Assembly (NCBI RefSeq): GCF_024159265.1
Contig: NZ_JAMYWY010000001.1
Span: 5,642,001 to 5,706,000 of the forward strand
DNA from: Paenibacillus sp. 1781tsa1
GTDB taxonomy: Bacteria > Bacillota > Bacilli > Paenibacillales > Paenibacillaceae
Direction of reading: 5' to 3'
Length of the DNA: 64,000 nt
How positions within the stretch are numbered: the stretch's first letter is position 1; each line of letters starts with the position of its first letter. Made by a program: the position numbers and the translations under genes. A model generated the notes under the pieces. That model was given only the letters and a program-made list of their open reading frames with translations. It was not told where the DNA came from and did no database searches. Positions 1-64,000 of this stretch are shown here, piece after piece.

Positions 1-21
1 GCACGATTGTCGCTGCGCAAA

Positions 22-50
22 GCGCCGGAGCATCCTTCCAGCTCCGGCGC
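22..50 (-). terminator. Hairpin downstream of the nucleotidyltransferase gene
   Basis: A perfect 10-bp inverted repeat, GCGCCGGAGC at 22-31 and GCTCCGGCGC at 41-50, lies about 55 bp past the stop of the minus-strand operon. On that strand only a short TTT tract follows it, so it is at best a weak intrinsic terminator. The window edge hides what lies beyond. Confidence 0.4.
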
Positions 51-105
51 AGGGTGTTCTGCTCCCATGGGGCACCGCACAGCGGCAGCATCAGGCGCAT
101 TCATT

Positions 106-837
106 TTAGGGCAATTGTCCTTTCATGCGGACAGCTGCTTCCTGGAGCGAATCAAATGTACCTGCATCACTCCAGTATTTCTGCAAAATATCGTATTCCA
201 GTCCGCCAGCAGACGCGTAGTGATTATTCACATCCGTAATTTCAAGTTCTCCGCGCGCAGACGGCGAGATATTGCGAATCAGGTTAAATACATGATCATC
301 ATACATGTATATTCCCGTCACACAATAAGAGGTTTTTGGCTGGCTTGGCTTCTCCTCAATGTACGAGATTCGCTCTGGATGCTTGGGATCAAATACCGGC
401 ACCCCGTAACGTCGTGCATCATCCACCTCTTTGAGCAGAACTCGTGCTGTACCCGCAGGTTGCTGCATGTAGCGGTCCACATAAGGCTTCAGGTCGTCGC
501 TGAAGAGATTATCCCCGAGAAGCACAACAAATCTTTCGCCGGGAAGAATAAAGGAGGTGGCCAGATCCAATGCTTCCGCAATCCCGCCTGCCTTTTCCTG
601 AATGCGATACGTCAACTTGACCCCATGATCCGCTCCGCCACCAAGATACTCTGTATACAGACCGGCGGAATGTTTGTTAATTACAATCAATAGTTCATCA
701 ATGCCTGCCTGGCGGAGCCTGTCGATGCCATACATAATCATCGGATGTTTACCGACTGGAAGCAGATGTTTGTTAATGAGCCGGGTCAGCGGATACAGTC
801 TAGTTCCTGTTCCGCCGGCAAGAATTACACCTTTCAT
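106..837 (-). CDS. Short RmlA/SpsI-type sugar-1-phosphate nucleotidyltransferase
   Basis: This 243-residue protein probably makes a nucleotide sugar, dTDP-glucose by family precedent, from glucose 1-phosphate and dTTP in the cytoplasm. It opens with MKGVILAGGTGTRL, the nucleotide-binding loop of the family. The sugar-site segment EKAGGIAEAL is near residue 81, LLGDNLF with the metal-binding Asp near residue 105, and EKP near residue 161. Classical RmlA has about 290 residues, so this is the shorter form, as in Bacillus SpsI of the spore coat polysaccharide operon. Its ATG overlaps the upstream glycosyltransferase stop by 4 bp (ATGA at 834-837), so the two are translationally coupled. The exact sugar is inferred; no rmlB, rmlC or rmlD gene is in view. 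Confidence 0.88.
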   Translation of the reverse strand: MKGVILAGGTGTRLYPLTRLINKHLLPVGKHPMIMYGIDRLRQAGIDELLIVINKHSAGLYTEYLGGGADHGVKLTYRIQEKAGGIAEALDLATSFILPGERFVVLLGDNLFSDDLKPYVDRYMQQPAGTARVLLKEVDDARRYGVPVFDPKHPERISYIEEKPSQPKTSYCVTGIYMYDDHVFNLIRNISPSARGELEITDVNNHYASAGGLEYDILQKYWSDAGTFDSLQEAAVRMKGQLP

Positions 838-1607
838 TCCACGTTCCCTCCTTCATCGGATATGTCCATATATTCAAGCGGATCGACATGCCATTTGTTC
901 ATAAAAATCGAACGATTACGCTCAAGCAGCTGTTTCCACGCTACCGGATCTGTCTTCTGGAAGCTGGCACTTCCCTGATGATGCACAAGAACATCTCCAC
1001 ATACCAGCAAGCGATATCCCTGCAATCTTGCTCTATAACAATAATCGTCATCCTCATAGTGTCCCGGAGAATATGCCTCGTCAAGCAGTCCAACCGATTC
1101 CACGACATCTCGTTTCATCAGCATGCACAGACCGACGATCCGGCGTACTTCCCTCCACCTTGAAGAATCCGCAACATTATTGGAATGGGCCAACTCCTGA
1201 AAATGTTCCATGTTCCGAAACGCCAGTTCAATCTGCTGGATGCCGCTTGCATAATTCGTAACAGGACCCGTGATCCCAATACTTGCGTCACTGTACAGAG
1301 CCGTTCGCAGGTTCTCCAGCCAACGGGGCGTGACCGTAACATCATTGTTCAACAGCAACAGCTCATCCCCGCAAGCTGCACGAAGTCCAGCGTTACACGC
1401 TGCCGGAAATCCACGATTGTCCGGGAACCTTACAAATCGAATTCGCTCCAACGCGCAATATTCAGCCGTTCCATCCGTCGAACCGTTATCTACAACGATA
1501 ATTTCATATGACGCAGGATCGCCCGAGTATTGACGTATGGCATCGATGCAGGGCCTAATCAGATCCAGACCGTTGTACGTTGGGATAATCATACTCGTCA
1601 GTGTCAT
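834..1607 (-). CDS. Family 2 glycosyltransferase, rhamnosyltransferase-like
   Basis: This 257-residue GT-A fold enzyme transfers a sugar from a nucleotide donor. The N-terminal strand SMIIPTYNG and VVDNGSTDGT bind the nucleotide. GFPAACNAG and LLLNND (near residue 100) form the second motif and the metal-binding region. EDDDYCYRARLQGY near residue 190 carries the likely catalytic base. This pattern is common in rhamnosyl- and other deoxysugar transferases, which fits the neighbouring nucleotidyltransferase. The start at 1607 is preferred over one 63 bp upstream because AGGAGG stands just before it and its ATGA overlaps the upstream stop. It is the third gene of a four-gene operon. Acceptor and donor are not known. 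Confidence 0.88.
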   Translation of the reverse strand: MTLTSMIIPTYNGLDLIRPCIDAIRQYSGDPASYEIIVVDNGSTDGTAEYCALERIRFVRFPDNRGFPAACNAGLRAACGDELLLLNNDVTVTPRWLENLRTALYSDASIGITGPVTNYASGIQQIELAFRNMEHFQELAHSNNVADSSRWREVRRIVGLCMLMKRDVVESVGLLDEAYSPGHYEDDDYCYRARLQGYRLLVCGDVLVHHQGSASFQKTDPVAWKQLLERNRSIFMNKWHVDPLEYMDISDEGGNVE

Positions 1608-2719
1608 CTGGCGTTCCTCCTGTAAGCCACTTCTGCACGGGAGAGTGTATGTGCCTGGGCTGGATTCCAACCCGTACCCAGCAATGTAGCCAGTGCCTCT
1701 AGATGATCACCGATGATCAATCTGGCGACATCATTCCCACTTCCCGTGTTACCAGGACGCAACCGATTGGAACGAATAACATCCACCTGACTTGGTGCAG
1801 ATACGCTCATTCCATGCTGAATAGCCAGGCTTTGTGCCTTAGGTGGAACGGCCAGTGACGCTGGCTTCACGGTCTGAATCATGCGACGAGACAATGCATG
1901 GGGCACGGCCGTCATGGAATTGGAACCGAGATCTGCCCGGCCTAATGTTCGGTTCAGATATGCCTTGATCCGGCTTACCTCATCCTGCCCTGCAAACGCA
2001 GGAAGCAAAGACGTCAGATTATTCAACGCTACATCCTGCCCTCGATCAACTGCGAACAGGAAGGGTGCAAGCTCTTCAGCCGAGACGACCATATCTCCAT
2101 CCACAAAAAGTACCGACTCCGCATCCGTCATCTTGGCTCCAAGTGCACGCCCGACATCATGTCCTGCCCGATCCGGTTCATAGACTACGGTAAGTCCAGG
2201 CTGCTTCAGTACCTGTTTCAAACTGTCATCTGTCGTTCCATTCAGTACGACAATGATATCCGTCAGAGGCAGCCGCTTTAGTTGCAATAACACCTGCCCC
2301 AGTGTGTGTTCCTCATTACAGGCACAGACAATGGCAGCAGCCGAATGACGAAGGGGTAGCGGCACAATCTGGAATGAATGTCCCGAGGCATGGGCATAAC
2401 CCTGCATAAATGCCTTACCTGCCTTCAGGGCTAGATCAAAGTTGCTTAGCTCCGTAACGTTCGCCGCGTGTACATTCCACACGAGACGTGCGTGTTTGTC
2501 TGATGCTGTGTTGTTCGCCTTCGCCTCGTTTCCTGCAACTTGCCCCGCTTTCCACATCAAGTGCAGATCCACTTGGCCCGAAGTTGATCGGCTTCTTCTT
2601 GTTTTTTGAATAGCTACATGCTTCTTGTTCCCATGACGCTTGTTAATGACTGTTCTTCCCGCTGTCGTTCGTCTAGTTGTTGTCCGCCTGCGGCGGGCAA
2701 TTCCTGAACGTCCCTTCAT
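1604..2719 (-). CDS. Family 2 glycosyltransferase with Arg-rich N-terminal tail (paralogue b)
   Basis: This 371-residue protein has two parts. Residues 1 to about 65 form a strongly basic, probably disordered tail rich in Arg, Thr and Lys (RRRRTTTRRTT). After a poorly conserved stretch, a GT-A fold begins near residue 115 with AAIVCACNEE, followed by VLNGTTDDS, GHDVGRALGA and FVDGDMV, where DGD replaces the usual DxD. It is clearly paralogous to the gene at 2761-3717: both share the order NGSTD/NGTTD, GHD.GR..GA, D.D and PHA.SR. The start at 2719 has GGAGGTGA seven bases upstream; an ATG at 2758 is the alternative. The role of the basic tail is unknown. The acceptor may be a spore-surface or cell-wall glycan (inference). 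Confidence 0.82.
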   Translation of the reverse strand: MKGRSGIARRRRTTTRRTTAGRTVINKRHGNKKHVAIQKTRRSRSTSGQVDLHLMWKAGQVAGNEAKANNTASDKHARLVWNVHAANVTELSNFDLALKAGKAFMQGYAHASGHSFQIVPLPLRHSAAAIVCACNEEHTLGQVLLQLKRLPLTDIIVVLNGTTDDSLKQVLKQPGLTVVYEPDRAGHDVGRALGAKMTDAESVLFVDGDMVVSAEELAPFLFAVDRGQDVALNNLTSLLPAFAGQDEVSRIKAYLNRTLGRADLGSNSMTAVPHALSRRMIQTVKPASLAVPPKAQSLAIQHGMSVSAPSQVDVIRSNRLRPGNTGSGNDVARLIIGDHLEALATLLGTGWNPAQAHTLSRAEVAYRRNAR

Positions 2720-2760
2720 TTCCTCACCTCCAGCATGCTGCATCATCTGATGCGACATGC

Positions 2761-3717
2761 TTACCTCGCCAGGTTGCGAACACGTTTCAGATCAGTATAA
2801 CCTCCGCGGGGACCGAGCGTATCCGTAATCCATTTGATCGCTGCCATATGATCATTCAGCACCACTTGACTTAACGGATCAGGTCCGCTTCGCTTCTTGA
2901 TTCGTACTGCATTCATTCTACCCACGGGTACGTGATGAACTGCGCGTACCCGAAGTCCGCCGATCACTGCCTTGGCTTGTGCGAGTGGCGGAACTTCCAG
3001 TGAGAATATTCCCATGACCTCAAGTCCTTTTCGGCTTATTGCATGTGGAATAGCTGTCATGGATGCCCCACGGAGATCGGATCTTCCAAGTATGCTATTC
3101 AACATGTGTTTGGCCTCCACTACCGGATGAACAGGATGATGAGTGACCGGCCCATGGTAGTCGTTAAGCGCCACATCGGTTCCCTTCAGCACTGCCTTCA
3201 CATAAGGTGCCAGGTGCTCTGCAGGAATTGCGATATCTGCATCAGTAAAAAGCAATACCTGACCACAGGCCGCCTCTGCGCCTACTTTTCTTCCTCCATC
3301 ATGCCCTAGCGCTTCTGCATACGTAAGCACTCGTGCTCCAGCCCGTTTGGCTGCATTAGCCGTACCGTCTGTTGAACCATTCACAATGACAAGCACTTCA
3401 GCATCACGGCATATCCGCAGCGCTTCACGTACAACTGCGCCAATCGTTTTCTCCTCATTCATAGCAGGGATAATCACCGAGAGCAGCGGACGCTGAGAAT
3501 CATCCCTTTGTGCAAGAGCATCACTCATGCCATTTTCCGCTCCATTCTCTACTCCATCCTTAGCCTGTGACATCAGCTTTCTGGATGGAATAACGAACGT
3601 ATAGGCCTTTGTACCCTTTTTGTGTCCAGACTTCCATCTTCGTTTCTTCAGCACTGTTTTTCTGCGTGTCACATTTGAGCGGGTTGCATAACGTGCTGTG
3701 GTACGGGTTTTGCGCAA
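2761..3717 (-). CDS. Family 2 glycosyltransferase with basic N-terminal tail (paralogue a)
   Basis: This 318-residue protein is the first gene of the glycosyltransferase operon. A Lys/Arg-rich tail of about 40 residues (RRKTVLKKRRWKS) is followed by an acidic linker. A GT-A domain then starts with LSVIIPAMNEE near residue 80, with VIVNGSTDGT, GHDGGRKVGA and LFTDADI as donor and metal motifs. It resembles UDP-sugar:polyprenol or polysaccharide-type GT2 enzymes; no transmembrane segment is evident. The proposed start is a TTG at 3717 preceded by GGGAGGTGA; an ATG at 3735 has no good ribosome site. Tandem duplication probably produced it and the gene at 1604-2719. Confidence 0.82.
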   Translation of the reverse strand: MRKTRTTARYATRSNVTRRKTVLKKRRWKSGHKKGTKAYTFVIPSRKLMSQAKDGVENGAENGMSDALAQRDDSQRPLLSVIIPAMNEEKTIGAVVREALRICRDAEVLVIVNGSTDGTANAAKRAGARVLTYAEALGHDGGRKVGAEAACGQVLLFTDADIAIPAEHLAPYVKAVLKGTDVALNDYHGPVTHHPVHPVVEAKHMLNSILGRSDLRGASMTAIPHAISRKGLEVMGIFSLEVPPLAQAKAVIGGLRVRAVHHVPVGRMNAVRIKKRSGPDPLSQVVLNDHMAAIKWITDTLGPRGGYTDLKRVRNLAR

Positions 3718-6051
<2,334 letters not shown>

Positions 6052-6154
6052 AATCTTATTTTAATGTTGTTGAACTTATCATGTACTCATCCTAATGGTA
6101 ACAAAACGTTCAGACACCCCTCACCGTCCGAACGGATTAAGCTTTATATCAACG

Positions 6155-6191
6155 AAAAGCGGTGTCCCGGACAACTCTGGACACCGCTTTT
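6155..6191. terminator. Bidirectional terminator between protease and repeat-protein genes
   Basis: A 13-bp perfect inverted repeat, AAAAGCGGTGTCC at 6155-6167 and GGACACCGCTTTT at 6179-6191, has T-rich tails on both strands. It sits between two convergent genes and can serve both. Confidence 0.87.
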
Positions 6192-6223
6192 GTCATTCAT
6201 TATTACGGATACAACAACCTGCA

Positions 6224-9200
6224 CTATCCTTGTGAAGGTCCCGCAGCAATCCATGATAACAACCCGTACGTATGTTTGCAATCTGCCGTACGCGACACCT
6301 CAAGTACTGCTTCGTCCTCACTTTGCGAGAGCAGGGAGATCTGGAATCCCCGATCATTGCTCATGCCAACAATTACATAATGTTCTGAAGCAAATGACTC
6401 TTCAAAAACAACGGTTACCTCTGTGCTTACTTCACTCTCTGGCAGTACAAAAGCTTCCATTCCGAATTGTTGTACAACCGGTTGCTTGCTTACGCTGCGA
6501 ACGGGTTGGAAGGCCAGATGTTTGGCCTGAACTGCACCCGATTGCAACTGGCTGCTGCCCACGGCATCATTACACAGATGCTCTTGTGTAATCGATTGTT
6601 CACTTAACATAAACTCCGTAGTTCCAGCAATCTCCTGTGACCGTTCAAGCTGTGGTTGCTGAACCTGATCTTTCTGATCTTTCTGATCTGCCTGTTCTGC
6701 CTGCTCTGTCGTGAACAAAACTGCCGATGGTTCGCCAAGCTGATCTGTTTGGGATATCAGCTCTTGCTGTTCCTCCAGACCAGCGCTCGGTAATGCCTCA
6801 ACGATTGCCTGCTGTGGTTGCTGTACAACCTCATTTTCTGTTTGAAGCAATCCCTCTTGTCTTTTGATCGCTGCCAACTGCTCCAGCGTTTCTCCACTGA
6901 ACTGACGAATCGCATTCCATATCTCTTCGCTCAAATGCGCTGGACCTACAATCCCCGCATTCAAGTGGTTAGAGGTAATACTCTGCTCACTCAGTTTGCT
7001 GCCGTTCACGCTGCCATCGGCCAATTTGGAACTTGTGACGGACCCATTTTGCAGATGAACACCGCTTACTGCTTCCTCTTCCAGATGGGTTGTGCGAATA
7101 CTGCGTTCTTGAATATGATCAGCATGAATCGTTCCATCCTGAATATGCCGAGATTCCACACTTTTATCTGCAATGTGGATAGCCGATACCGCACCTTCAA
7201 GCAATTTATTACCGTTCACACTGCCATCCGCCATTTTGGCACTTGTTATGGAACCATTGTGCAGGTGAATCGCACTTACCGATTCCGCTTTGAGGTGAGA
7301 GATCCCAATGCTGCGCTCCTGAATATGGTCAGCCTGTATGGCTCTCTCCTGGATATGACGGGATTGCACACTTCCATTGGCAATATGGACATCCGACACC
7401 GCATCTTCAAGCAGTTTGCTGCTGCTCACACTGCCATCGGCCAGTTTTGCCCCCGTTACGGACCCATTTTGCAGATGAACAGCACTGACTGCTTCCTCTT
7501 CAAGATGGGTTGTGCCGATACTATGCTCCTGAATATGATCAGCAAGGATCGCGCCTGCCTGGATATGGCGAGTTTGCACACTTTCGGATGCGATATGGCT
7601 CCCCAGTACAGCATCTTCGAGCAATTTGCTGCCGGTTATGCTGCCGTCAGCCAATTTGGCACTTGTTACGGACCCGTTTTGCAGATGAACCGCACTTACT
7701 GCTTCCTCTTCCAGATGGGTTGTGCCGATGCTTCGCTCCTGAATATGATCAGCATGAATGGCTCCTGCCTGAATATGCACGGATTCCACGCTTTCCGATG
7801 CGATATGAATCCCCGATACCGTACCTTCAAGTAACTTGCTGCCCGTTATACTGCCGTCCGCCAGTTTGGCACTCGTTACAGATCCATTTTGCAAATGAAT
7901 AGCACTTACCGCTTCCTCTTCCAAATGTGCTGTGCCAATACTCCGCTCTTGAATATGATCAGCATGAATGGCTCCTGCCTGAATCTGACGGGATTGCACA
8001 CTATCGTCTGCCATGTGGATATCCGATACCGCTCCTTCAAGCAACTTGCTGCCCGTTACACTGCCGTCGGCCAACTTGGTACTTGTTACAGATCCATTTT
8101 GCAGATGAATGGCACTTACCGCTTCTTCTTCCAAGTGAAGCATGCCGATGCTGTGCTCCTGAATATGGTCAGCCAGGATCGCTCCTTCCTGGATATGGCG
8201 GGATTGCACACTTTCGGATGCGATATGGATTCCCGACACCGCATCTTCGAGCAACTTGCTGCCGGTTACACTGCTGTCGGCCAGTTTGGCACTGATGACG
8301 GACCCATTTTGCAGATGAATGGCACTTACTGCTTCCTCTTCCAGATGGGTTGTGCCGATGCTGCGCTCCTGAATATGGTCAGCATGAATGGCATCTGCTT
8401 GAATATGCGCGGATTCCACGCTTTCGGATGCAATATGAATCCCCGATACCGTACCTTCGAGTAACTTGCTGCCGTTTATACTGCCGTCCGCCAGTTTGGC
8501 ACTCGTTACAGATCCATTTTGCAAATGAACCGTACTTACAGACTCCTCATCCAGATGAATTGAGCCAATACTGTACTCTTGAATATGATCAGCCAGGATC
8601 GCTCCTTCTTGGATATGACGGGTTTGCACACTTTCGTTGGCAATGTGAGTAGCCGATACTGCACCTGCGGCTAATTTGCTGCCATCAACACTAGCACTTG
8701 CTAGTTTGGATCGGGTTACAGATTCATCCTGCAAAATAATCGTACTTACCGCTTCTTCTTCCAGATGAGATGTTCCGATGCTGCGTTCATGGATATGATG
8801 AGGCAGAATTTCACCATCTTGAATATGACGGGAATGTACGGCTCCTTGCTGCAGGTGAACAGCACTTGTTGACTCTGCCTGAAGATGCAAACCACTGATC
8901 AAACCTGGCTGAAGATGCGCCGCTGTAATGGATAAAGGGGCCAGATGGTCTGTTTCCACAGATCCAGGTGCCAAGTGATGGGATGTGACCACCTGTTCAG
9001 CAATATGCTCCTCATGAATGATGTCTGCCTTCAGATGCTGGGAGCCTACAACTTGAGTTCCCAAATGGTCAGATTTCACGCTGCCTTCAGCCAGATGCAC
9101 GGATTGTACAACGGATGGCTGCAAGTGCTCGCTACCTACAGCAGCCTGTTGCAGTTCTGTTCCGGATACCGAGTCTGCTGTCAAATGGTCCGCATTTATG

Positions 9201-11446
9201 GAGCCATGCCGAAGTTTGTTGCCCGTAATACTGCCATCAGCGAAAAGTTCCGGTGAGCGTATTTCTTCTGACAAATGTTCCAGGGAAACGGCATGCTGCT
9301 TCAGGTGATATCCGCGAATCGTTCCTGCTGGAATATGTTTGGCGTTAATACTTTCTGCCATAATTTTGGAAGAAGTCACACTCCCGTCTGCCAGTTTAGC
9401 CGACGTAACAGCAAAATCTGCCAGTTTATCTGTGGCAACACTCTCTGGCGAGAGCTTAGGGGAGGTAACTGCATGATCTGTTAGATGAGGCGGAAAAATG
9501 GACCCACCAGCCAGCTGGGCTGAAGTTATACTACCAGGAGCCAATTTGTCTGTTGTGACTGCCGCCCGTGCAATAGCATCCGTTTCAACACTGCCTGGTT
9601 GAAGATGAGGTGCCCCTACGGCATGTTCCGTCAGGTGATCTGATTTCACTGCATAAGGTCTCAGGGCCTCGGAACCCACACTCCCTGGAGCCAGATGTGT
9701 GCCTGTGACTCCACCACTTGCAAGATGTGAGGATATGACACTTCCCGGGGCAAGCGCCCTGCTATTAACCGATGCCGTTCCAAGCTTTTCTGTTGTCACA
9801 CTTCCATCCGCGAGCTTAACGTCTGTAACCGCAGCATCCTGCAATTCATACGTACCTACGGCGGACTCTGCAAGATGCCGCTCACTCACCACGCCATCTG
9901 CAAGAGCATCTCCGGACACACTTCCGGTAGATAGATGAGTTGCCTCGATGCTTCCACTTGCAATGTGAATGGAGTGAATTGCGGAATTATCCACATGTAC
10001 TGGCGTGATTCCCCGATTTGCAATGTGTTCCGCACGAATGGACCCTTTGGCAAGATGTTTACCCTGCACGGATTCATCCGCAATTTTGGAAGAAATGACA
10101 CTTTGATCCGCGATCTTGGAGGCCGTAATGGACTGCTCCAGCAACTTTGCTGTTCCAACAGACTGGTCTGCCAGTTTGCTGCTCGTTACTGCACCTTCCG
10201 TCAAATGTTCACTGCCCACTTCTCCATTGCCAATCTGATCCTTGCCAACGGAATGAGCGCGAATCTGGCTTGAACCGATTGAACCATCCAGTAGATGTCT
10301 TCCACTTAGTGAACCCTCAGCTAGATGTCTTGTTTGTATGGACCCATCCTCTATCTGGTCACTTCCAATACTTCCATTTAATAGTTGTGAACGACCGACA
10401 GATCCTTCTGCCAGATGTGTCTGTTTAACAGCACCTGCTTGGATATGTTGAGACTCGATGGACAGTTCTTCGATTTTGCTGCCTGTGACAGCAGACTCAC
10501 GAATTTTGGATGTAGTCACTGCATCGTCAGCCAGCTTGGAGGTATTCACAGCTCCTCCCGTGAGATGCCTTGTATCCACGCCGCTAATCGCGATTTTGTC
10601 TCCAGTCACGGCATGATTTTTGATTAATTCTTCCGTTACCAGCATGCGGCTGAGATGTCTTGTGCCGATGGAACCATCGGCAATTTTGGTCGAATCGATG
10701 ACCTGGTTGCCAAGCTTCTGAGAAGTAATACTGCCATCTCTGATTTTCTCACCGGCAATAGAAGCATTTCGTATTTTTTGTCCAGACACAGAGCCGTCAA
10801 TCAGGTGCTCCTCAGATACCGACGCTTCGGCAAGTTTCGCCGAAACAATGGCCCCGTCTGCAATGTGAATGCTGGTCACTGCATAATCCTGCAACGCTTC
10901 ACTGCCGACCGCATCCGGTTTCAGCTTCGAGGCATCCACAGAGAAAGGAGCCAGTTTGCTCTCCGTAACAGCAAATTCACTCAAGTCATCCGTGTAGATG
11001 TAATGTCCAGTATGACCCGGCATTTGGTTCTGGTTCAGGATCTCAAGCCGATCCTTGCTTGTTATCTCCTGCTTGTTGATGTCCTGCTCTTCTACCAGAG
11101 CAGGTGGAGCCACGCTGCTAACTTGAATCTGCTTTTCCAAGCTATCTTGTGTCTCTACTTCCTTGCGATCAGACTCTACAGGTTCCGGCTTGATTTTGGA
11201 TGTGATCTCCAGCTCTTCCAGCTCGTTCGTTGTAGCAGGTAGTTCCGTTGATTCGTATAGGAATTCTTCCGATTCCTGAACAGCCTTTGAATCCCTTTTA
11301 TTCGTATTCAAGCGTTCTTCCCTATTCATAGTGAAACCTGAATTCATCTTGTCTGCCCGGCGATCAGTCAGTTCCAATTCCTTGTATTTCGGGCTCACAT
11401 GCCGCAGTTTCGGCGTTGGAACCTTCTTTTTGCCATTTTTACTCAT
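6224..11446 (-). CDS. Giant decapeptide-repeat protein with WIAG-like C-terminal tail
   Basis: This 1740-residue protein has no recognised enzymatic domain. Residues 1 to about 145 are charged and low in complexity (start MSKNGKKKVPTPK). From about 150 to 1505 runs an almost unbroken series of about 135 decapeptides of the form G-S/A-V/I-x-x-x-K/H-L/I-x-x, for example GSVTSAKLAD and EAVSAIHLQN. A Glu/Gln-rich linker with QKDQKDQVQQ follows, then a few more repeats, and a compact C-terminal domain ending in GLLSWIAAGP. It resembles proteins named WIAG-tail domain proteins in Paenibacillus (from memory, not checked). The regular repeat suggests a beta-solenoid or fibre; similar AVT.AKL repeats occur in phage tail fibres. 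There is no signal peptide. GGAAGGAG precedes the ATG. A spore or cell surface filament is plausible given the neighbouring glycosyltransferases and YheC-like gene, but unproven. Confidence 0.85.
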   Translation of the reverse strand: MSKNGKKKVPTPKLRHVSPKYKELELTDRRADKMNSGFTMNREERLNTNKRDSKAVQESEEFLYESTELPATTNELEELEITSKIKPEPVESDRKEVETQDSLEKQIQVSSVAPPALVEEQDINKQEITSKDRLEILNQNQMPGHTGHYIYTDDLSEFAVTESKLAPFSVDASKLKPDAVGSEALQDYAVTSIHIADGAIVSAKLAEASVSEEHLIDGSVSGQKIRNASIAGEKIRDGSITSQKLGNQVIDSTKIADGSIGTRHLSRMLVTEELIKNHAVTGDKIAISGVDTRHLTGGAVNTSKLADDAVTTSKIRESAVTGSKIEELSIESQHIQAGAVKQTHLAEGSVGRSQLLNGSIGSDQIEDGSIQTRHLAEGSLSGRHLLDGSIGSSQIRAHSVGKDQIGNGEVGSEHLTEGAVTSSKLADQSVGTAKLLEQSITASKIADQSVISSKIADESVQGKHLAKGSIRAEHIANRGITPVHVDNSAIHSIHIASGSIEATHLSTGSVSGDALADGVVSERHLAESAVGTYELQDAAVTDVKLADGSVTTEKLGTASVNSRALAPGSVISSHLASGGVTGTHLAPGSVGSEALRPYAVKSDHLTEHAVGAPHLQPGSVETDAIARAAVTTDKLAPGSITSAQLAGGSIFPPHLTDHAVTSPKLSPESVATDKLADFAVTSAKLADGSVTSSKIMAESINAKHIPAGTIRGYHLKQHAVSLEHLSEEIRSPELFADGSITGNKLRHGSINADHLTADSVSGTELQQAAVGSEHLQPSVVQSVHLAEGSVKSDHLGTQVVGSQHLKADIIHEEHIAEQVVTSHHLAPGSVETDHLAPLSITAAHLQPGLISGLHLQAESTSAVHLQQGAVHSRHIQDGEILPHHIHERSIGTSHLEEEAVSTIILQDESVTRSKLASASVDGSKLAAGAVSATHIANESVQTRHIQEGAILADHIQEYSIGSIHLDEESVSTVHLQNGSVTSAKLADGSINGSKLLEGTVSGIHIASESVESAHIQADAIHADHIQERSIGTTHLEEEAVSAIHLQNGSVISAKLADSSVTGSKLLEDAVSGIHIASESVQSRHIQEGAILADHIQEHSIGMLHLEEEAVSAIHLQNGSVTSTKLADGSVTGSKLLEGAVSDIHMADDSVQSRQIQAGAIHADHIQERSIGTAHLEEEAVSAIHLQNGSVTSAKLADGSITGSKLLEGTVSGIHIASESVESVHIQAGAIHADHIQERSIGTTHLEEEAVSAVHLQNGSVTSAKLADGSITGSKLLEDAVLGSHIASESVQTRHIQAGAILADHIQEHSIGTTHLEEEAVSAVHLQNGSVTGAKLADGSVSSSKLLEDAVSDVHIANGSVQSRHIQERAIQADHIQERSIGISHLKAESVSAIHLHNGSITSAKMADGSVNGNKLLEGAVSAIHIADKSVESRHIQDGTIHADHIQERSIRTTHLEEEAVSGVHLQNGSVTSSKLADGSVNGSKLSEQSITSNHLNAGIVGPAHLSEEIWNAIRQFSGETLEQLAAIKRQEGLLQTENEVVQQPQQAIVEALPSAGLEEQQELISQTDQLGEPSAVLFTTEQAEQADQKDQKDQVQQPQLERSQEIAGTTEFMLSEQSITQEHLCNDAVGSSQLQSGAVQAKHLAFQPVRSVSKQPVVQQFGMEAFVLPESEVSTEVTVVFEESFASEHYVIVGMSNDRGFQISLLSQSEDEAVLEVSRTADCKHTYGLLSWIAAGPSQG
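6990..8790 (-). repeat. 210-bp tandem super-repeats within the decapeptide gene
   Basis: The same landmark (GACCCATTTT or close variant) recurs at 7041, 7251, 7461, 7671, 7881, 8091, 8301, 8511 and, degraded, 8721, a spacing of exactly 210 bp. Each unit encodes seven decapeptides. Units differ mostly at synonymous or conservative positions, which indicates recent amplification of a 70-residue block on top of the older 30-bp repeat. Confidence 0.93.
8790..11000 (-). repeat. Diverged 30-bp coding repeats
   Basis: Upstream of the 210-bp array the coding sequence keeps a 30-bp (ten-codon) rhythm with alternating KL and HL positions, but neighbouring units are more diverged and show no clear higher-order period. 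It represents the older part of the repeat domain. Confidence 0.8.
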
Positions 11447-11964
11447 GCAGCTTGCTCCTTCCTCTAACGTTCGTCTCCGGCATCATATGCTTCCATATGG
11501 GCATCTGCCACTTCATTTCTGACTTTTGCGGAAGCCAAAGCAACAATGTATAGGCATCAAGACAGGAAGGTTTGATGATCTTCGTGGAAATAGGCGTGTC
11601 AGGATGGTAGAGGAAAGGCGGCTGTCCACGCCCCCGTCCCAGTCATGTCATAGAATATTATGTCTATGTCGTGTCTGAGAACTCGCTGAAGAAGTACATC
11701 TTTCACCGTCTTTTCACCCCCTGCTGCGTCACTTTCCCTTGATGTGCTCCGGCACGCCTGCGGAAAACTTCCTTGCTTGGAACGAAAATTCGGTAAAACC
11801 TGCTTCCTTCGGAGTTTTCAGACATGACCTGAGCTAACGCTCGTGCATAGCGATGCACTTACACACCGGTCTGGGTTATCGCGATGTCTGAGCCATGCGG
11901 TGACAGGCCGGCATTCCATGAATGGACGATCCATGGTCGCGATAACATCGAAGGAGGAACGGTC
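11447..11964. other. Divergent intergenic region upstream of the repeat protein and the YheC-like gene
   Basis: This 518-bp stretch has no credible ORF. It must contain the promoters of both divergent genes. On the minus strand CATAATATT (from AATATTATG near 11649-11657) resembles the CATAnnnTA -10 element of mother-cell sigma K with one mismatch, but no clear -35 AC spacing could be confirmed. A loose stem pairs GGAAAACT near 11762 with AGTTTTC near 11813. Nothing else is recognised. Confidence 0.35.
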
Positions 11965-13092
11965 ATGCTCCAAGAAACGATCGGCATTATGTTCGATTCA
12001 CGCATGTACCGGGGGATACCGGCCGGAAGGACCGGTCAGGAATCACTCGCGAATTATGAACAGGCAGCAGCCAGTTATGGATTAACCCCCTGCTTTTTGC
12101 GGCTGGAAGATATTGATTCCGATCAAAAAACATGTCTTGCCTATGTAAAAAAAGAAGGCAGATATGTTCGCGAGCGCATGCTATTGCCCTCCGTCATTCA
12201 TAACCGATCACTCCAGCTTCGCCGGACGGAACAGCATCAGATTACCAAGCTGATGTTGCAGGGTATCCAGGTATTCAACGTTCGCAACCGGTACCGTAAA
12301 GATCACATTCATGACATGCTTCATCAGGACCTCGCCTTGCGAGAACACCTGCCCCATGCAGTTAAAGCTACGCCAGAATCTCTGGCCTATATGATGGAAC
12401 ATTATGATGACCTGGTCATCAAACCGTGCAGCGGCAGCATCGGTCATGGGATTATGCGAGTCTTTGAGCGAGATGGACAGTGGAAACTAACCTGTGAGAC
12501 GAAGGCTGCACGCAAAGGATGGGCAACCTTCCGACTGAGCAAAGGACAGCTTCCTTCCTCCACCCTAAGGCGGATCTTTCGTTATGCCTACCTCATTGAA
12601 GAGCGTATCCCACTGGTTCGTTATGAGGGCAGACCGGTCGATCTGCGGGTATCCGTACAGCGTGGCAGCGATGGTTTGTGGGGAATTACGGGCATGTTTG
12701 CCAAAGCGGCTCCTGCTCATACGTTTGTCACCAATATCGCCCAGGGTGGTAAAGTCATGAAGCTCGAGGAGGCCCTTGGATTAGAATCCAGCTTCGACCT
12801 GGCTCGACTGGAATACAGAATCGGATTCGTAGCACTCCGAATTGCCCAGGTATTAGCGGCCAGTCTTCCACATCTGGCTGATCTGGGCCTTGATCTCGGG
12901 ATAACGCGCAGCGGTCAGATCTATTTTATTGAATGCAATGGACGTGATCAGCGTTACGGATTTCGCAAGGCGGGAATGTCGGAACACTGGAAGACAACGT
13001 ACAGCAAACCCATGGCTTATGGGCGTCTGCTGCTGGAACAGAATTCGAGAATTCCGAGACAACCGCAGACATACGATAGGAGATCATATTGA
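11965..13092 (+). CDS. YheC/YheD family ATP-grasp protein, endospore coat associated
   Basis: This 375-residue protein resembles Bacillus YheC and YheD, spore-coat-associated proteins with an ATP-grasp domain. The N-terminal part (IGIMFDSRMYRG, ERMLLPSVIHNR) is typical of the family. The ATP-grasp core shows DLVIKPCSGSIGHGIM near residue 155, YLIEERIPLVRYEGRPVDLR near 210-230 and a C-terminal metal-binding segment DLGLDLG..GQIYFIECNGRD near 310-330. The start at 11965 follows AAGGAGG by eight bases, which rejects an in-frame ATG at 11884. ATP-grasp enzymes join a carboxylate to an amine or thiol, but no substrate is known for this family. Its position opposite the giant repeat protein supports a spore-surface role (inference). 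Confidence 0.85.
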   Translation: MLQETIGIMFDSRMYRGIPAGRTGQESLANYEQAAASYGLTPCFLRLEDIDSDQKTCLAYVKKEGRYVRERMLLPSVIHNRSLQLRRTEQHQITKLMLQGIQVFNVRNRYRKDHIHDMLHQDLALREHLPHAVKATPESLAYMMEHYDDLVIKPCSGSIGHGIMRVFERDGQWKLTCETKAARKGWATFRLSKGQLPSSTLRRIFRYAYLIEERIPLVRYEGRPVDLRVSVQRGSDGLWGITGMFAKAAPAHTFVTNIAQGGKVMKLEEALGLESSFDLARLEYRIGFVALRIAQVLAASLPHLADLGLDLGITRSGQIYFIECNGRDQRYGFRKAGMSEHWKTTYSKPMAYGRLLLEQNSRIPRQPQTYDRRSY

Positions 13093-13177
13093 TTTCGTGT
13101 GCATTCTGTGTCAATATTATGCAGAACGGCCGGTCTTGCCGGCCTTGAAGTTCGCATTAACCCTAAGGGGGATATTC

Positions 13178-13969
13178 ATGGCAAAAACGCTGTTGCGATT
13201 AATGACCGAGCTTTCTTCGCGCAAATGGATCTCCCGGACTGTGGGAGCCTTCTCCAAAAGCCGGGGAAGTAAGGCATTTATCCCTTATTTTGTCCGGACC
13301 TACGACATCCCTGTTCAGGAGGCCGAGAAAGATTGGAAGGAATACCGTTCACTGAACGATTTCTTTACCCGCAAGTTAAAGCCGGGCATGCGCCCGTTGG
13401 AACTTTCAGAGCATGCACTGATCAGCCCGGTAGATGCCAAGATTACGGCAGCCGGTCCAATATCTGCAGGGACACTCCTGAATGTTAAGGGACAAAATTA
13501 TACACTTGCTGAATTATTAAACCATTCTCCCCATTTGGAGAAGTACAAGCACGGGTACGGATTCGTTCTCTATCTCAGCCCTCGCGACTATCACCGCATT
13601 CATGCACCTGTCAGCGGCCGCAAAATAGAGAGCGAACACATCAAGGGCAAAGTTTATCCCGTGAATGACTTTGGGCTGACCCATATGAAATCCGTGCTTA
13701 GTCGAAACGAACGGCTCATTACGTATATCGCACACGATTACGGTGAAGTGGCGGTTGTCAAAGTAGGTGCGATGAACGTGAGTAGCATACAATATGCGGA
13801 CACGGACACAAGTACCTGGGCACAAGGCGATGATCTGGCCTATTTTGAATTCGGTTCCACCGTTGTTCTGCTGACGCAGAGTGGCACATTCGAACCAAAC
13901 CCCGGCTTACAGCCAGGCGATTCGGTCAAAATGGGAGCATTGCTTGGTCGCTTAAAACCAAAGAACTAA
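13178..13969 (+). CDS. psd: Phosphatidylserine decarboxylase proenzyme
   Basis: This 263-residue membrane-associated enzyme converts phosphatidylserine to phosphatidylethanolamine. The proenzyme cleaves itself at a Gly-Ser bond to create a pyruvoyl group. Here the site reads EFGST, with Ser227, in place of the more usual LGST, giving a beta chain of 226 and an alpha chain of 37 residues. YLSPRDYHRIHAPVSG near residue 130 carries the conserved His of the decarboxylase, and NDFFTRKL near residue 60 is also typical. The start at 13178 follows AAGGGGG; longer in-frame extensions upstream overlap the YheC-like gene and lack a ribosome site. No pssA gene is visible in the window. A strong terminator follows. 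Confidence 0.93.
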   Translation: MAKTLLRLMTELSSRKWISRTVGAFSKSRGSKAFIPYFVRTYDIPVQEAEKDWKEYRSLNDFFTRKLKPGMRPLELSEHALISPVDAKITAAGPISAGTLLNVKGQNYTLAELLNHSPHLEKYKHGYGFVLYLSPRDYHRIHAPVSGRKIESEHIKGKVYPVNDFGLTHMKSVLSRNERLITYIAHDYGEVAVVKVGAMNVSSIQYADTDTSTWAQGDDLAYFEFGSTVVLLTQSGTFEPNPGLQPGDSVKMGALLGRLKPKN

Positions 13970-13986
13970 TGAGTCCATACGCAAAT

Positions 13987-14034
13987 AAAGAGGATGGCGC
14001 AGCACCTGTAACCAGGTATTGCGACATCCTCTTT
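13987..14034. terminator. Terminator after psd
   Basis: The long imperfect inverted repeat AAAGAGGATG..CATCCTCTTT, with an inner ACCTG/CAGGT stem, ends 65 bp past the psd stop. Its A-rich left side lets it serve the small minus-strand gene as well. Confidence 0.82.
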
Positions 14035-14108
14035 ATGTCTTCATATTGATCCATGTATACATGCAATACGAAGCTTCGCTCCGTCGTTATTGGTCTACTG
14101 AGTTCTCC

Positions 14109-14225
14109 TCAAAACCACACATCTTGCAAGTCCTCTGCCGGTTTGAAGCGACGCAGACGGTTCCGGAAAATATTGCATCCCTTCGTAGAGCATCCCCGGT
14201 TGCGGACCCGACGTTTTCCGTTCAT
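14109..14225 (-). CDS. Small basic protein of 38 residues, unknown function
   Basis: An ATG preceded by GGGGG with an 8-base spacer opens a 38-codon frame (MNGKRRVRNRGCSTKGCNIF and a further 18 residues ending in DLQDVWF). It has ten arginines and three lysines, two cysteines spaced CSTKGC, and an aromatic C-terminus. It lies on the same strand as the AraC regulator, 92 bp downstream of its stop, and ends just before the shared terminator. The good ribosome site and fit between regulatory signals support a real gene. No family is recognised. Confidence 0.5.
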   Translation of the reverse strand: MNGKRRVRNRGCSTKGCNIFRNRLRRFKPAEDLQDVWF

Positions 14226-14317
14226 CACAAGTTCCCCCTTTTTGGTCATCTGGAATGCTAGATAATTACCCTTGCGTTCCAGACTTGAAACGTTGTCATG
14301 TTCTTCCCATCCGAATT

Positions 14318-15103
14318 TTAACGAATTTCGGACGGGCTTTTGCCTGTATACTGCTTGAACTGACGACTGAAGAAGAAAATATCCCGGTATCCCAGAGCAT
14401 CAGCCACTTCGGTCACATTCATGCCGGTATGCACCAGCAGATGTTCCGCCCGTTCAATACGCATGCGGATAATATAAGATTGCACCGATGATCCGACCAA
14501 TTCCTTGAACTTGATCGAGAAGTATCGGGGCGATAAGCCAGCCCGGGCAGCCAGATCTTCCACCCGATGTGTAATCCCTGGATGCTGACGCACATAATTG
14601 GCAACCTCCTGGATGACATCGGACAACTGGTTGCTTACCTTTTTCTCCACAGGTTCTTCTGTATCGGCGCGCAGCAAATGAATCATCAATTGCTTCAGAA
14701 TCAATCGACTCTCTTCATCACGTCCGTACACATCCGATAAGAACAGTCTTACATAACGTGCCAGCAAGTGCTCAAATTCCACCGTTTCCTGTACCTCCCG
14801 ATAGGACTGAGGCACATCAGTCACAGGTCCGTCCACATCAAAGTGAATATACGTGAGTACCAACGGTTTTTGTTTATTATGTGTTGCAGTAGGATGATCT
14901 CCTGGCCTGAACAAAAAACAACTACCCTTGCCAACTTCATACGACTGGTCATTCAGTACAAGCGTTCCTTCACCACTCCATACATAAAATAAATCATAGT
15001 TTTGCATCGGTTTTTCCCGCTTCTGCCACTTCCAGCCCGGTTCACAGACAATTTTGGCGACAGCGGGCAAAATAACAAATGATGACGGCGATGCCTGCAG
15101 CAT
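14318..15103 (-). CDS. AraC family transcriptional regulator with cupin sensor domain
   Basis: This 261-residue DNA-binding protein has an N-terminal AraC-type cupin (residues about 35-95: YVWSGEGTLVL, SCFLFRPGDHPTA) that normally senses a sugar or other small molecule. A C-terminal double helix-turn-helix covers residues about 160-261: VEDLAARAGLSPRYFSIKFK and MNVTEVADALGYRDIFFFSR, ending KQYTGKSPSEIR. AGGGGGAG stands ten bases before the ATG. It is not next to an obvious sugar gene, so the target is unknown; it may act in trans. The short downstream ORF at 14109 could be cotranscribed. Confidence 0.9.
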   Translation of the reverse strand: MLQASPSSFVILPAVAKIVCEPGWKWQKREKPMQNYDLFYVWSGEGTLVLNDQSYEVGKGSCFLFRPGDHPTATHNKQKPLVLTYIHFDVDGPVTDVPQSYREVQETVEFEHLLARYVRLFLSDVYGRDEESRLILKQLMIHLLRADTEEPVEKKVSNQLSDVIQEVANYVRQHPGITHRVEDLAARAGLSPRYFSIKFKELVGSSVQSYIIRMRIERAEHLLVHTGMNVTEVADALGYRDIFFFSRQFKQYTGKSPSEIR

Positions 15104-15281
15104 GTCGCCACTCCCCCTTGATAGTTAATCTCTCTGCATATGGCATCATTCTGATCTGAATCTCACTTCTTCAATCAAGGCCATATGTATTTCAGCATCT
15201 TGCATCATGCAATACAACTTGCTCATATATAATCTCTGCTCTTACAGGAGCGAAATGTCTTCTCCCATTATACAGCGGAAT

Positions 15282-16739
15282 TCACCGAAACGAAAATGTG
15301 CACTTCTCCCAGGCCAGCCGCATTCGCCGGATTCCCTCTGTCATCTCTTCTTTCTCCAGATGTGCAAAAGCAAAGCAGGCCGCCGGATGACCTGAAGTCA
15401 GCCGATATCGCTCTGCATCACGAAACAGTATGCCATCCTCCTGAGTGAGCTTTTTAAACCGCTGATAACTGTCTGCATCCCCATTCCAGGTAGCGTAGAT
15501 ATGCAGTCCTGCATCACCAAGCTGCATCTTGAATGCTTCCGGCAACTGTAACTCCATCTCTCGGACAAAAAAATCATGCCGTTCCCCGTATAAACGGGTT
15601 AACCGCCGTAAGTGCCTCAGGTAACCTCCTCTGGTCATAAATTTGGCCAGTGCGCGCTGCTCTAACAGCGCAGGAGGTACCGGCTCATACAGCGCCTTGG
15701 CGGCGAGGAGAGGTTCTACCAGGCCAGGTGGCAGTACGGCATAGCCAAGTCGGAACGAAGCAACCATCGTTTGTGAGAATGAACCGACATAGATGACCCG
15801 CTGTTCACGATCAAGCACTTTGAGGGGTTCAATTGGTCTTCCACCCCATCGGAATTCACTGTCATAATCATCTTCAATAATGACCGCATTCCGCTTCGAG
15901 GCCCACGCAAGCAGGGCACGTCTTCTGTCCAACCCCAGCACGGCACCTGTTGGAAACTGCCGGGTAGGGGTGACAAATAACGTCTGTGCCTCCCAAGGCT
16001 GCGGAATAATGCCTGCGGCATCCACATCTGCCGCGATGATGTACCCACCACAGGACTTGACGGCATGGGCAATACCCGGATAACCCGGATTCTCCAATAC
16101 AACTGCTGCATTCTCCGTAATCAGCAGTTGAGACAGTAGGGTGATGCCTTGCATTGACCCACTGAACAATACAATCTGAGATGCTTCTGCCTGGATACCA
16201 CGTGTCCATCTGAGATGGGAAGCGATGGCCTCACGCAGTTCCGGATCACCGGCTGCACCGCTAGATTCTCGCCAACCACTGCGATGAACAGCAGCGAGTG
16301 CACTCTTCCACTCCCCTAGCGGGAAATGTTCGGCAGGCATGCGCTGCATTTGAAAATCAATGACGGACGGCTTCGGTGAAGACATCGGAGTCCGCAGGAC
16401 TTCATGTTGCGTATTCAACCTCTGTACCCGCTCGCCCCAGGGAGACAGACTGAGAACGGCTTCCTGTTTCTCATTTTCCTGGGCGGATAATGTTTCGGTT
16501 ACAAAGGTACCTCTTCCCCGATGTGCATGGACATAACCATCCGCAAGCAGCATGTCGTATACCTGAGCTACCGAACCACGTGACATCTCATATTGCCTTG
16601 CCAACTCACGGGTGGAAGGAAGTCTCGTACCTCCCACCAATGTGCCTGCATGAATGGCATCACGTAACGCATGGTACAATGCCTCATACTTGTATCGATG
16701 CTGAAGTTCATAAGTATCCATCGGTAGCCACAATTCCAT
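15282..16739 (-). CDS. MocR/PdxR-type regulator with altered PLP lysine
   Basis: This 485-residue protein fuses an N-terminal GntR winged helix (residues about 15-80: LPSTRELARQYEMSRGSVAQVY, GRGTFV) to a fold type I aminotransferase-like domain. The latter keeps NPGYPG, VTPTRQFPTG, EDDYDSEFRW and FRLGYAVLP. The lysine that forms the PLP aldimine, expected in GSFSKT, is glutamine here: GSFSQT, codon CAA at 15771-15773, residue 323. The protein may therefore bind PLP weakly, use another effector, or be ligand-independent. Two ATGs stand at 16742 and 16739; GAGG is better spaced for the second. MocR proteins usually regulate a divergent neighbour, here the flavin split-barrel gene at 16895. Confidence 0.9.
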   Translation of the reverse strand: MELWLPMDTYELQHRYKYEALYHALRDAIHAGTLVGGTRLPSTRELARQYEMSRGSVAQVYDMLLADGYVHAHRGRGTFVTETLSAQENEKQEAVLSLSPWGERVQRLNTQHEVLRTPMSSPKPSVIDFQMQRMPAEHFPLGEWKSALAAVHRSGWRESSGAAGDPELREAIASHLRWTRGIQAEASQIVLFSGSMQGITLLSQLLITENAAVVLENPGYPGIAHAVKSCGGYIIAADVDAAGIIPQPWEAQTLFVTPTRQFPTGAVLGLDRRRALLAWASKRNAVIIEDDYDSEFRWGGRPIEPLKVLDREQRVIYVGSFSQTMVASFRLGYAVLPPGLVEPLLAAKALYEPVPPALLEQRALAKFMTRGGYLRHLRRLTRLYGERHDFFVREMELQLPEAFKMQLGDAGLHIYATWNGDADSYQRFKKLTQEDGILFRDAERYRLTSGHPAACFAFAHLEKEEMTEGIRRMRLAWEKCTFSFR

Positions 16740-16780
16740 CATGCACCTCTCTTCATTCGTCTTCATTATGTGATCCTGAC

Positions 16781-16811
16781 AAATTGGCCTACTAAAGTGA
16801 ATGTAAATTGG
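16781..16811. promoter_or_regulatory. Possible MocR operator: direct repeat of AAATTGG
   Basis: In the 155-bp gap between the divergent MocR and split-barrel genes, AAATTGG occurs at 16781-16787 and again at 16805-16811, 24 bp apart. Characterised MocR regulators such as GabR and PdxR bind direct repeats in such gaps. The assignment is an inference from position and repetition only. Confidence 0.35.
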
Positions 16812-16894
16812 ATCTATTTCATTGTCAATGTATGAACTATTGTTATGCATAAGATATGGCGTTCTATTATACATTCAATGATGGGGGAATACAC

Positions 16895-17512
16895 ATGAGA
16901 CGGAAAGAATTCACAGTAGATGAAGAACAAGAGATTACGGCATTTCTGGATCAGTGCTCCTTCGGGTTTCTGGGAACGGTCAGTCCGGATGGACAACCAC
17001 GGGTTACACCGCTGAATTTCGTTTATATGGACGGTTGCTTTTATTTCCACGGCAGTCTGGCTGGCGAGAAGATGAAACAGATCAAACAGGATTCCTCAGT
17101 CAGTTTCACGGTGGCTGAAGAATTCTCCCTGATTCCATCCTATTTCAGTGATCCTGAGCTTGCTTGTCCGGCAACTTCATTCTTCAAAAGTGTCATGGCC
17201 TTCGGTCAGGCAGAACCGGTTAAGGATCTGGACATTAAGGGTAAAGTGCTGCAACGATTCATGGAGAAACTTCAACCGCAAGGCGGATATGTACCGATTG
17301 ACGCTACTGACTCGCGTTACACAGGCAACCTCAAAGCTGTAGCCGTTGTAAGAATAACCCCGGAACGAGTCACTGCCAAGTTTAAATTTGGACAAAACCT
17401 CTCCAGTGAACGATTCGATCATATCAGTGGTCAGTTGGAACAGCGCAATGAAGGAAGAGATACCGAAACTGCTGAAATGATGCGGAAATATTGTCCATTT
17501 CATCAGCAATAA
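16895..17512 (+). CDS. Pyridoxamine 5'-phosphate oxidase-related flavin split-barrel protein
   Basis: This 205-residue protein belongs to the FMN-binding split-barrel superfamily. Its N-terminal half reads FLDQCSFGFLGTVSPDGQPRVTPLNFVYMDGCFYFHGSLAGEKM, with the typical strand that holds FMN phosphate; the GxPRVTPLNFV segment is shared with PNPOx-like reductases. Such proteins reduce or bind flavin, heme or F420; the substrate here cannot be named. The start at 16895 follows GGGGG with an eight-base spacer, so the in-frame ATG at 16856 is less likely. It is transcribed divergently from the MocR gene and is its most likely target. The C-terminus (RKYCPFHQQ) has a Cys and a His of unknown role. 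Confidence 0.85.
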   Translation: MRRKEFTVDEEQEITAFLDQCSFGFLGTVSPDGQPRVTPLNFVYMDGCFYFHGSLAGEKMKQIKQDSSVSFTVAEEFSLIPSYFSDPELACPATSFFKSVMAFGQAEPVKDLDIKGKVLQRFMEKLQPQGGYVPIDATDSRYTGNLKAVAVVRITPERVTAKFKFGQNLSSERFDHISGQLEQRNEGRDTETAEMMRKYCPFHQQ

Positions 17513-17620
17513 GTTTCATTTTATAAGTATTCCTCCAAGGTTGAATTCAACGATAACTCACGCCAAAACCCTCTGCAACAACGCGGTAAAGCGATATAAC
17601 TGTCATATTGCGTAATTTCC

Positions 17621-17649
17621 GTGACGGGGGCATGTCAAGGTGATATAAT
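17621..17649 (+). promoter_or_regulatory. Sigma-A promoter with extended -10 for the aminotransferase gene
   Basis: GTGACG at 17621-17626 is followed after 17 bp by TATAAT at 17644-17649, which carries an upstream TG (TGATATAAT). The start codon lies 42 bp downstream. Confidence 0.6.
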
Positions 17650-17690
17650 GTTAGGCAGTTGAATCACAAAGACTTGGAAGGATGAAAAGA

Positions 17691-18989
17691 ATGAATCCAC
17701 TGGCTGAACAGTTGAACGAAAGTATTCAGACAGGCAGCAGTCACGTCTACTCCATGCTGTCACAGCTTGGCAAAGAAATTTATTTTCCTAAAGAGGGGAT
17801 TTTGAGTCAATCTGCTGAAGCAGCAAGTTTGGCCAAGACCCATAATGCCACGATTGGTATTGCCCTGGAGGGTGGTGTGCCGATGCATCTTCAGGTTATT
17901 CAGGAGAAGTTGTCTGCATTCCAGCCAAAGGATCTGTATCCTTACGCTCCACCTGCAGGCAAACCTGAATTGCGGACCGTCTGGAGAGACAAGATGCTGA
18001 AGGAAACGCCTTCTCTGGAAGGCAAAACGTTCGGCAATCCGATTGTAACCAATGCATTAACCCATGGACTAAGTATCGTAGCCGACCTGTTCGCCGATGA
18101 AGGGGACGCTGTCATATATCCGGATAAAAACTGGGAAAATTACGAGCTGACCTTCGGAATTCGTCGTCATGGCCAGTTGGTTCATTATCCCCTGTTCGAT
18201 GATCAGTTGAACTTCAACAGTGACGGTCTGCTTCAGGCGTTGCTTGATCAAAAGGACAAAGGTAAAGCCATCGTGCTGCTCAACTTCCCGAATAACCCTA
18301 CAGGTTATACGCCTGGAGCCGAAGAAGCAGATGCCATTGTAAACACGATTCGTCAGGCAGCTGAAGCCGGCGTTAACGTGGTTGCTGTAACAGATGATGC
18401 GTACTTCGGGCTGTTCTTCGAAGATTCCATTCATGAATCCCTGTTTGGCAAACTTGCCAACATTCATCCACGTGTGTTGACCGTAAAAGTGGATGGTGCA
18501 ACCAAGGAAGAGTTCGTATGGGGCTTCCGCGTTGGATTCATTACGTATGCCCATGAGGATGCAGCTGTTCTGCATGCATTGGAACAAAAAACACTCGGTA
18601 TTATCCGGGCAACGATCTCCAGTGGCCCGCATCCTTCCCAGACTTTTGTACTGGATGCGCTCAAAGCACCGGAGTTTGAAGCACAGAAACAGGAGAAGTT
18701 CGAGATTATGAAAGGCCGCGCCAATAAAGTGAAGGCCATTCTCGATAGCGGCAAGTATGAAGATGCATGGGATTATTATCCCTTCAACTCCGGTTACTTC
18801 ATGTGCCTGAAGCTGAAAGAAGTTGGCGCTGAAGAACTTCGAAGCCATTTGTTGCACAAATATGGTGTGGGTACAATTGCGCTGGGTGAATCAGATCTGC
18901 GAATCGCCTTCTCCTGTATTGAAGAATCCGGATTGGAAGATCTGTATGAAACCATCTATCGTGGAGTTCAGGATTTGCGGACGACTTAG
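17691..18989 (+). CDS. PLP-dependent class I/II aminotransferase
   Basis: This 432-residue enzyme transfers an amino group between an amino acid and a 2-oxo acid using PLP. Visible motifs are NFPNNPTGYTP near residue 205 (substrate and PLP binding), VTDDAYFGLFFE near 240, the likely PLP lysine in KVDGATKEEFVWGFRVGF near 270 and a C-terminal DLRIAFSCIEE with the carboxylate-binding Arg. The N-terminus (PLAEQLNESIQTGSSHVYSML) is longer than in plain aspartate aminotransferases. The start at 17691 has GGAAGG at a sound distance; an ATG at 17682 is too close to it. The gene is alone between its own promoter and terminator. Substrate not predicted. Confidence 0.9.
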   Translation: MNPLAEQLNESIQTGSSHVYSMLSQLGKEIYFPKEGILSQSAEAASLAKTHNATIGIALEGGVPMHLQVIQEKLSAFQPKDLYPYAPPAGKPELRTVWRDKMLKETPSLEGKTFGNPIVTNALTHGLSIVADLFADEGDAVIYPDKNWENYELTFGIRRHGQLVHYPLFDDQLNFNSDGLLQALLDQKDKGKAIVLLNFPNNPTGYTPGAEEADAIVNTIRQAAEAGVNVVAVTDDAYFGLFFEDSIHESLFGKLANIHPRVLTVKVDGATKEEFVWGFRVGFITYAHEDAAVLHALEQKTLGIIRATISSGPHPSQTFVLDALKAPEFEAQKQEKFEIMKGRANKVKAILDSGKYEDAWDYYPFNSGYFMCLKLKEVGAEELRSHLLHKYGVGTIALGESDLRIAFSCIEESGLEDLYETIYRGVQDLRTT

Positions 18990-19019
18990 TTAAAACAGAC
19001 CTGAACCCTGAATGATATA

Positions 19020-19078
19020 AGAACCCTCTGTATGCCGGGACGACGTTACATGTCTCCGAATATACAGAGGGTTCTTTT
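19020..19078 (+). terminator. Terminator after the aminotransferase gene
   Basis: AGAACCCTCTGTAT at 19020-19033 pairs perfectly with ATACAGAGGGTTCT at 19062-19075, followed by TTT. The 28-base loop contains further small pairings. Confidence 0.8.
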
Positions 19079-19252
19079 GGTCCTTTTTGTGTTTTACAAC
19101 TCGCCAGATATCACTCGCCACACCCGGACAGCTGCCCAAAAGCTCGAATTTCTGGCTTTACCGGGCATCGGCCCAATCAGCCTAACCCCAAGGCACATAA
19201 TATACGATGTACGCAAGGGCGTGCCAAACAACCACTTGAAAGGGGAATGACC

Positions 19253-19378
19253 ATGTCTGGAGTTGAAGATACAAGAGGCGGTTATGGATGCGGCGGTTAC
19301 GGAGGATTTACGAACACAGGTGCCATTCTCGTTCTGTTCATCTTGCTCGTTATTATCACGAAATCGTTCCTCTGTTAG
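19253..19378 (+). CDS. YjcZ family sporulation miniprotein
   Basis: This 41-residue protein reads MSGVEDTRGGYGCGGYGGFT and then a hydrophobic segment (ILVLFILLVIITKSFLC). A Gly/Tyr/Cys-rich head followed by one membrane helix is the signature of the YjcZ/SscA-like proteins made during sporulation in Bacillus and Paenibacillus. AAAGGGG stands seven bases before the ATG. A terminator follows at 19428. The Gly-Tyr head may help it assemble in the spore coat (family inference). Confidence 0.82.
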   Translation: MSGVEDTRGGYGCGGYGGFTNTGAILVLFILLVIITKSFLC

Positions 19379-19427
19379 TACCAATACACACTTGCGCGAG
19401 AACCAAGTGATCTGATTGCAGCAGTAA

Positions 19428-19464
19428 GAAGGGTATTCCGGGACACAGCCCGGAATACCCTTCT
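19428..19464. terminator. Bidirectional terminator between the YjcZ-like gene and ecsB
   Basis: AGAAGGGTATTCCGGG and CCCGGAATACCCTTCT form a 16-bp perfect stem around a five-base loop (ACACA plus one base), with T-rich flanks. It lies between convergent genes. Confidence 0.82.
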
Positions 19465-19545
19465 CTGTGTTGGTTAAATAATAAGCACCGTCCAACTCGA
19501 ACCACCATCTGGGCTGGCGAGAGGTGGAAAGGTACGCTCAATTGT

Positions 19546-20763
19546 TTACTCGTCCTCTTCTTCCTTCAACCACTTGTTACCTTGCGAACGCCGCATGATC
19601 ACAATCACCAGTATCCCCAAAATAAGTGCTACTCCGGTGACAGTCAGTCCGCTTGCTCCGGCAGCCAGCATAGGCAGCCACATGAGCAACGCAGCCAGCG
19701 CATGTAGATAGAATATGAATCCCAACACCTGAGAACGACGACTCTCTCCCGAGATCGGATAGATCATGATCCAGAACGATTCACTATGACTGCGGCGCAG
19801 CGCACCAAGCTGTACACCTGCAAGCAACAGGAAGAACAGATACACGCCTACACCAAAGTAGCTGCCTGCTGTCCACCAGGATAGTAACATGCCCAGTACA
19901 ACTAGGCGCAACACGATTGAGAACACTTCGGTTCGAATAAACGTTTTGGTTATTAAGTAACGGTAAGCTTTCCCCGCGTTCCATGGAAGACCGCTCCCCC
20001 ATTTGCTGAGCCAACGACGCGAACTTACTTTCTGTCCGGATGAAGGTACATCCACGAACCAGCCGAGCGTCCGCATAACCCTGCCAGCCTGACCCTGCTC
20101 CACCTGAATCAGTCGTTCCCACGCTACCCGATGTTTCACCGGTATACGCAAGGCGACGATATAGACGACAGCCAGTAACAGAAGGAACCATACGCTGCGC
20201 TGAGGTGGTTGCCACAGCCATGCGCCAACCGCCAGCACTGCCAGAGCCCAACGCAAGAGACGATATCCTCTTGATGCTCCGACCTGAACCATTCTTAGCT
20301 CTTGCCATGCTCCATAACTGGACAGCCCTTTCCACAGCAGCAGGAATACGATGAACCAGCCAAATGGCCGTGCATCCAGATCTGCTCTAACATAGAGAGG
20401 CCACAGTGTAACAAACACAAGCAGCAGGCCCAGACTTTTATAGATGATGCCCCGGGCAAAGCTGTTCTTCAAATATTCCTGCATCCGGTATTCCTGTGGT
20501 CGCAGGAACACAATATCTGCCGGAAGCAGATATGTACGATAACTGCTAAACAGCACCAGTGGCGCCAGCAGCAACAATGCAATCCAGCGAATCGGGAATT
20601 CTGCGGGAATGTTCTGAACAAATGATGTATACCAGGCGGAGAACGCAATGACGAGAAATAAAAAGACCATAGCTACACCGCTCTGGATGACATATCCCAG
20701 ATAAGGAAGAATTCCGTTCCAGAATCCTGTGCGTCTTTGCTTCCATAGCAGCTTGAGATCCAT
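19546..20763 (-). CDS. ecsB: ABC transporter permease, EcsB family
   Basis: This 405-residue integral membrane protein has about eight hydrophobic segments in two clusters (for example YVIQSGVAMVFLFLVIAFSAW, LGLLLVFVTLWPLYV, FSIVLRLVVLGMLLSWW) and a Lys/Glu C-terminus. It resembles EcsB, the membrane partner of EcsA. In Bacillus the Ecs transporter affects intramembrane proteolysis by RasP, secretion and competence. The start at 20763 follows AGGGA by six bases; it lies two bases past the ecsA stop, so translation is coupled. A TTG six bases further up is an alternative. No EcsC homologue is adjacent. Confidence 0.85.
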   Translation of the reverse strand: MDLKLLWKQRRTGFWNGILPYLGYVIQSGVAMVFLFLVIAFSAWYTSFVQNIPAEFPIRWIALLLLAPLVLFSSYRTYLLPADIVFLRPQEYRMQEYLKNSFARGIIYKSLGLLLVFVTLWPLYVRADLDARPFGWFIVFLLLWKGLSSYGAWQELRMVQVGASRGYRLLRWALAVLAVGAWLWQPPQRSVWFLLLLAVVYIVALRIPVKHRVAWERLIQVEQGQAGRVMRTLGWFVDVPSSGQKVSSRRWLSKWGSGLPWNAGKAYRYLITKTFIRTEVFSIVLRLVVLGMLLSWWTAGSYFGVGVYLFFLLLAGVQLGALRRSHSESFWIMIYPISGESRRSQVLGFIFYLHALAALLMWLPMLAAGASGLTVTGVALILGILVIVIMRRSQGNKWLKEEEDE

Positions 20764-20765
20764 GC

Positions 20766-21518
20766 TCAATCCCTGCCTTGTACGAGGGAATAGAACATGT
20801 GCTCCAGCGTGGCATCCGATTCCCCGAATTGAAGGCGCAATTCATTCAATGTCCCTTGAGCAATAACCTGTCCACGATGCAGAACGATAAAACGGTCACA
20901 GTAATTTTCAATCGTGGACAGAATGTGTGAACTCAGCAGGATGGATGATCCCGAAGCTTTCATCTCCAGCATAAAATCAAGCAAGGAGCGAATACCCAGC
21001 GGGTCAAGCCCCAGGAAAGGCTCATCAATAATGTACAGTGGCGGTCCTGCCACAAAAGCACACATAATCATGACCTTTTGCCGCATGCCCTTGGACAGGT
21101 GAGTCGACAGACTTGTACTTTTTTCATTCATACGGAATAATTGTAATAATTTCTCCGTACGTTGCTTGAAGTCAGCCTCCGACACATTGTACGCTCTTGC
21201 CGTAAACTCCAGGTGCTCCATTACCGTCATCTCATCATACAGTTCGGGTGATTCCGGTACGAATGCCATGGCTGATTGGTAGATCTGCGCATCCTCATCC
21301 CGTTTCTTGCCCATCACTCGTACTTCGCCTTGTTGAGGTGTCATCAAGCCGAGGATATGTTTCATGGTTGTACTTTTGCCAGCACCGTTTAAGCCGATTA
21401 GTCCGACCATCTCTCCACGTCCGACTTCCAGATCGATGCCGTGAAGGACCGGCCGTTTGGCACTATAACCTCCGCTTAACCCGCTGATTTGCAGAACAGG
21501 CGATTGAACGTTTTCCAT
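20766..21518 (-). CDS. ecsA: ABC transporter ATP-binding protein, EcsA family
   Basis: This 250-residue ATPase energises the EcsB permease. It has Walker A GLNGAGKST (residues about 42-50), a Q-loop near 88, the signature motif LSKGMRQK near 142, Walker B LYIIDEPFLGLD near 160 and the H-loop SSHIL near 197. The ATG follows AGGGGTGCAGGGATAG. Its stop is two bases from ecsB and its start is 27 bp from the helicase stop, so helicase, ecsA and ecsB may be one transcript. No binding protein is present, as expected for this exporter-like family. Confidence 0.9.
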   Translation of the reverse strand: MENVQSPVLQISGLSGGYSAKRPVLHGIDLEVGRGEMVGLIGLNGAGKSTTMKHILGLMTPQQGEVRVMGKKRDEDAQIYQSAMAFVPESPELYDEMTVMEHLEFTARAYNVSEADFKQRTEKLLQLFRMNEKSTSLSTHLSKGMRQKVMIMCAFVAGPPLYIIDEPFLGLDPLGIRSLLDFMLEMKASGSSILLSSHILSTIENYCDRFIVLHRGQVIAQGTLNELRLQFGESDATLEHMFYSLVQGRD

Positions 21519-21545
21519 CTATCCCTGCACCCCTTTCGTCAGATT

Positions 21546-22919
21546 CTATTCTTCGGAGCGTGGCGTTTTGTCTTTACTCCACTTGGGTGCTCCCTTGTTT
21601 TTACGATCCTGATCTCGCTCCGTGCGTCCTGCATTGCCAGTAGGTTTGCTACCCGATGGACGCGAATTGGAGATAGTAGCTCGGGGACCGCCATTGCGGC
21701 TGCCCTGACCTGGTTTGCGATCTCTGGATTGTCCTGGTTTTCTGGAGAACGAATGTCCCTCAGGACGCGTATCCGGACGCGGATCAGCCTCCAATACTTT
21801 ACCGCCGAAGAGTACACGTTCTGACAGTTCGATTCCGAGCTCCCGAGCGAATTTGCGCATAATGAAAATCTGAGTTTCATCCACAATGGATAGCACAATA
21901 CCCGAACGTCCCATTCGGCCTGTACGACCTGCACGGTGAACATAATGTTCCGAGTCAAAGGCAGGGTCATAGTTAATGACCATTGGCAATCCTTCGATAT
22001 CCAGTCCTCTGGCAGCAACTTCGCTGGCGATCAGCAATTGGAGTTTGCCATTACGGAAGGCAGACAATACGTTACTTCGGGTCACTTTGTCAGCATCCCC
22101 ATACAGCGCAGCAGCAGACAAGCCCAGATGATTCATTTTTGCTTCCACTTCACCAATATCTTCGGTTGCATTCACAAATACGATTGCGCGATCCGGATTG
22201 TACTGTCTCACCAGACGACGCAGCATGTCAATTTTGTTACGGTTTTCTTCTACAAAATAATAATGCTCAAGGCCCGCAGCCGTAGCGCGATCCGGTTCAA
22301 TTCCGATCTGAACAGGCTCTTTCATCTCACGCTTCGCGAGTCCAGCCGTATGCTCATCAATCGTTGCGGACAGGAAGATCAGCTGACGGTCCCGCAATGC
22401 GCTCTTGAGTACAAAGTTCACGTCACTTACACCGCCAAGTTGGAACACTTGGTCCGCTTCATCGATAACAATCGTAGAGACGTTGTGCATTTTAAGTTTT
22501 TTGAGTGTAATTAATTCCTTCAGTCGTCCCGGTGTGCCCACAACCAATTGTGGATGCTCACGCAGCTTCTCGATCTGACGTTTTGCCGCTGCGCCACCAA
22601 TCAGACCCAATACGCCGATCTTGCGTTCTTCCCCGTAGCGCTGAGCCTCACGTACAATCTGCATCGCCAGCTCTTGTGTAGGTGCAATAACGAGTTTCTG
22701 CGTACCTTTGATATCCATTTTGATGGATTGTAACATTGGCAGCAGATATGCCAGCGTTTTCCCTGTTCCCGTCTGGGATTTGGATACGACATCTCGGCCT
22801 TCCAAAATAACCGGTATGGTCTGAGCCTGTACAGGTGAAGGTTCGTTAATGCCATGTTTCGCCAAAACGGCCTCCAGATCCTGTTCCACGCCAATTGAAG
22901 CAAATGTTTGATTCGTCAT
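21546..22919 (-). CDS. DEAD-box ATP-dependent RNA helicase
   Basis: This 457-residue RNA helicase has the Q motif near residue 25 (EPSPVQAQTIPVI), motif I SQTGTGKT near 45, PTQELA near 80, motif II VIDEADQVF near 145, motif III FLSATI near 175, and C-terminal motifs including ARGLDIEGLP and HRAGRTGRMGR near 315. A basic Gly/Arg/Ser-rich tail of about 75 residues follows (SRDRKPGQGSRNGG), typical of RNA-binding CshA/DeaD-type helicases in ribosome assembly and cold adaptation. The start at 22919 is preferred because AAAGGATGG precedes it; an upstream in-frame ATG lies inside a repeat. Its leader is unusually long and contains a complete palindromic repeat. Confidence 0.92.
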   Translation of the reverse strand: MTNQTFASIGVEQDLEAVLAKHGINEPSPVQAQTIPVILEGRDVVSKSQTGTGKTLAYLLPMLQSIKMDIKGTQKLVIAPTQELAMQIVREAQRYGEERKIGVLGLIGGAAAKRQIEKLREHPQLVVGTPGRLKELITLKKLKMHNVSTIVIDEADQVFQLGGVSDVNFVLKSALRDRQLIFLSATIDEHTAGLAKREMKEPVQIGIEPDRATAAGLEHYYFVEENRNKIDMLRRLVRQYNPDRAIVFVNATEDIGEVEAKMNHLGLSAAALYGDADKVTRSNVLSAFRNGKLQLLIASEVAARGLDIEGLPMVINYDPAFDSEHYVHRAGRTGRMGRSGIVLSIVDETQIFIMRKFARELGIELSERVLFGGKVLEADPRPDTRPEGHSFSRKPGQSRDRKPGQGSRNGGPRATISNSRPSGSKPTGNAGRTERDQDRKNKGAPKWSKDKTPRSEE

Positions 22920-22953
22920 GTATGTCCATCCTTTTAAATTATTCATTTTGATG

Positions 22954-23147
22954 TTATATAAGTTCAACTAATCATTATTTACACTGACACTTCGAGGACA
23001 GAACAACCTTCCGATCACTGTTATCCCCAGATTTTTTTGATTCCTTTTTTCCAAAAGGAAAAATCCGGGGATAAAGGTGCACGCTTTGCTTCTTCAGGTT
23101 ATTTCAGTCCTCTCCGTTATTGTGTAAAAGTTTAGTTGAACATATAA
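22954..23147 (+). repeat. Palindromic intergenic repeat, copy 1 (helicase leader)
   Basis: This element of about 194 bp is an imperfect inverted repeat. Ends read TTATATAAGTTCAACTAA and TTTAGTTGAACATATAA; inside them are TTTACAC and GTGTAAA. The two arms then diverge but share GAGGACAGAA/TTCAGTCCTC and an apical stem from TTATCCCC (23021) to GGGGATAA (23067-23074). It has no coding frame. It lies between the helicase promoter and start codon, so it would be transcribed whole. Size, symmetry and lack of a transposase suggest a MITE-like or REP-like element. Confidence 0.88.
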
Positions 23148-23189
23148 GTTGCTTGTATAAAACCGAAGCCTGTCATCACATTACCTTTC

Positions 23190-23218
23190 ATTATATGCGA
23201 AAAAAGCCCGTGTACCAA
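23190..23218 (-). promoter_or_regulatory. Sigma-A promoter for the DEAD-box helicase
   Basis: On the minus strand TTGGTA (23218-23213) and TATAAT (23195-23190) are 17 bp apart. Transcription from here would give a leader of about 265 nt that includes the entire palindromic repeat. Confidence 0.62.
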
Positions 23219-23250
23219 ATCTTATTCCAGAATTGTATGTATACACGCCA

Positions 23251-23282
23251 AAAAAAAGAAAAGCCCCTCGGCGGAGCCTTTC
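23251..23282 (-). terminator. Terminator of the SDR gene
   Basis: On the minus strand AAGGCTCCGCCGAGGGGCTT forms a short GC-rich stem followed by TTTCTTTTTTT. It lies 30 bp past the SDR stop codon. Confidence 0.65.
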
Positions 23283-23314
23283 TTTCATTCCGTATATGAT
23301 GCCTCGTATCACAT

Positions 23315-24088
23315 TTACTTCTGATTCATTACACCGTGCGACAATCGATCTGCAAGACGAGGAAATAGCTGGTACAACCATATGCCAGCAGAAGCAAGTC
23401 TTGGCAGATTCACTTCTTCCTTGCGCTTTTTCATTGCCCGAATCATATGACCCGCAACATCTTCCGGTTTCAACATCATCCAACGTACATTATTCACATA
23501 ATTGCCAGATGGGTCAGCCCGATGGAAAAATGGTGTATCAATCGGACCCGGATTAATCGTTGTCACCATGACGCCAGTCTTGCGAAGCTCTTGACGCAGC
23601 GCATTACTAAATCCGAGTACAGCATGTTTCGTAGCTGTATAGGAAGCGGATTTGGCTGTACCGATTTTGCCAGCCATCGAGGCCACGTTCACAATCTGAC
23701 CTTTGCCCCGTTCCAGCATTTGTGGAAGCACTGCTTTGGTGCAGCGGACAATGCCCATGTAATTAACGTCCATCATCTCATCGAATTCCTGTACAGACAT
23801 CTCTGTCATCGCTGCGAATTTCCCGTAACCTGCGTTGTTCAACAAAATGTCGATTCGTCCGTATTTATGCAATACCGCCTCCACAGCTGCCTGAACCTGC
23901 TCACTATCCGTAACATCGAGCGTGAGTAATTCATGCGGCCCTTTCAGCGAGGCACCAATCTCTTCCAACTTGTCCCGCGAACGGGCAGCCAGAATCGGGA
24001 TGGCTCCTTCTTCTATCAGCATCTGCGCACACAGCGCACCGATACCACTCGATGCACCTGTAATAAACACTACCTGATCTTTCAGCAT
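23315..24088 (-). CDS. Short-chain dehydrogenase/reductase
   Basis: This 257-residue NAD(P)-dependent oxidoreductase is a classical SDR. It has the cofactor motif TGASSGIG near residue 10, AARSRDKLEE near 37 favouring NADP, LDVTD near 62, NNAG near 88, the catalytic Ser in VASMAGKIGTAKSASY, and YTATK with Tyr and Lys near 155-159. PGPIDTPF follows. The start at 24088 comes after GGGAGG with a nine-base spacer. It resembles YqjQ-like SDRs of Bacillus; the substrate is unknown. CheX is encoded 56 bp upstream on the same strand and may share the transcript. Confidence 0.9.
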   Translation of the reverse strand: MLKDQVVFITGASSGIGALCAQMLIEEGAIPILAARSRDKLEEIGASLKGPHELLTLDVTDSEQVQAAVEAVLHKYGRIDILLNNAGYGKFAAMTEMSVQEFDEMMDVNYMGIVRCTKAVLPQMLERGKGQIVNVASMAGKIGTAKSASYTATKHAVLGFSNALRQELRKTGVMVTTINPGPIDTPFFHRADPSGNYVNNVRWMMLKPEDVAGHMIRAMKKRKEEVNLPRLASAGIWLYQLFPRLADRLSHGVMNQK

Positions 24089-24144
24089 ACCCGATGTCCT
24101 CCCGTATTGAACACATATTGCCTCTTGAGGCATATGGCTCTATT

Positions 24145-24603
24145 CTACGAGATCATGACCTGAATATCCATCTCACCAATGCCATCCATCAGCAAAGGAA
24201 TGCTCAGTGCTTTCGTTGCACTAAATGTAGTCAGATGTTCGGATTTCATCACTTGTGGAGGTGTAATATCGACCACAACACCCTGGTTCGACAGGATGGT
24301 GCTGGCATTACCACTGATCATATTACCCAGTTCCGAAATAGCACTTTTGCTCATTTCATCCATTTCTGTAATGACAAAACCGCCCATCATCGCAGATACA
24401 ATTTTCAATGCAACTTGTTCATTGATTCCAAATACAATGTTTCCGCTAAGTTGCCCGGTCATTCCGATCACGATCCAGACATGGTCTGCAATGTACTCTA
24501 CATTTTTCACGCCAAGACTCCCGGTGGAAGGCGAAACCTGGATGAGCTGTTCGAATACGTTCCGTGCCGATTCCAGGAAAGGATTAATCACTTCCGCTTT
24601 CAC
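24145..24603 (-). CDS. cheX: CheX-like chemotaxis phosphatase (CheC/CheX family)
   Basis: This 152-residue protein matches the CheX fold. The dephosphorylation motif E-x3-N occurs as SAISELGNMISGNA near residues 88-101, preceded by ITEMDEMSK. Such proteins hydrolyse CheY phosphate to reset the motor signal. No other chemotaxis gene is near, so it is a lone copy. The start codon is GTG at 24601-24603, preceded by AGGGGG with nine bases between. A TATAAT box at 24668-24673 on the minus strand could be its -10 element. Confidence 0.82.
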   Translation of the reverse strand: MKAEVINPFLESARNVFEQLIQVSPSTGSLGVKNVEYIADHVWIVIGMTGQLSGNIVFGINEQVALKIVSAMMGGFVITEMDEMSKSAISELGNMISGNASTILSNQGVVVDITPPQVMKSEHLTTFSATKALSIPLLMDGIGEMDIQVMIS

Positions 24604-24667
24604 TGTCTATGTCCCCCTCACACTGGGTTATTGGTCACACACCAAAAGTCCCATATTCATTAAATTT

Positions 24668-24673
24668 ATTATA
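24668..24673 (-). promoter_or_regulatory. Probable -10 element for cheX
   Basis: TATAAT on the minus strand lies 65 bp before the GTG start. No good -35 is seen. Just upstream, at 24688-24709, two tandem copies of AAGAATTCrTT occur, which might be a regulator site. Confidence 0.4.
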
Positions 24674-24943
24674 CTTTATCACGTACAAGAATTCATTAAG
24701 AATTCGTTAAATCATGTGTACTATAATTTATCGTCATCCGTGGGGCAAATGTTTATAGCTGATTCTAGCGAATAAACGGAGCTTTTCACTTCTTTTGAAG
24801 AAAGCATTTCGATCATCGTGCGTGGCAAAAGGCATTTAGGACTTTATTACTGCTTTCATCCAACTGTTAAAAAAATCAAATTCTTGTATTCGCGTTTTTT
24901 TCACAGTCTCTTGAACTACTTTTTCTCCTGACGATTACCTTCA

Positions 24944-24972
24944 TTGCTCTGCTGTCCTGAATCACCTATAAT
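24944..24972 (+). promoter_or_regulatory. Sigma-A promoter for the LysR gene
   Basis: TTGCTC at 24944-24949 and TATAAT at 24967-24972 are exactly 17 bp apart, 88 bp before the start codon. The rest of the 456-bp gap between cheX and this gene contains nothing else I recognise. Confidence 0.68.
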
Positions 24973-25059
24973 TTATGATAACGGAACAATAACCAGTTAC
25001 GGGATTTCATCGCACCACATCTACATATCGAAGATACTTTTCCTGCAAGGAGGTCACCT

Positions 25060-25962
25060 ATGAACATAAGCCAACTGGAGACACTAATTACCATTTCCAA
25101 AACGATGAGCTTCCGCAAAGCGGGTGAACTTCTAAACTTGACTCAGCCTGCCGTCTCGGCCCAGATCAAAAGTCTGGAGGACGAATTCAGCACCGTTCTT
25201 GTGGATCGTAACCAACCCGTTACCCTTACAGACCGTGGCCAGGTATTTCTGGAGCACGCTGAACGGATGCTCGACATCGTTGATGAGTTGAAACAAAAAT
25301 TGTCTGATCTCGATGAAACGCCTCAGGGACGTATCGTGTTAGGCACAACGACTTCCATTGCTATTCAGATCTTGCCAAGGGTGTTATCCTATTTCCAAGA
25401 TCAATTCCCGCTGATCAAAACCAGTATTCAATCCCTTCCTTCATCACAGATCTATACCCAGGTTGAAAATGGTCTGGTTGATATTGGGATCGGTTATCTC
25501 ACCGAGCGTAATCCCAACCTGAATACATCTGTGCTGTACTATGACACATTTGAACTCGTGGTATCTCCTTCCCACCCACTGGCGAAGAAAAAACATGCTG
25601 CAGTGGATGTGCTCCGGAGCACACCCTTGATTCTGTTGTCCCCTGATACCGTAGGGAGACGATTTACAGAAACCATCTTCAAGAAACATAATATTGAACC
25701 TAATATTGTAATGGAGTTATCCAGCAGCGAAGAAGTGAAACGGATGGTCGAGATTGATCTCGGGGCAGCTGTCATCTCCAAACAATCTGTTGCGCATGAG
25801 TTGCGTCAAGGTACATTGCGTATGATACCCTTAAGTGAGCTGGAGGTCAGTCATCCTGTTGGTGTGATCTATAAGTCCAGCCGATACCTCAACTCAGCGA
25901 TGCAGCAATTCATTAGTGATCTCAAAGGCATGCCGGAAACCCAATTCATCAGTTCAGAATGA
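25060..25962 (+). CDS. LysR family transcriptional regulator
   Basis: This 300-residue regulator has an N-terminal winged helix (residues 1-60: SFRKAGELLNLTQPAVSAQIKSLED) and a periplasmic-binding-like effector domain (about 90-295: GRIVLGTTTSIAIQILPRVL, VDIGIGYL, LILLSPDTVGRRF). AAGGAGGT precedes the ATG. It is followed within 31 bp by the PHP phosphatase gene, so both may be cotranscribed. Effector domains of this kind are seen in CysB/CbbR-like regulators. The regulated genes are not evident; no divergent partner is close. Confidence 0.92.
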   Translation: MNISQLETLITISKTMSFRKAGELLNLTQPAVSAQIKSLEDEFSTVLVDRNQPVTLTDRGQVFLEHAERMLDIVDELKQKLSDLDETPQGRIVLGTTTSIAIQILPRVLSYFQDQFPLIKTSIQSLPSSQIYTQVENGLVDIGIGYLTERNPNLNTSVLYYDTFELVVSPSHPLAKKKHAAVDVLRSTPLILLSPDTVGRRFTETIFKKHNIEPNIVMELSSSEEVKRMVEIDLGAAVISKQSVAHELRQGTLRMIPLSELEVSHPVGVIYKSSRYLNSAMQQFISDLKGMPETQFISSE

Positions 25963-25992
25963 CAATGAGCCATGAGAAAGGAAGGATTCCAT

Positions 25993-26802
25993 ATGAAATT
26001 TGATCTTCATACACATCATTTTCGTTGTGGTCACGCAGACGGCAACATCCGCGATTATATAGAGGCAGGTATTAAGGCAGGGCTCCAGGCCATCGGTATC
26101 TCGGATCATACGCCATACTTTGGCAGTGAGCTTGAGCAGGCATTTCCACGGATCGCAATGGGCAAGTCTGAATTGCAGCATTATGTGAAAGAAGTTCTTG
26201 CTCTGAAAGAAGAGTACGCTGGTAAAATTGATGTGTTACTCGGCATTGAATCGGATTATTTCCCTGTTCATGCAGAATTGTACCGTACTACACTAGGACA
26301 GTATCCTTTTGACTATATTATTGGTTCAGTTCATCATACCGAGGATGTAAGCATCTTCAACAAAACGCGGTGGAACGGACTGAGCGATGCTCGCAAAGTT
26401 GAAGTGAAAGAAAGCTATTATTCATTAATTCGGCAATCGGCTCGCAGCGGCATGTTCCAGATTCTTGGACACATTGATGCGATGAAGGGTAATTATCCAC
26501 CATTCTCCGAAATTATCGCTGATCAGGCCATTGATGAAACATTACAGGTCATTGCAGAATCCAATGTAGCGATCGAAATTAACACATCTGGCAAAACCAA
26601 ACTTAGCGGTGGTTGGTATCCCTCGGATGCCATTCTGGAACGCGCCCATCATTATGGGGTGAAGGTGACATTTGGATCGGACGCTCATAAACCGCAGCGG
26701 GTAGCAGATGAGCTGGATGACGTTCGTACACGTCTGCTGGAGATCGGATTCACGGACTGGGTATACTTCAAGCAGAAACAGATGCAGGTTGTGCCACTGT
26801 AA
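25993..26802 (+). CDS. hisJ: PHP-domain phosphatase, histidinol-phosphatase (HisJ/HisK) family
   Basis: This 269-residue metal-dependent hydrolase opens with FDLHTHHFRCGHA, the first PHP motif, which binds two or three metal ions. Further ligand segments are GISDHTPYF near residue 37, LLGIESDYFP near 85, GSVHHTED near 110, ILGHIDAMK near 160 and TFGSDAHKP near 225. The family removes phosphate from histidinol phosphate in histidine synthesis. No his gene is nearby, so the substrate is inferred from the family; other PHP phosphoesterase roles remain possible. The start at 25993 follows GGAAGG by seven bases; an in-frame ATG at 25972 lacks one. A good terminator follows. Confidence 0.88.
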   Translation: MKFDLHTHHFRCGHADGNIRDYIEAGIKAGLQAIGISDHTPYFGSELEQAFPRIAMGKSELQHYVKEVLALKEEYAGKIDVLLGIESDYFPVHAELYRTTLGQYPFDYIIGSVHHTEDVSIFNKTRWNGLSDARKVEVKESYYSLIRQSARSGMFQILGHIDAMKGNYPPFSEIIADQAIDETLQVIAESNVAIEINTSGKTKLSGGWYPSDAILERAHHYGVKVTFGSDAHKPQRVADELDDVRTRLLEIGFTDWVYFKQKQMQVVPL

Positions 26803-26822
26803 AAAATATAGAACCACAGATA

Positions 26823-26860
26823 AACCCCCACAGCGCGCTTGTTTACGCTGTGGGGGTTTT
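26823..26860 (+). terminator. Terminator after the PHP phosphatase gene
   Basis: AAACCCCCACAGCG and CGCTGTGGGGGTTT form a 14-bp stem, ending in TTTT. It stands 20 bp past the stop. Confidence 0.85.
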
Positions 26861-26884
26861 GGGTTTAATTCTAAATCAAAAATA

Positions 26885-27075
26885 TTATATAAGTTCAACT
26901 GAACATTTACATGATAACGGAGAGGACAGAAATAACCAGAAGAAACAAAGTGTTCGCGTTTATCAACGGATTTTCCCTTTTCAAAAGGGAGTCAAAAAAT
27001 CTGGGGATAACAGCAATCGGAAGGTTATTCTGTCATCGGAGTGGCCAGTGTAAATACTCCACAGTTAACTTATAT
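26885..27075 (-). repeat. Palindromic intergenic repeat, copy 2 (inverted orientation)
   Basis: Same family as copy 1 but in opposite orientation: the arm with ATAACGGAGAGGACAGAAAT comes first and the arm with GGGGATAACAG, AGGTTATTCTGTC and CAGTGTAAA last. Ends are TTATATAAGTTCAACT and AGTTAACTTATAT. The central stem runs from about 26960 to 27010. It lies between the convergent PHP phosphatase and GNAT genes, outside their terminators. Confidence 0.88.
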
Positions 27076-27079
27076 GGAC

Positions 27080-27106
27080 AAAAAAAATGAACCCGCTCGC
27101 GCGGGT
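27080..27106 (-). terminator. Probable terminator of the GNAT gene
   Basis: On the minus strand ACCCGC-GCGA-GCGGGT is followed within three bases by ATTTTTTT. The stem is short (6 bp) but GC-rich. It lies 145 bp past the GNAT stop. Confidence 0.5.
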
Positions 27107-27250
27107 CCCAACAGCATTATCTATTATCAAAAAGGGGGTCATGAGATAAGTTTACCCCCTGTCTGTTAGAGTTCAATTGCAGCTATATTTCATTTGTGTA
27201 ACAAATGATTGAAGTTCGATTCATTCATGTTTTACTACTCTTACTCTATG

Positions 27251-27883
27251 TTATTGCGGCTTGTCAGATACCAGTGTGTGCAAGTCTTTCTCCTGAAGCG
27301 GGCGTACGTATTGTTCCCGATACATGCTATACACTTTGACATCCATCAGGGATTCTGATCCTTCGTCATCCTCATCATGCAGTCCGAACGAGGGGAGACT
27401 CCGCTCGTAAGTCATCCCTATTTTGCTTAGCACCCGTTGTGACGGAACATTGGCCTCATAACAACGTGCCTCCACCCTCCACAGATGCAGATCATCAAAT
27501 CCAAACTGCAGCAGCCGCTGTACCGCTTCGGTAGCCACACCTGTGCCCCAACAGGACCTGTTCAGGATGTAACCAATCTGTGCGGTACCATTCTGATCAT
27601 TCCAGTGCTGGAATGAGGTAATCCCAATGACCTGTTCCTTGCCTCTCCAGCAGATCCCATAATGTAACGAATCCAGCTTGGCACTGCTGCTCCGTATCTG
27701 GTTCAATAACCGTCTCGCCCTGATCGGCGTGGGCTGGCTTCCCCTATTCACATATCGTATGACTTGAGGATCGGAAAAGAGTTCCGATAATGTGCTGTAA
27801 TCACTTTGACGTAATGATCGCAGGACAAGACGCTCTGTCCACAAAGCCGGCAGACCTTGAACCAGCATTTTTCGGGTAAGCAT
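27251..27883 (-). CDS. GNAT family N-acetyltransferase (RimJ/RimL-like)
   Basis: This 210-residue acetyltransferase uses acetyl-CoA to modify an amino group. It starts with the typical TERLVLRSLRQSDYSTL near residue 16. GYILNRSCWGTGVATEAVQRLLQFGF near 105-130 contains the acetyl-CoA pyrophosphate loop in degenerate form (CWGTGVATEA for the usual QxxGxA). NVPSQRVLSKIGMTYE near 145 is the conserved C-terminal motif. Related proteins acetylate ribosomal protein N-termini or antibiotics; the substrate is unknown. AAAGGAG precedes the ATG at a good distance. Confidence 0.88.
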   Translation of the reverse strand: MLTRKMLVQGLPALWTERLVLRSLRQSDYSTLSELFSDPQVIRYVNRGSQPTPIRARRLLNQIRSSSAKLDSLHYGICWRGKEQVIGITSFQHWNDQNGTAQIGYILNRSCWGTGVATEAVQRLLQFGFDDLHLWRVEARCYEANVPSQRVLSKIGMTYERSLPSFGLHDEDDEGSESLMDVKVYSMYREQYVRPLQEKDLHTLVSDKPQ

Positions 27884-28050
27884 GACTATCGCTCCTTTTG
27901 CCTAACGGGCTTGAGTCCGGTAAGACAAGCATGCTCTGAAGGTGATCCGGCGTAATATCATATAAACTGATCCACGAACTTTAGTATTCGCATTGTAGTA
28001 TTAACATCATGCATCATTCAATTCCTAACGCTAAAGAGCCCAAATGCTGA

Positions 28051-28782
28051 CTACTCCTGCAACCCGCGGTAGATGCCCGTACGAATCTCACGGATATAGA
28101 AATCCAATGCAGGAACATTCGCGGACTGCGCAATCTGTACTTCTCGCTCAATATCATAAGGTACCCGCACAAATTGAACATTGAACGGGGTATTGATATC
28201 GTTCCTATCTTCACCCTCCAGAATACAGTAGGAAGCCTGGGGAAGATCGAGCGGATTGCCGACACTACCTGCATTAAACAGTAATTTTCCATTCATATAC
28301 TGCAAATATGCGTTATGCACATCCCCGTAACCTACAACATCTGCAACACCTTGCTCAGGCTCATCAGTCGGAGAATCAAACATTGCCAACCTCTTTTCCA
28401 TCGCGTCCCACGGCTGCACACGATGGTACACACTTTGAGGTGAAGCATGGACCAGACGGATGGTGCGACCGCTCAGTTGAAACTGATAACTGAAGGGTAG
28501 GCTCGCCAAATACGCCAATCGTTCCTCACCCAACCGTTCTGCTTGCCACGTAAAGTTCTCGTTGTCCTGGTTAACCGCAACCAGTTCATCCCAGTTACCG
28601 CGGATGACAAGTTCGCACGTCGCTCTCACCTGATCCACAACCTGTACTGGTTCTGGTCCCTTGCCCACGAGGTCACCAAGACAAAAGATTCGCTCTACGC
28701 CGCGACTTCTGATATCTTCCAGCACCGCTTCCCAGGCAGTCATGTTGCCATGAATGTCGGATACAATCGCAATTCGTTCCAT
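28051..28782 (-). CDS. Metallophosphoesterase of the calcineurin-like superfamily
   Basis: This 243-residue cytoplasmic phosphoesterase shows SDIHGN near residue 8, GDLVGKGP near 36, RGNWDE near 63 and LVHASPQ near 108, the standard two-metal site. The last motif, usually GHTH, reads GYGDVHNAY near residue 145, so one metal-ligand His appears to be Asp. The overall form resembles ApaH/YfcE-like serine-threonine phosphatase relatives. Substrate unknown. The start at 28782 follows GGAGG by eight bases; an upstream in-frame ATG at 28797 overlaps that site. Confidence 0.87.
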   Translation of the reverse strand: MERIAIVSDIHGNMTAWEAVLEDIRSRGVERIFCLGDLVGKGPEPVQVVDQVRATCELVIRGNWDELVAVNQDNENFTWQAERLGEERLAYLASLPFSYQFQLSGRTIRLVHASPQSVYHRVQPWDAMEKRLAMFDSPTDEPEQGVADVVGYGDVHNAYLQYMNGKLLFNAGSVGNPLDLPQASYCILEGEDRNDINTPFNVQFVRVPYDIEREVQIAQSANVPALDFYIREIRTGIYRGLQE

Positions 28783-28839
28783 CTGGATAACCTCCATTCA
28801 TGTTAAATCCTTTATGTTTTACGTTCATCTTATATTCTT

Positions 28840-29814
28840 TTATGTGGTTGATCCTTTGAGCTCAAAAACTGTTAATTCGGGTCTGCACAGAAAACGAATG
28901 GGCAGTTGAGTCATGCCAAAACCACGATTCACATACACGGGCATCTGTGTCTGGGTGGTGTAATATACCCCCTGGACATTCGTGTAATACAACCCTTGAA
29001 CATACTTGTGTGAACCTCGCGGAGTTGTCAGTGCCCCGATCCAGGGAAAACGTACCTGCCCACCATGGCTATGACCGGAAAGCTGCAATCCGAAACCATA
29101 GGGTGTGGCAATATCGGCATAATCCGGTTCATGCATAAGCAGCAATTTCCATACATCTTGATCTAATCCCTTGATGGCTTGGGCAGGATCAGGCCTGCCT
29201 GTAAGTGCGTCATCCAAACCAGCGATGGCCAGACGTTCGCCCCCTTGTTCAATCACTACATGTTCGTTCTGTAACAAAGTGAATCCAGCTTCACGGAACA
29301 TGGTTGCCACTTCATTCTGCTGTCCGCCCCGATAATCATGATTCCCCAAAACCGCAAATTTGCCATACTTCGCTTGCATGGAGGCGAGTACCGGAATACA
29401 TTCACGCATCGGCTCTGCTTCCCTCTCGACGATGTCTCCGGTAAAACAAATCAAGTCCGGTTGCTGCTCCTCAATCGTTGCTGACAACTTCTTCAGTTCC
29501 TTCACCCCGGTATGAAAACCAAGATGGGCATCGCTGAACTGAACTACACGTAATCCGTCAAACGCCTTTGGGAACTTCGGAAGTTCCAGCTCCACTTGCT
29601 TGATTTCCAGACGACGCGGCTCCCAAAGCCAGGCATAACCTCCGGTGAGCAAGCTCGCACCCGCCGTCATCAAAATCATGCGCAATAAGAAACTTCGGCG
29701 AGAGGGATCATGGTCCTTTTCCTCTCCAGGAAACACAGACTCTTCTGAACCTGTTACCTTGTACGAGCGCTGGGACGGCGAGTTTTTGCTACCCTGACGC
29801 GGTGTCTCTGCCAT
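28840..29814 (-). CDS. ykuE: Tat-exported metallophosphoesterase, YkuE family
   Basis: This 324-residue phosphoesterase carries a twin-arginine signal near residues 38-65: SRRSFLL followed by a hydrophobic stretch (LMTAGASLLTGGYAWLW). The catalytic domain shows FSDAHLG near residue 92, FTGDIV near 125, LGNHDY near 158 and SGHSHGGQ near 245, a complete two-metal site. Bacillus YkuE is a known Tat substrate that binds the cell wall, and this protein is of that type. The N-terminal 35 residues are polar and unusual in length. The start at 29814 follows AAGGAGG; upstream in-frame starts do not. No tat genes are in the window. Confidence 0.9.
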   Translation of the reverse strand: MAETPRQGSKNSPSQRSYKVTGSEESVFPGEEKDHDPSRRSFLLRMILMTAGASLLTGGYAWLWEPRRLEIKQVELELPKFPKAFDGLRVVQFSDAHLGFHTGVKELKKLSATIEEQQPDLICFTGDIVEREAEPMRECIPVLASMQAKYGKFAVLGNHDYRGGQQNEVATMFREAGFTLLQNEHVVIEQGGERLAIAGLDDALTGRPDPAQAIKGLDQDVWKLLLMHEPDYADIATPYGFGLQLSGHSHGGQVRFPWIGALTTPRGSHKYVQGLYYTNVQGVYYTTQTQMPVYVNRGFGMTQLPIRFLCRPELTVFELKGSTT

Positions 29815-29989
29815 ATCTCCCCCTCCTTCTACGCTCCATATCCATCCCCTTAGTATATCATATTCTGCATGGGTAGCCCGGTTCCTCTGCTTCATCACAA
29901 AAAGAAGCCGGGATCTCCGGCATGTTGCTGCACGGAATCACGACTTCTACTATGTTGCAGATTACACTTCTGCACATGTTATGACGAGA

Positions 29990-30754
29990 TTATACACCCA
30001 ACCAGCGTTTGAACATATGCTTGGTTGTTTGTTTGTTCATTTCGGCAATGGAGGTTGTCAATGGAATGCCTTTCGGACAGGATTGCACGCAGTTCTGTGA
30101 GTTACCACAGCCCTCAATGCCTCCGTCTTCCATCAACGCTTCCAGACGTTCGTCGGCGTTCATCTCCCCTGTTGGGTGAGCATTGAACAGGCGCACTTGG
30201 GACAGTGCTGCTGGACCGATAAAGTCTGTTTTCTCATTGACGTTCGGGCATGCCTCAAGGCATACACCACATGTCATGCATTTGGACAGCTCGTATGCCC
30301 ACTGACGCTTCTTCTCAGGCATCCGTGGACCTGGACCGAGGTCATAGGTACCATCGATTGGAATCCATGCTTTTACGCGTTTCAGAGCGCTAAACATCCG
30401 GCTACGGTCGATGACCAGGTCACGAACCACCGGGAAGGTCTTCATCGGTTCAATACGAACGGGCTGTTCGAGCTTGTCGATCAAGGCTGCACATGCTTGA
30501 CGTGGCTTGCCGTTGATAACCATGGAGCAGGCACCACAGACTTCTTCGAGACAGTTGGAATCCCAGCATACAGGAGCAATGGATTTGCCATCTGTATTGA
30601 CCGGGTTCCGCTGAATCTCCATCAGGGCGCTGATCACATTCATGTTGGGACGGTACGGAAGCTCAAATTCTTCGTTGTACGAAGATGACTCCGGGCTGTC
30701 CTGACGGGTGATGATAAACTTGACGGTTTTGTTGGCTGTAGCTTGTTCCGCCAT
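29990..30754 (-). CDS. sdhB: Succinate dehydrogenase iron-sulfur subunit
   Basis: This 254-residue subunit passes electrons from the flavoprotein to the membrane cytochrome in the respiratory chain. A 2Fe-2S site reads CLEEVCGACSMV..RQAC near residues 68-87. The second domain has CMTCGVCLEACP near 157 for 4Fe-4S, and CGNSQNCVQSCPKG near 212 completes the 4Fe-4S and 3Fe-4S ligands. GAGGAGGGG precedes the ATG. It is the last gene of sdhCAB, but 419 bp separate it from sdhA, far more than usual, and that gap is filled with palindromic repeats. Confidence 0.95.
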   Translation of the reverse strand: MAEQATANKTVKFIITRQDSPESSSYNEEFELPYRPNMNVISALMEIQRNPVNTDGKSIAPVCWDSNCLEEVCGACSMVINGKPRQACAALIDKLEQPVRIEPMKTFPVVRDLVIDRSRMFSALKRVKAWIPIDGTYDLGPGPRMPEKKRQWAYELSKCMTCGVCLEACPNVNEKTDFIGPAALSQVRLFNAHPTGEMNADERLEALMEDGGIEGCGNSQNCVQSCPKGIPLTTSIAEMNKQTTKHMFKRWLGV

Positions 30755-30795
30755 ATCGTAGTCCCCTCCTCTGGTGACGATGATTGGTGTTGCTG

Positions 30796-30987
30796 ATGCG
30801 CAAAGTTACTCTTTTGGTGCACGGGTGGCGCTCCGTCAGCGGAATGCCCCTCTGATCGCTGTTATCCCCGGATTTTTTTGATCAACCCTTTCTAGGGTTA
30901 AAATCCGGTGATAAAGGCGAGCGCTTCGCTTCTTCTGGGCATTTCCGCTTCCTCCGCTACGTCGTGCACGCAGGGTCACTTTGCTGG
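30796..30987 (+). repeat. Palindromic intergenic repeat, copy 3 (between sdhA and sdhB)
   Basis: A diverged member of the family. The core stem TTATCCCCGGATTTTT at 30862 onward pairs with AAAATCCGGTGATAA ending at 30914. The right arm has GCGCTTCGCTTCTTC. The ends differ from other copies: GCGCAAAGTTACTCT on the left and AGGGTCACTTTGC on the right, still inverted. It is orientated like copy 1 and lies within the sdh transcript. Confidence 0.8.
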
Positions 30988-31145
30988 AAACTGCACTCCA
31001 TTCATGCTGGATGAGCAGTATTCAAGTTCTGAAGCTTCGCTAGGCACTTGCTTCTTCTGGGCATTTCCCTCACGTTGATGGCAGTAACTTTGAAGAAGCT
31101 TTGCTTCTCCAAAGTTCTCCTGCCTCTCCGTTCAGGTGTTTAACT
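30988..31145 (+). repeat. Partial repeat arms next to copy 3
   Basis: Two further right-arm-like segments follow copy 3: GCTTCGCTAGGCACTTGCTT with CTTCTGGGCATTTCC (31030-31070) and AGCTTTGCTTCTCC with GCCTCTCCGTTCAGGTGTTT (31095-31142). They look like decayed or truncated copies accumulated at one site. Confidence 0.55.
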
Positions 31146-31173
31146 ATTCATTGCATGAATAGTGTGGTGCTTC

Positions 31174-32916
31174 TTAATCCTTGGAGTAATCCCGGATACG
31201 TGGTGGGATCAGGGATACATCTACTGGCTCGTACGAGATTTTCGGGCCTTCCTTCGACCAGCTTGCAATGGTCGTTTTCAGGAACTCTTCATCATTACGT
31301 TCTGTGAATTCCGGTTTGTAATGCGCACCGCGGCTTTCGTTACGGAGCAGAGCGCCGAGAGTCATTGCTTCTGCCAGTTCAATCATGTTCCACAATTGAC
31401 GGGTAAACGCTGCACCCGGATTGTTCCAACCGGAGCTATCATACATGTTGATTTTGCCATAACGCTCTTTCAATTCCTTGATCTTGCCAATCGTGGCTTC
31501 AAGCTTGTCGTTGTAGCGCACAACCGTCATGTTGGCTGTCATCCACTCTCCAAGCTCTTTATGAATAACATAGGCATTTTCTGTACCTTGCATTTTCATG
31601 ATGCCTTCGTATTTATCGCTTTGTTGTTTGGTGTGTTTCTCAAATACGGAAGAAGGGATATCTGCGGACGATTTTTTGAGTCCTTTGATATATTCAGCCG
31701 CCTTTGGTCCAGCCACCATACCACCATAGATCGCGGATACCAATGAGTTAGCACCCAGACGGTTTGCACCATGGTATTGATATTCACATTCACCAGCTGC
31801 GAACAGCCCCGGAATGTTGGTCATTTGGTTGTAATCTACCCACATGCCGCCCATGGAATAATGGACTGCCGGGAAGATTTTCATTGGGATTTTACGCGGG
31901 TCATCGCCCATGAACTTCTCATAGATCTCAATGATTCCGCCCAGTTTAACGTCCAGTTCCTTCGGATCTTTATGAGACAAATCGAGATAAACCATGTTCT
32001 CGCCGTTCACGCCCAGCCCCATATCCACGCAGACGCTGAAGATCTCACGTGTTGCAATATCACGCGGAACCAAGTTTCCGTAGGAAGGATATTTTTCTTC
32101 GAGGAAGTACCAAGGCTTGCCGTCTTTGTACGTCCAGATCCGTCCACCTTCACCACGCGCGGATTCAGACATGAGACGCAGCTTGTCATCCCCTGGAATG
32201 GCTGTTGGGTGAATCTGAATGAACTCCCCGTTTGCGTAATTTACACCTTGTTGATACACCGCACTTGCCGCTGTACCTGTGTTAATGACCGAGTTCGTCG
32301 TTTTACCGAAGATGATTCCGGGACCACCACTCGCCAGAATAACTGCTTCTGCCGGGAAGGTCTGTACCTTCATCGTTTTCAGATCCTGAGCCACGATCCC
32401 GCGACATACGCCTTCATCATCCAAAACCGCCTGCAGGAACTCCCAGTTCTCATATTTCGTAACCAGACCCGCTGCTTCCCAGCGACGTACCTGCTCGTCT
32501 AATGCATAGAGCAATTGTTGTCCTGTTGTTGCTCCAGCAAATGCCGTACGGTGATGCTTCGTTCCTCCGAAACGACGGAAATCAAGCAAACCTTCCGGTG
32601 TCCGGTTGAACATTACGCCCATACGGTCCATCAAGTGAATGATGCCAGGTGCTGCTTCGCACATCGCTTTAACCGGAGGTTGGTTCGCAAGGAAGTCACC
32701 GCCGTATACCGTATCGTCAAAGTGTACCCATGGGGAGTCACCCTCACCCTTGGTATTCACCGCTCCGTTAATGCCGCCTTGTGCGCATACAGAGTGGGAT
32801 CGTTTAACAGGAACCAGTGAAAATAAATGAACATGGACTCCGGCTTCAGCCGATTTGATCGCCGCCATCAAGCCCGCGAGACCGCCGCCCACAATAATTA
32901 CATTCGTTGATGCCAT
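31174..32916 (-). CDS. sdhA: Succinate dehydrogenase flavoprotein subunit
   Basis: This 580-residue subunit oxidises succinate to fumarate in the TCA cycle. It has the dinucleotide motif VIIVGGGLAGLMAA at residues 6-19, the His that binds FAD covalently in KHHRTAFAGATTGQQ near 120, HPTAIPG near 233, SESARGEGG near 247 (catalytic region), AVHYSMGG near 348 and GAGECEYQYHGANRLGANSL-like C-terminal FAD contacts near 375. It lacks a signal, as expected for a membrane-bound but cytoplasm-facing subunit. sdhC lies 43 bp upstream. Confidence 0.95.
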   Translation of the reverse strand: MASTNVIIVGGGLAGLMAAIKSAEAGVHVHLFSLVPVKRSHSVCAQGGINGAVNTKGEGDSPWVHFDDTVYGGDFLANQPPVKAMCEAAPGIIHLMDRMGVMFNRTPEGLLDFRRFGGTKHHRTAFAGATTGQQLLYALDEQVRRWEAAGLVTKYENWEFLQAVLDDEGVCRGIVAQDLKTMKVQTFPAEAVILASGGPGIIFGKTTNSVINTGTAASAVYQQGVNYANGEFIQIHPTAIPGDDKLRLMSESARGEGGRIWTYKDGKPWYFLEEKYPSYGNLVPRDIATREIFSVCVDMGLGVNGENMVYLDLSHKDPKELDVKLGGIIEIYEKFMGDDPRKIPMKIFPAVHYSMGGMWVDYNQMTNIPGLFAAGECEYQYHGANRLGANSLVSAIYGGMVAGPKAAEYIKGLKKSSADIPSSVFEKHTKQQSDKYEGIMKMQGTENAYVIHKELGEWMTANMTVVRYNDKLEATIGKIKELKERYGKINMYDSSGWNNPGAAFTRQLWNMIELAEAMTLGALLRNESRGAHYKPEFTERNDEEFLKTTIASWSKEGPKISYEPVDVSLIPPRIRDYSKD

Positions 32917-32959
32917 TGATGTTCACTCCCTTATAAGTCAGCATTCAATCACTAAATGC

Positions 32960-33628
32960 TTAGATTAGAACTGTTTTTACTACGTCAACCATCGAAGTTA
33001 CTGCTTGGAAATCCATGCTCCGGAAAGCGAACAAGGAAGCAATAAACATAATGGAGATAATACCGAACAAGCTCATGCATACATAAGAGGACACACGCTG
33101 CGCACGCGGACCCACGGTAATCCCCCAGCTAACAAGAAACGACCACAGACCGTTGGCAAAGTGATAGGATGCCGCAACTACACTGATCAGATATAGAATA
33201 AATGTTACCGGATTCATCACGATATCGTGAATAACACCGCCCAGTTGTTCGTGGGTGACTGTACCCAGCGCAACCTGTACCCGCGTCTCCCATACATGCC
33301 AGATAACGAATACAAACGTAATGACACCACTGACCCGCTGTAACGTATAACGCCAGTTGCGCTCATTGCCAAAACGTCCCACGTTAGGTTTGGCCTGATA
33401 TGCAATATACAGACCGTATACACCGTGATAGAACAACGGTAACCAGATAAGGAGCGTTTCCAAAACAATAACCAGTGGCAGACTGTTCAAGAATGCAACA
33501 GCACCGTCAAAAGCTTCTTTGCCGCCTTCAACTGCCGAGAAGTTCGTCACCAAATGCTCAACAAAAAACAAACTGAGCGGAATGACGCCAAGCAAGGAGT
33601 GCAGCTTTCTGGAGTAAAACCCTTTCAT
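32960..33628 (-). CDS. sdhC: Succinate dehydrogenase cytochrome b558 subunit
   Basis: This 222-residue membrane anchor has five hydrophobic helices and the His residues that hold two hemes in type B enzymes: RKLHSLLG near residue 10, VEHLVTN near 25, FYHGVYG near 69, IWHVWE near 110 and ASYHFANGLW near 155. It hands electrons to menaquinone. The start at 33628 follows AAAGGGG; an in-frame ATG at 33667 has no ribosome site. It heads sdhCAB and is divergent from a LysR gene, a plausible regulator. Confidence 0.93.
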   Translation of the reverse strand: MKGFYSRKLHSLLGVIPLSLFFVEHLVTNFSAVEGGKEAFDGAVAFLNSLPLVIVLETLLIWLPLFYHGVYGLYIAYQAKPNVGRFGNERNWRYTLQRVSGVITFVFVIWHVWETRVQVALGTVTHEQLGGVIHDIVMNPVTFILYLISVVAASYHFANGLWSFLVSWGITVGPRAQRVSSYVCMSLFGIISIMFIASLFAFRSMDFQAVTSMVDVVKTVLI

Positions 33629-33814
33629 AAAATGTCGATCCCCTTTCGCTAAATACAACGTTTTCATAAATAATTTTACTTATCATGACACGAATCCTTT
33701 TCCATGAAAAGGTTCGACAAATTGTTCCGTTTTCCCCAGGTGTGAACAACTTGTGTCACGGTTCATGTTACTCCTTTTTTTCTTATAAGGGAATTGCAAT
33801 ATAATTATTAAATG

Positions 33815-33833
33815 TTATAACCTATAGGTATAA
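33815..33833. promoter_or_regulatory. Candidate LysR operator in the sdhC-lysR gap
   Basis: TTATAACCTATAGGTATAA is a near-perfect palindrome in the divergent gap. LysR proteins bind interrupted palindromes of this length. It overlaps a possible LysR promoter: TTGCAA (33794-33799), 16 bp, TATAAC (33816-33821). That position would allow autoregulation. Function is inferred from symmetry and location. Confidence 0.45.
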
Positions 33834-33923
33834 GCAGTGAAACATTGGGTTTACAGGCCATACAACATGCAAACCGATTATTCAAGGGCAAGAATCACAC
33901 TCATGGAAAAGAGGTCATCGTTC

Positions 33924-34847
33924 ATGTTCGAGGAGTTAAATGCATTTGCAGCGGTTGTGGAGCAGTCCAGCCTGAACCGTGCATCCAAGTTACTGAACTT
34001 GTCTCAACCCGCACTCTCACGCAAAATTTCCAAATTGGAGGATGAACTCGGGGTTGCCCTCTTTCACCGCCGCGGCAAACGACTGGAGTTAACCAGTGTG
34101 GGCCAGTTCGCCTATACCTTCGCGGTAGAGCAGAAACAGCAGCAGCAGAAATTTCTCACCATGCTCGCCCAGTATAAAGACGAAGAACAGAGCACCATTA
34201 CACTCGGAGCCAGTCTGACGACGCTTCAAACCACGTTGCCACCTCTCGTCAATGCCTTTATGGAGAAACATCCAAATGCCGAACTGAAACTGTTGACGGG
34301 AAAAACACATGAGATTGTCTCGTTTGTGCGTGACAAAAAAGCCGATGTGGGCATTGTCGCCTCTTCCATCAGTGAAGTGGGACTTAACTGTGTGCCGCTC
34401 TTTGACGATCACCTGGAACTGGTTGTGCCGCTCACACATCCCTTGTCCGGTAAGGAAGCCGGGATGGAGCATCTGCAGGATCTGCCGATGATCACGTTCT
34501 CCAAAGGTACCTGGTATCGCAAATTAACGGACGACCTCTTCCAGCGCTGTGCCGTAATGCCGGATATTCGTATGGAGATTGATTCCTTCGAAGCGATCAT
34601 CCGACTTCTGCCTTCCGCCAAAGCCGCTGCGCTATTGCCCAAGTCATATCTTCGTCCACAATTGCTCGCGGACAATGATCTTGTTTCTGTTCATTTGCCA
34701 CAATTACAGCAGACCCGAAGAACAACCTGCATGATCTATGGGGAAAAGGAGGACCTCAGCGAGACCTCCAGACAATGGGTCAAGGAGACGGTTGCACTCT
34801 TTACAGCAAAGGCGCCATTGCCCTCACGGAGGACTACGACGCCTTAG
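33924..34847 (+). CDS. LysR family transcriptional regulator divergent from sdhC
   Basis: This 307-residue regulator has an N-terminal winged helix (residues 1-60: SSLNRASKLLNLSQPALSRKISKLEDELG) and an effector domain from about 90 (ITLGASLTTLQTTLPPLV, ADVGIVASSISEVGL, MITFSKGTWYRK). The sequence resembles the CitR/CcpC group loosely. The start at 33924 follows AGAGG by nine bases; longer frames upstream have none. Its divergent position suggests control of sdhCAB and of itself, possibly in response to a TCA intermediate (inference). Confidence 0.9.
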   Translation: MFEELNAFAAVVEQSSLNRASKLLNLSQPALSRKISKLEDELGVALFHRRGKRLELTSVGQFAYTFAVEQKQQQQKFLTMLAQYKDEEQSTITLGASLTTLQTTLPPLVNAFMEKHPNAELKLLTGKTHEIVSFVRDKKADVGIVASSISEVGLNCVPLFDDHLELVVPLTHPLSGKEAGMEHLQDLPMITFSKGTWYRKLTDDLFQRCAVMPDIRMEIDSFEAIIRLLPSAKAAALLPKSYLRPQLLADNDLVSVHLPQLQQTRRTTCMIYGEKEDLSETSRQWVKETVALFTAKAPLPSRRTTTP

Positions 34848-34859
34848 CTTTGATCTGAA

Positions 34860-34892
34860 TAAGCCAGGCTCCAACGCCTGGCTTCCATTTTA
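34860..34892. terminator. Terminator between lysR and ktrA
   Basis: AAGCCAGGC and GCCTGGCTT form a perfect 9-bp stem around six bases, followed by CCATTTT. It lies between convergent genes. Confidence 0.72.
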
Positions 34893-34906
34893 ACTCATGA
34901 TGATTA

Positions 34907-35578
34907 TCAGCTCTCCTGGCTAATAACCTCTTCTTCAAATCGGTCGATATCTGCATTATTACCAATAATGACCATGATATCCCCCATCTGAAGCGAGTCT
35001 AGTGCTGTCGGAGCAATAATGACCCCGGCTTCTTTCTGTAACGCCACAATACTGCAACCAAAGCGTACGCGTGCATTCAGGGTCGATAATGTTTTGTTGT
35101 GCAGACAGGCGGGAACCTTCATCTCAACAATACTGTAATCATTGGATAATTCAATGTAATCCAGCAAGTTCGGGGTAACCAGCTGGTGGGCAACCCGAAT
35201 GCCCATATCCCGCTCAGGATAAACAACACGATCAATCCCCAGCTTATCCAGTGCTCTTCCGTGAAGAACGGAGATGGCCTTGGCTACGACCGTCTTGACG
35301 CCCAGCTCTTTTAACAGGATCGCGGTGAGAATACTCGTCTGAATATCATCCCCGATGGCTACGATACCACAATCAAAATTGCGAATACCCAGAGAGCGCA
35401 ACACTTCCTCATCTGTGGCATCGGCTACAACGGCATGGGTAACCAATTCACTCATGTCTTCGACGACTTCTTCATTTTTATCGATTCCGAGCACCTCGTA
35501 GCCGAGTTCCATTAATTCCTGTGCTAGACTGGAGCCAAAACGCCCAAGCCCAATCACCGCAAACTGCTGAGTTTTCAT
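34907..35578 (-). CDS. ktrA: Potassium uptake regulator, KtrA/KtrC family
   Basis: This 223-residue cytoplasmic RCK protein gates the KtrB channel. The N-terminal Rossmann domain starts FAVIGLGRFGSSLAQEL with the GxGxxG nucleotide loop; an acidic residue at GIDKNEE supports NAD(H)/ATP-type binding. The C-terminal RCK-C domain (about 140-220: YSIVEMKVPACLHNKTLSTLNAR) binds the second messenger c-di-AMP in relatives. It is 49 bp downstream of ktrB in the same operon. The ribosome site (GAAGAACA) is weak, so its level may depend on ktrB translation. Confidence 0.92.
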   Translation of the reverse strand: MKTQQFAVIGLGRFGSSLAQELMELGYEVLGIDKNEEVVEDMSELVTHAVVADATDEEVLRSLGIRNFDCGIVAIGDDIQTSILTAILLKELGVKTVVAKAISVLHGRALDKLGIDRVVYPERDMGIRVAHQLVTPNLLDYIELSNDYSIVEMKVPACLHNKTLSTLNARVRFGCSIVALQKEAGVIIAPTALDSLQMGDIMVIIGNNADIDRFEEEVISQES

Positions 35579-35627
35579 TGTTCTTCACGAACCCCTTATC
35601 CAAATCAAATTCATAACTCACTAAATT

Positions 35628-36983
35628 TTATCCAATAATCATTTTGCCTTCCGGATACCTGTATAACTCTTTACCCTTTTTCTGCCCAAGTGCATACGCT
35701 AATGTAATGGGACCAAGCCTTCCTGCAAACATGGTAAAACAGATCAAGAGCTTCCCGATGGTGGTCAGCTTCAGCGTCAGTCCGAGCGATAATCCCACGG
35801 TGCCAAAGGCCGATGTTGTCTCAAATAAAATCATCATAAAACTGGCTTCTTCTGTGGTACTCAGCGCCATTGTTACGGCTATGATGAACAAGAGCGCCAG
35901 TAATGTAATGGTAAGCGCCTTGAAAATCCGTTCCTGTACGAGACGATAGCGGAAAAACACGATATCTTCACGTCCACGCATCATCGCGATGACGGCACCA
36001 GCCATAATCATAAATGTCGTTGTTTTGATCCCGCCTCCGGTAGAGCCCGGTGATGCCCCAATGAACATCAGGATGATCATAAAGAACTGCGTTGCCTGTC
36101 TGAGCCCCGCAATATCTACCGTATTGGCTCCTGCGGTTCTCGGCGTAACGGACTGGAAGAATGAACCGAGAATTTTGCCACCCCAGTTCAGGCCACCCAG
36201 TGTCCGAGGATTGCTGAATTCGAATACGAAAATGACAAGTGCACCAAACACAATTAACAATCCAGTCATTAACAGGACAACTTTGGAGTGCAGGGACAGC
36301 TTTCGCGTTTTGCGGTAATCCACCAGGTCTGACAGCACTACAAAACCGATACCGCCAGAGACAATCAGGAACATCGCTGTAAAATTCACCAGCGGGTCAT
36401 ATACAAACCCAGTCAAACTGCGAAAATCCCCGAACATATCAAATCCGGCATTGTTGAACATAGAGATGGCATGCCAATATCCATAATAGATGGCCTGTCC
36501 GACCGGCATGTCAAATGACCAGCGAATTGCAAACAATGTGCCGCATATGCCTTCGATAATAAGCGAGTAGATCACAACTTTTCGAATTAGCCGGACAATG
36601 CCCTCCATCGTGCTCTGATTCATCGCTTCCTGCAGAATCAACCGTTCTCTAAGCGAAATCCGCCGTTTGAACGCAATGGCAACCAATGTAGACATCGTCA
36701 TGAAGCCCAGTCCGCCAATCTGAATCAGAATCGCAATGACAACCTGACCCAGCACCGAGAAATGAGTGCCTGTATCCACCACAACCAGACCAGTAACACA
36801 AACAGCCGAAGTTGCTGTAAAGAGCGCATCAATAAACGCAAGACTGTCGCCGCTACTGCTGGATGCCGGAAGCATCAAGAGCAGTGTGCCTACCAATATG
36901 ATGCCAGCAAACCCTAAGACAAGAATACGGGGTGGCGATAATCGCATCCATTGAACATTCAGTTTCACTTGAGTATCTTCCAC
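35628..36983 (-). CDS. ktrB: Potassium transporter subunit KtrB/KtrD, Trk family
   Basis: This 451-residue membrane protein takes up potassium. It has four repeated M1-P-M2 units. The filter loops are visible: SAVCVTGLVV near residue 59, SMFNNAGFDMF near 173, SVTPRTAGAN near 280 and SAFGTVGLSLG near 388. The GASPGSTGGGIKTTT segment near 313 is the intramembrane gate loop. The proposed start is a GTG at 36983, but no well-spaced ribosome site is present; an ATG twelve codons later (MRLSPPRI) is an alternative. KtrA follows directly. Confidence 0.93.
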   Translation of the reverse strand: MEDTQVKLNVQWMRLSPPRILVLGFAGIILVGTLLLMLPASSSSGDSLAFIDALFTATSAVCVTGLVVVDTGTHFSVLGQVVIAILIQIGGLGFMTMSTLVAIAFKRRISLRERLILQEAMNQSTMEGIVRLIRKVVIYSLIIEGICGTLFAIRWSFDMPVGQAIYYGYWHAISMFNNAGFDMFGDFRSLTGFVYDPLVNFTAMFLIVSGGIGFVVLSDLVDYRKTRKLSLHSKVVLLMTGLLIVFGALVIFVFEFSNPRTLGGLNWGGKILGSFFQSVTPRTAGANTVDIAGLRQATQFFMIILMFIGASPGSTGGGIKTTTFMIMAGAVIAMMRGREDIVFFRYRLVQERIFKALTITLLALLFIIAVTMALSTTEEASFMMILFETTSAFGTVGLSLGLTLKLTTIGKLLICFTMFAGRLGPITLAYALGQKKGKELYRYPEGKMIIG

Positions 36984-37391
36984 CTCTTCTACAATGAAAA
37001 TAACTCCACACCCGTGGAGCCTTCTTCATATGAAATGCTGTTACCAAACGTTAAACATGTATGATCCAGATCAGAACGACATATATAATGAAGTTGGAAT
37101 ATATTCTATTCGTTCCCTTGTTGGGCGAAAGACATGCGAATCATTGCACATTTGCTTCAAAATTATAAGCGCTGCGACGTTTACAGACAAAACGTTTTTT
37201 GTGTAAATAGCATCGAATTCAGCCAAAAAGGGAAAAACTCAGATATGGCGACGGATGGATCAGATTCTTTCGGTCCTTTTCATTCATTTTCAAGGATTTA
37301 CACCAGTTTTCGTTACATCATTGGCATTCGGTGCTTGGCCTGTGCTATGTTAACTTTAATATCCATATTAATGAAGGAGGAACACCATTAC
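36984..37391. other. Gap between ktrB and the CPBP protease gene
   Basis: This 408-bp divergent gap has no convincing gene. It must hold both promoters. A small stem CTCCAC..GTGGAG lies at about 37004-37019, 20 bp upstream of ktrB, and could affect its translation; in relatives ktr leaders can carry ydaO/yuaA c-di-AMP riboswitches, but I do not see the size or core motifs for one. TTTACA at 37180 has no good -10 behind it. Confidence 0.4.
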
Positions 37392-39089
37392 ATGAATCCC
37401 TTAGGGCAGCCTCTGCTACTCAAGGCTAACTTCAAGCGTCTGGGGTTGCTTGCGGCGATTGGCCTGATTCTATTTTTTGTATTTCAGATCTTTCCTGCTA
37501 CCTCATCGCAAACAACAGAAATTTCGTCCACGTCCTTCATAAGCAAGGAGCAGGCGACACAATCTGCACGATCATTCGCAGCTTCTGTGGATGACTATAC
37601 TTTGCCAAATGATGGCGAGAAACCCCTGGTAACCTACCAGACACATTCCGATATCTACGGGTATATGGCCAAAACCAAACAACTTGATACCTATAACCAG
37701 AAATGGGAAACAAGCTATCCTTACGATGTATACCGCGTTCGTTTGCCTGATCAGGACAAGGGCGGTTATCTTCATGTTGACGTACATATGAAAACAGGAA
37801 AAGTGGTCGGCTTCAAACGGGAACTGCCTTCTTCCCTCTACACCGCCATTGAGGCGGAGCAGAGCACCGGGAAAGTGACCACATCACAAGTACTTGCCGA
37901 AGGCAATATGTCACTGGACGAGAAAGAACGGTTGGCGGCTGGCGTTCTGACCGAATTCGGTTATGAAGTGCCCACACTTCAACTGGATACTCGCGATGGT
38001 GAAGCGGGACTGAAGTATACAGATCCTGCAAAAGCCATCGGAGACTCCAAGCTTGAACTGAATTTTACGTTTGAAGATGGTGCCGTACGATCATTCGATC
38101 CTGGCTTCTCGGTCCCTGAATCCCATACCGACTATGTAAAAGCTCAAACGCGCCAAGCCAACTGGATGACTTATGGCGGTTATGCATTCCTGACCTTTGT
38201 TCTGGGCGTGCTGGCAATCATCTATAGCATTCTGACCCGAGCACATACGTCTTTCAAACGCGGGATCATTCTCTCGCTGGTGTATTTCGCAGCTTCGGTT
38301 ATTGGTACGCTGAACATGATTCCACTCTTTCAGGCACAAGGGCTCTCCAGCTTCATGTTAGCGTTCCTGATGTTATTGCAGACAGGTATTACGCTGGTCA
38401 TGAGTGCAACCATCTATCTGTCCCTCGTTGCCGGTGACGGCATGTGGCGTAAAATAGGTCTTAATCCTTGGCCTCGTGCCACCGAACCGGGATACGGAAA
38501 ATATGTACTTCAAAGTATGTTTGCCGGTTACCTGTGGGCATTCATTCTGCTGGGTGTTCAATCCATCCTGTTCTTCATTCTGGAGCGAAGCATCGGCACA
38601 TGGTCAACGACGTCAGCAGATCAATCTACATTTAATATGACTTATGCCTGGCTCTTTCCGATCATGGCCTGGATGGCCGGTATTGGTGAAGAAGCCGTCT
38701 ATCGACTGTTCGGCATTCGTATGATGCAAAAAATTGTGCGTAACACGTTTATTGCCTGTCTGATCCCAACGATCATTTGGGCACTTGGACATACTTTATA
38801 TCCGATCTACCCGGTCATCACCCGGCCCATTGAGCTGATGGTCATTGGATTGCTGTTCAGTCTGATCATGCTGCGTCACGGCTTCATTGCCGTTGTATTC
38901 GCCCATGTGATCTTCGACAGCTTACTGATGGGACTCAGCCTGGTCTTTATGGGAGACGCCCTGAATATGGCTGCCGGACTCTTCTGGATTGTACTCCCGG
39001 CCATCGTTGGATATGTGATCTACAAATTCAATCCAAAACAAAAAGAGAAGCCGTATGTTACGACTCCTCATCCCGAAGTGCTGCAATAA
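37392..39089 (+). CDS. CPBP family intramembrane metalloprotease with PepSY-like domain
   Basis: This 565-residue membrane protein begins with a transmembrane segment ([18 protein letters not shown]) and an extracytoplasmic region to about residue 235 that starts with a PepSY-like segment ([15 protein letters not shown]). About seven helices follow. The CPBP motifs are [12 protein letters not shown] near 436 (EExxxR), WALGHTLYP near 465 and [10 protein letters not shown] near 510. The family includes type II CAAX proteases and bacteriocin-immunity proteins. The start at 37392 follows AAGGAGG. Its stop overlaps the uvrC stop region by 32 bp on the opposite strand. Confidence 0.87.
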
Positions 39090-41145
39090 TCTGATTTGCC
39101 AGCTTGTCACCAATAGATAGAGGCCGGAAGTCTTCGACGCTGGCCTCTTTTATTTTGCGCAAAGAGCCAAAATGCTTCAACAGCAGTTTACGCCGCTTCT
39201 CTCCGATCCCCGGAATGGCATCTAAACGTGATGTCACCATCGATTTGCCACGCTGTTCCCGGTGGAACGAGATCGCAAAACGGTGGACCTCTTCCTGTAT
39301 CCGCTGCAACAGGTAGAATTCCTGACTATCCCTTGGCAGGGAGATGACTTCCGGTGGATTACCGATCATCAACTGTGAAGTCTTATGCTTCGCATCCTTC
39401 ACCAGTCCGCATACCGGGATAAACAGCCCCAGCTCATTTTCCAAAATATCGACCGCAGCCGAGATCTGTCCTTTACCACCATCGACCACAATCAGGTCAG
39501 GCTGGGTCAGGTTTTCTTTTAATACCCGCTCGTAACGGCGACGGATGACTTCTCTCATGGTTTCATAATCATCCGGTCCTTCAACCGAACGGACCTTGTA
39601 TTTCCGATATTCCTTCTTATCCGGTTTACCATCCGTAAATACGATCATGGCGGATACCGGGTTTGTACCCTGGATGTTCGAGTTATCAAACGCTTCAATA
39701 CGGTGAAGCTGATCCAGTCCAATAAAACGTCCCAGTCCTTCAGCAGCCTTGGATGTCCGTTCTTCATTTCGCTCAATCAGGCGGAACTTCTCTTCCAGTG
39801 CTACACGTGCATTATCCACAGCCATGGTGATCATCTGGCGTTTCAATCCACGTTGCGGGATAAGCACTTTGATCTCCAACCACTCCTGTAAAGCAGCAGC
39901 AACCTGAGTGGGGTCTTCCAGACCTGCTGGGAGCTTTTCAGTTGAAGCAGTTGTATCCATTGTGGGAACATCCTCTTGCATACTGTCAGGCTGTTCACCT
40001 TCTGACTCAGCGGAACTTCCATAAGGTGCACGGGTCTCAGCAACCAGTGGCTGGTTAGCGGTACTTTGCTCCACTTGTTGCGTTTGTTCGAACTCTACCG
40101 TAACTGCGGCGGGCACCGATCCATCAGCGTCAGGTACCATATCTGTACTGTCATCACCAGTTGACATATCTTTGGGCATTTCCGGCAACAAAATTTCTTG
40201 TGGCAATGCCGGATTATCACTGTAATATTGCGTAACGTAGGACATGAAGTCACTATACGCCTCACCGTAAAACGGGAAGGTGGATACGTGACGTTCAATC
40301 ATTTTACCCTGACGCATGTATAGGATCTGGACGCACATCCAGCCTTTATCAATGGCAAAACCAAATACATCACGGTCTCTGGCATCGGCCATCGTAATCT
40401 TCTGTTTTTCCATCATCGCATCGATGGCAATTACCTGGTCGCGCAGTTCCTTGGCACGTTCAAAATAAAGATCCTCCGCGGCCTCCTGCATCTTACGCTG
40501 CAAGTCCTTCTTGATCTCTTCGTGACCACCGCTCAGAAATGAACCAATCTCTTGTGAAATCTGGTCGTACTGCTCCTTCTCCACTTCCTTCACACAAGGG
40601 GCAAGACATTGTCCCATGTGATAGTACAGGCACACTTCTTTGGGCATTACACCACATTTGCGCAGTGGATACATACGATCGAGCAATTTTTTCGTTTGGT
40701 GTGCCGCATACGAGTTCGGATAAGGTCCGAAGTATTTGGCTTTATCTTTCAGCACACGCCGGGTTACTTCCAGACGGGGGTGCTTTTCATTTGTAATTTT
40801 AAGATACGGAAAAGTCTTGTCATCCTTAAGCAACACGTTATAACGCGGCATATGTTTCTTGATCAGGTTACACTCCAGAATGAGTGCTTCCATGTTGCTG
40901 CCCGTCACGATATATTCGAAATCACGGATTTCGGACACCAGACGCTGGGTCTTTCCGTTATGACTGCCGATAAAATAAGAGCGTACACGGTTCTTCAGCA
41001 CTTTGGCCTTACCGACATAGATAATCGTGCCTTCACTGTTCTTCATCAGGTAACATCCAGACATATCTGGCAGCAAAGCGAGCTTATGGCGAATCTGCTC
41101 CAATGCCTTCTCCTGATCCTGCAAATCATTCATGAATTGATCCAT
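39058..41145 (-). CDS. uvrC: Excinuclease ABC subunit C with an extra acidic/Gln-rich insert
   Basis: This 695-residue nuclease makes both incisions in nucleotide excision repair with UvrA and UvrB. It has the GIY-YIG domain near residue 30 ([25 protein letters not shown]), a Cys-containing region near 150, the UVR motif near 205-240, the RNase H-like second nuclease ([21 protein letters not shown] near 470) and C-terminal helix-hairpin-helix motifs ([26 protein letters not shown]). Most UvrC have about 590-620 residues; the extra length is a low-complexity stretch at about 315-405 rich in Glu, Gln, Ser and Thr. AAGGAGG precedes the ATG. Its upstream leader is occupied by repeats. Confidence 0.95.
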
Positions 41146-41188
41146 AATGCAGTGAATCCTCCTTCCCGAAAAAAGTATAAATATGAGG

Positions 41189-41563
41189 TTACACTAAGCC
41201 ATTCCGATTACAGTACCGTCTTCCAATCCGTTATCAGATTGTCTCTGATTCACTTTTTTAAGAAGAAACTAAAGATAATTTCACACTGGCACTACGATGA
41301 CAGAACAACCTTCCAATCCCTGTTATCCCCAGAATTTTTTTCATTCCCTTTTCTCAAGGGAAAAATCTGTTGATAGCGTATGCTTCCGATGCAGCTTTCT
41401 TTCAGAAAGCTTTTAGGGGAACGCTTCGCTTTTTCAGGTTTTTTCTGTCCTCTACGTTACTGTGTAAATAATTAGTTCCAACTATATATCAGAGATGAAT
41501 CCGGGATCAACGCGAGCACTTCGCTTCTCCAGATCGGTTCTGTACTCTACATTCAAGTGTAAA
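41189..41563 (+). repeat. Older palindromic repeat interrupted by copy 4
   Basis: A left arm at 41189-41240 (TTACACTAAGCCATTCCGAT, then CTTCCAATCCGTTATC) and a right arm at 41498-41563 (AATCCGGGATCAACGCGAGC, then CTTCGCTTCTCC and AAGTGTAAA) fit the family as the two halves of one decayed element. Between them lies a complete copy. The order suggests insertion of one member into the centre of another. Confidence 0.6.
41249..41488 (+). repeat. Palindromic intergenic repeat, copy 4 (inner)
   Basis: This copy has CACACTGGCACT, GATGACAGAACAACC, CTGTTATCCCCAGA, a degraded central stem, then CGCTTCGCTTTTTC, TTCTGTCCTCTACG, TGTGTAAAT and AGTTCCAACTATATA. About 45 bp of extra sequence with its own small stem (AGCTTTCTTTCAGAAAGCT) sits in the right arm after TGATAGCG. 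It lies upstream of uvrC. Confidence 0.82.
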
Positions 41564-41607
41564 AAATATTTTTACTTTATATTGTCCTATATAAAGGTAT
41601 TCGACAC

Positions 41608-41640
41608 AAAACGCCCCCGGTATGTAAACCGGAGGCGTAT
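41608..41640 (-). terminator. Terminator of trxA
   Basis: On the minus strand ACGCCTCCGGT and ACCGGGGGCGT pair with one wobble around six bases, followed by TTTTG. It lies 17 bp past the trxA stop. Confidence 0.75.
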
Positions 41641-41655
41641 GTGAAAGCCTGTAAC

Positions 41656-41973
41656 TTATTGGTGTTTTTCAATAATTCCTTTGAGTGCATCTTTCGAGTT
41701 CAGACCAACCACTTTATCTACCGGTTGACCATCTTTGAAGAAGATCAAAGTTGGAATGCTCATTACGCCAAAGCGGGAAGCAGATTCCGGGTTTTCATCC
41801 ACGTTAACTTTAGCAATTTTCACTGCATCGCCAACTTCTGTGGACAGCTCTTCCAGGATTGGAGCGAGCATTTTACAAGGACCACACCAAGGCGCCCAGA
41901 AATCAACAAGAACCGTTCCTTCGCCTTCTACTTCAGCGTTGAAGGATTGATCGGATACGTTAACAATAGCCAT
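41656..41973 (-). CDS. trxA: Thioredoxin
   Basis: This 105-residue cytoplasmic protein keeps protein thiols reduced. It has the redox site WAPWCGPCKM at residues 27-36, the buried Asp in VLVDFWA at 24, and the cis-Pro in SIPTLIFF near 73. Length and sequence fit standard bacterial thioredoxin. AAGGAGG stands seven bases before the ATG. It is monocistronic, with its own promoter and terminator. Confidence 0.97.
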   Translation of the reverse strand: MAIVNVSDQSFNAEVEGEGTVLVDFWAPWCGPCKMLAPILEELSTEVGDAVKIAKVNVDENPESASRFGVMSIPTLIFFKDGQPVDKVVGLNSKDALKGIIEKHQ

Positions 41974-42039
41974 GAAATTGTCCTCCTTATATATACTTAC
42001 GGTTTTATTTTAACCTGTAACGTCGTGAACGACACTTCC

Positions 42040-42069
42040 AGTATAACACAGGTACATTAAACTTGTGAA
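42040..42069 (-). promoter_or_regulatory. Sigma-A promoter for trxA
   Basis: On the minus strand TTCACA (42069-42064) and TATACT (42045-42040) are 18 bp apart, about 67 bp before the start codon. Confidence 0.55.
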
Positions 42070-42144
42070 TTGAACGCTGCAATGTTCATCTTCCCAACAT
42101 GAAATCTTCACAATTACAGGATGTGGCATACCCACTGCAAAATC

Positions 42145-42174
42145 TTTACAAACGCTTTCTTTTCCAAGTATACT
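42145..42174 (+). promoter_or_regulatory. Sigma-A promoter for the 51-residue membrane protein
   Basis: TTTACA at 42145-42150 and TATACT at 42169-42174 are 18 bp apart, 64 bp before the start codon of the small gene at 42239. Confidence 0.65.
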
Positions 42175-42238
42175 AAAATTACTCCGGGTTTGCAGCCGCT
42201 TCAGGCCAAGCTGTCATTCCCCATAAGGAGGCAATAAC

Positions 42239-42394
42239 ATGGATGCAAATGTGCGGATCAGCGACCCGCGTGAACATGTGAACGAGGAACCCCGCAACGA
42301 TCTGTTTGATCTGATCGCGGGTGTTGCCGGCATGGCTGGCCTGATGACAGTGATCTTTTTCGGTATGGTCATCTTCAAATTCCTCACCGAATAG
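42239..42394 (+). CDS. Small membrane protein of 51 residues, possibly YqzM-like
   Basis: An ATG with AAGGAGG eight bases before it opens a frame of 51 codons. The first 24 residues are polar and charged (MDANVRISDPREHVNEEPRN), the rest one membrane helix (GVAGMAGLMTVIFFGMVIFKFL). A polar head with one C-terminal helix is seen in the YqzM family of Bacillus, but the match is only in shape. It has its own promoter and terminator, so it is very likely expressed. Confidence 0.75.
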   Translation: MDANVRISDPREHVNEEPRNDLFDLIAGVAGMAGLMTVIFFGMVIFKFLTE

Positions 42395-42420
42395 GTTGCT
42401 CAGGCTCACGCAGGACCAGA

Positions 42421-42463
42421 AAAGCCCGGTTTTCGCGACAATGCGAAAGCCAGGCTTTTTTTG
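42421..42463 (+). terminator. Terminator after the small membrane protein gene
   Basis: AAAAGCCCGGTTTTCGC pairs with GCGAAAGCCAGGCTTTT with two mismatches, followed by a run of seven T. It may also stop transcripts of dnaI from the other side. Confidence 0.8.
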
Positions 42464-42519
42464 GGACTACTTATAATGTAAAAAGTACATTTTGCCGATC
42501 AGACCAAAAGAATTACCGG

Positions 42520-43470
42520 TTAACGTTTGCCACGCTGATTCTCACCCCGAACGGAGATGACATCCACGAATGGACGAATCCGGTCCATGAGACGCTGGCC
42601 TTTATTCATTTCCTCGCCGTCCCGATTGGTGAAGCTAAGATGTTTTTCAAGCCCATCCAGATTGTAATTGGACGTATAGAACGTTGGTTTGCGATTCATC
42701 CGATAGTTCAGAATGGACCCCATCACATGATCCCGAACCCAAGGATTCAGATTCTCTGCCCCGATATCATCAAAGATGAGTAGATCACAACTTTTCAGAA
42801 CATCCGTCATTTCCTTTAGCTTCTGCCCTTCACTGATCATGGATTTCAGATCCTCCACAAAGTCAGGCATATAGATAATGACACCCGTGTGGCCTGCAAC
42901 CGCCAATTCGTGCAACAGATAACACATCAGAAACGTCTTGCCTGTCCCGAATGTCCCTTCCAGGAATAGTCCTTGCGGAGATAATCCGTTCTCCTTGGTC
43001 TCCCTAATATAACGAAGCACCTGATTCACTGCCGGAGCACGCATCCGATCCTTGCCCATGATCTCCACGTCGTTATATCCAGCACTGAGCGCACGCTCAT
43101 CCACATAGAAACTGCGAATGCGTTGCTTAATGATATGTTCATTTTGCCGGGCGACATGTTTGGAACAAGGTGCTTTTATATCTATGATTTCGGGTTTACC
43201 GTTAAAATGTTCTACTTCCAGTTTGCAAAAGTGGCCCTGAAAATCGTTAGGACAGTTGTCGAGTCCCGGACAATTCGCACAGTTCTTAGAGTCTTTGGCG
43301 TACTGAAACAGCTTGCTCAGATCGGTCATGAGCTGTGCATCTTGCAGTTCAGGATGACCTGCGCGGAATTCGCGTACGTACGGATTTTCCATCAATTCCG
43401 CCGCAATCCGCCGCGATTGCTCACGAAAGGCAGGGTTCAGCTGCTGAAGCAGTCCTCCCAAGGATTCCAT
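42520..43470 (-). CDS. dnaI: Primosomal protein DnaI, helicase loader
   Basis: This 316-residue AAA+ protein loads the replicative helicase at origins and restart sites. The N-terminal domain has a zinc site, CANCPGLDNC with a later HFC, and CSKH (residues about 65-115). The ATPase domain has Walker A EGTFGTGKT near 172, Walker B LLIFDDIG near 235 and the sensor SNYNLDGLEKH near 272. RLMDRIRPF near 298 is the C-terminal arginine region. The start at 43470 follows AAGGGGG by nine bases. In Bacillus dnaI lies next to dnaB; here the next upstream gene is an alpha-mannosidase, so the pair has been separated or dnaB lies elsewhere. Confidence 0.9.
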   Translation of the reverse strand: MESLGGLLQQLNPAFREQSRRIAAELMENPYVREFRAGHPELQDAQLMTDLSKLFQYAKDSKNCANCPGLDNCPNDFQGHFCKLEVEHFNGKPEIIDIKAPCSKHVARQNEHIIKQRIRSFYVDERALSAGYNDVEIMGKDRMRAPAVNQVLRYIRETKENGLSPQGLFLEGTFGTGKTFLMCYLLHELAVAGHTGVIIYMPDFVEDLKSMISEGQKLKEMTDVLKSCDLLIFDDIGAENLNPWVRDHVMGSILNYRMNRKPTFYTSNYNLDGLEKHLSFTNRDGEEMNKGQRLMDRIRPFVDVISVRGENQRGKR

Positions 43471-43722
43471 GGCTTCAAGCCCCCTTAATGTTTCAATATA
43501 GAATGAACAATTGAAGTGTACCCATGGCCATCTTGATGGCATAGGAACTTTCGATCATTTGCAATTCTACTGTTCATTCTATAGAAAAACAACCAATAAC
43601 TCAACAGATACATCTGGTAAATAGCGTAACCCTTCCGCCACCGTACGTAATGCCTAGTTTAGAGCATACTTGCAGTCCTGCACCTTTTAGTGCATGTCCA
43701 AAAATCTGTTTTTCAACCTCAA

Positions 43723-46518
43723 TTAGCGGCGCAAGCCGACAGTGATGATCTCGCATGAACCTGTCTGTATGTTCCATTCCTTACTGGCAAATGATAATGT
43801 CGATGCCTCTTCTATGCTGCGGGCATGAAGCATCTCACCCTCTTCCTCCAGTATGTTGCTCTTGTATGCCGTTTCGAATGGCTGCGGATTCGCTTGTGAT
43901 GAAGCAAGATTCAACGTGGCAGAGTCAGTGGTCATATTGAACCAGCGAAGCATGACATCGCCGGAATCCTCATTTACCTTGAGGGAGGAAAACGCCAAGC
44001 CGTCCCCTTGCCATGCAAACGGTGTGTTACTAGGTGTCAGATAACCTGGGTGTACTTCGGTTTGTGCCAGCGTCCAAGGAACTTGGAACTGATAGGCCTC
44101 AATATATGCACCTGACGCTGCACCATTTCCATCGTGGGGAATGATCTCGATCTGAAATGTATGTTCACCAAGGCATTGTGCTTCTGGTGTCGGGAACAAG
44201 CCCCAGTCTCCAAGTTCGCCCACAGCACGAAGCAGCGTAACCGCGATGGTATTGCGTCCATCCTGAAGGACTTCATATTCATTCAGACCCAGATTGGCCA
44301 CGACCAATCCCGACGCTTCTTCACTCACATCCACAAAACTCTGTTGATGCTGTGTATTGCTTGGATTTTGCCACTCCGGTGCAGGTGTGTTATCACGTGT
44401 TGCAATTTCGAACATGGAATCCACATGATGAACAGCAGATACAAGATCGGTTGGGAAAAGGGCGCGCACCCGATGATCCTTCGCCTGATTGTTGAAGGTT
44501 GTCTCCATTTGCACTCCTTTTCCACTACGACTAAGCGATATAACAGTACGGATCTGAAGTGGAATCATTTTAGTTGAACGCTGAGCTTTGCGATGTGGAT
44601 AATAAATCAGTTCTCGCTGTTCCTGATCCAACATCTCATCCGCCGACTCCGGTATTTCCCAATGATGAATCACTTCGAACGAGGCCAAATATGATGTATC
44701 CTCAAGGATTCGAATCTCAGCCTGAAGTGCTTCAGTTGTTTGAGCCACTTCGTTCTCTGGCTGCTTGAACATGTATTCATTACCGATATCACCCACATTT
44801 TCGTACACCCCAAGGTCCTTATAAGTCCGACCTGTTCGTTTATCCGTGATTGTGAATGAACCGTTGTCTGCAATCGTGACGATCAAATATTGATTCTCCA
44901 TGCCACGTTCACCACGCAACAAGGTATTTATTTTCGATGGAGAGCCACTCTTTGAATGATCCACAAAGTTGACCAATGCATAGGTTTTTAGTCCAAATGC
45001 AGCTACATTTTCTGTTTCAAAACGAATACGTACACGCCGACAGCTATACGGCTGACGGAAGCGATCATCTGGCAGATCATAGCCAAATTGCAGACCCAGA
45101 TCCTCCACCGTACATGGAATGTGGTTACCATCTTCATCTACAAGTATGCGATCTGACAGTTCAACGGCTTTCATCTGTGCCGCCATCTCTTCCAATGTAT
45201 ATCCATCCCGGAAATACAACCGAGCCGCATCCAGTTCCATCTGAACTACACCGCTTCGTTCCCACCCTGTTGTATTAAACACCACAACAGGCCTAGCACC
45301 CTCACCGTAACGCTCAAATATGGAGGTATCTACGGCTGTGGCAATCTGGTTGGTGCTGTCCTCAATTAATGCTTCTGCCACATGGCGGCTCTTATCAAAT
45401 CGTGTTACCATCTCGCGATGCACCTCATCCACACTGCATCCACAGATGCTGTCATGGGGGTGATTCTGCATGAGCGTTTTCCAGGCATATGTGAGCTGAT
45501 CATGTGGATAGGCATGCCCAAGCAGATAGGCATAGGATGCCAAGGGTTCAGCCACCTTTTCCAGCATGGTCTGGCCCAGCTGGTTCATCTGTTTCAGATA
45601 CACACGAGCCGAGGCAGTGTTCACCAGGGTCCCCCAGCCATCGGTACGCTGGCTGCGCAGTTCTCCTTTGACCGTGGACAACTCATGTTCAGCCGATGCT
45701 CTCAGGGCAGTCAGATAATCTGGAAAGTTCGAGTGAATGAACTCGATATCGGGATATAATTGCTCAGCCATACGGATCGCTTCCGGCAGGTCTCGCTGAA
45801 TCGGCTGGTGATCACATCCATTCATGTACAACAGCTCATTGGTGGATGCATATTTCTCTGCGTCAGCAAGCTTGGTTTCCCAGAACTTGCGGGCTGAAGC
45901 CTCATCTACTGGAACTTCATTCCCGTTGGAATACCAGTTGGCAAACAATACGCCGAGCACTTTCGATCCGTCTGGCCCTTCCCACATCAGCTCCGAGAAG
46001 CTTGATTCATATCCGGCATCCGATACCGTATTATTGAAGCCTGTGGGCTTCACACCACGGCCAAAAAACACATTATCAATGCCCGATTGCTGCATCAACT
46101 GCGGAGTCTGTCCGACCAATCCGAATGTATCGGGAAAATAACCAATTTTCGAAGGGGTACCGTAACGCTTGGCGTCCTTATGTCCAACCTGCATGTTGCG
46201 CACATTGGCTTCTCCACTCGTCAGAAAAGCATCCTGCAAAATGTACCATGGTCCAATCACAATCCGCCCATTGCGGATATGTTTCTCCAGTCGTTCCTTC
46301 TGCTCAGGGCGAACCTGAAGATAGTCATCGATGATAATCGTTTGTCCATCCAAATAAAAGCTTTTATAGTCTGATCCCTCATCCAGCTGATCCAATAGTG
46401 AATCCACGAGCTGAATGAGACGCATATGGTGCTTCTCATACGGCAAGTACCATTCCCGATCCCAGTGGGTATGCGAAATAATATGTGCTCTTTTCGACTT
46501 GTTTGTCTGTTTGGTCAT
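43723..46518 (-). CDS. Alpha-mannosidase, glycoside hydrolase family 38 (MngB-like)
   Basis: This 931-residue hydrolase removes terminal alpha-mannose. The N-terminal zinc site begins with ISHTHWDREWYLPYE (His16, His18, Asp20); the nucleophile Asp is in YFPDTFGLVGQ near residue 130, and NHPHDSICGCS near 365 gives another zinc His. The rest forms the beta-sandwich half. It is closest in style to bacterial MngB-type enzymes. No signal peptide is present, so it acts in the cytoplasm. Its ATG overlaps the stop of the upstream gene (ATGA at 46515-46518). Last gene of the mannose-glycan operon. Confidence 0.92.
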   Translation of the reverse strand: MTKQTNKSKRAHIISHTHWDREWYLPYEKHHMRLIQLVDSLLDQLDEGSDYKSFYLDGQTIIIDDYLQVRPEQKERLEKHIRNGRIVIGPWYILQDAFLTSGEANVRNMQVGHKDAKRYGTPSKIGYFPDTFGLVGQTPQLMQQSGIDNVFFGRGVKPTGFNNTVSDAGYESSFSELMWEGPDGSKVLGVLFANWYSNGNEVPVDEASARKFWETKLADAEKYASTNELLYMNGCDHQPIQRDLPEAIRMAEQLYPDIEFIHSNFPDYLTALRASAEHELSTVKGELRSQRTDGWGTLVNTASARVYLKQMNQLGQTMLEKVAEPLASYAYLLGHAYPHDQLTYAWKTLMQNHPHDSICGCSVDEVHREMVTRFDKSRHVAEALIEDSTNQIATAVDTSIFERYGEGARPVVVFNTTGWERSGVVQMELDAARLYFRDGYTLEEMAAQMKAVELSDRILVDEDGNHIPCTVEDLGLQFGYDLPDDRFRQPYSCRRVRIRFETENVAAFGLKTYALVNFVDHSKSGSPSKINTLLRGERGMENQYLIVTIADNGSFTITDKRTGRTYKDLGVYENVGDIGNEYMFKQPENEVAQTTEALQAEIRILEDTSYLASFEVIHHWEIPESADEMLDQEQRELIYYPHRKAQRSTKMIPLQIRTVISLSRSGKGVQMETTFNNQAKDHRVRALFPTDLVSAVHHVDSMFEIATRDNTPAPEWQNPSNTQHQQSFVDVSEEASGLVVANLGLNEYEVLQDGRNTIAVTLLRAVGELGDWGLFPTPEAQCLGEHTFQIEIIPHDGNGAASGAYIEAYQFQVPWTLAQTEVHPGYLTPSNTPFAWQGDGLAFSSLKVNEDSGDVMLRWFNMTTDSATLNLASSQANPQPFETAYKSNILEEEGEMLHARSIEEASTLSFASKEWNIQTGSCEIITVGLRR

Positions 46519-49500
46519 CGTGTTACGCCACCTCTTTCCTCTTGTTGTATAATCTCAACCTCATCCCGGCGATATATGGCATTCAGCTTTCCAGAAGCAT
46601 CTGTCGCAAATAACACCGAACGATTTTTCTCCAATTGGAACTTGTACGACACACCTGTACATTGATCTCTCACATGAACTTCATGGTTTAAGGCAAACTC
46701 CGATACAAATACATACAGATTGCCTTTTGGAAAACTCAGCTTCCGTCCGTAAATCCCTGCGATATCTCCGCCAGATATCCATTCCAACTCCTGTTCGATG
46801 CCCGAAATTTCAGTCGCATAACGATACAATGCAGCAAGTGGCTCATCCCGTCCGTTTAACTCCACCGGCAGTGGAGTCCAGATTAATTTCCCTTTACCCA
46901 AAGGCAAAACGGTTACTTCATCTGGTGTACCCTTATCCCCATGAAGCAACGTCTCCTTCGCCACCTCGGCGATCCGACGTCGTCCATAGGTCACCCGGTG
47001 ATTCACGCCATTAATATTCAGCAGCTCTTCCCGCTGCACGTTACCCAGACTGCGTTTGCCTACGATATGATCTGCCCGGTCACTTACCTTCCAGTACGCA
47101 TCCAGCCCCAGTGGTCCAGTAATAAGCAGGCTCGTGCCTTCCTTCTCTGCGAACGTGAGCAATTGATGCAGTGCGTCGCTGTCCATATTATGCGGACTCG
47201 GCACGATAATCAGCTTCGGAGGCTGCTGCTCCAACGCTTCCAGATGATATTCGGATAACGCACGGAATGGCAGTTTCAGATCATAGGACATTACACGGGT
47301 CAGCTTTGTTGTGGCATCATAGGCCAGGGCACGGTTGGAGAAATCATTGGAATACGGGAACACCACTGCAATATCCTCCAGCTCGCGGTCTTCAAAGAGA
47401 TCACGAATGCCATGCATGAATCGGCCAAAATCATAAGACACATCTGCCTCCGGCTTCTCCGTACCATCTGCACGCAGCGCTCCGATATGAGACTCATTGG
47501 CATTATCCATATAGAAGTTGGTGTTCCAGATCCATTGCACTGCTCCTGCGCCGCCTGTCGAGAAAGCATAGGCGTACTTGCGTTCGAGAATGCCGCGAAG
47601 TTCTTCCTCTGTGCGTTTGGCTCGTCCGTCCGGGGTTTCCACATACATGATGCCCGTCTCCTGAATGAGATTTGGCTTATGAGGCGTTTTGGCGAAAATG
47701 CCGTCCCAGATCAGATCATCGTTTAACCACCAGGAATGCACCGTTGTATAATCCACTTCACGTTCATAGAAGAACGGCGAAGGACGCTGTGCACCAAGGG
47801 CTTCGTCCTGTCCCACGGTGACCAGATGATTCGGTACCAGATCCTTGATCGTACCTACAAGCTCTTTTGCCCAAACATTATGCATCTCCATGGAGAAGAG
47901 ACAATAGTCGAGCCAGCGCGTTCCTTTCTTGGCCTTGTGCATATCCTGTACATCAAAATTAATCTCTTCCGGCTCAGGGATGACCGCGGCTGCAAAGTTG
48001 GGAAGCTGCTTCGGTGACATGTTCCATGCCTCCTGCAACGTTTCTATCGTCTCATGTCGCTGCTGAAGCCACTCGACAAAGGCTTTCTGTTCATACGTAT
48101 CCCTCGCCGAGCGTGGGCCAGCCGAGAAGATGCGCACCGGATCAAACATCGATGGCTCATTAATCAGATCCCAGTCCACATGCGTTGTATGCGTGTGACG
48201 ACTGACGATGCTGCGGATGAAACGTTTCTGTGCTTCGACGCTCTGGGGGTCCAAATAAGGATTCGTCCCTTCCCATGTCTCCGGTGTAAAGGAGAAGAAG
48301 GTGAACGTAACCTGTAAGCCGTGGCGTTTCGCCGTTAGAATAAATGCATCAATGGCACGCAGCACGTCCTCCGCCATGTGACCGTCCACCTGCATCATAT
48401 TGCGATAAGCGGTCCAGATTCCGGTTCGAATCCAGTTAATACCGGCTTTCGCCATCTGTGCCATGTCTCGGTCCCAGACATCCGCGTTCGGCAGAAACAG
48501 AAATTTCCGTGCCACATCCGAGGTCATGTAGGTCATGCCCACAACAGGGAGAGGACGTCCGTCTTTTACAAAATAGTCCCTGCTGCGGCTAATCACTTCC
48601 CCTTCTGCCAGCAATGCGGTATCTTGTCCCCAGAAGCCTTGACGCAAGATTCGAACTTCCACGTCAGGTGCCTGCGCGCGGCATACGATCCGGTACAGCC
48701 CACTTTCAATGGAAACCGGAAGAAGTATGCGTTCAAAACGCTGCTCACCGGAAAGTTCCATCTCCAGTCGATGGTTCCATACCTTTTCCGTCATGCCGCT
48801 AGTACGATCTTCATGCTCGACCGTTATGTCAAACGTCCACAGCTCAGAGGCTGTACATCTGTTGCCTGCTCGCTGTAAAATCTGACCTTGAAGTGTGAGT
48901 ACTGCCCGCTCATCTGGCTCATACGAAGCATAATTCGTCTTCAAGGAAAGTTCGGTTACACCTTGTGCACAGAATTGTGCCCACTTCACCATCTCGTCAG
49001 CGCCATTCTGCTCCCAGAATGAAGGGCTCAACGGCAGATGTACAAACATCCAGCGCGAACCAACGAAAGTCCCGCGGGAATTCTCCCATAGGACGATTGG
49101 AGCAGCAATGCTCCGATCATCTTTGTTGATCCCGCGAAGCAAAGAGTGAATCTGTGTACTCATCGTGCCTGCTGAACCCATCTGGTGCGGCAAATCACTG
49201 TTTTTGGTCGTATGCGGAACCAGATTCCATGTATCTGAAATCTCGAAAAGTCCTTCTTTGCCGGCCAGAAGCGGGATCTGTTCAGATGAAGTTAACGATT
49301 GCACATTGGCAGCAGATACGTTCAACGCCTCATGAATGTAGAGTTCCTGATGATAAGCGGTCTGTTCGGACTCGATGACCCATGCGCCATTCTCATATCG
49401 AACTGGACGTTTAAAGGGTGCGCCCCCCACACTGATCAAGCTTCCGCCCTGATGCAAGTAAGCTGTAATCTCCGTCCAGGCGGACTTGGGGAAATAGGGT

Positions 49501-49694
49501 GCATGCAGATTCACCAGACAACCTTCACCTGCTGTTGCTTTCAACACCTCTGCAAGTTCTTCAGCGTTTACAACAGTAATCTCTTCGACTGCTTCCCATG
49601 TAGTCAGAGCCAGCTCCGTTGGAAAAGCACCATTCACTGGAAACGCAGGGTCAGCGAAGATAATCAGCTTTTGATCCTTAGGTTGGATACTCAT
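46515..49694 (-). CDS. Large clan GH-A glycoside hydrolase, beta-mannosidase/beta-galactosidase-like
   Basis: This 1059-residue enzyme has an N-terminal region of about 380 residues resembling a flavodoxin-like plus sandwich arrangement, then a (beta/alpha)8 barrel. The likely acid/base Glu is at about residue 513 in WDLINEPSMF and the nucleophile at about 679 in NLIQETGIMYVE, 166 residues apart. A glutamine amidotransferase-like segment follows (LIIVPSPHNMDS, LITGPLGL), as in GH42 enzymes. I cannot assign a CAZy family. No signal peptide. In this operon it may cut the core beta-linkage left after alpha-mannose removal. The ATG at 49694 overlaps the GH125 stop (ATGA). Confidence 0.82.
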   Translation of the reverse strand: MSIQPKDQKLIIFADPAFPVNGAFPTELALTTWEAVEEITVVNAEELAEVLKATAGEGCLVNLHAPYFPKSAWTEITAYLHQGGSLISVGGAPFKRPVRYENGAWVIESEQTAYHQELYIHEALNVSAANVQSLTSSEQIPLLAGKEGLFEISDTWNLVPHTTKNSDLPHQMGSAGTMSTQIHSLLRGINKDDRSIAAPIVLWENSRGTFVGSRWMFVHLPLSPSFWEQNGADEMVKWAQFCAQGVTELSLKTNYASYEPDERAVLTLQGQILQRAGNRCTASELWTFDITVEHEDRTSGMTEKVWNHRLEMELSGEQRFERILLPVSIESGLYRIVCRAQAPDVEVRILRQGFWGQDTALLAEGEVISRSRDYFVKDGRPLPVVGMTYMTSDVARKFLFLPNADVWDRDMAQMAKAGINWIRTGIWTAYRNMMQVDGHMAEDVLRAIDAFILTAKRHGLQVTFTFFSFTPETWEGTNPYLDPQSVEAQKRFIRSIVSRHTHTTHVDWDLINEPSMFDPVRIFSAGPRSARDTYEQKAFVEWLQQRHETIETLQEAWNMSPKQLPNFAAAVIPEPEEINFDVQDMHKAKKGTRWLDYCLFSMEMHNVWAKELVGTIKDLVPNHLVTVGQDEALGAQRPSPFFYEREVDYTTVHSWWLNDDLIWDGIFAKTPHKPNLIQETGIMYVETPDGRAKRTEEELRGILERKYAYAFSTGGAGAVQWIWNTNFYMDNANESHIGALRADGTEKPEADVSYDFGRFMHGIRDLFEDRELEDIAVVFPYSNDFSNRALAYDATTKLTRVMSYDLKLPFRALSEYHLEALEQQPPKLIIVPSPHNMDSDALHQLLTFAEKEGTSLLITGPLGLDAYWKVSDRADHIVGKRSLGNVQREELLNINGVNHRVTYGRRRIAEVAKETLLHGDKGTPDEVTVLPLGKGKLIWTPLPVELNGRDEPLAALYRYATEISGIEQELEWISGGDIAGIYGRKLSFPKGNLYVFVSEFALNHEVHVRDQCTGVSYKFQLEKNRSVLFATDASGKLNAIYRRDEVEIIQQEERGGVTR

Positions 49695-51010
49695 AACAGG
49701 CCATCCTTCATGGATGTATAGACCAACTGGGAGAACAGACTGTTGGACCATGCAAACCATTTTCGTGTAAAAATCGTTGGATCATCGGCGTGGAAGCCTT
49801 CATGCATATACCCGGTATCTGCATCTGTCGCTTCGAGCATGCGAATAATCTCCAGTTTCTCCTCGGCAGACTGCGCAGTCAGTCCTTGCATGGACAATCC
49901 CATATGCCAGATATAATTCGGCGGGGTGTGCGGGCTACCGATTCCTTTGGCAACCTTGCCCTCATAGTAGAATGGATTCTCTTTGCTCAGAGCAAAGCGG
50001 CGCGTATTCTGATAGATTGGATCATCCGCCGTGACGTAGCCCAGATAGGGGATGGACATGAGTCCCGGTGTACCGGCATCGTCCATGAGACAGTAGTTGC
50101 CATAACCGTCCGTCTCGTACGCATAGATCGGTCCAAATTCCGGATGACGATAAATTCCATACAGCTGAATGCCGTGATCCACGTCCTGCTCCAAATCCTT
50201 CAGTTCCTGCAAAAGATCCATATCCCTGAACACCCACTCGGCAAACTCCTGCATCTGACGCAGAGCGACAACCGCGAACATGTTGCCTGAAATGTTGTAG
50301 TGAAAATCACACGCATCATCACTGGAACGGAAACCGGACCAGATCATACCCGTGTAGTTGACCGGCATACCTTTTCCGTGATTGCGCAGGGAGTCTGTCG
50401 GGATGCCGTTATTGCGAGTGAAGCGATATGGAGATTGTTCCATGTGATGCTGTTCGACTTTGAACAGATCCACGATTTTACGCATCGCTGCCTTGAAACT
50501 GGAATCAAAAATGTCGGTCAGCTCGGTTTCCTTCCAATATAAATAGGCGAGCCGCACAACAAAACATAATGAATCGATCTCGAATTTGCGTTCCCACACC
50601 CAAGGTGACATGTCGGTTTCGTCCGTGGTGTTCCAGTGCCAGTCATTGGCCGTCTCATTGAAGGCATTGGCATACGGATCAATGTGAACGTACTGGATAT
50701 GACGTTTGATCAGCCCGCCAATGATGCGTTGCAGGTCCTCGTCTTCTTTTGCAAACGGAATGTAGTGTATGACCTGCTCCACCGAATCACGCAGCCAGGA
50801 AGCCGGAATATCTCCTGTGATGACAAAAGTGGTACCGTCCTCCATCAACTTGGTTGTTGTTTCGATAGTATTGGGGAAACAGTTTTTGAATAGTTGTAGC
50901 AGCTTCGGCCTGTGAGCCAGTTTCTGTTCTGCTTCTTCGAGCACGGCCTGAATGGATTGTGGCAAAGCAACAGGCGGCATGGGTATTTTGGGTAATCTGA
51001 ACTGTTCCAT
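49691..51010 (-). CDS. Exo-alpha-1,6-mannosidase, glycoside hydrolase family 125
   Basis: This 439-residue inverting enzyme matches GH125 over its full length. Segments include ITGDIPASWLRDSVEQVIHYIP near residue 65, NDWHWNTTDETDMSPWVWERKFEIDSL near 120, GMIWSGFRSSDDACDFHYNISGNM near 225 with the likely catalytic acid Asp, and GYMHEGFHADDP near 400 with the likely base Glu. Characterised members trim alpha-1,6-mannose from N-glycan cores inside the cell; this one also lacks a signal peptide. AAGGAG precedes the ATG by about 12 bases. A palindromic repeat lies in the 255-bp gap between it and the upstream GH38 gene. Confidence 0.92.
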   Translation of the reverse strand: MEQFRLPKIPMPPVALPQSIQAVLEEAEQKLAHRPKLLQLFKNCFPNTIETTTKLMEDGTTFVITGDIPASWLRDSVEQVIHYIPFAKEDEDLQRIIGGLIKRHIQYVHIDPYANAFNETANDWHWNTTDETDMSPWVWERKFEIDSLCFVVRLAYLYWKETELTDIFDSSFKAAMRKIVDLFKVEQHHMEQSPYRFTRNNGIPTDSLRNHGKGMPVNYTGMIWSGFRSSDDACDFHYNISGNMFAVVALRQMQEFAEWVFRDMDLLQELKDLEQDVDHGIQLYGIYRHPEFGPIYAYETDGYGNYCLMDDAGTPGLMSIPYLGYVTADDPIYQNTRRFALSKENPFYYEGKVAKGIGSPHTPPNYIWHMGLSMQGLTAQSAEEKLEIIRMLEATDADTGYMHEGFHADDPTIFTRKWFAWSNSLFSQLVYTSMKDGLL

Positions 51011-51046
51011 GGATGAGTGCAACTCCTTAAACAAATTGAATGGTGT

Positions 51047-51245
51047 AGCTATACAGGATGAAACAAAAAATTTACACGGGACCACTGCGCGGTCAGAAAT
51101 ATCCTCCGATCGCTGTTATCCCCAGATTTTTTTGATTCCCTTTTCTAAAGGGTAAAATCTGGGGATAAAGGCGAACGCTTCGCTTCTTCGAATTCTTTCT
51201 GTCCTCTCCGTTATCGTATAAATTTTTAATTGAACATGTATAGCT
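51047..51245 (+). repeat. Palindromic intergenic repeat, copy 5 (inside the mannosidase operon)
   Basis: Ends are AGCTATACAGG and TGTATAGCT, with TTTACAC and GTATAAAT inside. The core stem is nearly perfect: TTATCCCCAGATTTTTTTGA and TCTAAAGGGTAAAATCTGGG with GATAA. The right arm shows GCGAACGCTTCGCTTCTTC and TTTCTGTCCTCTCCGTTATC. It is orientated like copy 1 and sits between GH38 and GH125 of one operon. Confidence 0.88.
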
Positions 51246-51265
51246 CAGAAAAATTTCAAAAAGGT

Positions 51266-54200
51266 TTACCGCAGTAGCACGGTTTGTATTTGGTAGGGTT
51301 TAAAAGATAGTGTAAACTGGCCGTTAGTGTGGGCCAGTGGTTTGATTGGTTCTTCCAGTGCATTAGAGTGATAGGCTTGCTCGAACGCATGTGGCCATTG
51401 CAATGTGATGTTTTCGCGTTTGCCTGACGACTCATAGAAACGCAGTACGGTGCCGTGTCCATCCTCTGCCAGTTTGACGGTATCCAGAATGACATGCTGG
51501 CTTTCGAAGTTAATCCATGATCCAGTTGCTGGACGTGGGTGTGCAACAGTTACTGTTGCATCTGCCGTTGGATATACTTCAGCCCCTGTGCTTTGTTGTG
51601 ATTGATCCATCTGCTGCACCTGTTCCATCGATTGCACTTGTTGTGGGTGTTGTGTTTGCTCTACTTGTTGCACGACCACTTCCGTGTTCAGTTCAGCTGC
51701 CTGACGTACGGTGTGTGCGTTTCTCCAGTCTCCGTCGTGCGGGTACAGGGAATATGTGAATTCATGTTCTCCCAGATCAGCCGTTCGGTCAGGCCATTTT
51801 GGGGCACGCAACAAGGACAAACGAATCGTGCTGCCTTGCACGTCATAACCGTATTTGCAGTCATTGAGCAAGCTCACGCCGTATCCATATTCGGCTACAT
51901 CCGCGAAGCGATGTCCGCAGACCTCATACTGGGCTTGTTCCCAACTTGTGTTGCGATGCGTTGGACGTTCCAGTGCGCCAAATGGAATCTCAAATGTCGC
52001 TTTGGAGGTCACCACATCAATAGGGAAACCAACTTTCAGAAGCTTGTGATCTTCATTCCAGTTCACCTGTGTCTGGAAGTCGATTCGCCGTGAGTCGTGA
52101 TAAAAGACGATATCTTGTGTAATCACCGATTGATGAAGCTTCCAGTGAAAGCGCAGGACGTCCTTCGTTGTACCCGCCAGCACCAGCTTTTTCTCCACCA
52201 GTTCCACTTCGCCAGCAACCTGTTCCTCATAACGATTGTCGATATCCCATGCATCCCAGAGTGTCGGACGGTCATGGAAGAAATGAAGCTGATTGCCTCG
52301 TTCACCTGGCTTCAGCATCTCGCGCTCCGCGGTCTTATCCCACAGACGGGTGATCTCCCCGCGTTCGTTGAACTGTATATGATAAAGAGCGGTATCCCAT
52401 GTATCATTAAAGGTTGGTTGTACGGCAAGGTTGGTCATTTCCCGTACATTCGTTTCCCTTGTGTTTTCCGGTACCAGCCAGATTGTTTTATATCCAAACG
52501 CCGGAATGTCTGTCACGAGAATAGAGATGCTACCATCCTCCCGATCCATTCGCAGGCGCTGGCCTTCTTCATCGATGCCGTAGCGATCAAAACCATCCTG
52601 CACAGAAAGTTGAACGACTGCACTCCGTTTCCAGCCCAGACTGTTGAATACAACATAGGCTACTGAACCTTCTGGTCCCTCGGTGTTGATCCCCGTTGTC
52701 AATGCTGCAATGCCTTGATCCAGTCCGGTTCTACCCAATTCAAATACCTGTACATATTCCTCATTCGAAGTCACGTAGGACTCCGTAATCGCCGATCCCG
52801 GTATAATATCGTGGAATTGATTCAGCAGAATAAGTTTCCAACCATCATGCAGTGCCGCACGCACTTCAGCTTCTGCATTTGCCTCCATATCCGGTTGAGC
52901 GAGTGTATTCCACAACTCAGCTTCTCGATACAGAACCTCCGCTTTCCGATTGTTGCGCTTATTGCGCGCATGTGTCGTGTAGGTTCCCCGATGTAATTCC
53001 AGATATAGATCACCATGCCACTTCGGAAGTACAGGTTGCTCCTTTTCAATTCCGGCAAAAAAAGCTCCGGCTGTACTATAACGACTTGCAGGCTGTCCAA
53101 CCATCAGGTCTGCACGATCGACATACTCCAGCATCTCGCGTGTTACCCCGCCTCCGCCATCTCCATGTCCATATAGAAGCATGTGCTCCGGATGCGCTGC
53201 TTTCTCCCGGTAGGACTGCCAATGGTCGTGAATGTCTTTTGGCAGGGTGTTCTCATTAACACCATGATTGAGGTAAGACAGAATGGGTGTGCCGTCAATC
53301 CCCACCCAGTGAAACAGGTCATATGGAAACACATTTGTGTCATTCCATCCGAGCTTCGTGGTCATGAAATACTCCACATTGCCATGTTTCAAAATCTGCG
53401 GCAGTGAGGCACAGTACCCGAATGTATCCGGCAGCCATTCAATCTGTGATGTCTTGCCGAATTCCTCCATATAGAAACGCTGACCATATAACATCTGGCG
53501 AATCAGGGACTCCCCACTCGGGATGTTCAGATCCGGCTCAACCCACATACCGCCAACAAGCTCCCAACGCCCTTCTGCAATGCGCTGCTTCACTCGCGCA
53601 TACAGTTCGGGATCATGCTCCTTCAGAAATGCATATAACAAGGGTTGGCTCTGGGAATACACATAGTCGGGATATTCATTCATGAGTGCGTCCACGGTGG
53701 AGAAGGTACGGCTCGTTTTGCGTACCGTCTCACGTACAGGCCACAGCCACGCAATATCAATATGGGACTGTCCCACCATATGCTCCAGACCTTCCGCGTT
53801 ACCGCCAATCTCAACGACTTGATGCCTCAGGCTCTCCTCGATGTGGCGAATACCTTCTCCCTGCTGGATCTCTTCTGCTGTCATGCCTACAAATTGGTCC
53901 ATTGCACGATAGATGGCTTCCAGCAGACGAACCCGCCTGAAGTCACTTTCTGACAGCAGCACAGCCGAATCACGTACAATAATGACGGTATACATGAGAC
54001 TGCGAACGGCTTCATTTGGTCTTACCAGCAGGCTCGTAATTGATGTAATCGGCGGTTGAATAACAGCCTGTTGATTCAAGGGGTCCACAGGTTCAGGTAC
54101 TGGATCAAACATCTCGATCTCAAGTTCTGGGTTGGTCCCGACTTTGGTTGGATCAAGCGTGACGTAGGTATGATTGCGGTCAAGGCCCTGATAAGAGTGC

Positions 54201-54481
54201 CCATTTACCCGAAGCAAACCTTCTCCGCCTGTCTCAAATACAAGCCCATAAGGTGCTTGCTGCCATGTAGCAGGGATCTCCAAACGTGTTCTAAAAAAAT
54301 AAGTCATTCCCTGTTTGCTCGGAAAACGCTCAAAATCTTGCCCTTCGGGGTACTCACCATGATCCTTATACTGTCCTGGCACATTATAATAAGCGCGGGT
54401 AATGTCCCAGCTACGCAGCTGTAATTGCTCCAGCCACTGATGTTCGGACAACTCGCGAATAAATCGTCTGATACGTTCCAA
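51266..54481 (-). CDS. Alpha-mannosidase, glycoside hydrolase family 38 (class II type)
   Basis: This 1071-residue enzyme has an N-terminal beta domain, then the catalytic domain: GQSHIDIAWLWPVRET near residue 240 (zinc), the nucleophile Asp at about 352 in EWLPDTFGYCASLPQ, and NQFHDIIPGS near 565. The C-terminal sandwich contains a Gln-rich insert of about 35 residues near 945 (QQVEQ, QQVQSMEQVQQMDQ). It is longer than, and distinct from, the GH38 at 43723, and resembles the class II (lysosomal/fungal cytosolic) type. The start codon is TTG at 54479-54481, with GGGAGG nine bases before it; the stop of the GH3 gene is four bases upstream. No signal peptide. Confidence 0.92.
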   Translation of the reverse strand: MERIRRFIRELSEHQWLEQLQLRSWDITRAYYNVPGQYKDHGEYPEGQDFERFPSKQGMTYFFRTRLEIPATWQQAPYGLVFETGGEGLLRVNGHSYQGLDRNHTYVTLDPTKVGTNPELEIEMFDPVPEPVDPLNQQAVIQPPITSITSLLVRPNEAVRSLMYTVIIVRDSAVLLSESDFRRVRLLEAIYRAMDQFVGMTAEEIQQGEGIRHIEESLRHQVVEIGGNAEGLEHMVGQSHIDIAWLWPVRETVRKTSRTFSTVDALMNEYPDYVYSQSQPLLYAFLKEHDPELYARVKQRIAEGRWELVGGMWVEPDLNIPSGESLIRQMLYGQRFYMEEFGKTSQIEWLPDTFGYCASLPQILKHGNVEYFMTTKLGWNDTNVFPYDLFHWVGIDGTPILSYLNHGVNENTLPKDIHDHWQSYREKAAHPEHMLLYGHGDGGGGVTREMLEYVDRADLMVGQPASRYSTAGAFFAGIEKEQPVLPKWHGDLYLELHRGTYTTHARNKRNNRKAEVLYREAELWNTLAQPDMEANAEAEVRAALHDGWKLILLNQFHDIIPGSAITESYVTSNEEYVQVFELGRTGLDQGIAALTTGINTEGPEGSVAYVVFNSLGWKRSAVVQLSVQDGFDRYGIDEEGQRLRMDREDGSISILVTDIPAFGYKTIWLVPENTRETNVREMTNLAVQPTFNDTWDTALYHIQFNERGEITRLWDKTAEREMLKPGERGNQLHFFHDRPTLWDAWDIDNRYEEQVAGEVELVEKKLVLAGTTKDVLRFHWKLHQSVITQDIVFYHDSRRIDFQTQVNWNEDHKLLKVGFPIDVVTSKATFEIPFGALERPTHRNTSWEQAQYEVCGHRFADVAEYGYGVSLLNDCKYGYDVQGSTIRLSLLRAPKWPDRTADLGEHEFTYSLYPHDGDWRNAHTVRQAAELNTEVVVQQVEQTQHPQQVQSMEQVQQMDQSQQSTGAEVYPTADATVTVAHPRPATGSWINFESQHVILDTVKLAEDGHGTVLRFYESSGKRENITLQWPHAFEQAYHSNALEEPIKPLAHTNGQFTLSFKPYQIQTVLLR

Positions 54482-54485
54482 TGTC

Positions 54486-56840
54486 TTACGCCTCCCTTAC
54501 GGTCAGTTCGGTCATATGCGTATCGTTTACGCTGCTGCCGATATGAATATGGAATAGGCCCGGTTCAACGACAGGCTTCAAATCACGACCAATATACTGT
54601 AACTGCTCCGCTCCAATTCGGAATTCCACGGTCTGTGTCTCTCCAGGCTCCAGGTTCACTTTCACAAACCCCTTCAGTTCCTTGGCGGGACGAGTCAGTG
54701 AGCTAACCACGTCTGAGATGTACATCTGTACAACTTCTGCACCTGCATAAGGGCCGGTGTTGGTCACATTCACAGATACCGTGACTGAATCACCCGCTGT
54801 CATGGATGCATCACTCAGCTGCGGTTCACTGTACTCAAATGTGGTATAACTCAGTCCGTATCCAAATGCATAACGTGGCTGCAAATCCTCTTCGAGGTAA
54901 CGCTTGCCTCGGGAACGCTTGCCGTTGTAATAGATCGGTAATTGGCCGACATGCTTCGGAATGGAGATCGTCAATTTGCCTGACGGATTCACATCACCGA
55001 ACAGAATATCTGCAATGGCATGCCCGCCCTCTTGACCCGGATACCATGCCTCCAGAATCGCATCGGCATGTTCATCCACCCAAGGTTCAGTGATGGGACG
55101 ACCATTAATGTAGACAACGACAAGCTTTTTGCCGAGCTTGTGAATCTCCTGAATGAGTTCCAACTGTACTCCGGCAAGCCCCAACGTCATCCGGTCGATC
55201 CCTTCACCGCACTCCATATCGTTCCATGAGTGATCCGATACATTGGAAGCGCCCGTCTTCAGATCGATTGTTCCTTCTCCAAAGTCACGCGCACTGGAGC
55301 CGCCAACCACCATAATCACCGTATCCGCCTGACTGGCAACTTCGAAAGCACGCTCAAATCCTTCTTTTGAATCACCTTTGATCCGGCATCCTGGTGCATA
55401 GAGAACCTGATCTACACTGCTGTCACCAGTCAAAAAACCAACAGAACTCTTCTCCGTTTGCATATCCATACGATTAGCAAGCTTACTGCGAATCCCGTCC
55501 AGTACCGTCGCCACTTTCGACTTCGGTTGCGGAGACGTGTAATCACCCAGCTGATTGTAGGCCTGATCGGCATTGGGGCCAATGACGGCAATCCGGCCCA
55601 AATTTCCTATCGATAAAGGTAGCGTGTCGGCCTCATTTTTGAGAAGCACAACCCCTTCCGCCGCCAACTGGCGTGCTAGTTGAATATGCTGCTCACTGCC
55701 AATCACTTCTGCTGCCCGATCAGCATCCACATAAGGCTGTTCGAATAAGCCCAGTCTGAACTTCAATGCCAGCACGCGAGAGACAGCCTGATCCAGAACC
55801 TGCACATCAAGCTTGCCTTCTGCCACCGCCTGCACCAGATATTGCCCGAACATCTCACCGGACATTTCCATATCGATGCCTGCCTCTATCGCCTGCACCG
55901 ATGCATCCAGTCCATCTGCCGCGACGTCATGCCCACTTGCCAGCATGTTGATCGCGCCACAATCCGTAATAACCAGACCATCAAAGCCCCAATCCTTACG
56001 CAAAACATCTTCCAGCAATTCCGTATTTACCGTACAAGGTGTGCCATCAATTTCGTTATACGCCGGCATGATGGAAGCTGCGCCTGCTTCTACCGCTTTA
56101 CGGAATGGATACAGATCCACTTCCAGCAGTTCACGCCAGCCCATATGCACAGGTCCTGCATTGCGTCCACCTTCCGAGCTGCCGTAACCGACAAAATGTT
56201 TTAGCGTAGCAGCAACTGCATCGTCCCGATCCAGACTTTCACCTTGAAGTCCTTCCACGGAAGCAACTGCCAGTTCTCCAATGAGAAACGGATCTTCACC
56301 GAAACATTCCTCCGTACGCCCCCAGCGCGGATCACGCACAACATCCAGTACCGGAGAATAGGTAACCGCACCGCCTTGAGCACGTGTCTCCCGCGCTACT
56401 GCCTGGCACATCTCCCGGTATAGATCCAGATTCCACGTACTCCCCAGTAAAAGGGGGACGGGATAAACCGTTCCGTCAATCGCCATATGACCATGCGAGC
56501 ACTCTTCCCCAATCAGGATGGGAATGCCCAATCTGGAATGCTCGACCGCATAGCGTTGAATGAGATTAACCGCCTCCGCGCCTTCTCTGGCGGAAAGTCC
56601 ATTTTCCAGCGTAACGCCAGTCCAGGGATCTGCACGAAGTGCACCATAGAGGGAGCCAATGCCGCCATTCTCCACTTGCTGCTTAAAGGATTCATTTAAT
56701 GTGATGTTTCCCTGATCATTCGTATAGGTCTGCCAGCCAAATGGCTGCGTAAGTTGGCCTACCTTTTCTTTCGTAGTCATCAGGCTCAGCAAGTGTTGTA
56801 CCCGTTCCTCTACGGATTTGCTTTGGTCCTTGTAAGTCAT
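54486..56840 (-). CDS. Beta-glucosidase-type glycoside hydrolase family 3
   Basis: This 784-residue enzyme has the GH3 barrel, the alpha/beta sandwich and a C-terminal fibronectin III-like domain (DSVTVSVNVTNTG..GAEVVQMYISD). Motifs are DVVRDPRWGRTEECFGEDP near residue 165, LKHFVGYG near 205, and the nucleophile Asp at about 293 in VITDCGAINML. GLSYTTFEYS precedes the fibronectin domain. The family covers beta-glucosidase, beta-xylosidase and N-acetylglucosaminidase; the sandwich domain and FnIII argue for glucosidase/xylosidase. No signal peptide. The ATG at 56840 follows GGAGAG; it lies 36 bp after the permease stop. Confidence 0.9.
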   Translation of the reverse strand: MTYKDQSKSVEERVQHLLSLMTTKEKVGQLTQPFGWQTYTNDQGNITLNESFKQQVENGGIGSLYGALRADPWTGVTLENGLSAREGAEAVNLIQRYAVEHSRLGIPILIGEECSHGHMAIDGTVYPVPLLLGSTWNLDLYREMCQAVARETRAQGGAVTYSPVLDVVRDPRWGRTEECFGEDPFLIGELAVASVEGLQGESLDRDDAVAATLKHFVGYGSSEGGRNAGPVHMGWRELLEVDLYPFRKAVEAGAASIMPAYNEIDGTPCTVNTELLEDVLRKDWGFDGLVITDCGAINMLASGHDVAADGLDASVQAIEAGIDMEMSGEMFGQYLVQAVAEGKLDVQVLDQAVSRVLALKFRLGLFEQPYVDADRAAEVIGSEQHIQLARQLAAEGVVLLKNEADTLPLSIGNLGRIAVIGPNADQAYNQLGDYTSPQPKSKVATVLDGIRSKLANRMDMQTEKSSVGFLTGDSSVDQVLYAPGCRIKGDSKEGFERAFEVASQADTVIMVVGGSSARDFGEGTIDLKTGASNVSDHSWNDMECGEGIDRMTLGLAGVQLELIQEIHKLGKKLVVVYINGRPITEPWVDEHADAILEAWYPGQEGGHAIADILFGDVNPSGKLTISIPKHVGQLPIYYNGKRSRGKRYLEEDLQPRYAFGYGLSYTTFEYSEPQLSDASMTAGDSVTVSVNVTNTGPYAGAEVVQMYISDVVSSLTRPAKELKGFVKVNLEPGETQTVEFRIGAEQLQYIGRDLKPVVEPGLFHIHIGSSVNDTHMTELTVREA

Positions 56841-56876
56841 CAATCTGCATCTCTCCAATCCTATAGCAAGATCCGG

Positions 56877-57797
56877 TTATTCTTTGACCGCGCCCACCGT
56901 CAGACCCTGTACAAAATAACGTTGGAAGAACGGATAAGCGAATATAATTGGCAACGTGGCAAGCACAACCATCGCCATTCGGGACGTATCCTGCGGAATG
57001 GACTGCATGGCTGCCAGACTCATCGAACTGTTAGCAGAGTTCTGCTGGATGAACTGAATACTCGACTCAATCCGCATCAGCATAGATTGCAGCGGCACCA
57101 GATTGGGGTTATCAATGTATAAGAGAGCATTGAACCAATCATTCCAGTAACCAAGTGTACTGAACAACCCGATGGTTGCCAGTCCCGGCAAGGAGAGTGG
57201 AATTACGATTTTCATAAAGGTATAGAACTCACCGGCGCCATCGATCTTCGCCGATTCAATGACTGCATCTGGCACACTGGTGGAGTAGAATGTACGCAGA
57301 ATCATAATGTAGAAGGCATTCATTGCCAGCGGCAGAATCAGTGCCCATAACGTATCTTTCAGTCCAAGCAACTGGGATACGACCATATAAGTTGGAATCA
57401 TCCCGCCGTTGAACAACATGGTCAGAATCGCAAAGATGGAGAAAAATCTCCGATATCTGAAGCTCTTACGGGAAATCGCATACGCATACAGCGACATGAG
57501 AATCAGACTGATGATAGTACCGAGTACCGTCACCAGAATGGTCACTCCATACGCCCGCAGTAGCGTGTCCCCACTCTGCCAGACAAACTGATATGCCGCG
57601 AGACTCCATTCTGCCGGAATCAGACGATACCCATCACGGGCCAGTGCTTTCTCATCCGTAAACGAGATAATGACTACAAATACAAAAGGAAATACACAGA
57701 TCAGAGCAAATAGACCGGCGATGATGTTCATGATCACGTTCCAGCCGCTGGATACGTGGTGGAAGTCGCGTTTTTTAACAAGCCCTGCTTGAGCCAT
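56877..57797 (-). CDS. Carbohydrate ABC transporter permease, LplC type
   Basis: This 306-residue permease has six predicted helices and the cytoplasmic EAA loop in ESAKIDGAGEFYTFMKIVIPLSLPGLA near residues 190-215. It pairs with the LplB-like permease encoded 23 bp upstream. No ATPase gene is present in the locus; such systems often share a housekeeping MsmX-type ATPase (family knowledge). AAAGGAG precedes the ATG at a normal distance. Substrate inferred from the operon: mannose-containing oligosaccharides. Confidence 0.92.
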   Translation of the reverse strand: MAQAGLVKKRDFHHVSSGWNVIMNIIAGLFALICVFPFVFVVIISFTDEKALARDGYRLIPAEWSLAAYQFVWQSGDTLLRAYGVTILVTVLGTIISLILMSLYAYAISRKSFRYRRFFSIFAILTMLFNGGMIPTYMVVSQLLGLKDTLWALILPLAMNAFYIMILRTFYSTSVPDAVIESAKIDGAGEFYTFMKIVIPLSLPGLATIGLFSTLGYWNDWFNALLYIDNPNLVPLQSMLMRIESSIQFIQQNSANSSMSLAAMQSIPQDTSRMAMVVLATLPIIFAYPFFQRYFVQGLTVGAVKE

Positions 57798-57820
57798 AGT
57801 GGTTCACTCCTTTCCCTGTC

Positions 57821-58750
57821 CTAGAATAGGCTGCTGTCTTTATCGATTTTGCGAACAACATAGTTGGAGATAATAACAAGCACAAAGCCCACCACGGATT
57901 GATACAATCCCGCTGCTGTACTCATGCCGATCTCACCACTAGTTTTCAAACCACGATATACATACGTATCAATAACATTTGTCACGGAATAAAGCGTACC
58001 CGAATCCCTTGGCACCTGATAGAAGAGTCCGAAGTCAGCATAGAAAATGCGGCCTACGGCCAGCAAGGTCATAATCGTGATGATCGGCGACAGCAACGGA
58101 ATCGTAATGTTGCGAATCTGCTGCCATTTGCTTGCTCCATCAATCATGGCTGCTTCATACAGCGATTTATCGATCCCAAGTATCGAAGCCAGATAAACAA
58201 CGCTGCTATAACCGATCGTTTTCCATAACGCTACGAACACCAGAATATACGGCCAATATTTTGCCTCGGAGTACCACTGAATTGGTTCCATCCCGAGCCA
58301 GCCGATAATCTGATTCAACATCCCGCGGTCCATGCTCAAGAAGCTGAAAGCGAAGTAACCAACGATAACCCAGGATAGAAAATACGGCAGAAACATGCCG
58401 GTTTGATACAGTTTGGCGAGTCGTTTGTTAACCAGTTCCGAGAGCAGGATTGCCAGTGCCACAGCGAATACCAGTCCCAGGAAGATAATGGCGATGTTAT
58501 AAAAGAGGGTGTTGCGTGTAATGAGCCATGCATCACTTGTGCTGAACAGGAATTTGAAATTGTCCCAGCCTACCCATTCGCTCTTCATCAGACTTGCCCA
58601 GAACCCTTCACGGCTGAACCGATATTCCTTAAAGGCAGCCACTGTACCCACAAGGGGCAAGTAGGAGAAGAAGAAGAACCAGATGGCGCCTGGCAGCACC
58701 ATGAACAGCATGACCCGGTTTCTAATCAGGTTTTTCAAAAATGTAGTCAT
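57821..58750 (-). CDS. Carbohydrate ABC transporter permease, LplB type
   Basis: This 309-residue permease has six helices and the EAA loop YEAAMIDGASKWQQIRNITIPLL near residues 203-225. The N-terminus MTTFLKNLIRNRVMLFMVLPG is typical of LplB/UgpA-like subunits. AAGGAGG precedes the ATG. It lies 77 bp after the binding-protein gene, across a small stem-loop. Confidence 0.92.
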   Translation of the reverse strand: MTTFLKNLIRNRVMLFMVLPGAIWFFFFSYLPLVGTVAAFKEYRFSREGFWASLMKSEWVGWDNFKFLFSTSDAWLITRNTLFYNIAIIFLGLVFAVALAILLSELVNKRLAKLYQTGMFLPYFLSWVIVGYFAFSFLSMDRGMLNQIIGWLGMEPIQWYSEAKYWPYILVFVALWKTIGYSSVVYLASILGIDKSLYEAAMIDGASKWQQIRNITIPLLSPIITIMTLLAVGRIFYADFGLFYQVPRDSGTLYSVTNVIDTYVYRGLKTSGEIGMSTAAGLYQSVVGFVLVIISNYVVRKIDKDSSLF

Positions 58751-58781
58751 TGTGGAGTTCCTCCTTCAGGCTTGAATGAAA

Positions 58782-58816
58782 AAGGACCGGACGCGATAAG
58801 CAGCCGCCCGATCCTT
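58782..58816 (-). promoter_or_regulatory. Intercistronic stem-loop after the binding-protein gene
   Basis: AAGGACCGGACG and CGCCCGATCCTT pair with two mismatches in the 77-bp gap between the binding-protein and permease genes. There is no T-run on the minus strand. Such stems commonly protect or partly terminate the highly expressed binding-protein message. Confidence 0.5.
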
Positions 58817-58827
58817 ACGATGTACTG

Positions 58828-60300
58828 TTACTTGTTTTCTGCTCTCCAGGCATCCAGCTGGCTTTGGGCTTCCGCCATTACTTTCTCCAGTCCGGCTTGA
58901 TTGAACTTCTCAATCACTTGATCCAGATTGGCTGCCGGGTCCAGTGTACCTGTCATCAGTGCTGCCCAATACTGCTCTTTCACGTTCTGTACCGCCGTCA
59001 GTTCGGCAGATACATTGCTTGAATCAAAGTTAAAGCTGAGGATCGGGGAATTGGTACCTTCAGCGTTAAACTTCTTGAACTCATCCCATTTGTTGTCCGG
59101 GTCATTACTGTTCAGATAGAGCAGCATGTTATTCCCAAGGGAGTATGAAGGCATATCGTAGTTTTTCGATTCAGGCAGATTTTCCATATGCGTGTCATCC
59201 ACTTTTTTGTAGTGTGTACCCTCGATACCGGAGTCCACCATATTGCGCAGCACAGGATCTGTATTCAGCAGGTTCAGGAACTCCATCGCTTTCTCTGGAT
59301 ATTCCGAGTTGGCCGAGATGGCCATAATGGAACCTTGTACAGATGTATTCGTTATAATCGGTTCACTTGCAGGTGTTGAAACAACTTGATAACCGTAACT
59401 TGCAGACCATTGGTTGTCCGCGAGCGGCTGTGTCTGTGCACGATCCAGGAACCAGTTGCCCGATGTTGTCAGGTCGTTCGTGGAACCTGTTGTAGCTGCT
59501 TCAGCAGATACATAACCGGCTTTATAATATTTGTGCATCGTCGTAAGTGCTTCTTTCATTTCAGGTGTTTCCAATATGTTCACGAGTTTATAGTCCGTTG
59601 TATCCAGCTTGATTGCCATCGGCAGATTCTGAATGACATAGTCATACGGCACGTAAGGAACATAGTTTTTATCCATGGCAAAAGGTGTTACACTCGACTC
59701 GTTTTCCTTGATCGTTTTCAGTAAAGGCTCCAGACTGTCTAACGTACGGACACCAGAGGTGTCCAGCTTGTATTTATCAACCAGCATTTGGTTAAAGCGC
59801 CATACCTCTTGTTGAGGCAGCTCTTTGTTGGCTGGAATTCCGTAATTGTGTCCGTCTACCTTCGAACCGCTGAGGAATGCAGGATCAATGGTCTTGGTGA
59901 GATCCTGACCGTATTCAGCAAGCAGGTCATCCAGTTCAAGGAATGCTCCTTTTCTGGCATTTTGTACATAATCGAATCCACCGGAAGAGGTGAACAGAAT
60001 GTCCATTGGCTCACCGGATGCTACGTTAACCTGCATCTTCTGCGGGTAGTCACCCCAGTCAACCATCTTCATCGTTACCGTGGCATTAATTTTCTCTTTG
60101 GTATACTTGCTCACTTCTTCCATCACTTTGTTGACGTCTTTCTGAGGGGTACCGATGGTATACCAGATCAACTCTACCGCGTCATCTCCAGCTCCCCCGG
60201 ATTCCGAAGCATCTTTGCTTCCTCCACAGGCACTAAGAACAAGTGTAACGGCCATTAACAATGCAAGAACGAGTGAGAAGCGTTTTCTTTGTTTACTCAT
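58828..60300 (-). CDS. Extracellular sugar-binding lipoprotein of an ABC transporter
   Basis: This 490-residue protein is the solute receptor for the two permeases. A lipoprotein signal (MSKQRKRFSLVLALLMAVTL, lipobox LSAC at about residue 25) anchors it to the membrane. The mature chain begins GGSKDASESGGAGDDA and continues with a family 1-type binding fold (VELIWYTIGTPQKDVNKVMEE, ASGEPMDILFTSSGGFDY, NSEYPEKAMEFLNLLNTDP). This is the LipO/YtcQ-like group. GGGAGG precedes the ATG. A cre-like site lies 66 bp upstream. Confidence 0.93.
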   Translation of the reverse strand: MSKQRKRFSLVLALLMAVTLVLSACGGSKDASESGGAGDDAVELIWYTIGTPQKDVNKVMEEVSKYTKEKINATVTMKMVDWGDYPQKMQVNVASGEPMDILFTSSGGFDYVQNARKGAFLELDDLLAEYGQDLTKTIDPAFLSGSKVDGHNYGIPANKELPQQEVWRFNQMLVDKYKLDTSGVRTLDSLEPLLKTIKENESSVTPFAMDKNYVPYVPYDYVIQNLPMAIKLDTTDYKLVNILETPEMKEALTTMHKYYKAGYVSAEAATTGSTNDLTTSGNWFLDRAQTQPLADNQWSASYGYQVVSTPASEPIITNTSVQGSIMAISANSEYPEKAMEFLNLLNTDPVLRNMVDSGIEGTHYKKVDDTHMENLPESKNYDMPSYSLGNNMLLYLNSNDPDNKWDEFKKFNAEGTNSPILSFNFDSSNVSAELTAVQNVKEQYWAALMTGTLDPAANLDQVIEKFNQAGLEKVMAEAQSQLDAWRAENK

Positions 60301-60365
60301 TTCTTTGATCCTCCCTTTTCGTGTTCCCTTAGGCTCTACTTACTAACTGCTTTAACCTTATCGAA

Positions 60366-60379
60366 TGAAAGCATTTACA
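60366..60379. promoter_or_regulatory. Catabolite-responsive element (cre) before the transporter operon
   Basis: TGAAAGCATTTACA matches the Bacillus cre consensus TGWAARCGYTWNCW except for A in place of the central G. It lies 66 bp upstream of the binding-protein gene. On the minus strand TTGTAC and TATCTT, 16 bp apart just upstream, could be the promoter; the cre would then overlap the transcription start. A weaker cre-like sequence is at 60457-60470. Confidence 0.55.
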
Positions 60380-60474
60380 AAAAGAAGATAAACTTAAGTT
60401 TTCGAGGTACAAATTAAAGAGAAATCATCCTTGGACAACTATTTTGTACCTGTTTAAATAAATCGCTTACATGA

Positions 60475-60540
60475 AAGAGACATGCCGGGTAACGTATGGC
60501 ATGATCTTCATGCTGCCATTCCTGTTCCCGATATGTCTCT
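60475..60540 (-). terminator. Long stem-loop after the response-regulator gene
   Basis: AGAGACATGCCGGG pairs with CCCGATATGTCTCT, with an inner ATGGCATGA/TCATGCTGCCAT stem. It lies about 40 bp past the response-regulator stop and separates the two-component pair from the transporter operon. There is no long T-run, so partial read-through is possible. The rest of the 280-bp gap holds the cre site and promoter described separately. Confidence 0.6.
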
Positions 60541-60580
60541 TCGAGCTCCGTCCGCACATTTGGATATACCTGTCACCGAA

Positions 60581-62101
60581 TTAACCAAACACCTTGAAAT
60601 CCGTCGGTGAAATTCCCACATACTTGCGGAACTGTTTATAGAAATACCCCGTCTCCCAGTACCCCACATTTCGGGCGATCTCATGTACCTTCAGATTGGT
60701 ATTGCGCAGTTGTTCCTTCGCACGTTCAATCCGGTATTTATTGATGTATTCGGCAAATGTCTCCCCGGTCTCCTTATGGAACAATTGTCCCAAATACACC
60801 GGATGCAGATGATAGTGGGCACCCAGCAGCTTCAGGGAAAGTTCTTCTGCGTAGTGTTTGTCGATATGCTGAAGGACTTGGTTCACAATTGGATTCTTCA
60901 TATCCTGCAATAGGGATTGGATCGTCTGCGCCGCAACTTGCTGAAGCGCCCGCACGAGTTCATCAAAAGTGCCACTGTCCAGTACAAGTTGAAGCCCTTG
61001 TTGGTATATGGCAGACTCATCCGAGTGTTTGATGCTCTCCAGTTCCATTTTGAAGCGAATCACCACTTCCAATGCGGTATTCTGTAGCTCCCCGGGCGTA
61101 AGCCCATTGCGATGCTGTTCAAAATCCATACGAATCCGTTCCGCAAGTTGTTCTGTATTCCGGGACAGAATCAGTTTCGCGTAATCCCTCCAGTCGATGA
61201 AAAAGGACGCTGCCGAGTTGCCGCAACGATCCAGAATGGCATGGTCGATGACTTTCAGATCGGGATAGATCATCACGTATTGGAGCGCCTTTTTTGCCTC
61301 TTCATAACTGGCAGGCGCATGGTATATGCCCTTCATCAACCTGCCCGCACCAATACGTACCGCAGGATGTGTTACTGAGATGGCATCGGATAAAGCCTGA
61401 AGGCCATCCATTAACTTCTGTTCCTCATCCTCGTTACCGTCGACATTGGCAACAATGACGAGATCACCATCGATGTCATGAAAGACATTCAGATGGGACT
61501 TGTCCTTCAGCATCTCCTCCACACGTTCAAACATGCCGAATGTTTGCCCTTTGTCTTTGTCACGCAATATGGCGACAGCCACATCCGAGGCTTCTAGAGA
61601 AAGGTTCATAAACCGGGCACGTTCCTCAAATTCGGTAGCTGCAATCTGTCCCGTAAGCCATCGATGAAGAATGTTATCTTTCAGAATCTGAATGCCATAA
61701 GCATCATCGGCTTGAGGTGCCACTGTATGATCCAGCTTGGACGCTGTGTTGCTCAGCGTGGATTCCAATTCCTCCACATTAATCGGTTTGAGCAGATAGT
61801 TTTCGATCCCCAGCTGCATGCCTTCCTTCAGATATTCGAACTCATTGAAACCACTCAGGATAATGACTTTCATCTCAGGTTGCACTCGCCTTGCTTCCCG
61901 AATCAGGTCAAGACCATTCATGAGTGGCATGGATATATCCGTGATCAGGATGTCCACAGGCTGAGAGGAGAGCGCTTGTAACGCGGCCTGCCCATTACCT
62001 GCATGGCTCACAATTTCCATACCAAATGAAGACCAATCCACAATATCGTATAACCCTTCAATGATGAACGGCTCATCGTCTACAATAAACACCTTGTACA
62101 T
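60581..62101 (-). CDS. YesN-type response regulator with AraC output domain
   Basis: This 506-residue regulator has an N-terminal receiver (FIVDDEPFIIEGLYDIVDW, phosphoacceptor Asp in DILITDISMP near residue 55, Lys in LLKPINVEE near 105) and a middle domain of unknown role. A C-terminal AraC helix-turn-helix pair covers residues about 400-505: YLGQLFHKETGETFAEYINKYRIERAKEQL and VHEIARNVGYWETGYFYKQFRKYVGISP. It probably activates the transporter and hydrolase operon. The start at 62101 follows GGGAG by six bases and lies one base past the kinase stop. Confidence 0.93.
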   Translation of the reverse strand: MYKVFIVDDEPFIIEGLYDIVDWSSFGMEIVSHAGNGQAALQALSSQPVDILITDISMPLMNGLDLIREARRVQPEMKVIILSGFNEFEYLKEGMQLGIENYLLKPINVEELESTLSNTASKLDHTVAPQADDAYGIQILKDNILHRWLTGQIAATEFEERARFMNLSLEASDVAVAILRDKDKGQTFGMFERVEEMLKDKSHLNVFHDIDGDLVIVANVDGNEDEEQKLMDGLQALSDAISVTHPAVRIGAGRLMKGIYHAPASYEEAKKALQYVMIYPDLKVIDHAILDRCGNSAASFFIDWRDYAKLILSRNTEQLAERIRMDFEQHRNGLTPGELQNTALEVVIRFKMELESIKHSDESAIYQQGLQLVLDSGTFDELVRALQQVAAQTIQSLLQDMKNPIVNQVLQHIDKHYAEELSLKLLGAHYHLHPVYLGQLFHKETGETFAEYINKYRIERAKEQLRNTNLKVHEIARNVGYWETGYFYKQFRKYVGISPTDFKVFG

Positions 62102-62102
62102 G

Positions 62103-63932
62103 TTAAACTCCCGTCCCTTCTGTATGTGGATAACGCACCCTGATCCGAGTTCCCTCACCGAGGGTGCTCTCTATGGTGATACCGAACTCCGGCCCATACA
62201 GAAAGCGCAATCGACTATGAACACTGCGCAGTCCGAACATCTGACCAGACTCTTCTGGACGTTCCAGTTCTTCAAGGATTTCCGTCAGGCGTGCAGGATC
62301 AATGCCTTTGCCATTATCTTTGATCTCCACCTGCATGACATTATCCGTCTCTTCCACAACAATCGATAATCGGTTATCCGAACGTTCCGTCTGAATGCCG
62401 TGCACGACATAATTCTCAATGATGGGTTGCAGCGAAAGTTTGACCACAGGGTGTTGATAATAAGCAGCGTCGATCTGGATCGTGTATATAAAAATATCCT
62501 TGTAGCGGATTCGGAATAACTCGAGATACAAGCGGCAAGCTTCCATCTCATCCTTCAGCGTGTAATTCTTCTTCTGCTGTACCAGGCTCTTGAACAATAC
62601 AGATAGGCTATAGATCATCTCGCCGACATCTCTCGCCCCTTGGGATATGGCCCTCATGCGAATCACTTCAAGCGTATTGTAGAGAAAGTGAGGATTGATA
62701 CGCGCCTGTAACGCGACCAGTTCGGTCTCCTTTTGTTTGATCTCGGCTTTGTAGACGCGTTCAATGTACAGATTCAGCTCATCCAGCATGTCGTTGAAGC
62801 TATGCGAGATCTGCCCCAGTTCATCATCGCGCGGATCGTCGATGCGAGCCGTCAGGTTGCCGTATTTTACTTTTTGGGTAAAGCGAATGATTCGACGGGT
62901 TCGTTTTGCAAAATTAATAATGAAAAACGCCGGAACCAACACGGCAAACAGAATACAGACGATACTGATGGAGATGATGGTATTGCGAATCCCCGCATAG
63001 GTCTCGGCCATCTCTTCCACCGGAACGGTACCCATGACCACATAACCCTGATCCGCGGAGACAAACTTGTTCACATACATGTTCTGCTCCTTTTTCATCG
63101 AATCCATATCCGTCTGATCAAACAGGGAATCGGCCACATTCACGTAAGGGTACTTTTTCCCGTAATACTGATTGTTGGAGTCGAACAAGACCGTTCCTTT
63201 GGCCGATAACACCACGATTTCTCCCTTCAGATTACTTTCGTAGTTATCCAGTGCATTCCCGATTCCCTCCGAGTCAAAAAACACCAGAAACTGCCCCAGA
63301 TTTCGAAGCGTCTGTGTATTGTTAATCGGTACGCGGATGGAATAGAGCGCAGGGTCCCATTGATTGATCTCTTTGCGAATCCAGTAATTAGGTGCACTGA
63401 TATTGGGCGTTTCCATCGCCATCACGTCAGGAATATAGGAATGGGCTACATTGGTGTCCAGCTTGCGGAACTGCTTGTGTTGATTAAAGGCAGACAGATC
63501 CTGCTGCTCAGCGCTATACAACATGAGTTGGTTAATCTGCGAATTGCGATCCATGATGTTTTGAAAATGTTTTAACACATCGGCCGAATAGTCGTCCTGA
63601 TTGGCATAATATCCATTTGTCATGTGCTGAACATATTCAGCGTAGGAGTGGTTCATCAGATACGTAATGTTGGCGGAGAGTGCCTCATTCTGATGCATGT
63701 CCCTCACCATGTTTTGTACCGATTCATACTGCTGATGAATATAACGATCCACATGTTCCATCGCCGCTTTCTGGATCGCCAGTTCCCGGCGAATCGTGGA
63801 GTCGGACACCGACAGGAAGATGATATAAGACAATGTAATGATCGTGACAATCGATATCATCGAGAAGATCAACAGCATTTTCATAAACATATTATTTTTG
63901 AAGAAATTATTGTAAACGCTAACAATTTTCAA
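62103..63932 (-). CDS. YesM-type sensor histidine kinase
   Basis: This 609-residue membrane kinase has a transmembrane helix at about 18-42 (MLLIFSMISIVTIITLSYIIF), an extracellular sensor of about 260 residues, a second helix near 305-325, and HAMP (KYGNLTARIDDPRDDELGQISHSFNDM). The kinase motif QARINPHFLYNTLEVIRMRA follows near 415, then an ATPase domain with QPIIENYVVHGI and DNGKGID. It senses an extracellular signal, probably the sugar or its binding protein, and phosphorylates the adjacent regulator. The start codon is TTG at 63930-63932, with GGAGGG ten bases before it; the upstream ATG frame stops after six codons. Confidence 0.92.
   Translation of the reverse strand: MKIVSVYNNFFKNNMFMKMLLIFSMISIVTIITLSYIIFLSVSDSTIRRELAIQKAAMEHVDRYIHQQYESVQNMVRDMHQNEALSANITYLMNHSYAEYVQHMTNGYYANQDDYSADVLKHFQNIMDRNSQINQLMLYSAEQQDLSAFNQHKQFRKLDTNVAHSYIPDVMAMETPNISAPNYWIRKEINQWDPALYSIRVPINNTQTLRNLGQFLVFFDSEGIGNALDNYESNLKGEIVVLSAKGTVLFDSNNQYYGKKYPYVNVADSLFDQTDMDSMKKEQNMYVNKFVSADQGYVVMGTVPVEEMAETYAGIRNTIISISIVCILFAVLVPAFFIINFAKRTRRIIRFTQKVKYGNLTARIDDPRDDELGQISHSFNDMLDELNLYIERVYKAEIKQKETELVALQARINPHFLYNTLEVIRMRAISQGARDVGEMIYSLSVLFKSLVQQKKNYTLKDEMEACRLYLELFRIRYKDIFIYTIQIDAAYYQHPVVKLSLQPIIENYVVHGIQTERSDNRLSIVVEETDNVMQVEIKDNGKGIDPARLTEILEELERPEESGQMFGLRSVHSRLRFLYGPEFGITIESTLGEGTRIRVRYPHTEGTGV
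63911..63924. promoter_or_regulatory. Catabolite-responsive element (cre) at the start of the sensor-kinase gene
   Basis: TGTAAACGCTAACA is a perfect match to the cre consensus TGWAARCGYTWNCW. It lies within codons 3 to 8 of the kinase gene. Bound CcpA could block elongation here and so couple the whole locus to carbon status. Confidence 0.65.
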
Positions 63933-63965
63933 GTCGCATGTTCCCTCCGATGCTGTTTTCCTGAC

Positions 63966-64000
63966 TATTAAGTTGAACTAAAGATATTTACACTGACACT
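63966..64000 (+). repeat. Palindromic intergenic repeat, copy 6 (cut by the window end)
   Basis: The last 35 bases read TATTAAGTTGAACTA, nine bases, then TTTACACTGACACT, the left end of the repeat family in the orientation of copy 1. It begins 33 bp upstream of the sensor-kinase start codon. Confidence 0.75.

Follow-up and report, generated by a model that had tools for sequence, protein, structure and literature searches.

On the reverse strand of the window, as we call the 64,000-nucleotide stretch of Paenibacillus sp. 1781tsa1 DNA analysed here, lies a complete open reading frame for a protein of 1740 residues. A Pfam profile search with the full-length protein returned no match, whereas the NCBIfam model of the WIAG-tail domain (NF012201) scored 93.2 bits over residues 1658–1736, against a curated cut-off of 33, which places the protein in the WIAG-tail family. 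The gene, its parts and its recurrent neighbours are as follows.

106–837, reverse strand: RmlA-like sugar-1-phosphate nucleotidyltransferase gene, the most recurrent neighbour (PF00483, E 2e-57)
834–3735, reverse strand: three GT2 glycosyltransferase genes (2761–3735, 1604–2758 and 834–1670), recurrent neighbours (PF00535)
6224–11446, reverse strand: WIAG-tail family protein, complete open reading frame of 1740 residues, ATG start, no internal stop (NF012201, E 7.7e-27)
6239–6475, reverse strand: WIAG-tail domain, residues 1658–1736, predicted six-stranded beta-sandwich (NF012201, AlphaFold2, Foldseek)
6503–6622, reverse strand: three to four extra decapeptides, residues 1609–1648, leading into the C-terminal domain (register search)
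6623–6919, reverse strand: Gln/Glu-rich linker, residues 1510–1608, its length varying between species in any step size
6890–8779, reverse strand: nine 70-residue (210-bp) super-repeats, residues 890–1519, the last one eroded (Tandem Repeats Finder, block comparison)
6920–10999, reverse strand: shaft of 136 uninterrupted decapeptides, residues 150–1509 (register search; phrog_892)
11000–11365, reverse strand: low-complexity acidic linker, residues 28–149
11366–11446, reverse strand: basic N-terminal leader with the family motif ...SPKYKELELTD, residues 1–27, candidate anchor
11455–11460, reverse strand: ribosome-binding site AAGGAG (from the sequence)
11481–11509, reverse strand: sigma-K-type promoter GGCA-N15-GCATATGATG, 35–63 nt upstream of the ATG, conserved in the genus, with a motif enriched upstream of homologues
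11884–13092, forward strand: divergent YheC/D-type ATP-grasp gene, a recurrent neighbour (PF14398, E 2.1e-56)

The protein is an ordinary member of its family, with which it shares both the C-terminal domain and a long decapeptide array, and it is the only WIAG-tail copy in its genome. Among 121 relatives, 106 carry the domain, mostly in one copy and within an open reading frame of 1000–2600 residues, and a sample of 300 phylum-level genomes contained no member outside Bacilli. The family takes its name from the domain and is apparently uncharacterised, the sole paper retrieved by a literature search for the name being an unrelated algal-virus annotation. What is new relative to that name is a tail-fibre fold, a sigma-K-type promoter and a link to the spore.

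The bulk of the protein is repetitive. A dynamic-programming search of all 1740 residues for the repeat register gave the consensus [VI]-T/S-S/T/G-x-[HK]-[LI]-x-[ED]-G-[SA]. An earlier reading of the window, made from the sequence alone (the sequence-only reading), had described about 135 decapeptides forming one uninterrupted domain; we count 136, spanning residues 150–1509 with not a single register break, and a further three to four decapeptides stand outside the main array just ahead of the C-terminal domain (residues 1609 or 1619 to 1648). That reading had also seen nine 70-residue blocks spaced at exactly 210 bp, and nine copies of a marker unit, I(G/R)xxHL(E/D/K)(E/A)E(A/S), do recur 70 residues apart over residues 890–1459. 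Tandem Repeats Finder independently reported positions 6996–8666 as 8.0 copies of period 210 (78% matches, score 1733). DNA identity between the blocks averages 0.72, with the ninth block eroded (0.48–0.59), and since unrelated decapeptides of the same array reach just 0.40, this order lies far beyond chance.

The array retains its 10-residue register from one homologue to the next, while its size ranges from 67 to about 190 units, in odd as well as even counts, and homologues within the genus measure 1321–2272 residues. Comparing relatives that are at least 75% identical, we found 121 indels in the array, every one of them a multiple of 10 residues and 32 of these also a multiple of 70; outside the array, multiples of 10 account for 10 of 229 indels. 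The expectation that repeat number should vary is thus borne out between species, and in strict 10-residue steps. This quantisation argues that the decapeptide is a unit kept intact by selection, and that the shaft changes its length stepwise by recombination between repeats.

The array resembles the shafts of phage tail fibres. The PHROG family phrog_892, "tail fiber protein", matches a 280-residue shaft block with an E-value of 2.2e-47 and the whole protein with 4.2e-208, the latter score being inflated by repetition, and phrog_28766 is matched as well, so that the shaft is of the tail-fibre repeat type. In tblastn searches it found annotated tail fibres of Terrisporobacter phage TVCOM_ph1 (E 9e-20), cyanophage S-TIP37 and Arthrobacter phage Mimi, whose repeats show the same consensus (for example VTTAKLADxA). 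A PDB sequence search with the shaft returned weak matches of the repeat type, namely IcmE/DotG, a cyanophage fibre, orf16 and designed pentapeptide proteins. As for its structure, the AlphaFold monomer model of the 280-residue block is free of strands, and most of its decapeptides form a short helical turn. Its confidence is modest (pLDDT 75.5, pTM 0.36), and Foldseek found no fold match for it in the PDB. The model therefore lends no support to a beta-solenoid, which the sequence-only reading had suggested alongside a trimeric fibre; disorder across the repeats, an outcome which that reading had named as fatal to its proposal, is not predicted for this block either.

For the C-terminal end we modelled the last 136 residues with AlphaFold2, using an alignment with 49 family members. 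The model is a six-stranded sandwich with pLDDT values mostly of 91–98 over its residues 51–130. In a Foldseek search of the PDB its best match was the foot of the R1 pyocin tail fibre (6cxb, E 1.7e-3, probability 1.00), followed by the phage LKA1 tailspike gp49, SLL-2 and Helix pomatia agglutinin, also at probability 1.00; the E-values of these top matches are only about 2e-3 to 1e-2. Against predicted viral structures, the best matches were H-type lectin and tail-fibre proteins, with E-values from 7.5e-6. At the level of sequence, 15 of the 49 family members match the Pfam profile Gp53-like_C, a tail-fibre C-terminus, at a lax E-value limit of 10 (best 7e-6), and in two homologues examined the match exceeds the Pfam cut-off (26.9 versus 24.9 bits), whereas the window protein has no match above it. 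With the H-type lectins (Helix pomatia agglutinin, SLL-2) the domain has its fold in common, at Foldseek probability 1.00 and a TMt of about 0.6. Yet a match to the Pfam H_lectin profile (PF09458) occurs in only one of the 49 homologues (E 0.008), and the window protein has none. Neither a PDB sequence search with the domain nor a tblastn search of phages returned a match, so a phage relative at the sequence level is lacking.

The solved relatives of this fold, tail-fibre feet and H-type lectins, are trimers, and on their analogy the WIAG-tail protein may form a homotrimer. The C-terminal domain had been proposed to serve as either anchor or trimerisation unit; its predicted fold agrees with the second role, and the model makes it the likelier trimerising or binding tip, while for anchoring the conserved basic N-terminus is the likelier candidate. 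The N-termini of 37 homologues carry a mean charge of +6.1 over residues 1–25 and a recurrent xELxxLD/E motif, and a hydrophobic stretch is present in none of them. On these grounds a signal peptide is absent, as had been stated for the window protein, throughout the 37 homologues.

Compared with phage and pyocin tail fibres (R1 and R2 pyocin, LKA1 gp49, the cyanophage and Terrisporobacter fibres; phrog_892; Gp53-like_C), the protein thus combines a shaft of ten-residue repeats of the same consensus with a C-terminal six-stranded sandwich of the same fold, the N-terminus being the attachment end in this analogy. The shaft match is no proof of common descent, since short repeats can converge; convergence becomes less likely, however, because shaft and foot follow each other in the same order as in tail fibres. 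Unlike the phage fibres, the WIAG-tail protein is encoded by a cellular gene without phage neighbours, its basic leader takes the place of the baseplate-binding domain, and its array is longer than in the fibres we looked at, unbroken, and rich in histidine at repeat position 5.

The lack of a signal peptide had been described as fitting assembly onto a spore by the mother cell. The sporulation protein SpoIVA is present in all 121 close relatives, including the 15 without a WIAG-tail gene, and was therefore undiscriminating at this level; the same 15 genomes indicate that the gene is dispensable for sporulation. We turned to a class-level sample of 400 Bacilli genomes, in which SpoIVA occurs in 269 (265 over the cut-off) and the WIAG-tail domain in 110. 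All 110 WIAG-positive genomes have SpoIVA and no SpoIVA-negative genome has a WIAG-tail protein (lists compared by eye; here, as in the promoter counts below, genomes and loci are phylogenetically non-independent). Five genomes of one sister genus within the same family, of 5.2–5.7 Mb, lack both SpoIVA and the WIAG-tail domain. This genus (g28; G164, G349, G366, G410 and G452) offers a natural loss-of-sporulation control.

In the sigma-K motif as published, the -10 element is 10 nt long and the gap to the -35 measures 14–16 nt, with 15 as the optimum (PMC517825). Upstream of the window gene we found -35 and -10 elements at a spacing within this range: GGCA-N15-GCATATGATG sits inside a block conserved in the genus, its -35 element being weak (GGCA versus the consensus AC). 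We then compared the upstream regions of 35 homologues with those of 478 control open reading frames from the same loci. The -10 pattern GCATAnnnTR occurs in 17 of 35 homologues and 18 of 478 controls (p 4e-13), and in combination with a C[AC] -35 element at a fixed N15 in 14 of 35 versus 2 of 478 (p 3e-16); both p-values are optimistic, as the strict pattern was fixed after the conserved block had been seen. Loose sigma-K scoring over 200 bp separated the two sets weakly, with 64.7% of homologues and 34.9% of controls at a score of at least 10 (p 7e-4), so that the strict test was the decisive one. A sigma-E pattern was present in none of the 35 homologue regions.

The neighbouring genes point in a similar direction. 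In 41 clustered neighbourhoods, the RmlA-like nucleotidyltransferase recurs in 22, YheC/D-type ATP-grasps in 19, GT2 glycosyltransferases in 17, GT4-type glycosyltransferases in 12 and epimerases in 9. Runs of YheC/D genes point into the locus directly before the array gene in four distant loci (L099, L100, L101 and L105), and CotS-like kinases lie directly upstream of it in two; the nearer of these has TIGR02906 as its best family, at 113–122 bits and thus under the cut-off of 172.7. The yheC and yheD genes of B. subtilis are under sigma-E control, with SpoIIID stimulating them (PMC517825). Together, the co-occurrence with SpoIVA, the YheC/D and CotS-like neighbours and the sigma-K-type promoter lend the proposed spore link indirect support. 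A literature search on the protein found no report on spores and no localisation, expression or mass-spectrometry data.

Several features of these neighbourhoods deserve mention in their own right. The GT2 glycosyltransferases (window positions 1604–3735, and L032 upstream of the window) have unusual, long, basic, low-complexity N-terminal extensions that resemble the basic leader of the WIAG-tail protein and may share a targeting signal with it. An ACATA(G/A)AATA block, in the window within positions 3736–3860, is conserved upstream of a GT2 gene in five loci and begins 31–77 nt before the start codon; its resemblance to a sigma-K -10 element, accompanied by a weak -35, hints that the GT2 and fibre genes are expressed together. 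Between the fibre gene and the glycosyltransferases, on the opposite strand, lies the gene of a secreted thermolysin-type M4 protease (4471–6051), an arrangement confined to five loci of this species group. In one Bacilli family, a small protein of 126–186 residues with an N-terminal PGVFxGSY/F (L092–L094, L107; cluster 17) is encoded beside a GT4 gene near the fibre gene; the one such protein searched matched no Pfam or NCBIfam family.

Based on the fold, the shaft similarity, the quantised indels, the distribution, the promoter motif and the neighbours, we consider it probable that the gene encodes a mother-cell-made fibre of the spore surface whose architecture follows that of phage tail fibres. 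We infer the localisation, trimerisation, polarity, glycosylation and ligand binding of such a fibre as follows. Synthesis would take place in the mother cell at a late stage of sporulation. Three chains probably join through the C-terminal domain resembling H-type lectins and tail-fibre feet, and would zip up into a long shaft with one decapeptide as its structural step. While still in the mother cell, the shaft probably receives glycans on its serines and threonines from the enzymes that the adjacent sugar-nucleotide and GT2/GT4 genes encode. Attachment to the coat or exosporium would probably be the task of the basic leader; the foot domain would then form the outer end and could bind sugars or other surface ligands. 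Recombination between repeats would alter the length of the shaft in whole 10-residue steps, and often in whole 70-residue blocks.

The most serious alternative retains the mother-cell origin and places the protein inside the spore, as a scaffold of the coat or interspace whose shaft would act as a molecular ruler or glue, either inside a layer or from one layer to another. The YheC/D and CotS-like neighbours are coat-associated, and acidic coat proteins or nucleic acid are conceivable partners of the basic leader. We nevertheless hold such a scaffold to be unlikely: the lectin-type foot and the cluster of glycosyltransferase genes suit a surface glycoprotein better, and the free variation in length between species (1321–2272 residues in the genus) would be intolerable in a ruler. 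Improbable, too, is a monomeric solenoid akin to the pentapeptide-repeat proteins, that is, a right-handed quadrilateral beta-helix. Hydrophobic residues do recur every five residues, and there are weak matches to HetL, PipB2 and designed pentapeptide proteins. However, the HetL match reaches 62.9 bits against a cut-off of 260, the array contains not one A(D/N)LXX unit, the protein has no Pfam pentapeptide match, and AlphaFold2 predicts no strands; moreover, tolerance of both odd and even decapeptide counts is unexpected for a coil of 20 residues.

Less probable still are two readings that dispense with the spore. As a vegetative surface adhesin, or as a glycoprotein associated with biofilm or the S-layer, the protein would fit its glycosyltransferase neighbours and its lectin-type domain; against this, none of the homologues examined has a signal peptide or a hydrophobic N-terminal anchor, the gene is absent from all non-sporulating Bacilli sampled, and its promoter is of the sigma-K type, which makes this reading very improbable. 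The resemblance of both shaft and foot to tail-fibre parts could also mean that the gene belongs to a prophage, a tailocin or a phage-derived injection system. This is largely refuted, and the least probable of the readings considered: no phage structural genes were recognised nearby in the window, the genes around it having roles in metabolism or glycosylation or being of the coat type, the protein is the only one of the phrog_892 type in its genome, and it is conserved, with a sigma-K-type promoter, across many Bacilli families.

In its proposed role, the spore-surface fibre would be comparable to the BclA-type collagen-like filaments of the exosporium, which are likewise trimeric glycoproteins made in the mother cell, with a repeat shaft of variable length and a globular C-terminal head, and for which length polymorphism is known (PMC11952670). 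In contrast to BclA, the WIAG-tail protein has no Gly-X-Y collagen (its longest G..G.. run covers 6 residues, and Pfam collagen is unmatched) and no recognisable C1q-like head. Spore fibres of a different kind, the F-ENA and S-ENA endospore appendages, are known from Bacilli including Paenibacillus (PMC11952670). An ENA fibre is assembled from many small subunits (DUF4183 in F-ENA), whereas in a WIAG-tail fibre one giant chain would be the fibre; between Ena2A and the C-terminal domain Foldseek gave a weak match (E 0.06, TM 0.32). Brevibacillus laterosporus CpbA and CpbB, which we considered as possible relatives, are excluded by their size (fusion bands of 54 and 42 kDa, GST included).

Our results thus point to a class of spore bristles that is widespread and, to date, uncharacterised. 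If the proposal is correct, roughly one in four of the 400 sampled Bacilli genomes would encode a giant glycoprotein of the tail-fibre type under sigma-K control, giving a single-gene answer for the outer spore surface in many Bacilli families outside the B. cereus group. Cells would then use the tail-fibre plan of repeat shaft and lectin-type foot for a spore bristle, in the part played elsewhere by the collagen-like BclA. The fibre would also be of use as a display scaffold, adjustable in length by exact steps of 10 residues, and would make spore adhesion in agriculturally used Paenibacillus accessible to testing.

The composition of the shaft at repeat position 5 sets the family apart from phage fibres. 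Family-wide, this position is histidine in 49% and lysine in 35% of units, hence one of the two in about 84%; histidine ranges from 21 to 86% per homologue (38 homologues) and reaches 71% in the longest run of the window protein, as opposed to 0–3% in five phages whose fibres share the consensus. The array in the window (6920–10999) contains 97 histidines, mostly at this position. If the shaft is trimeric, each repeat would carry a ring of three histidines, which could bind metal ions or shift the stiffness or stickiness of the fibre with pH. It is tempting, if rather doubtful, to go further and propose that spores of Bacilli carry non-collagen bristles, derived from tail fibres or convergent with them, whose shaft has been re-tuned into a histidine ladder.

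Finally, the WIAG-tail domain also occurs nearly without a shaft: about 14 Paenibacillus genomes encode a second WIAG-tail protein of roughly 280 residues. In genome G046, this short protein (L039, 281 residues) occupies the YheC/D-Psd locus used elsewhere by the long gene, and the long copy (L038) has other neighbours.
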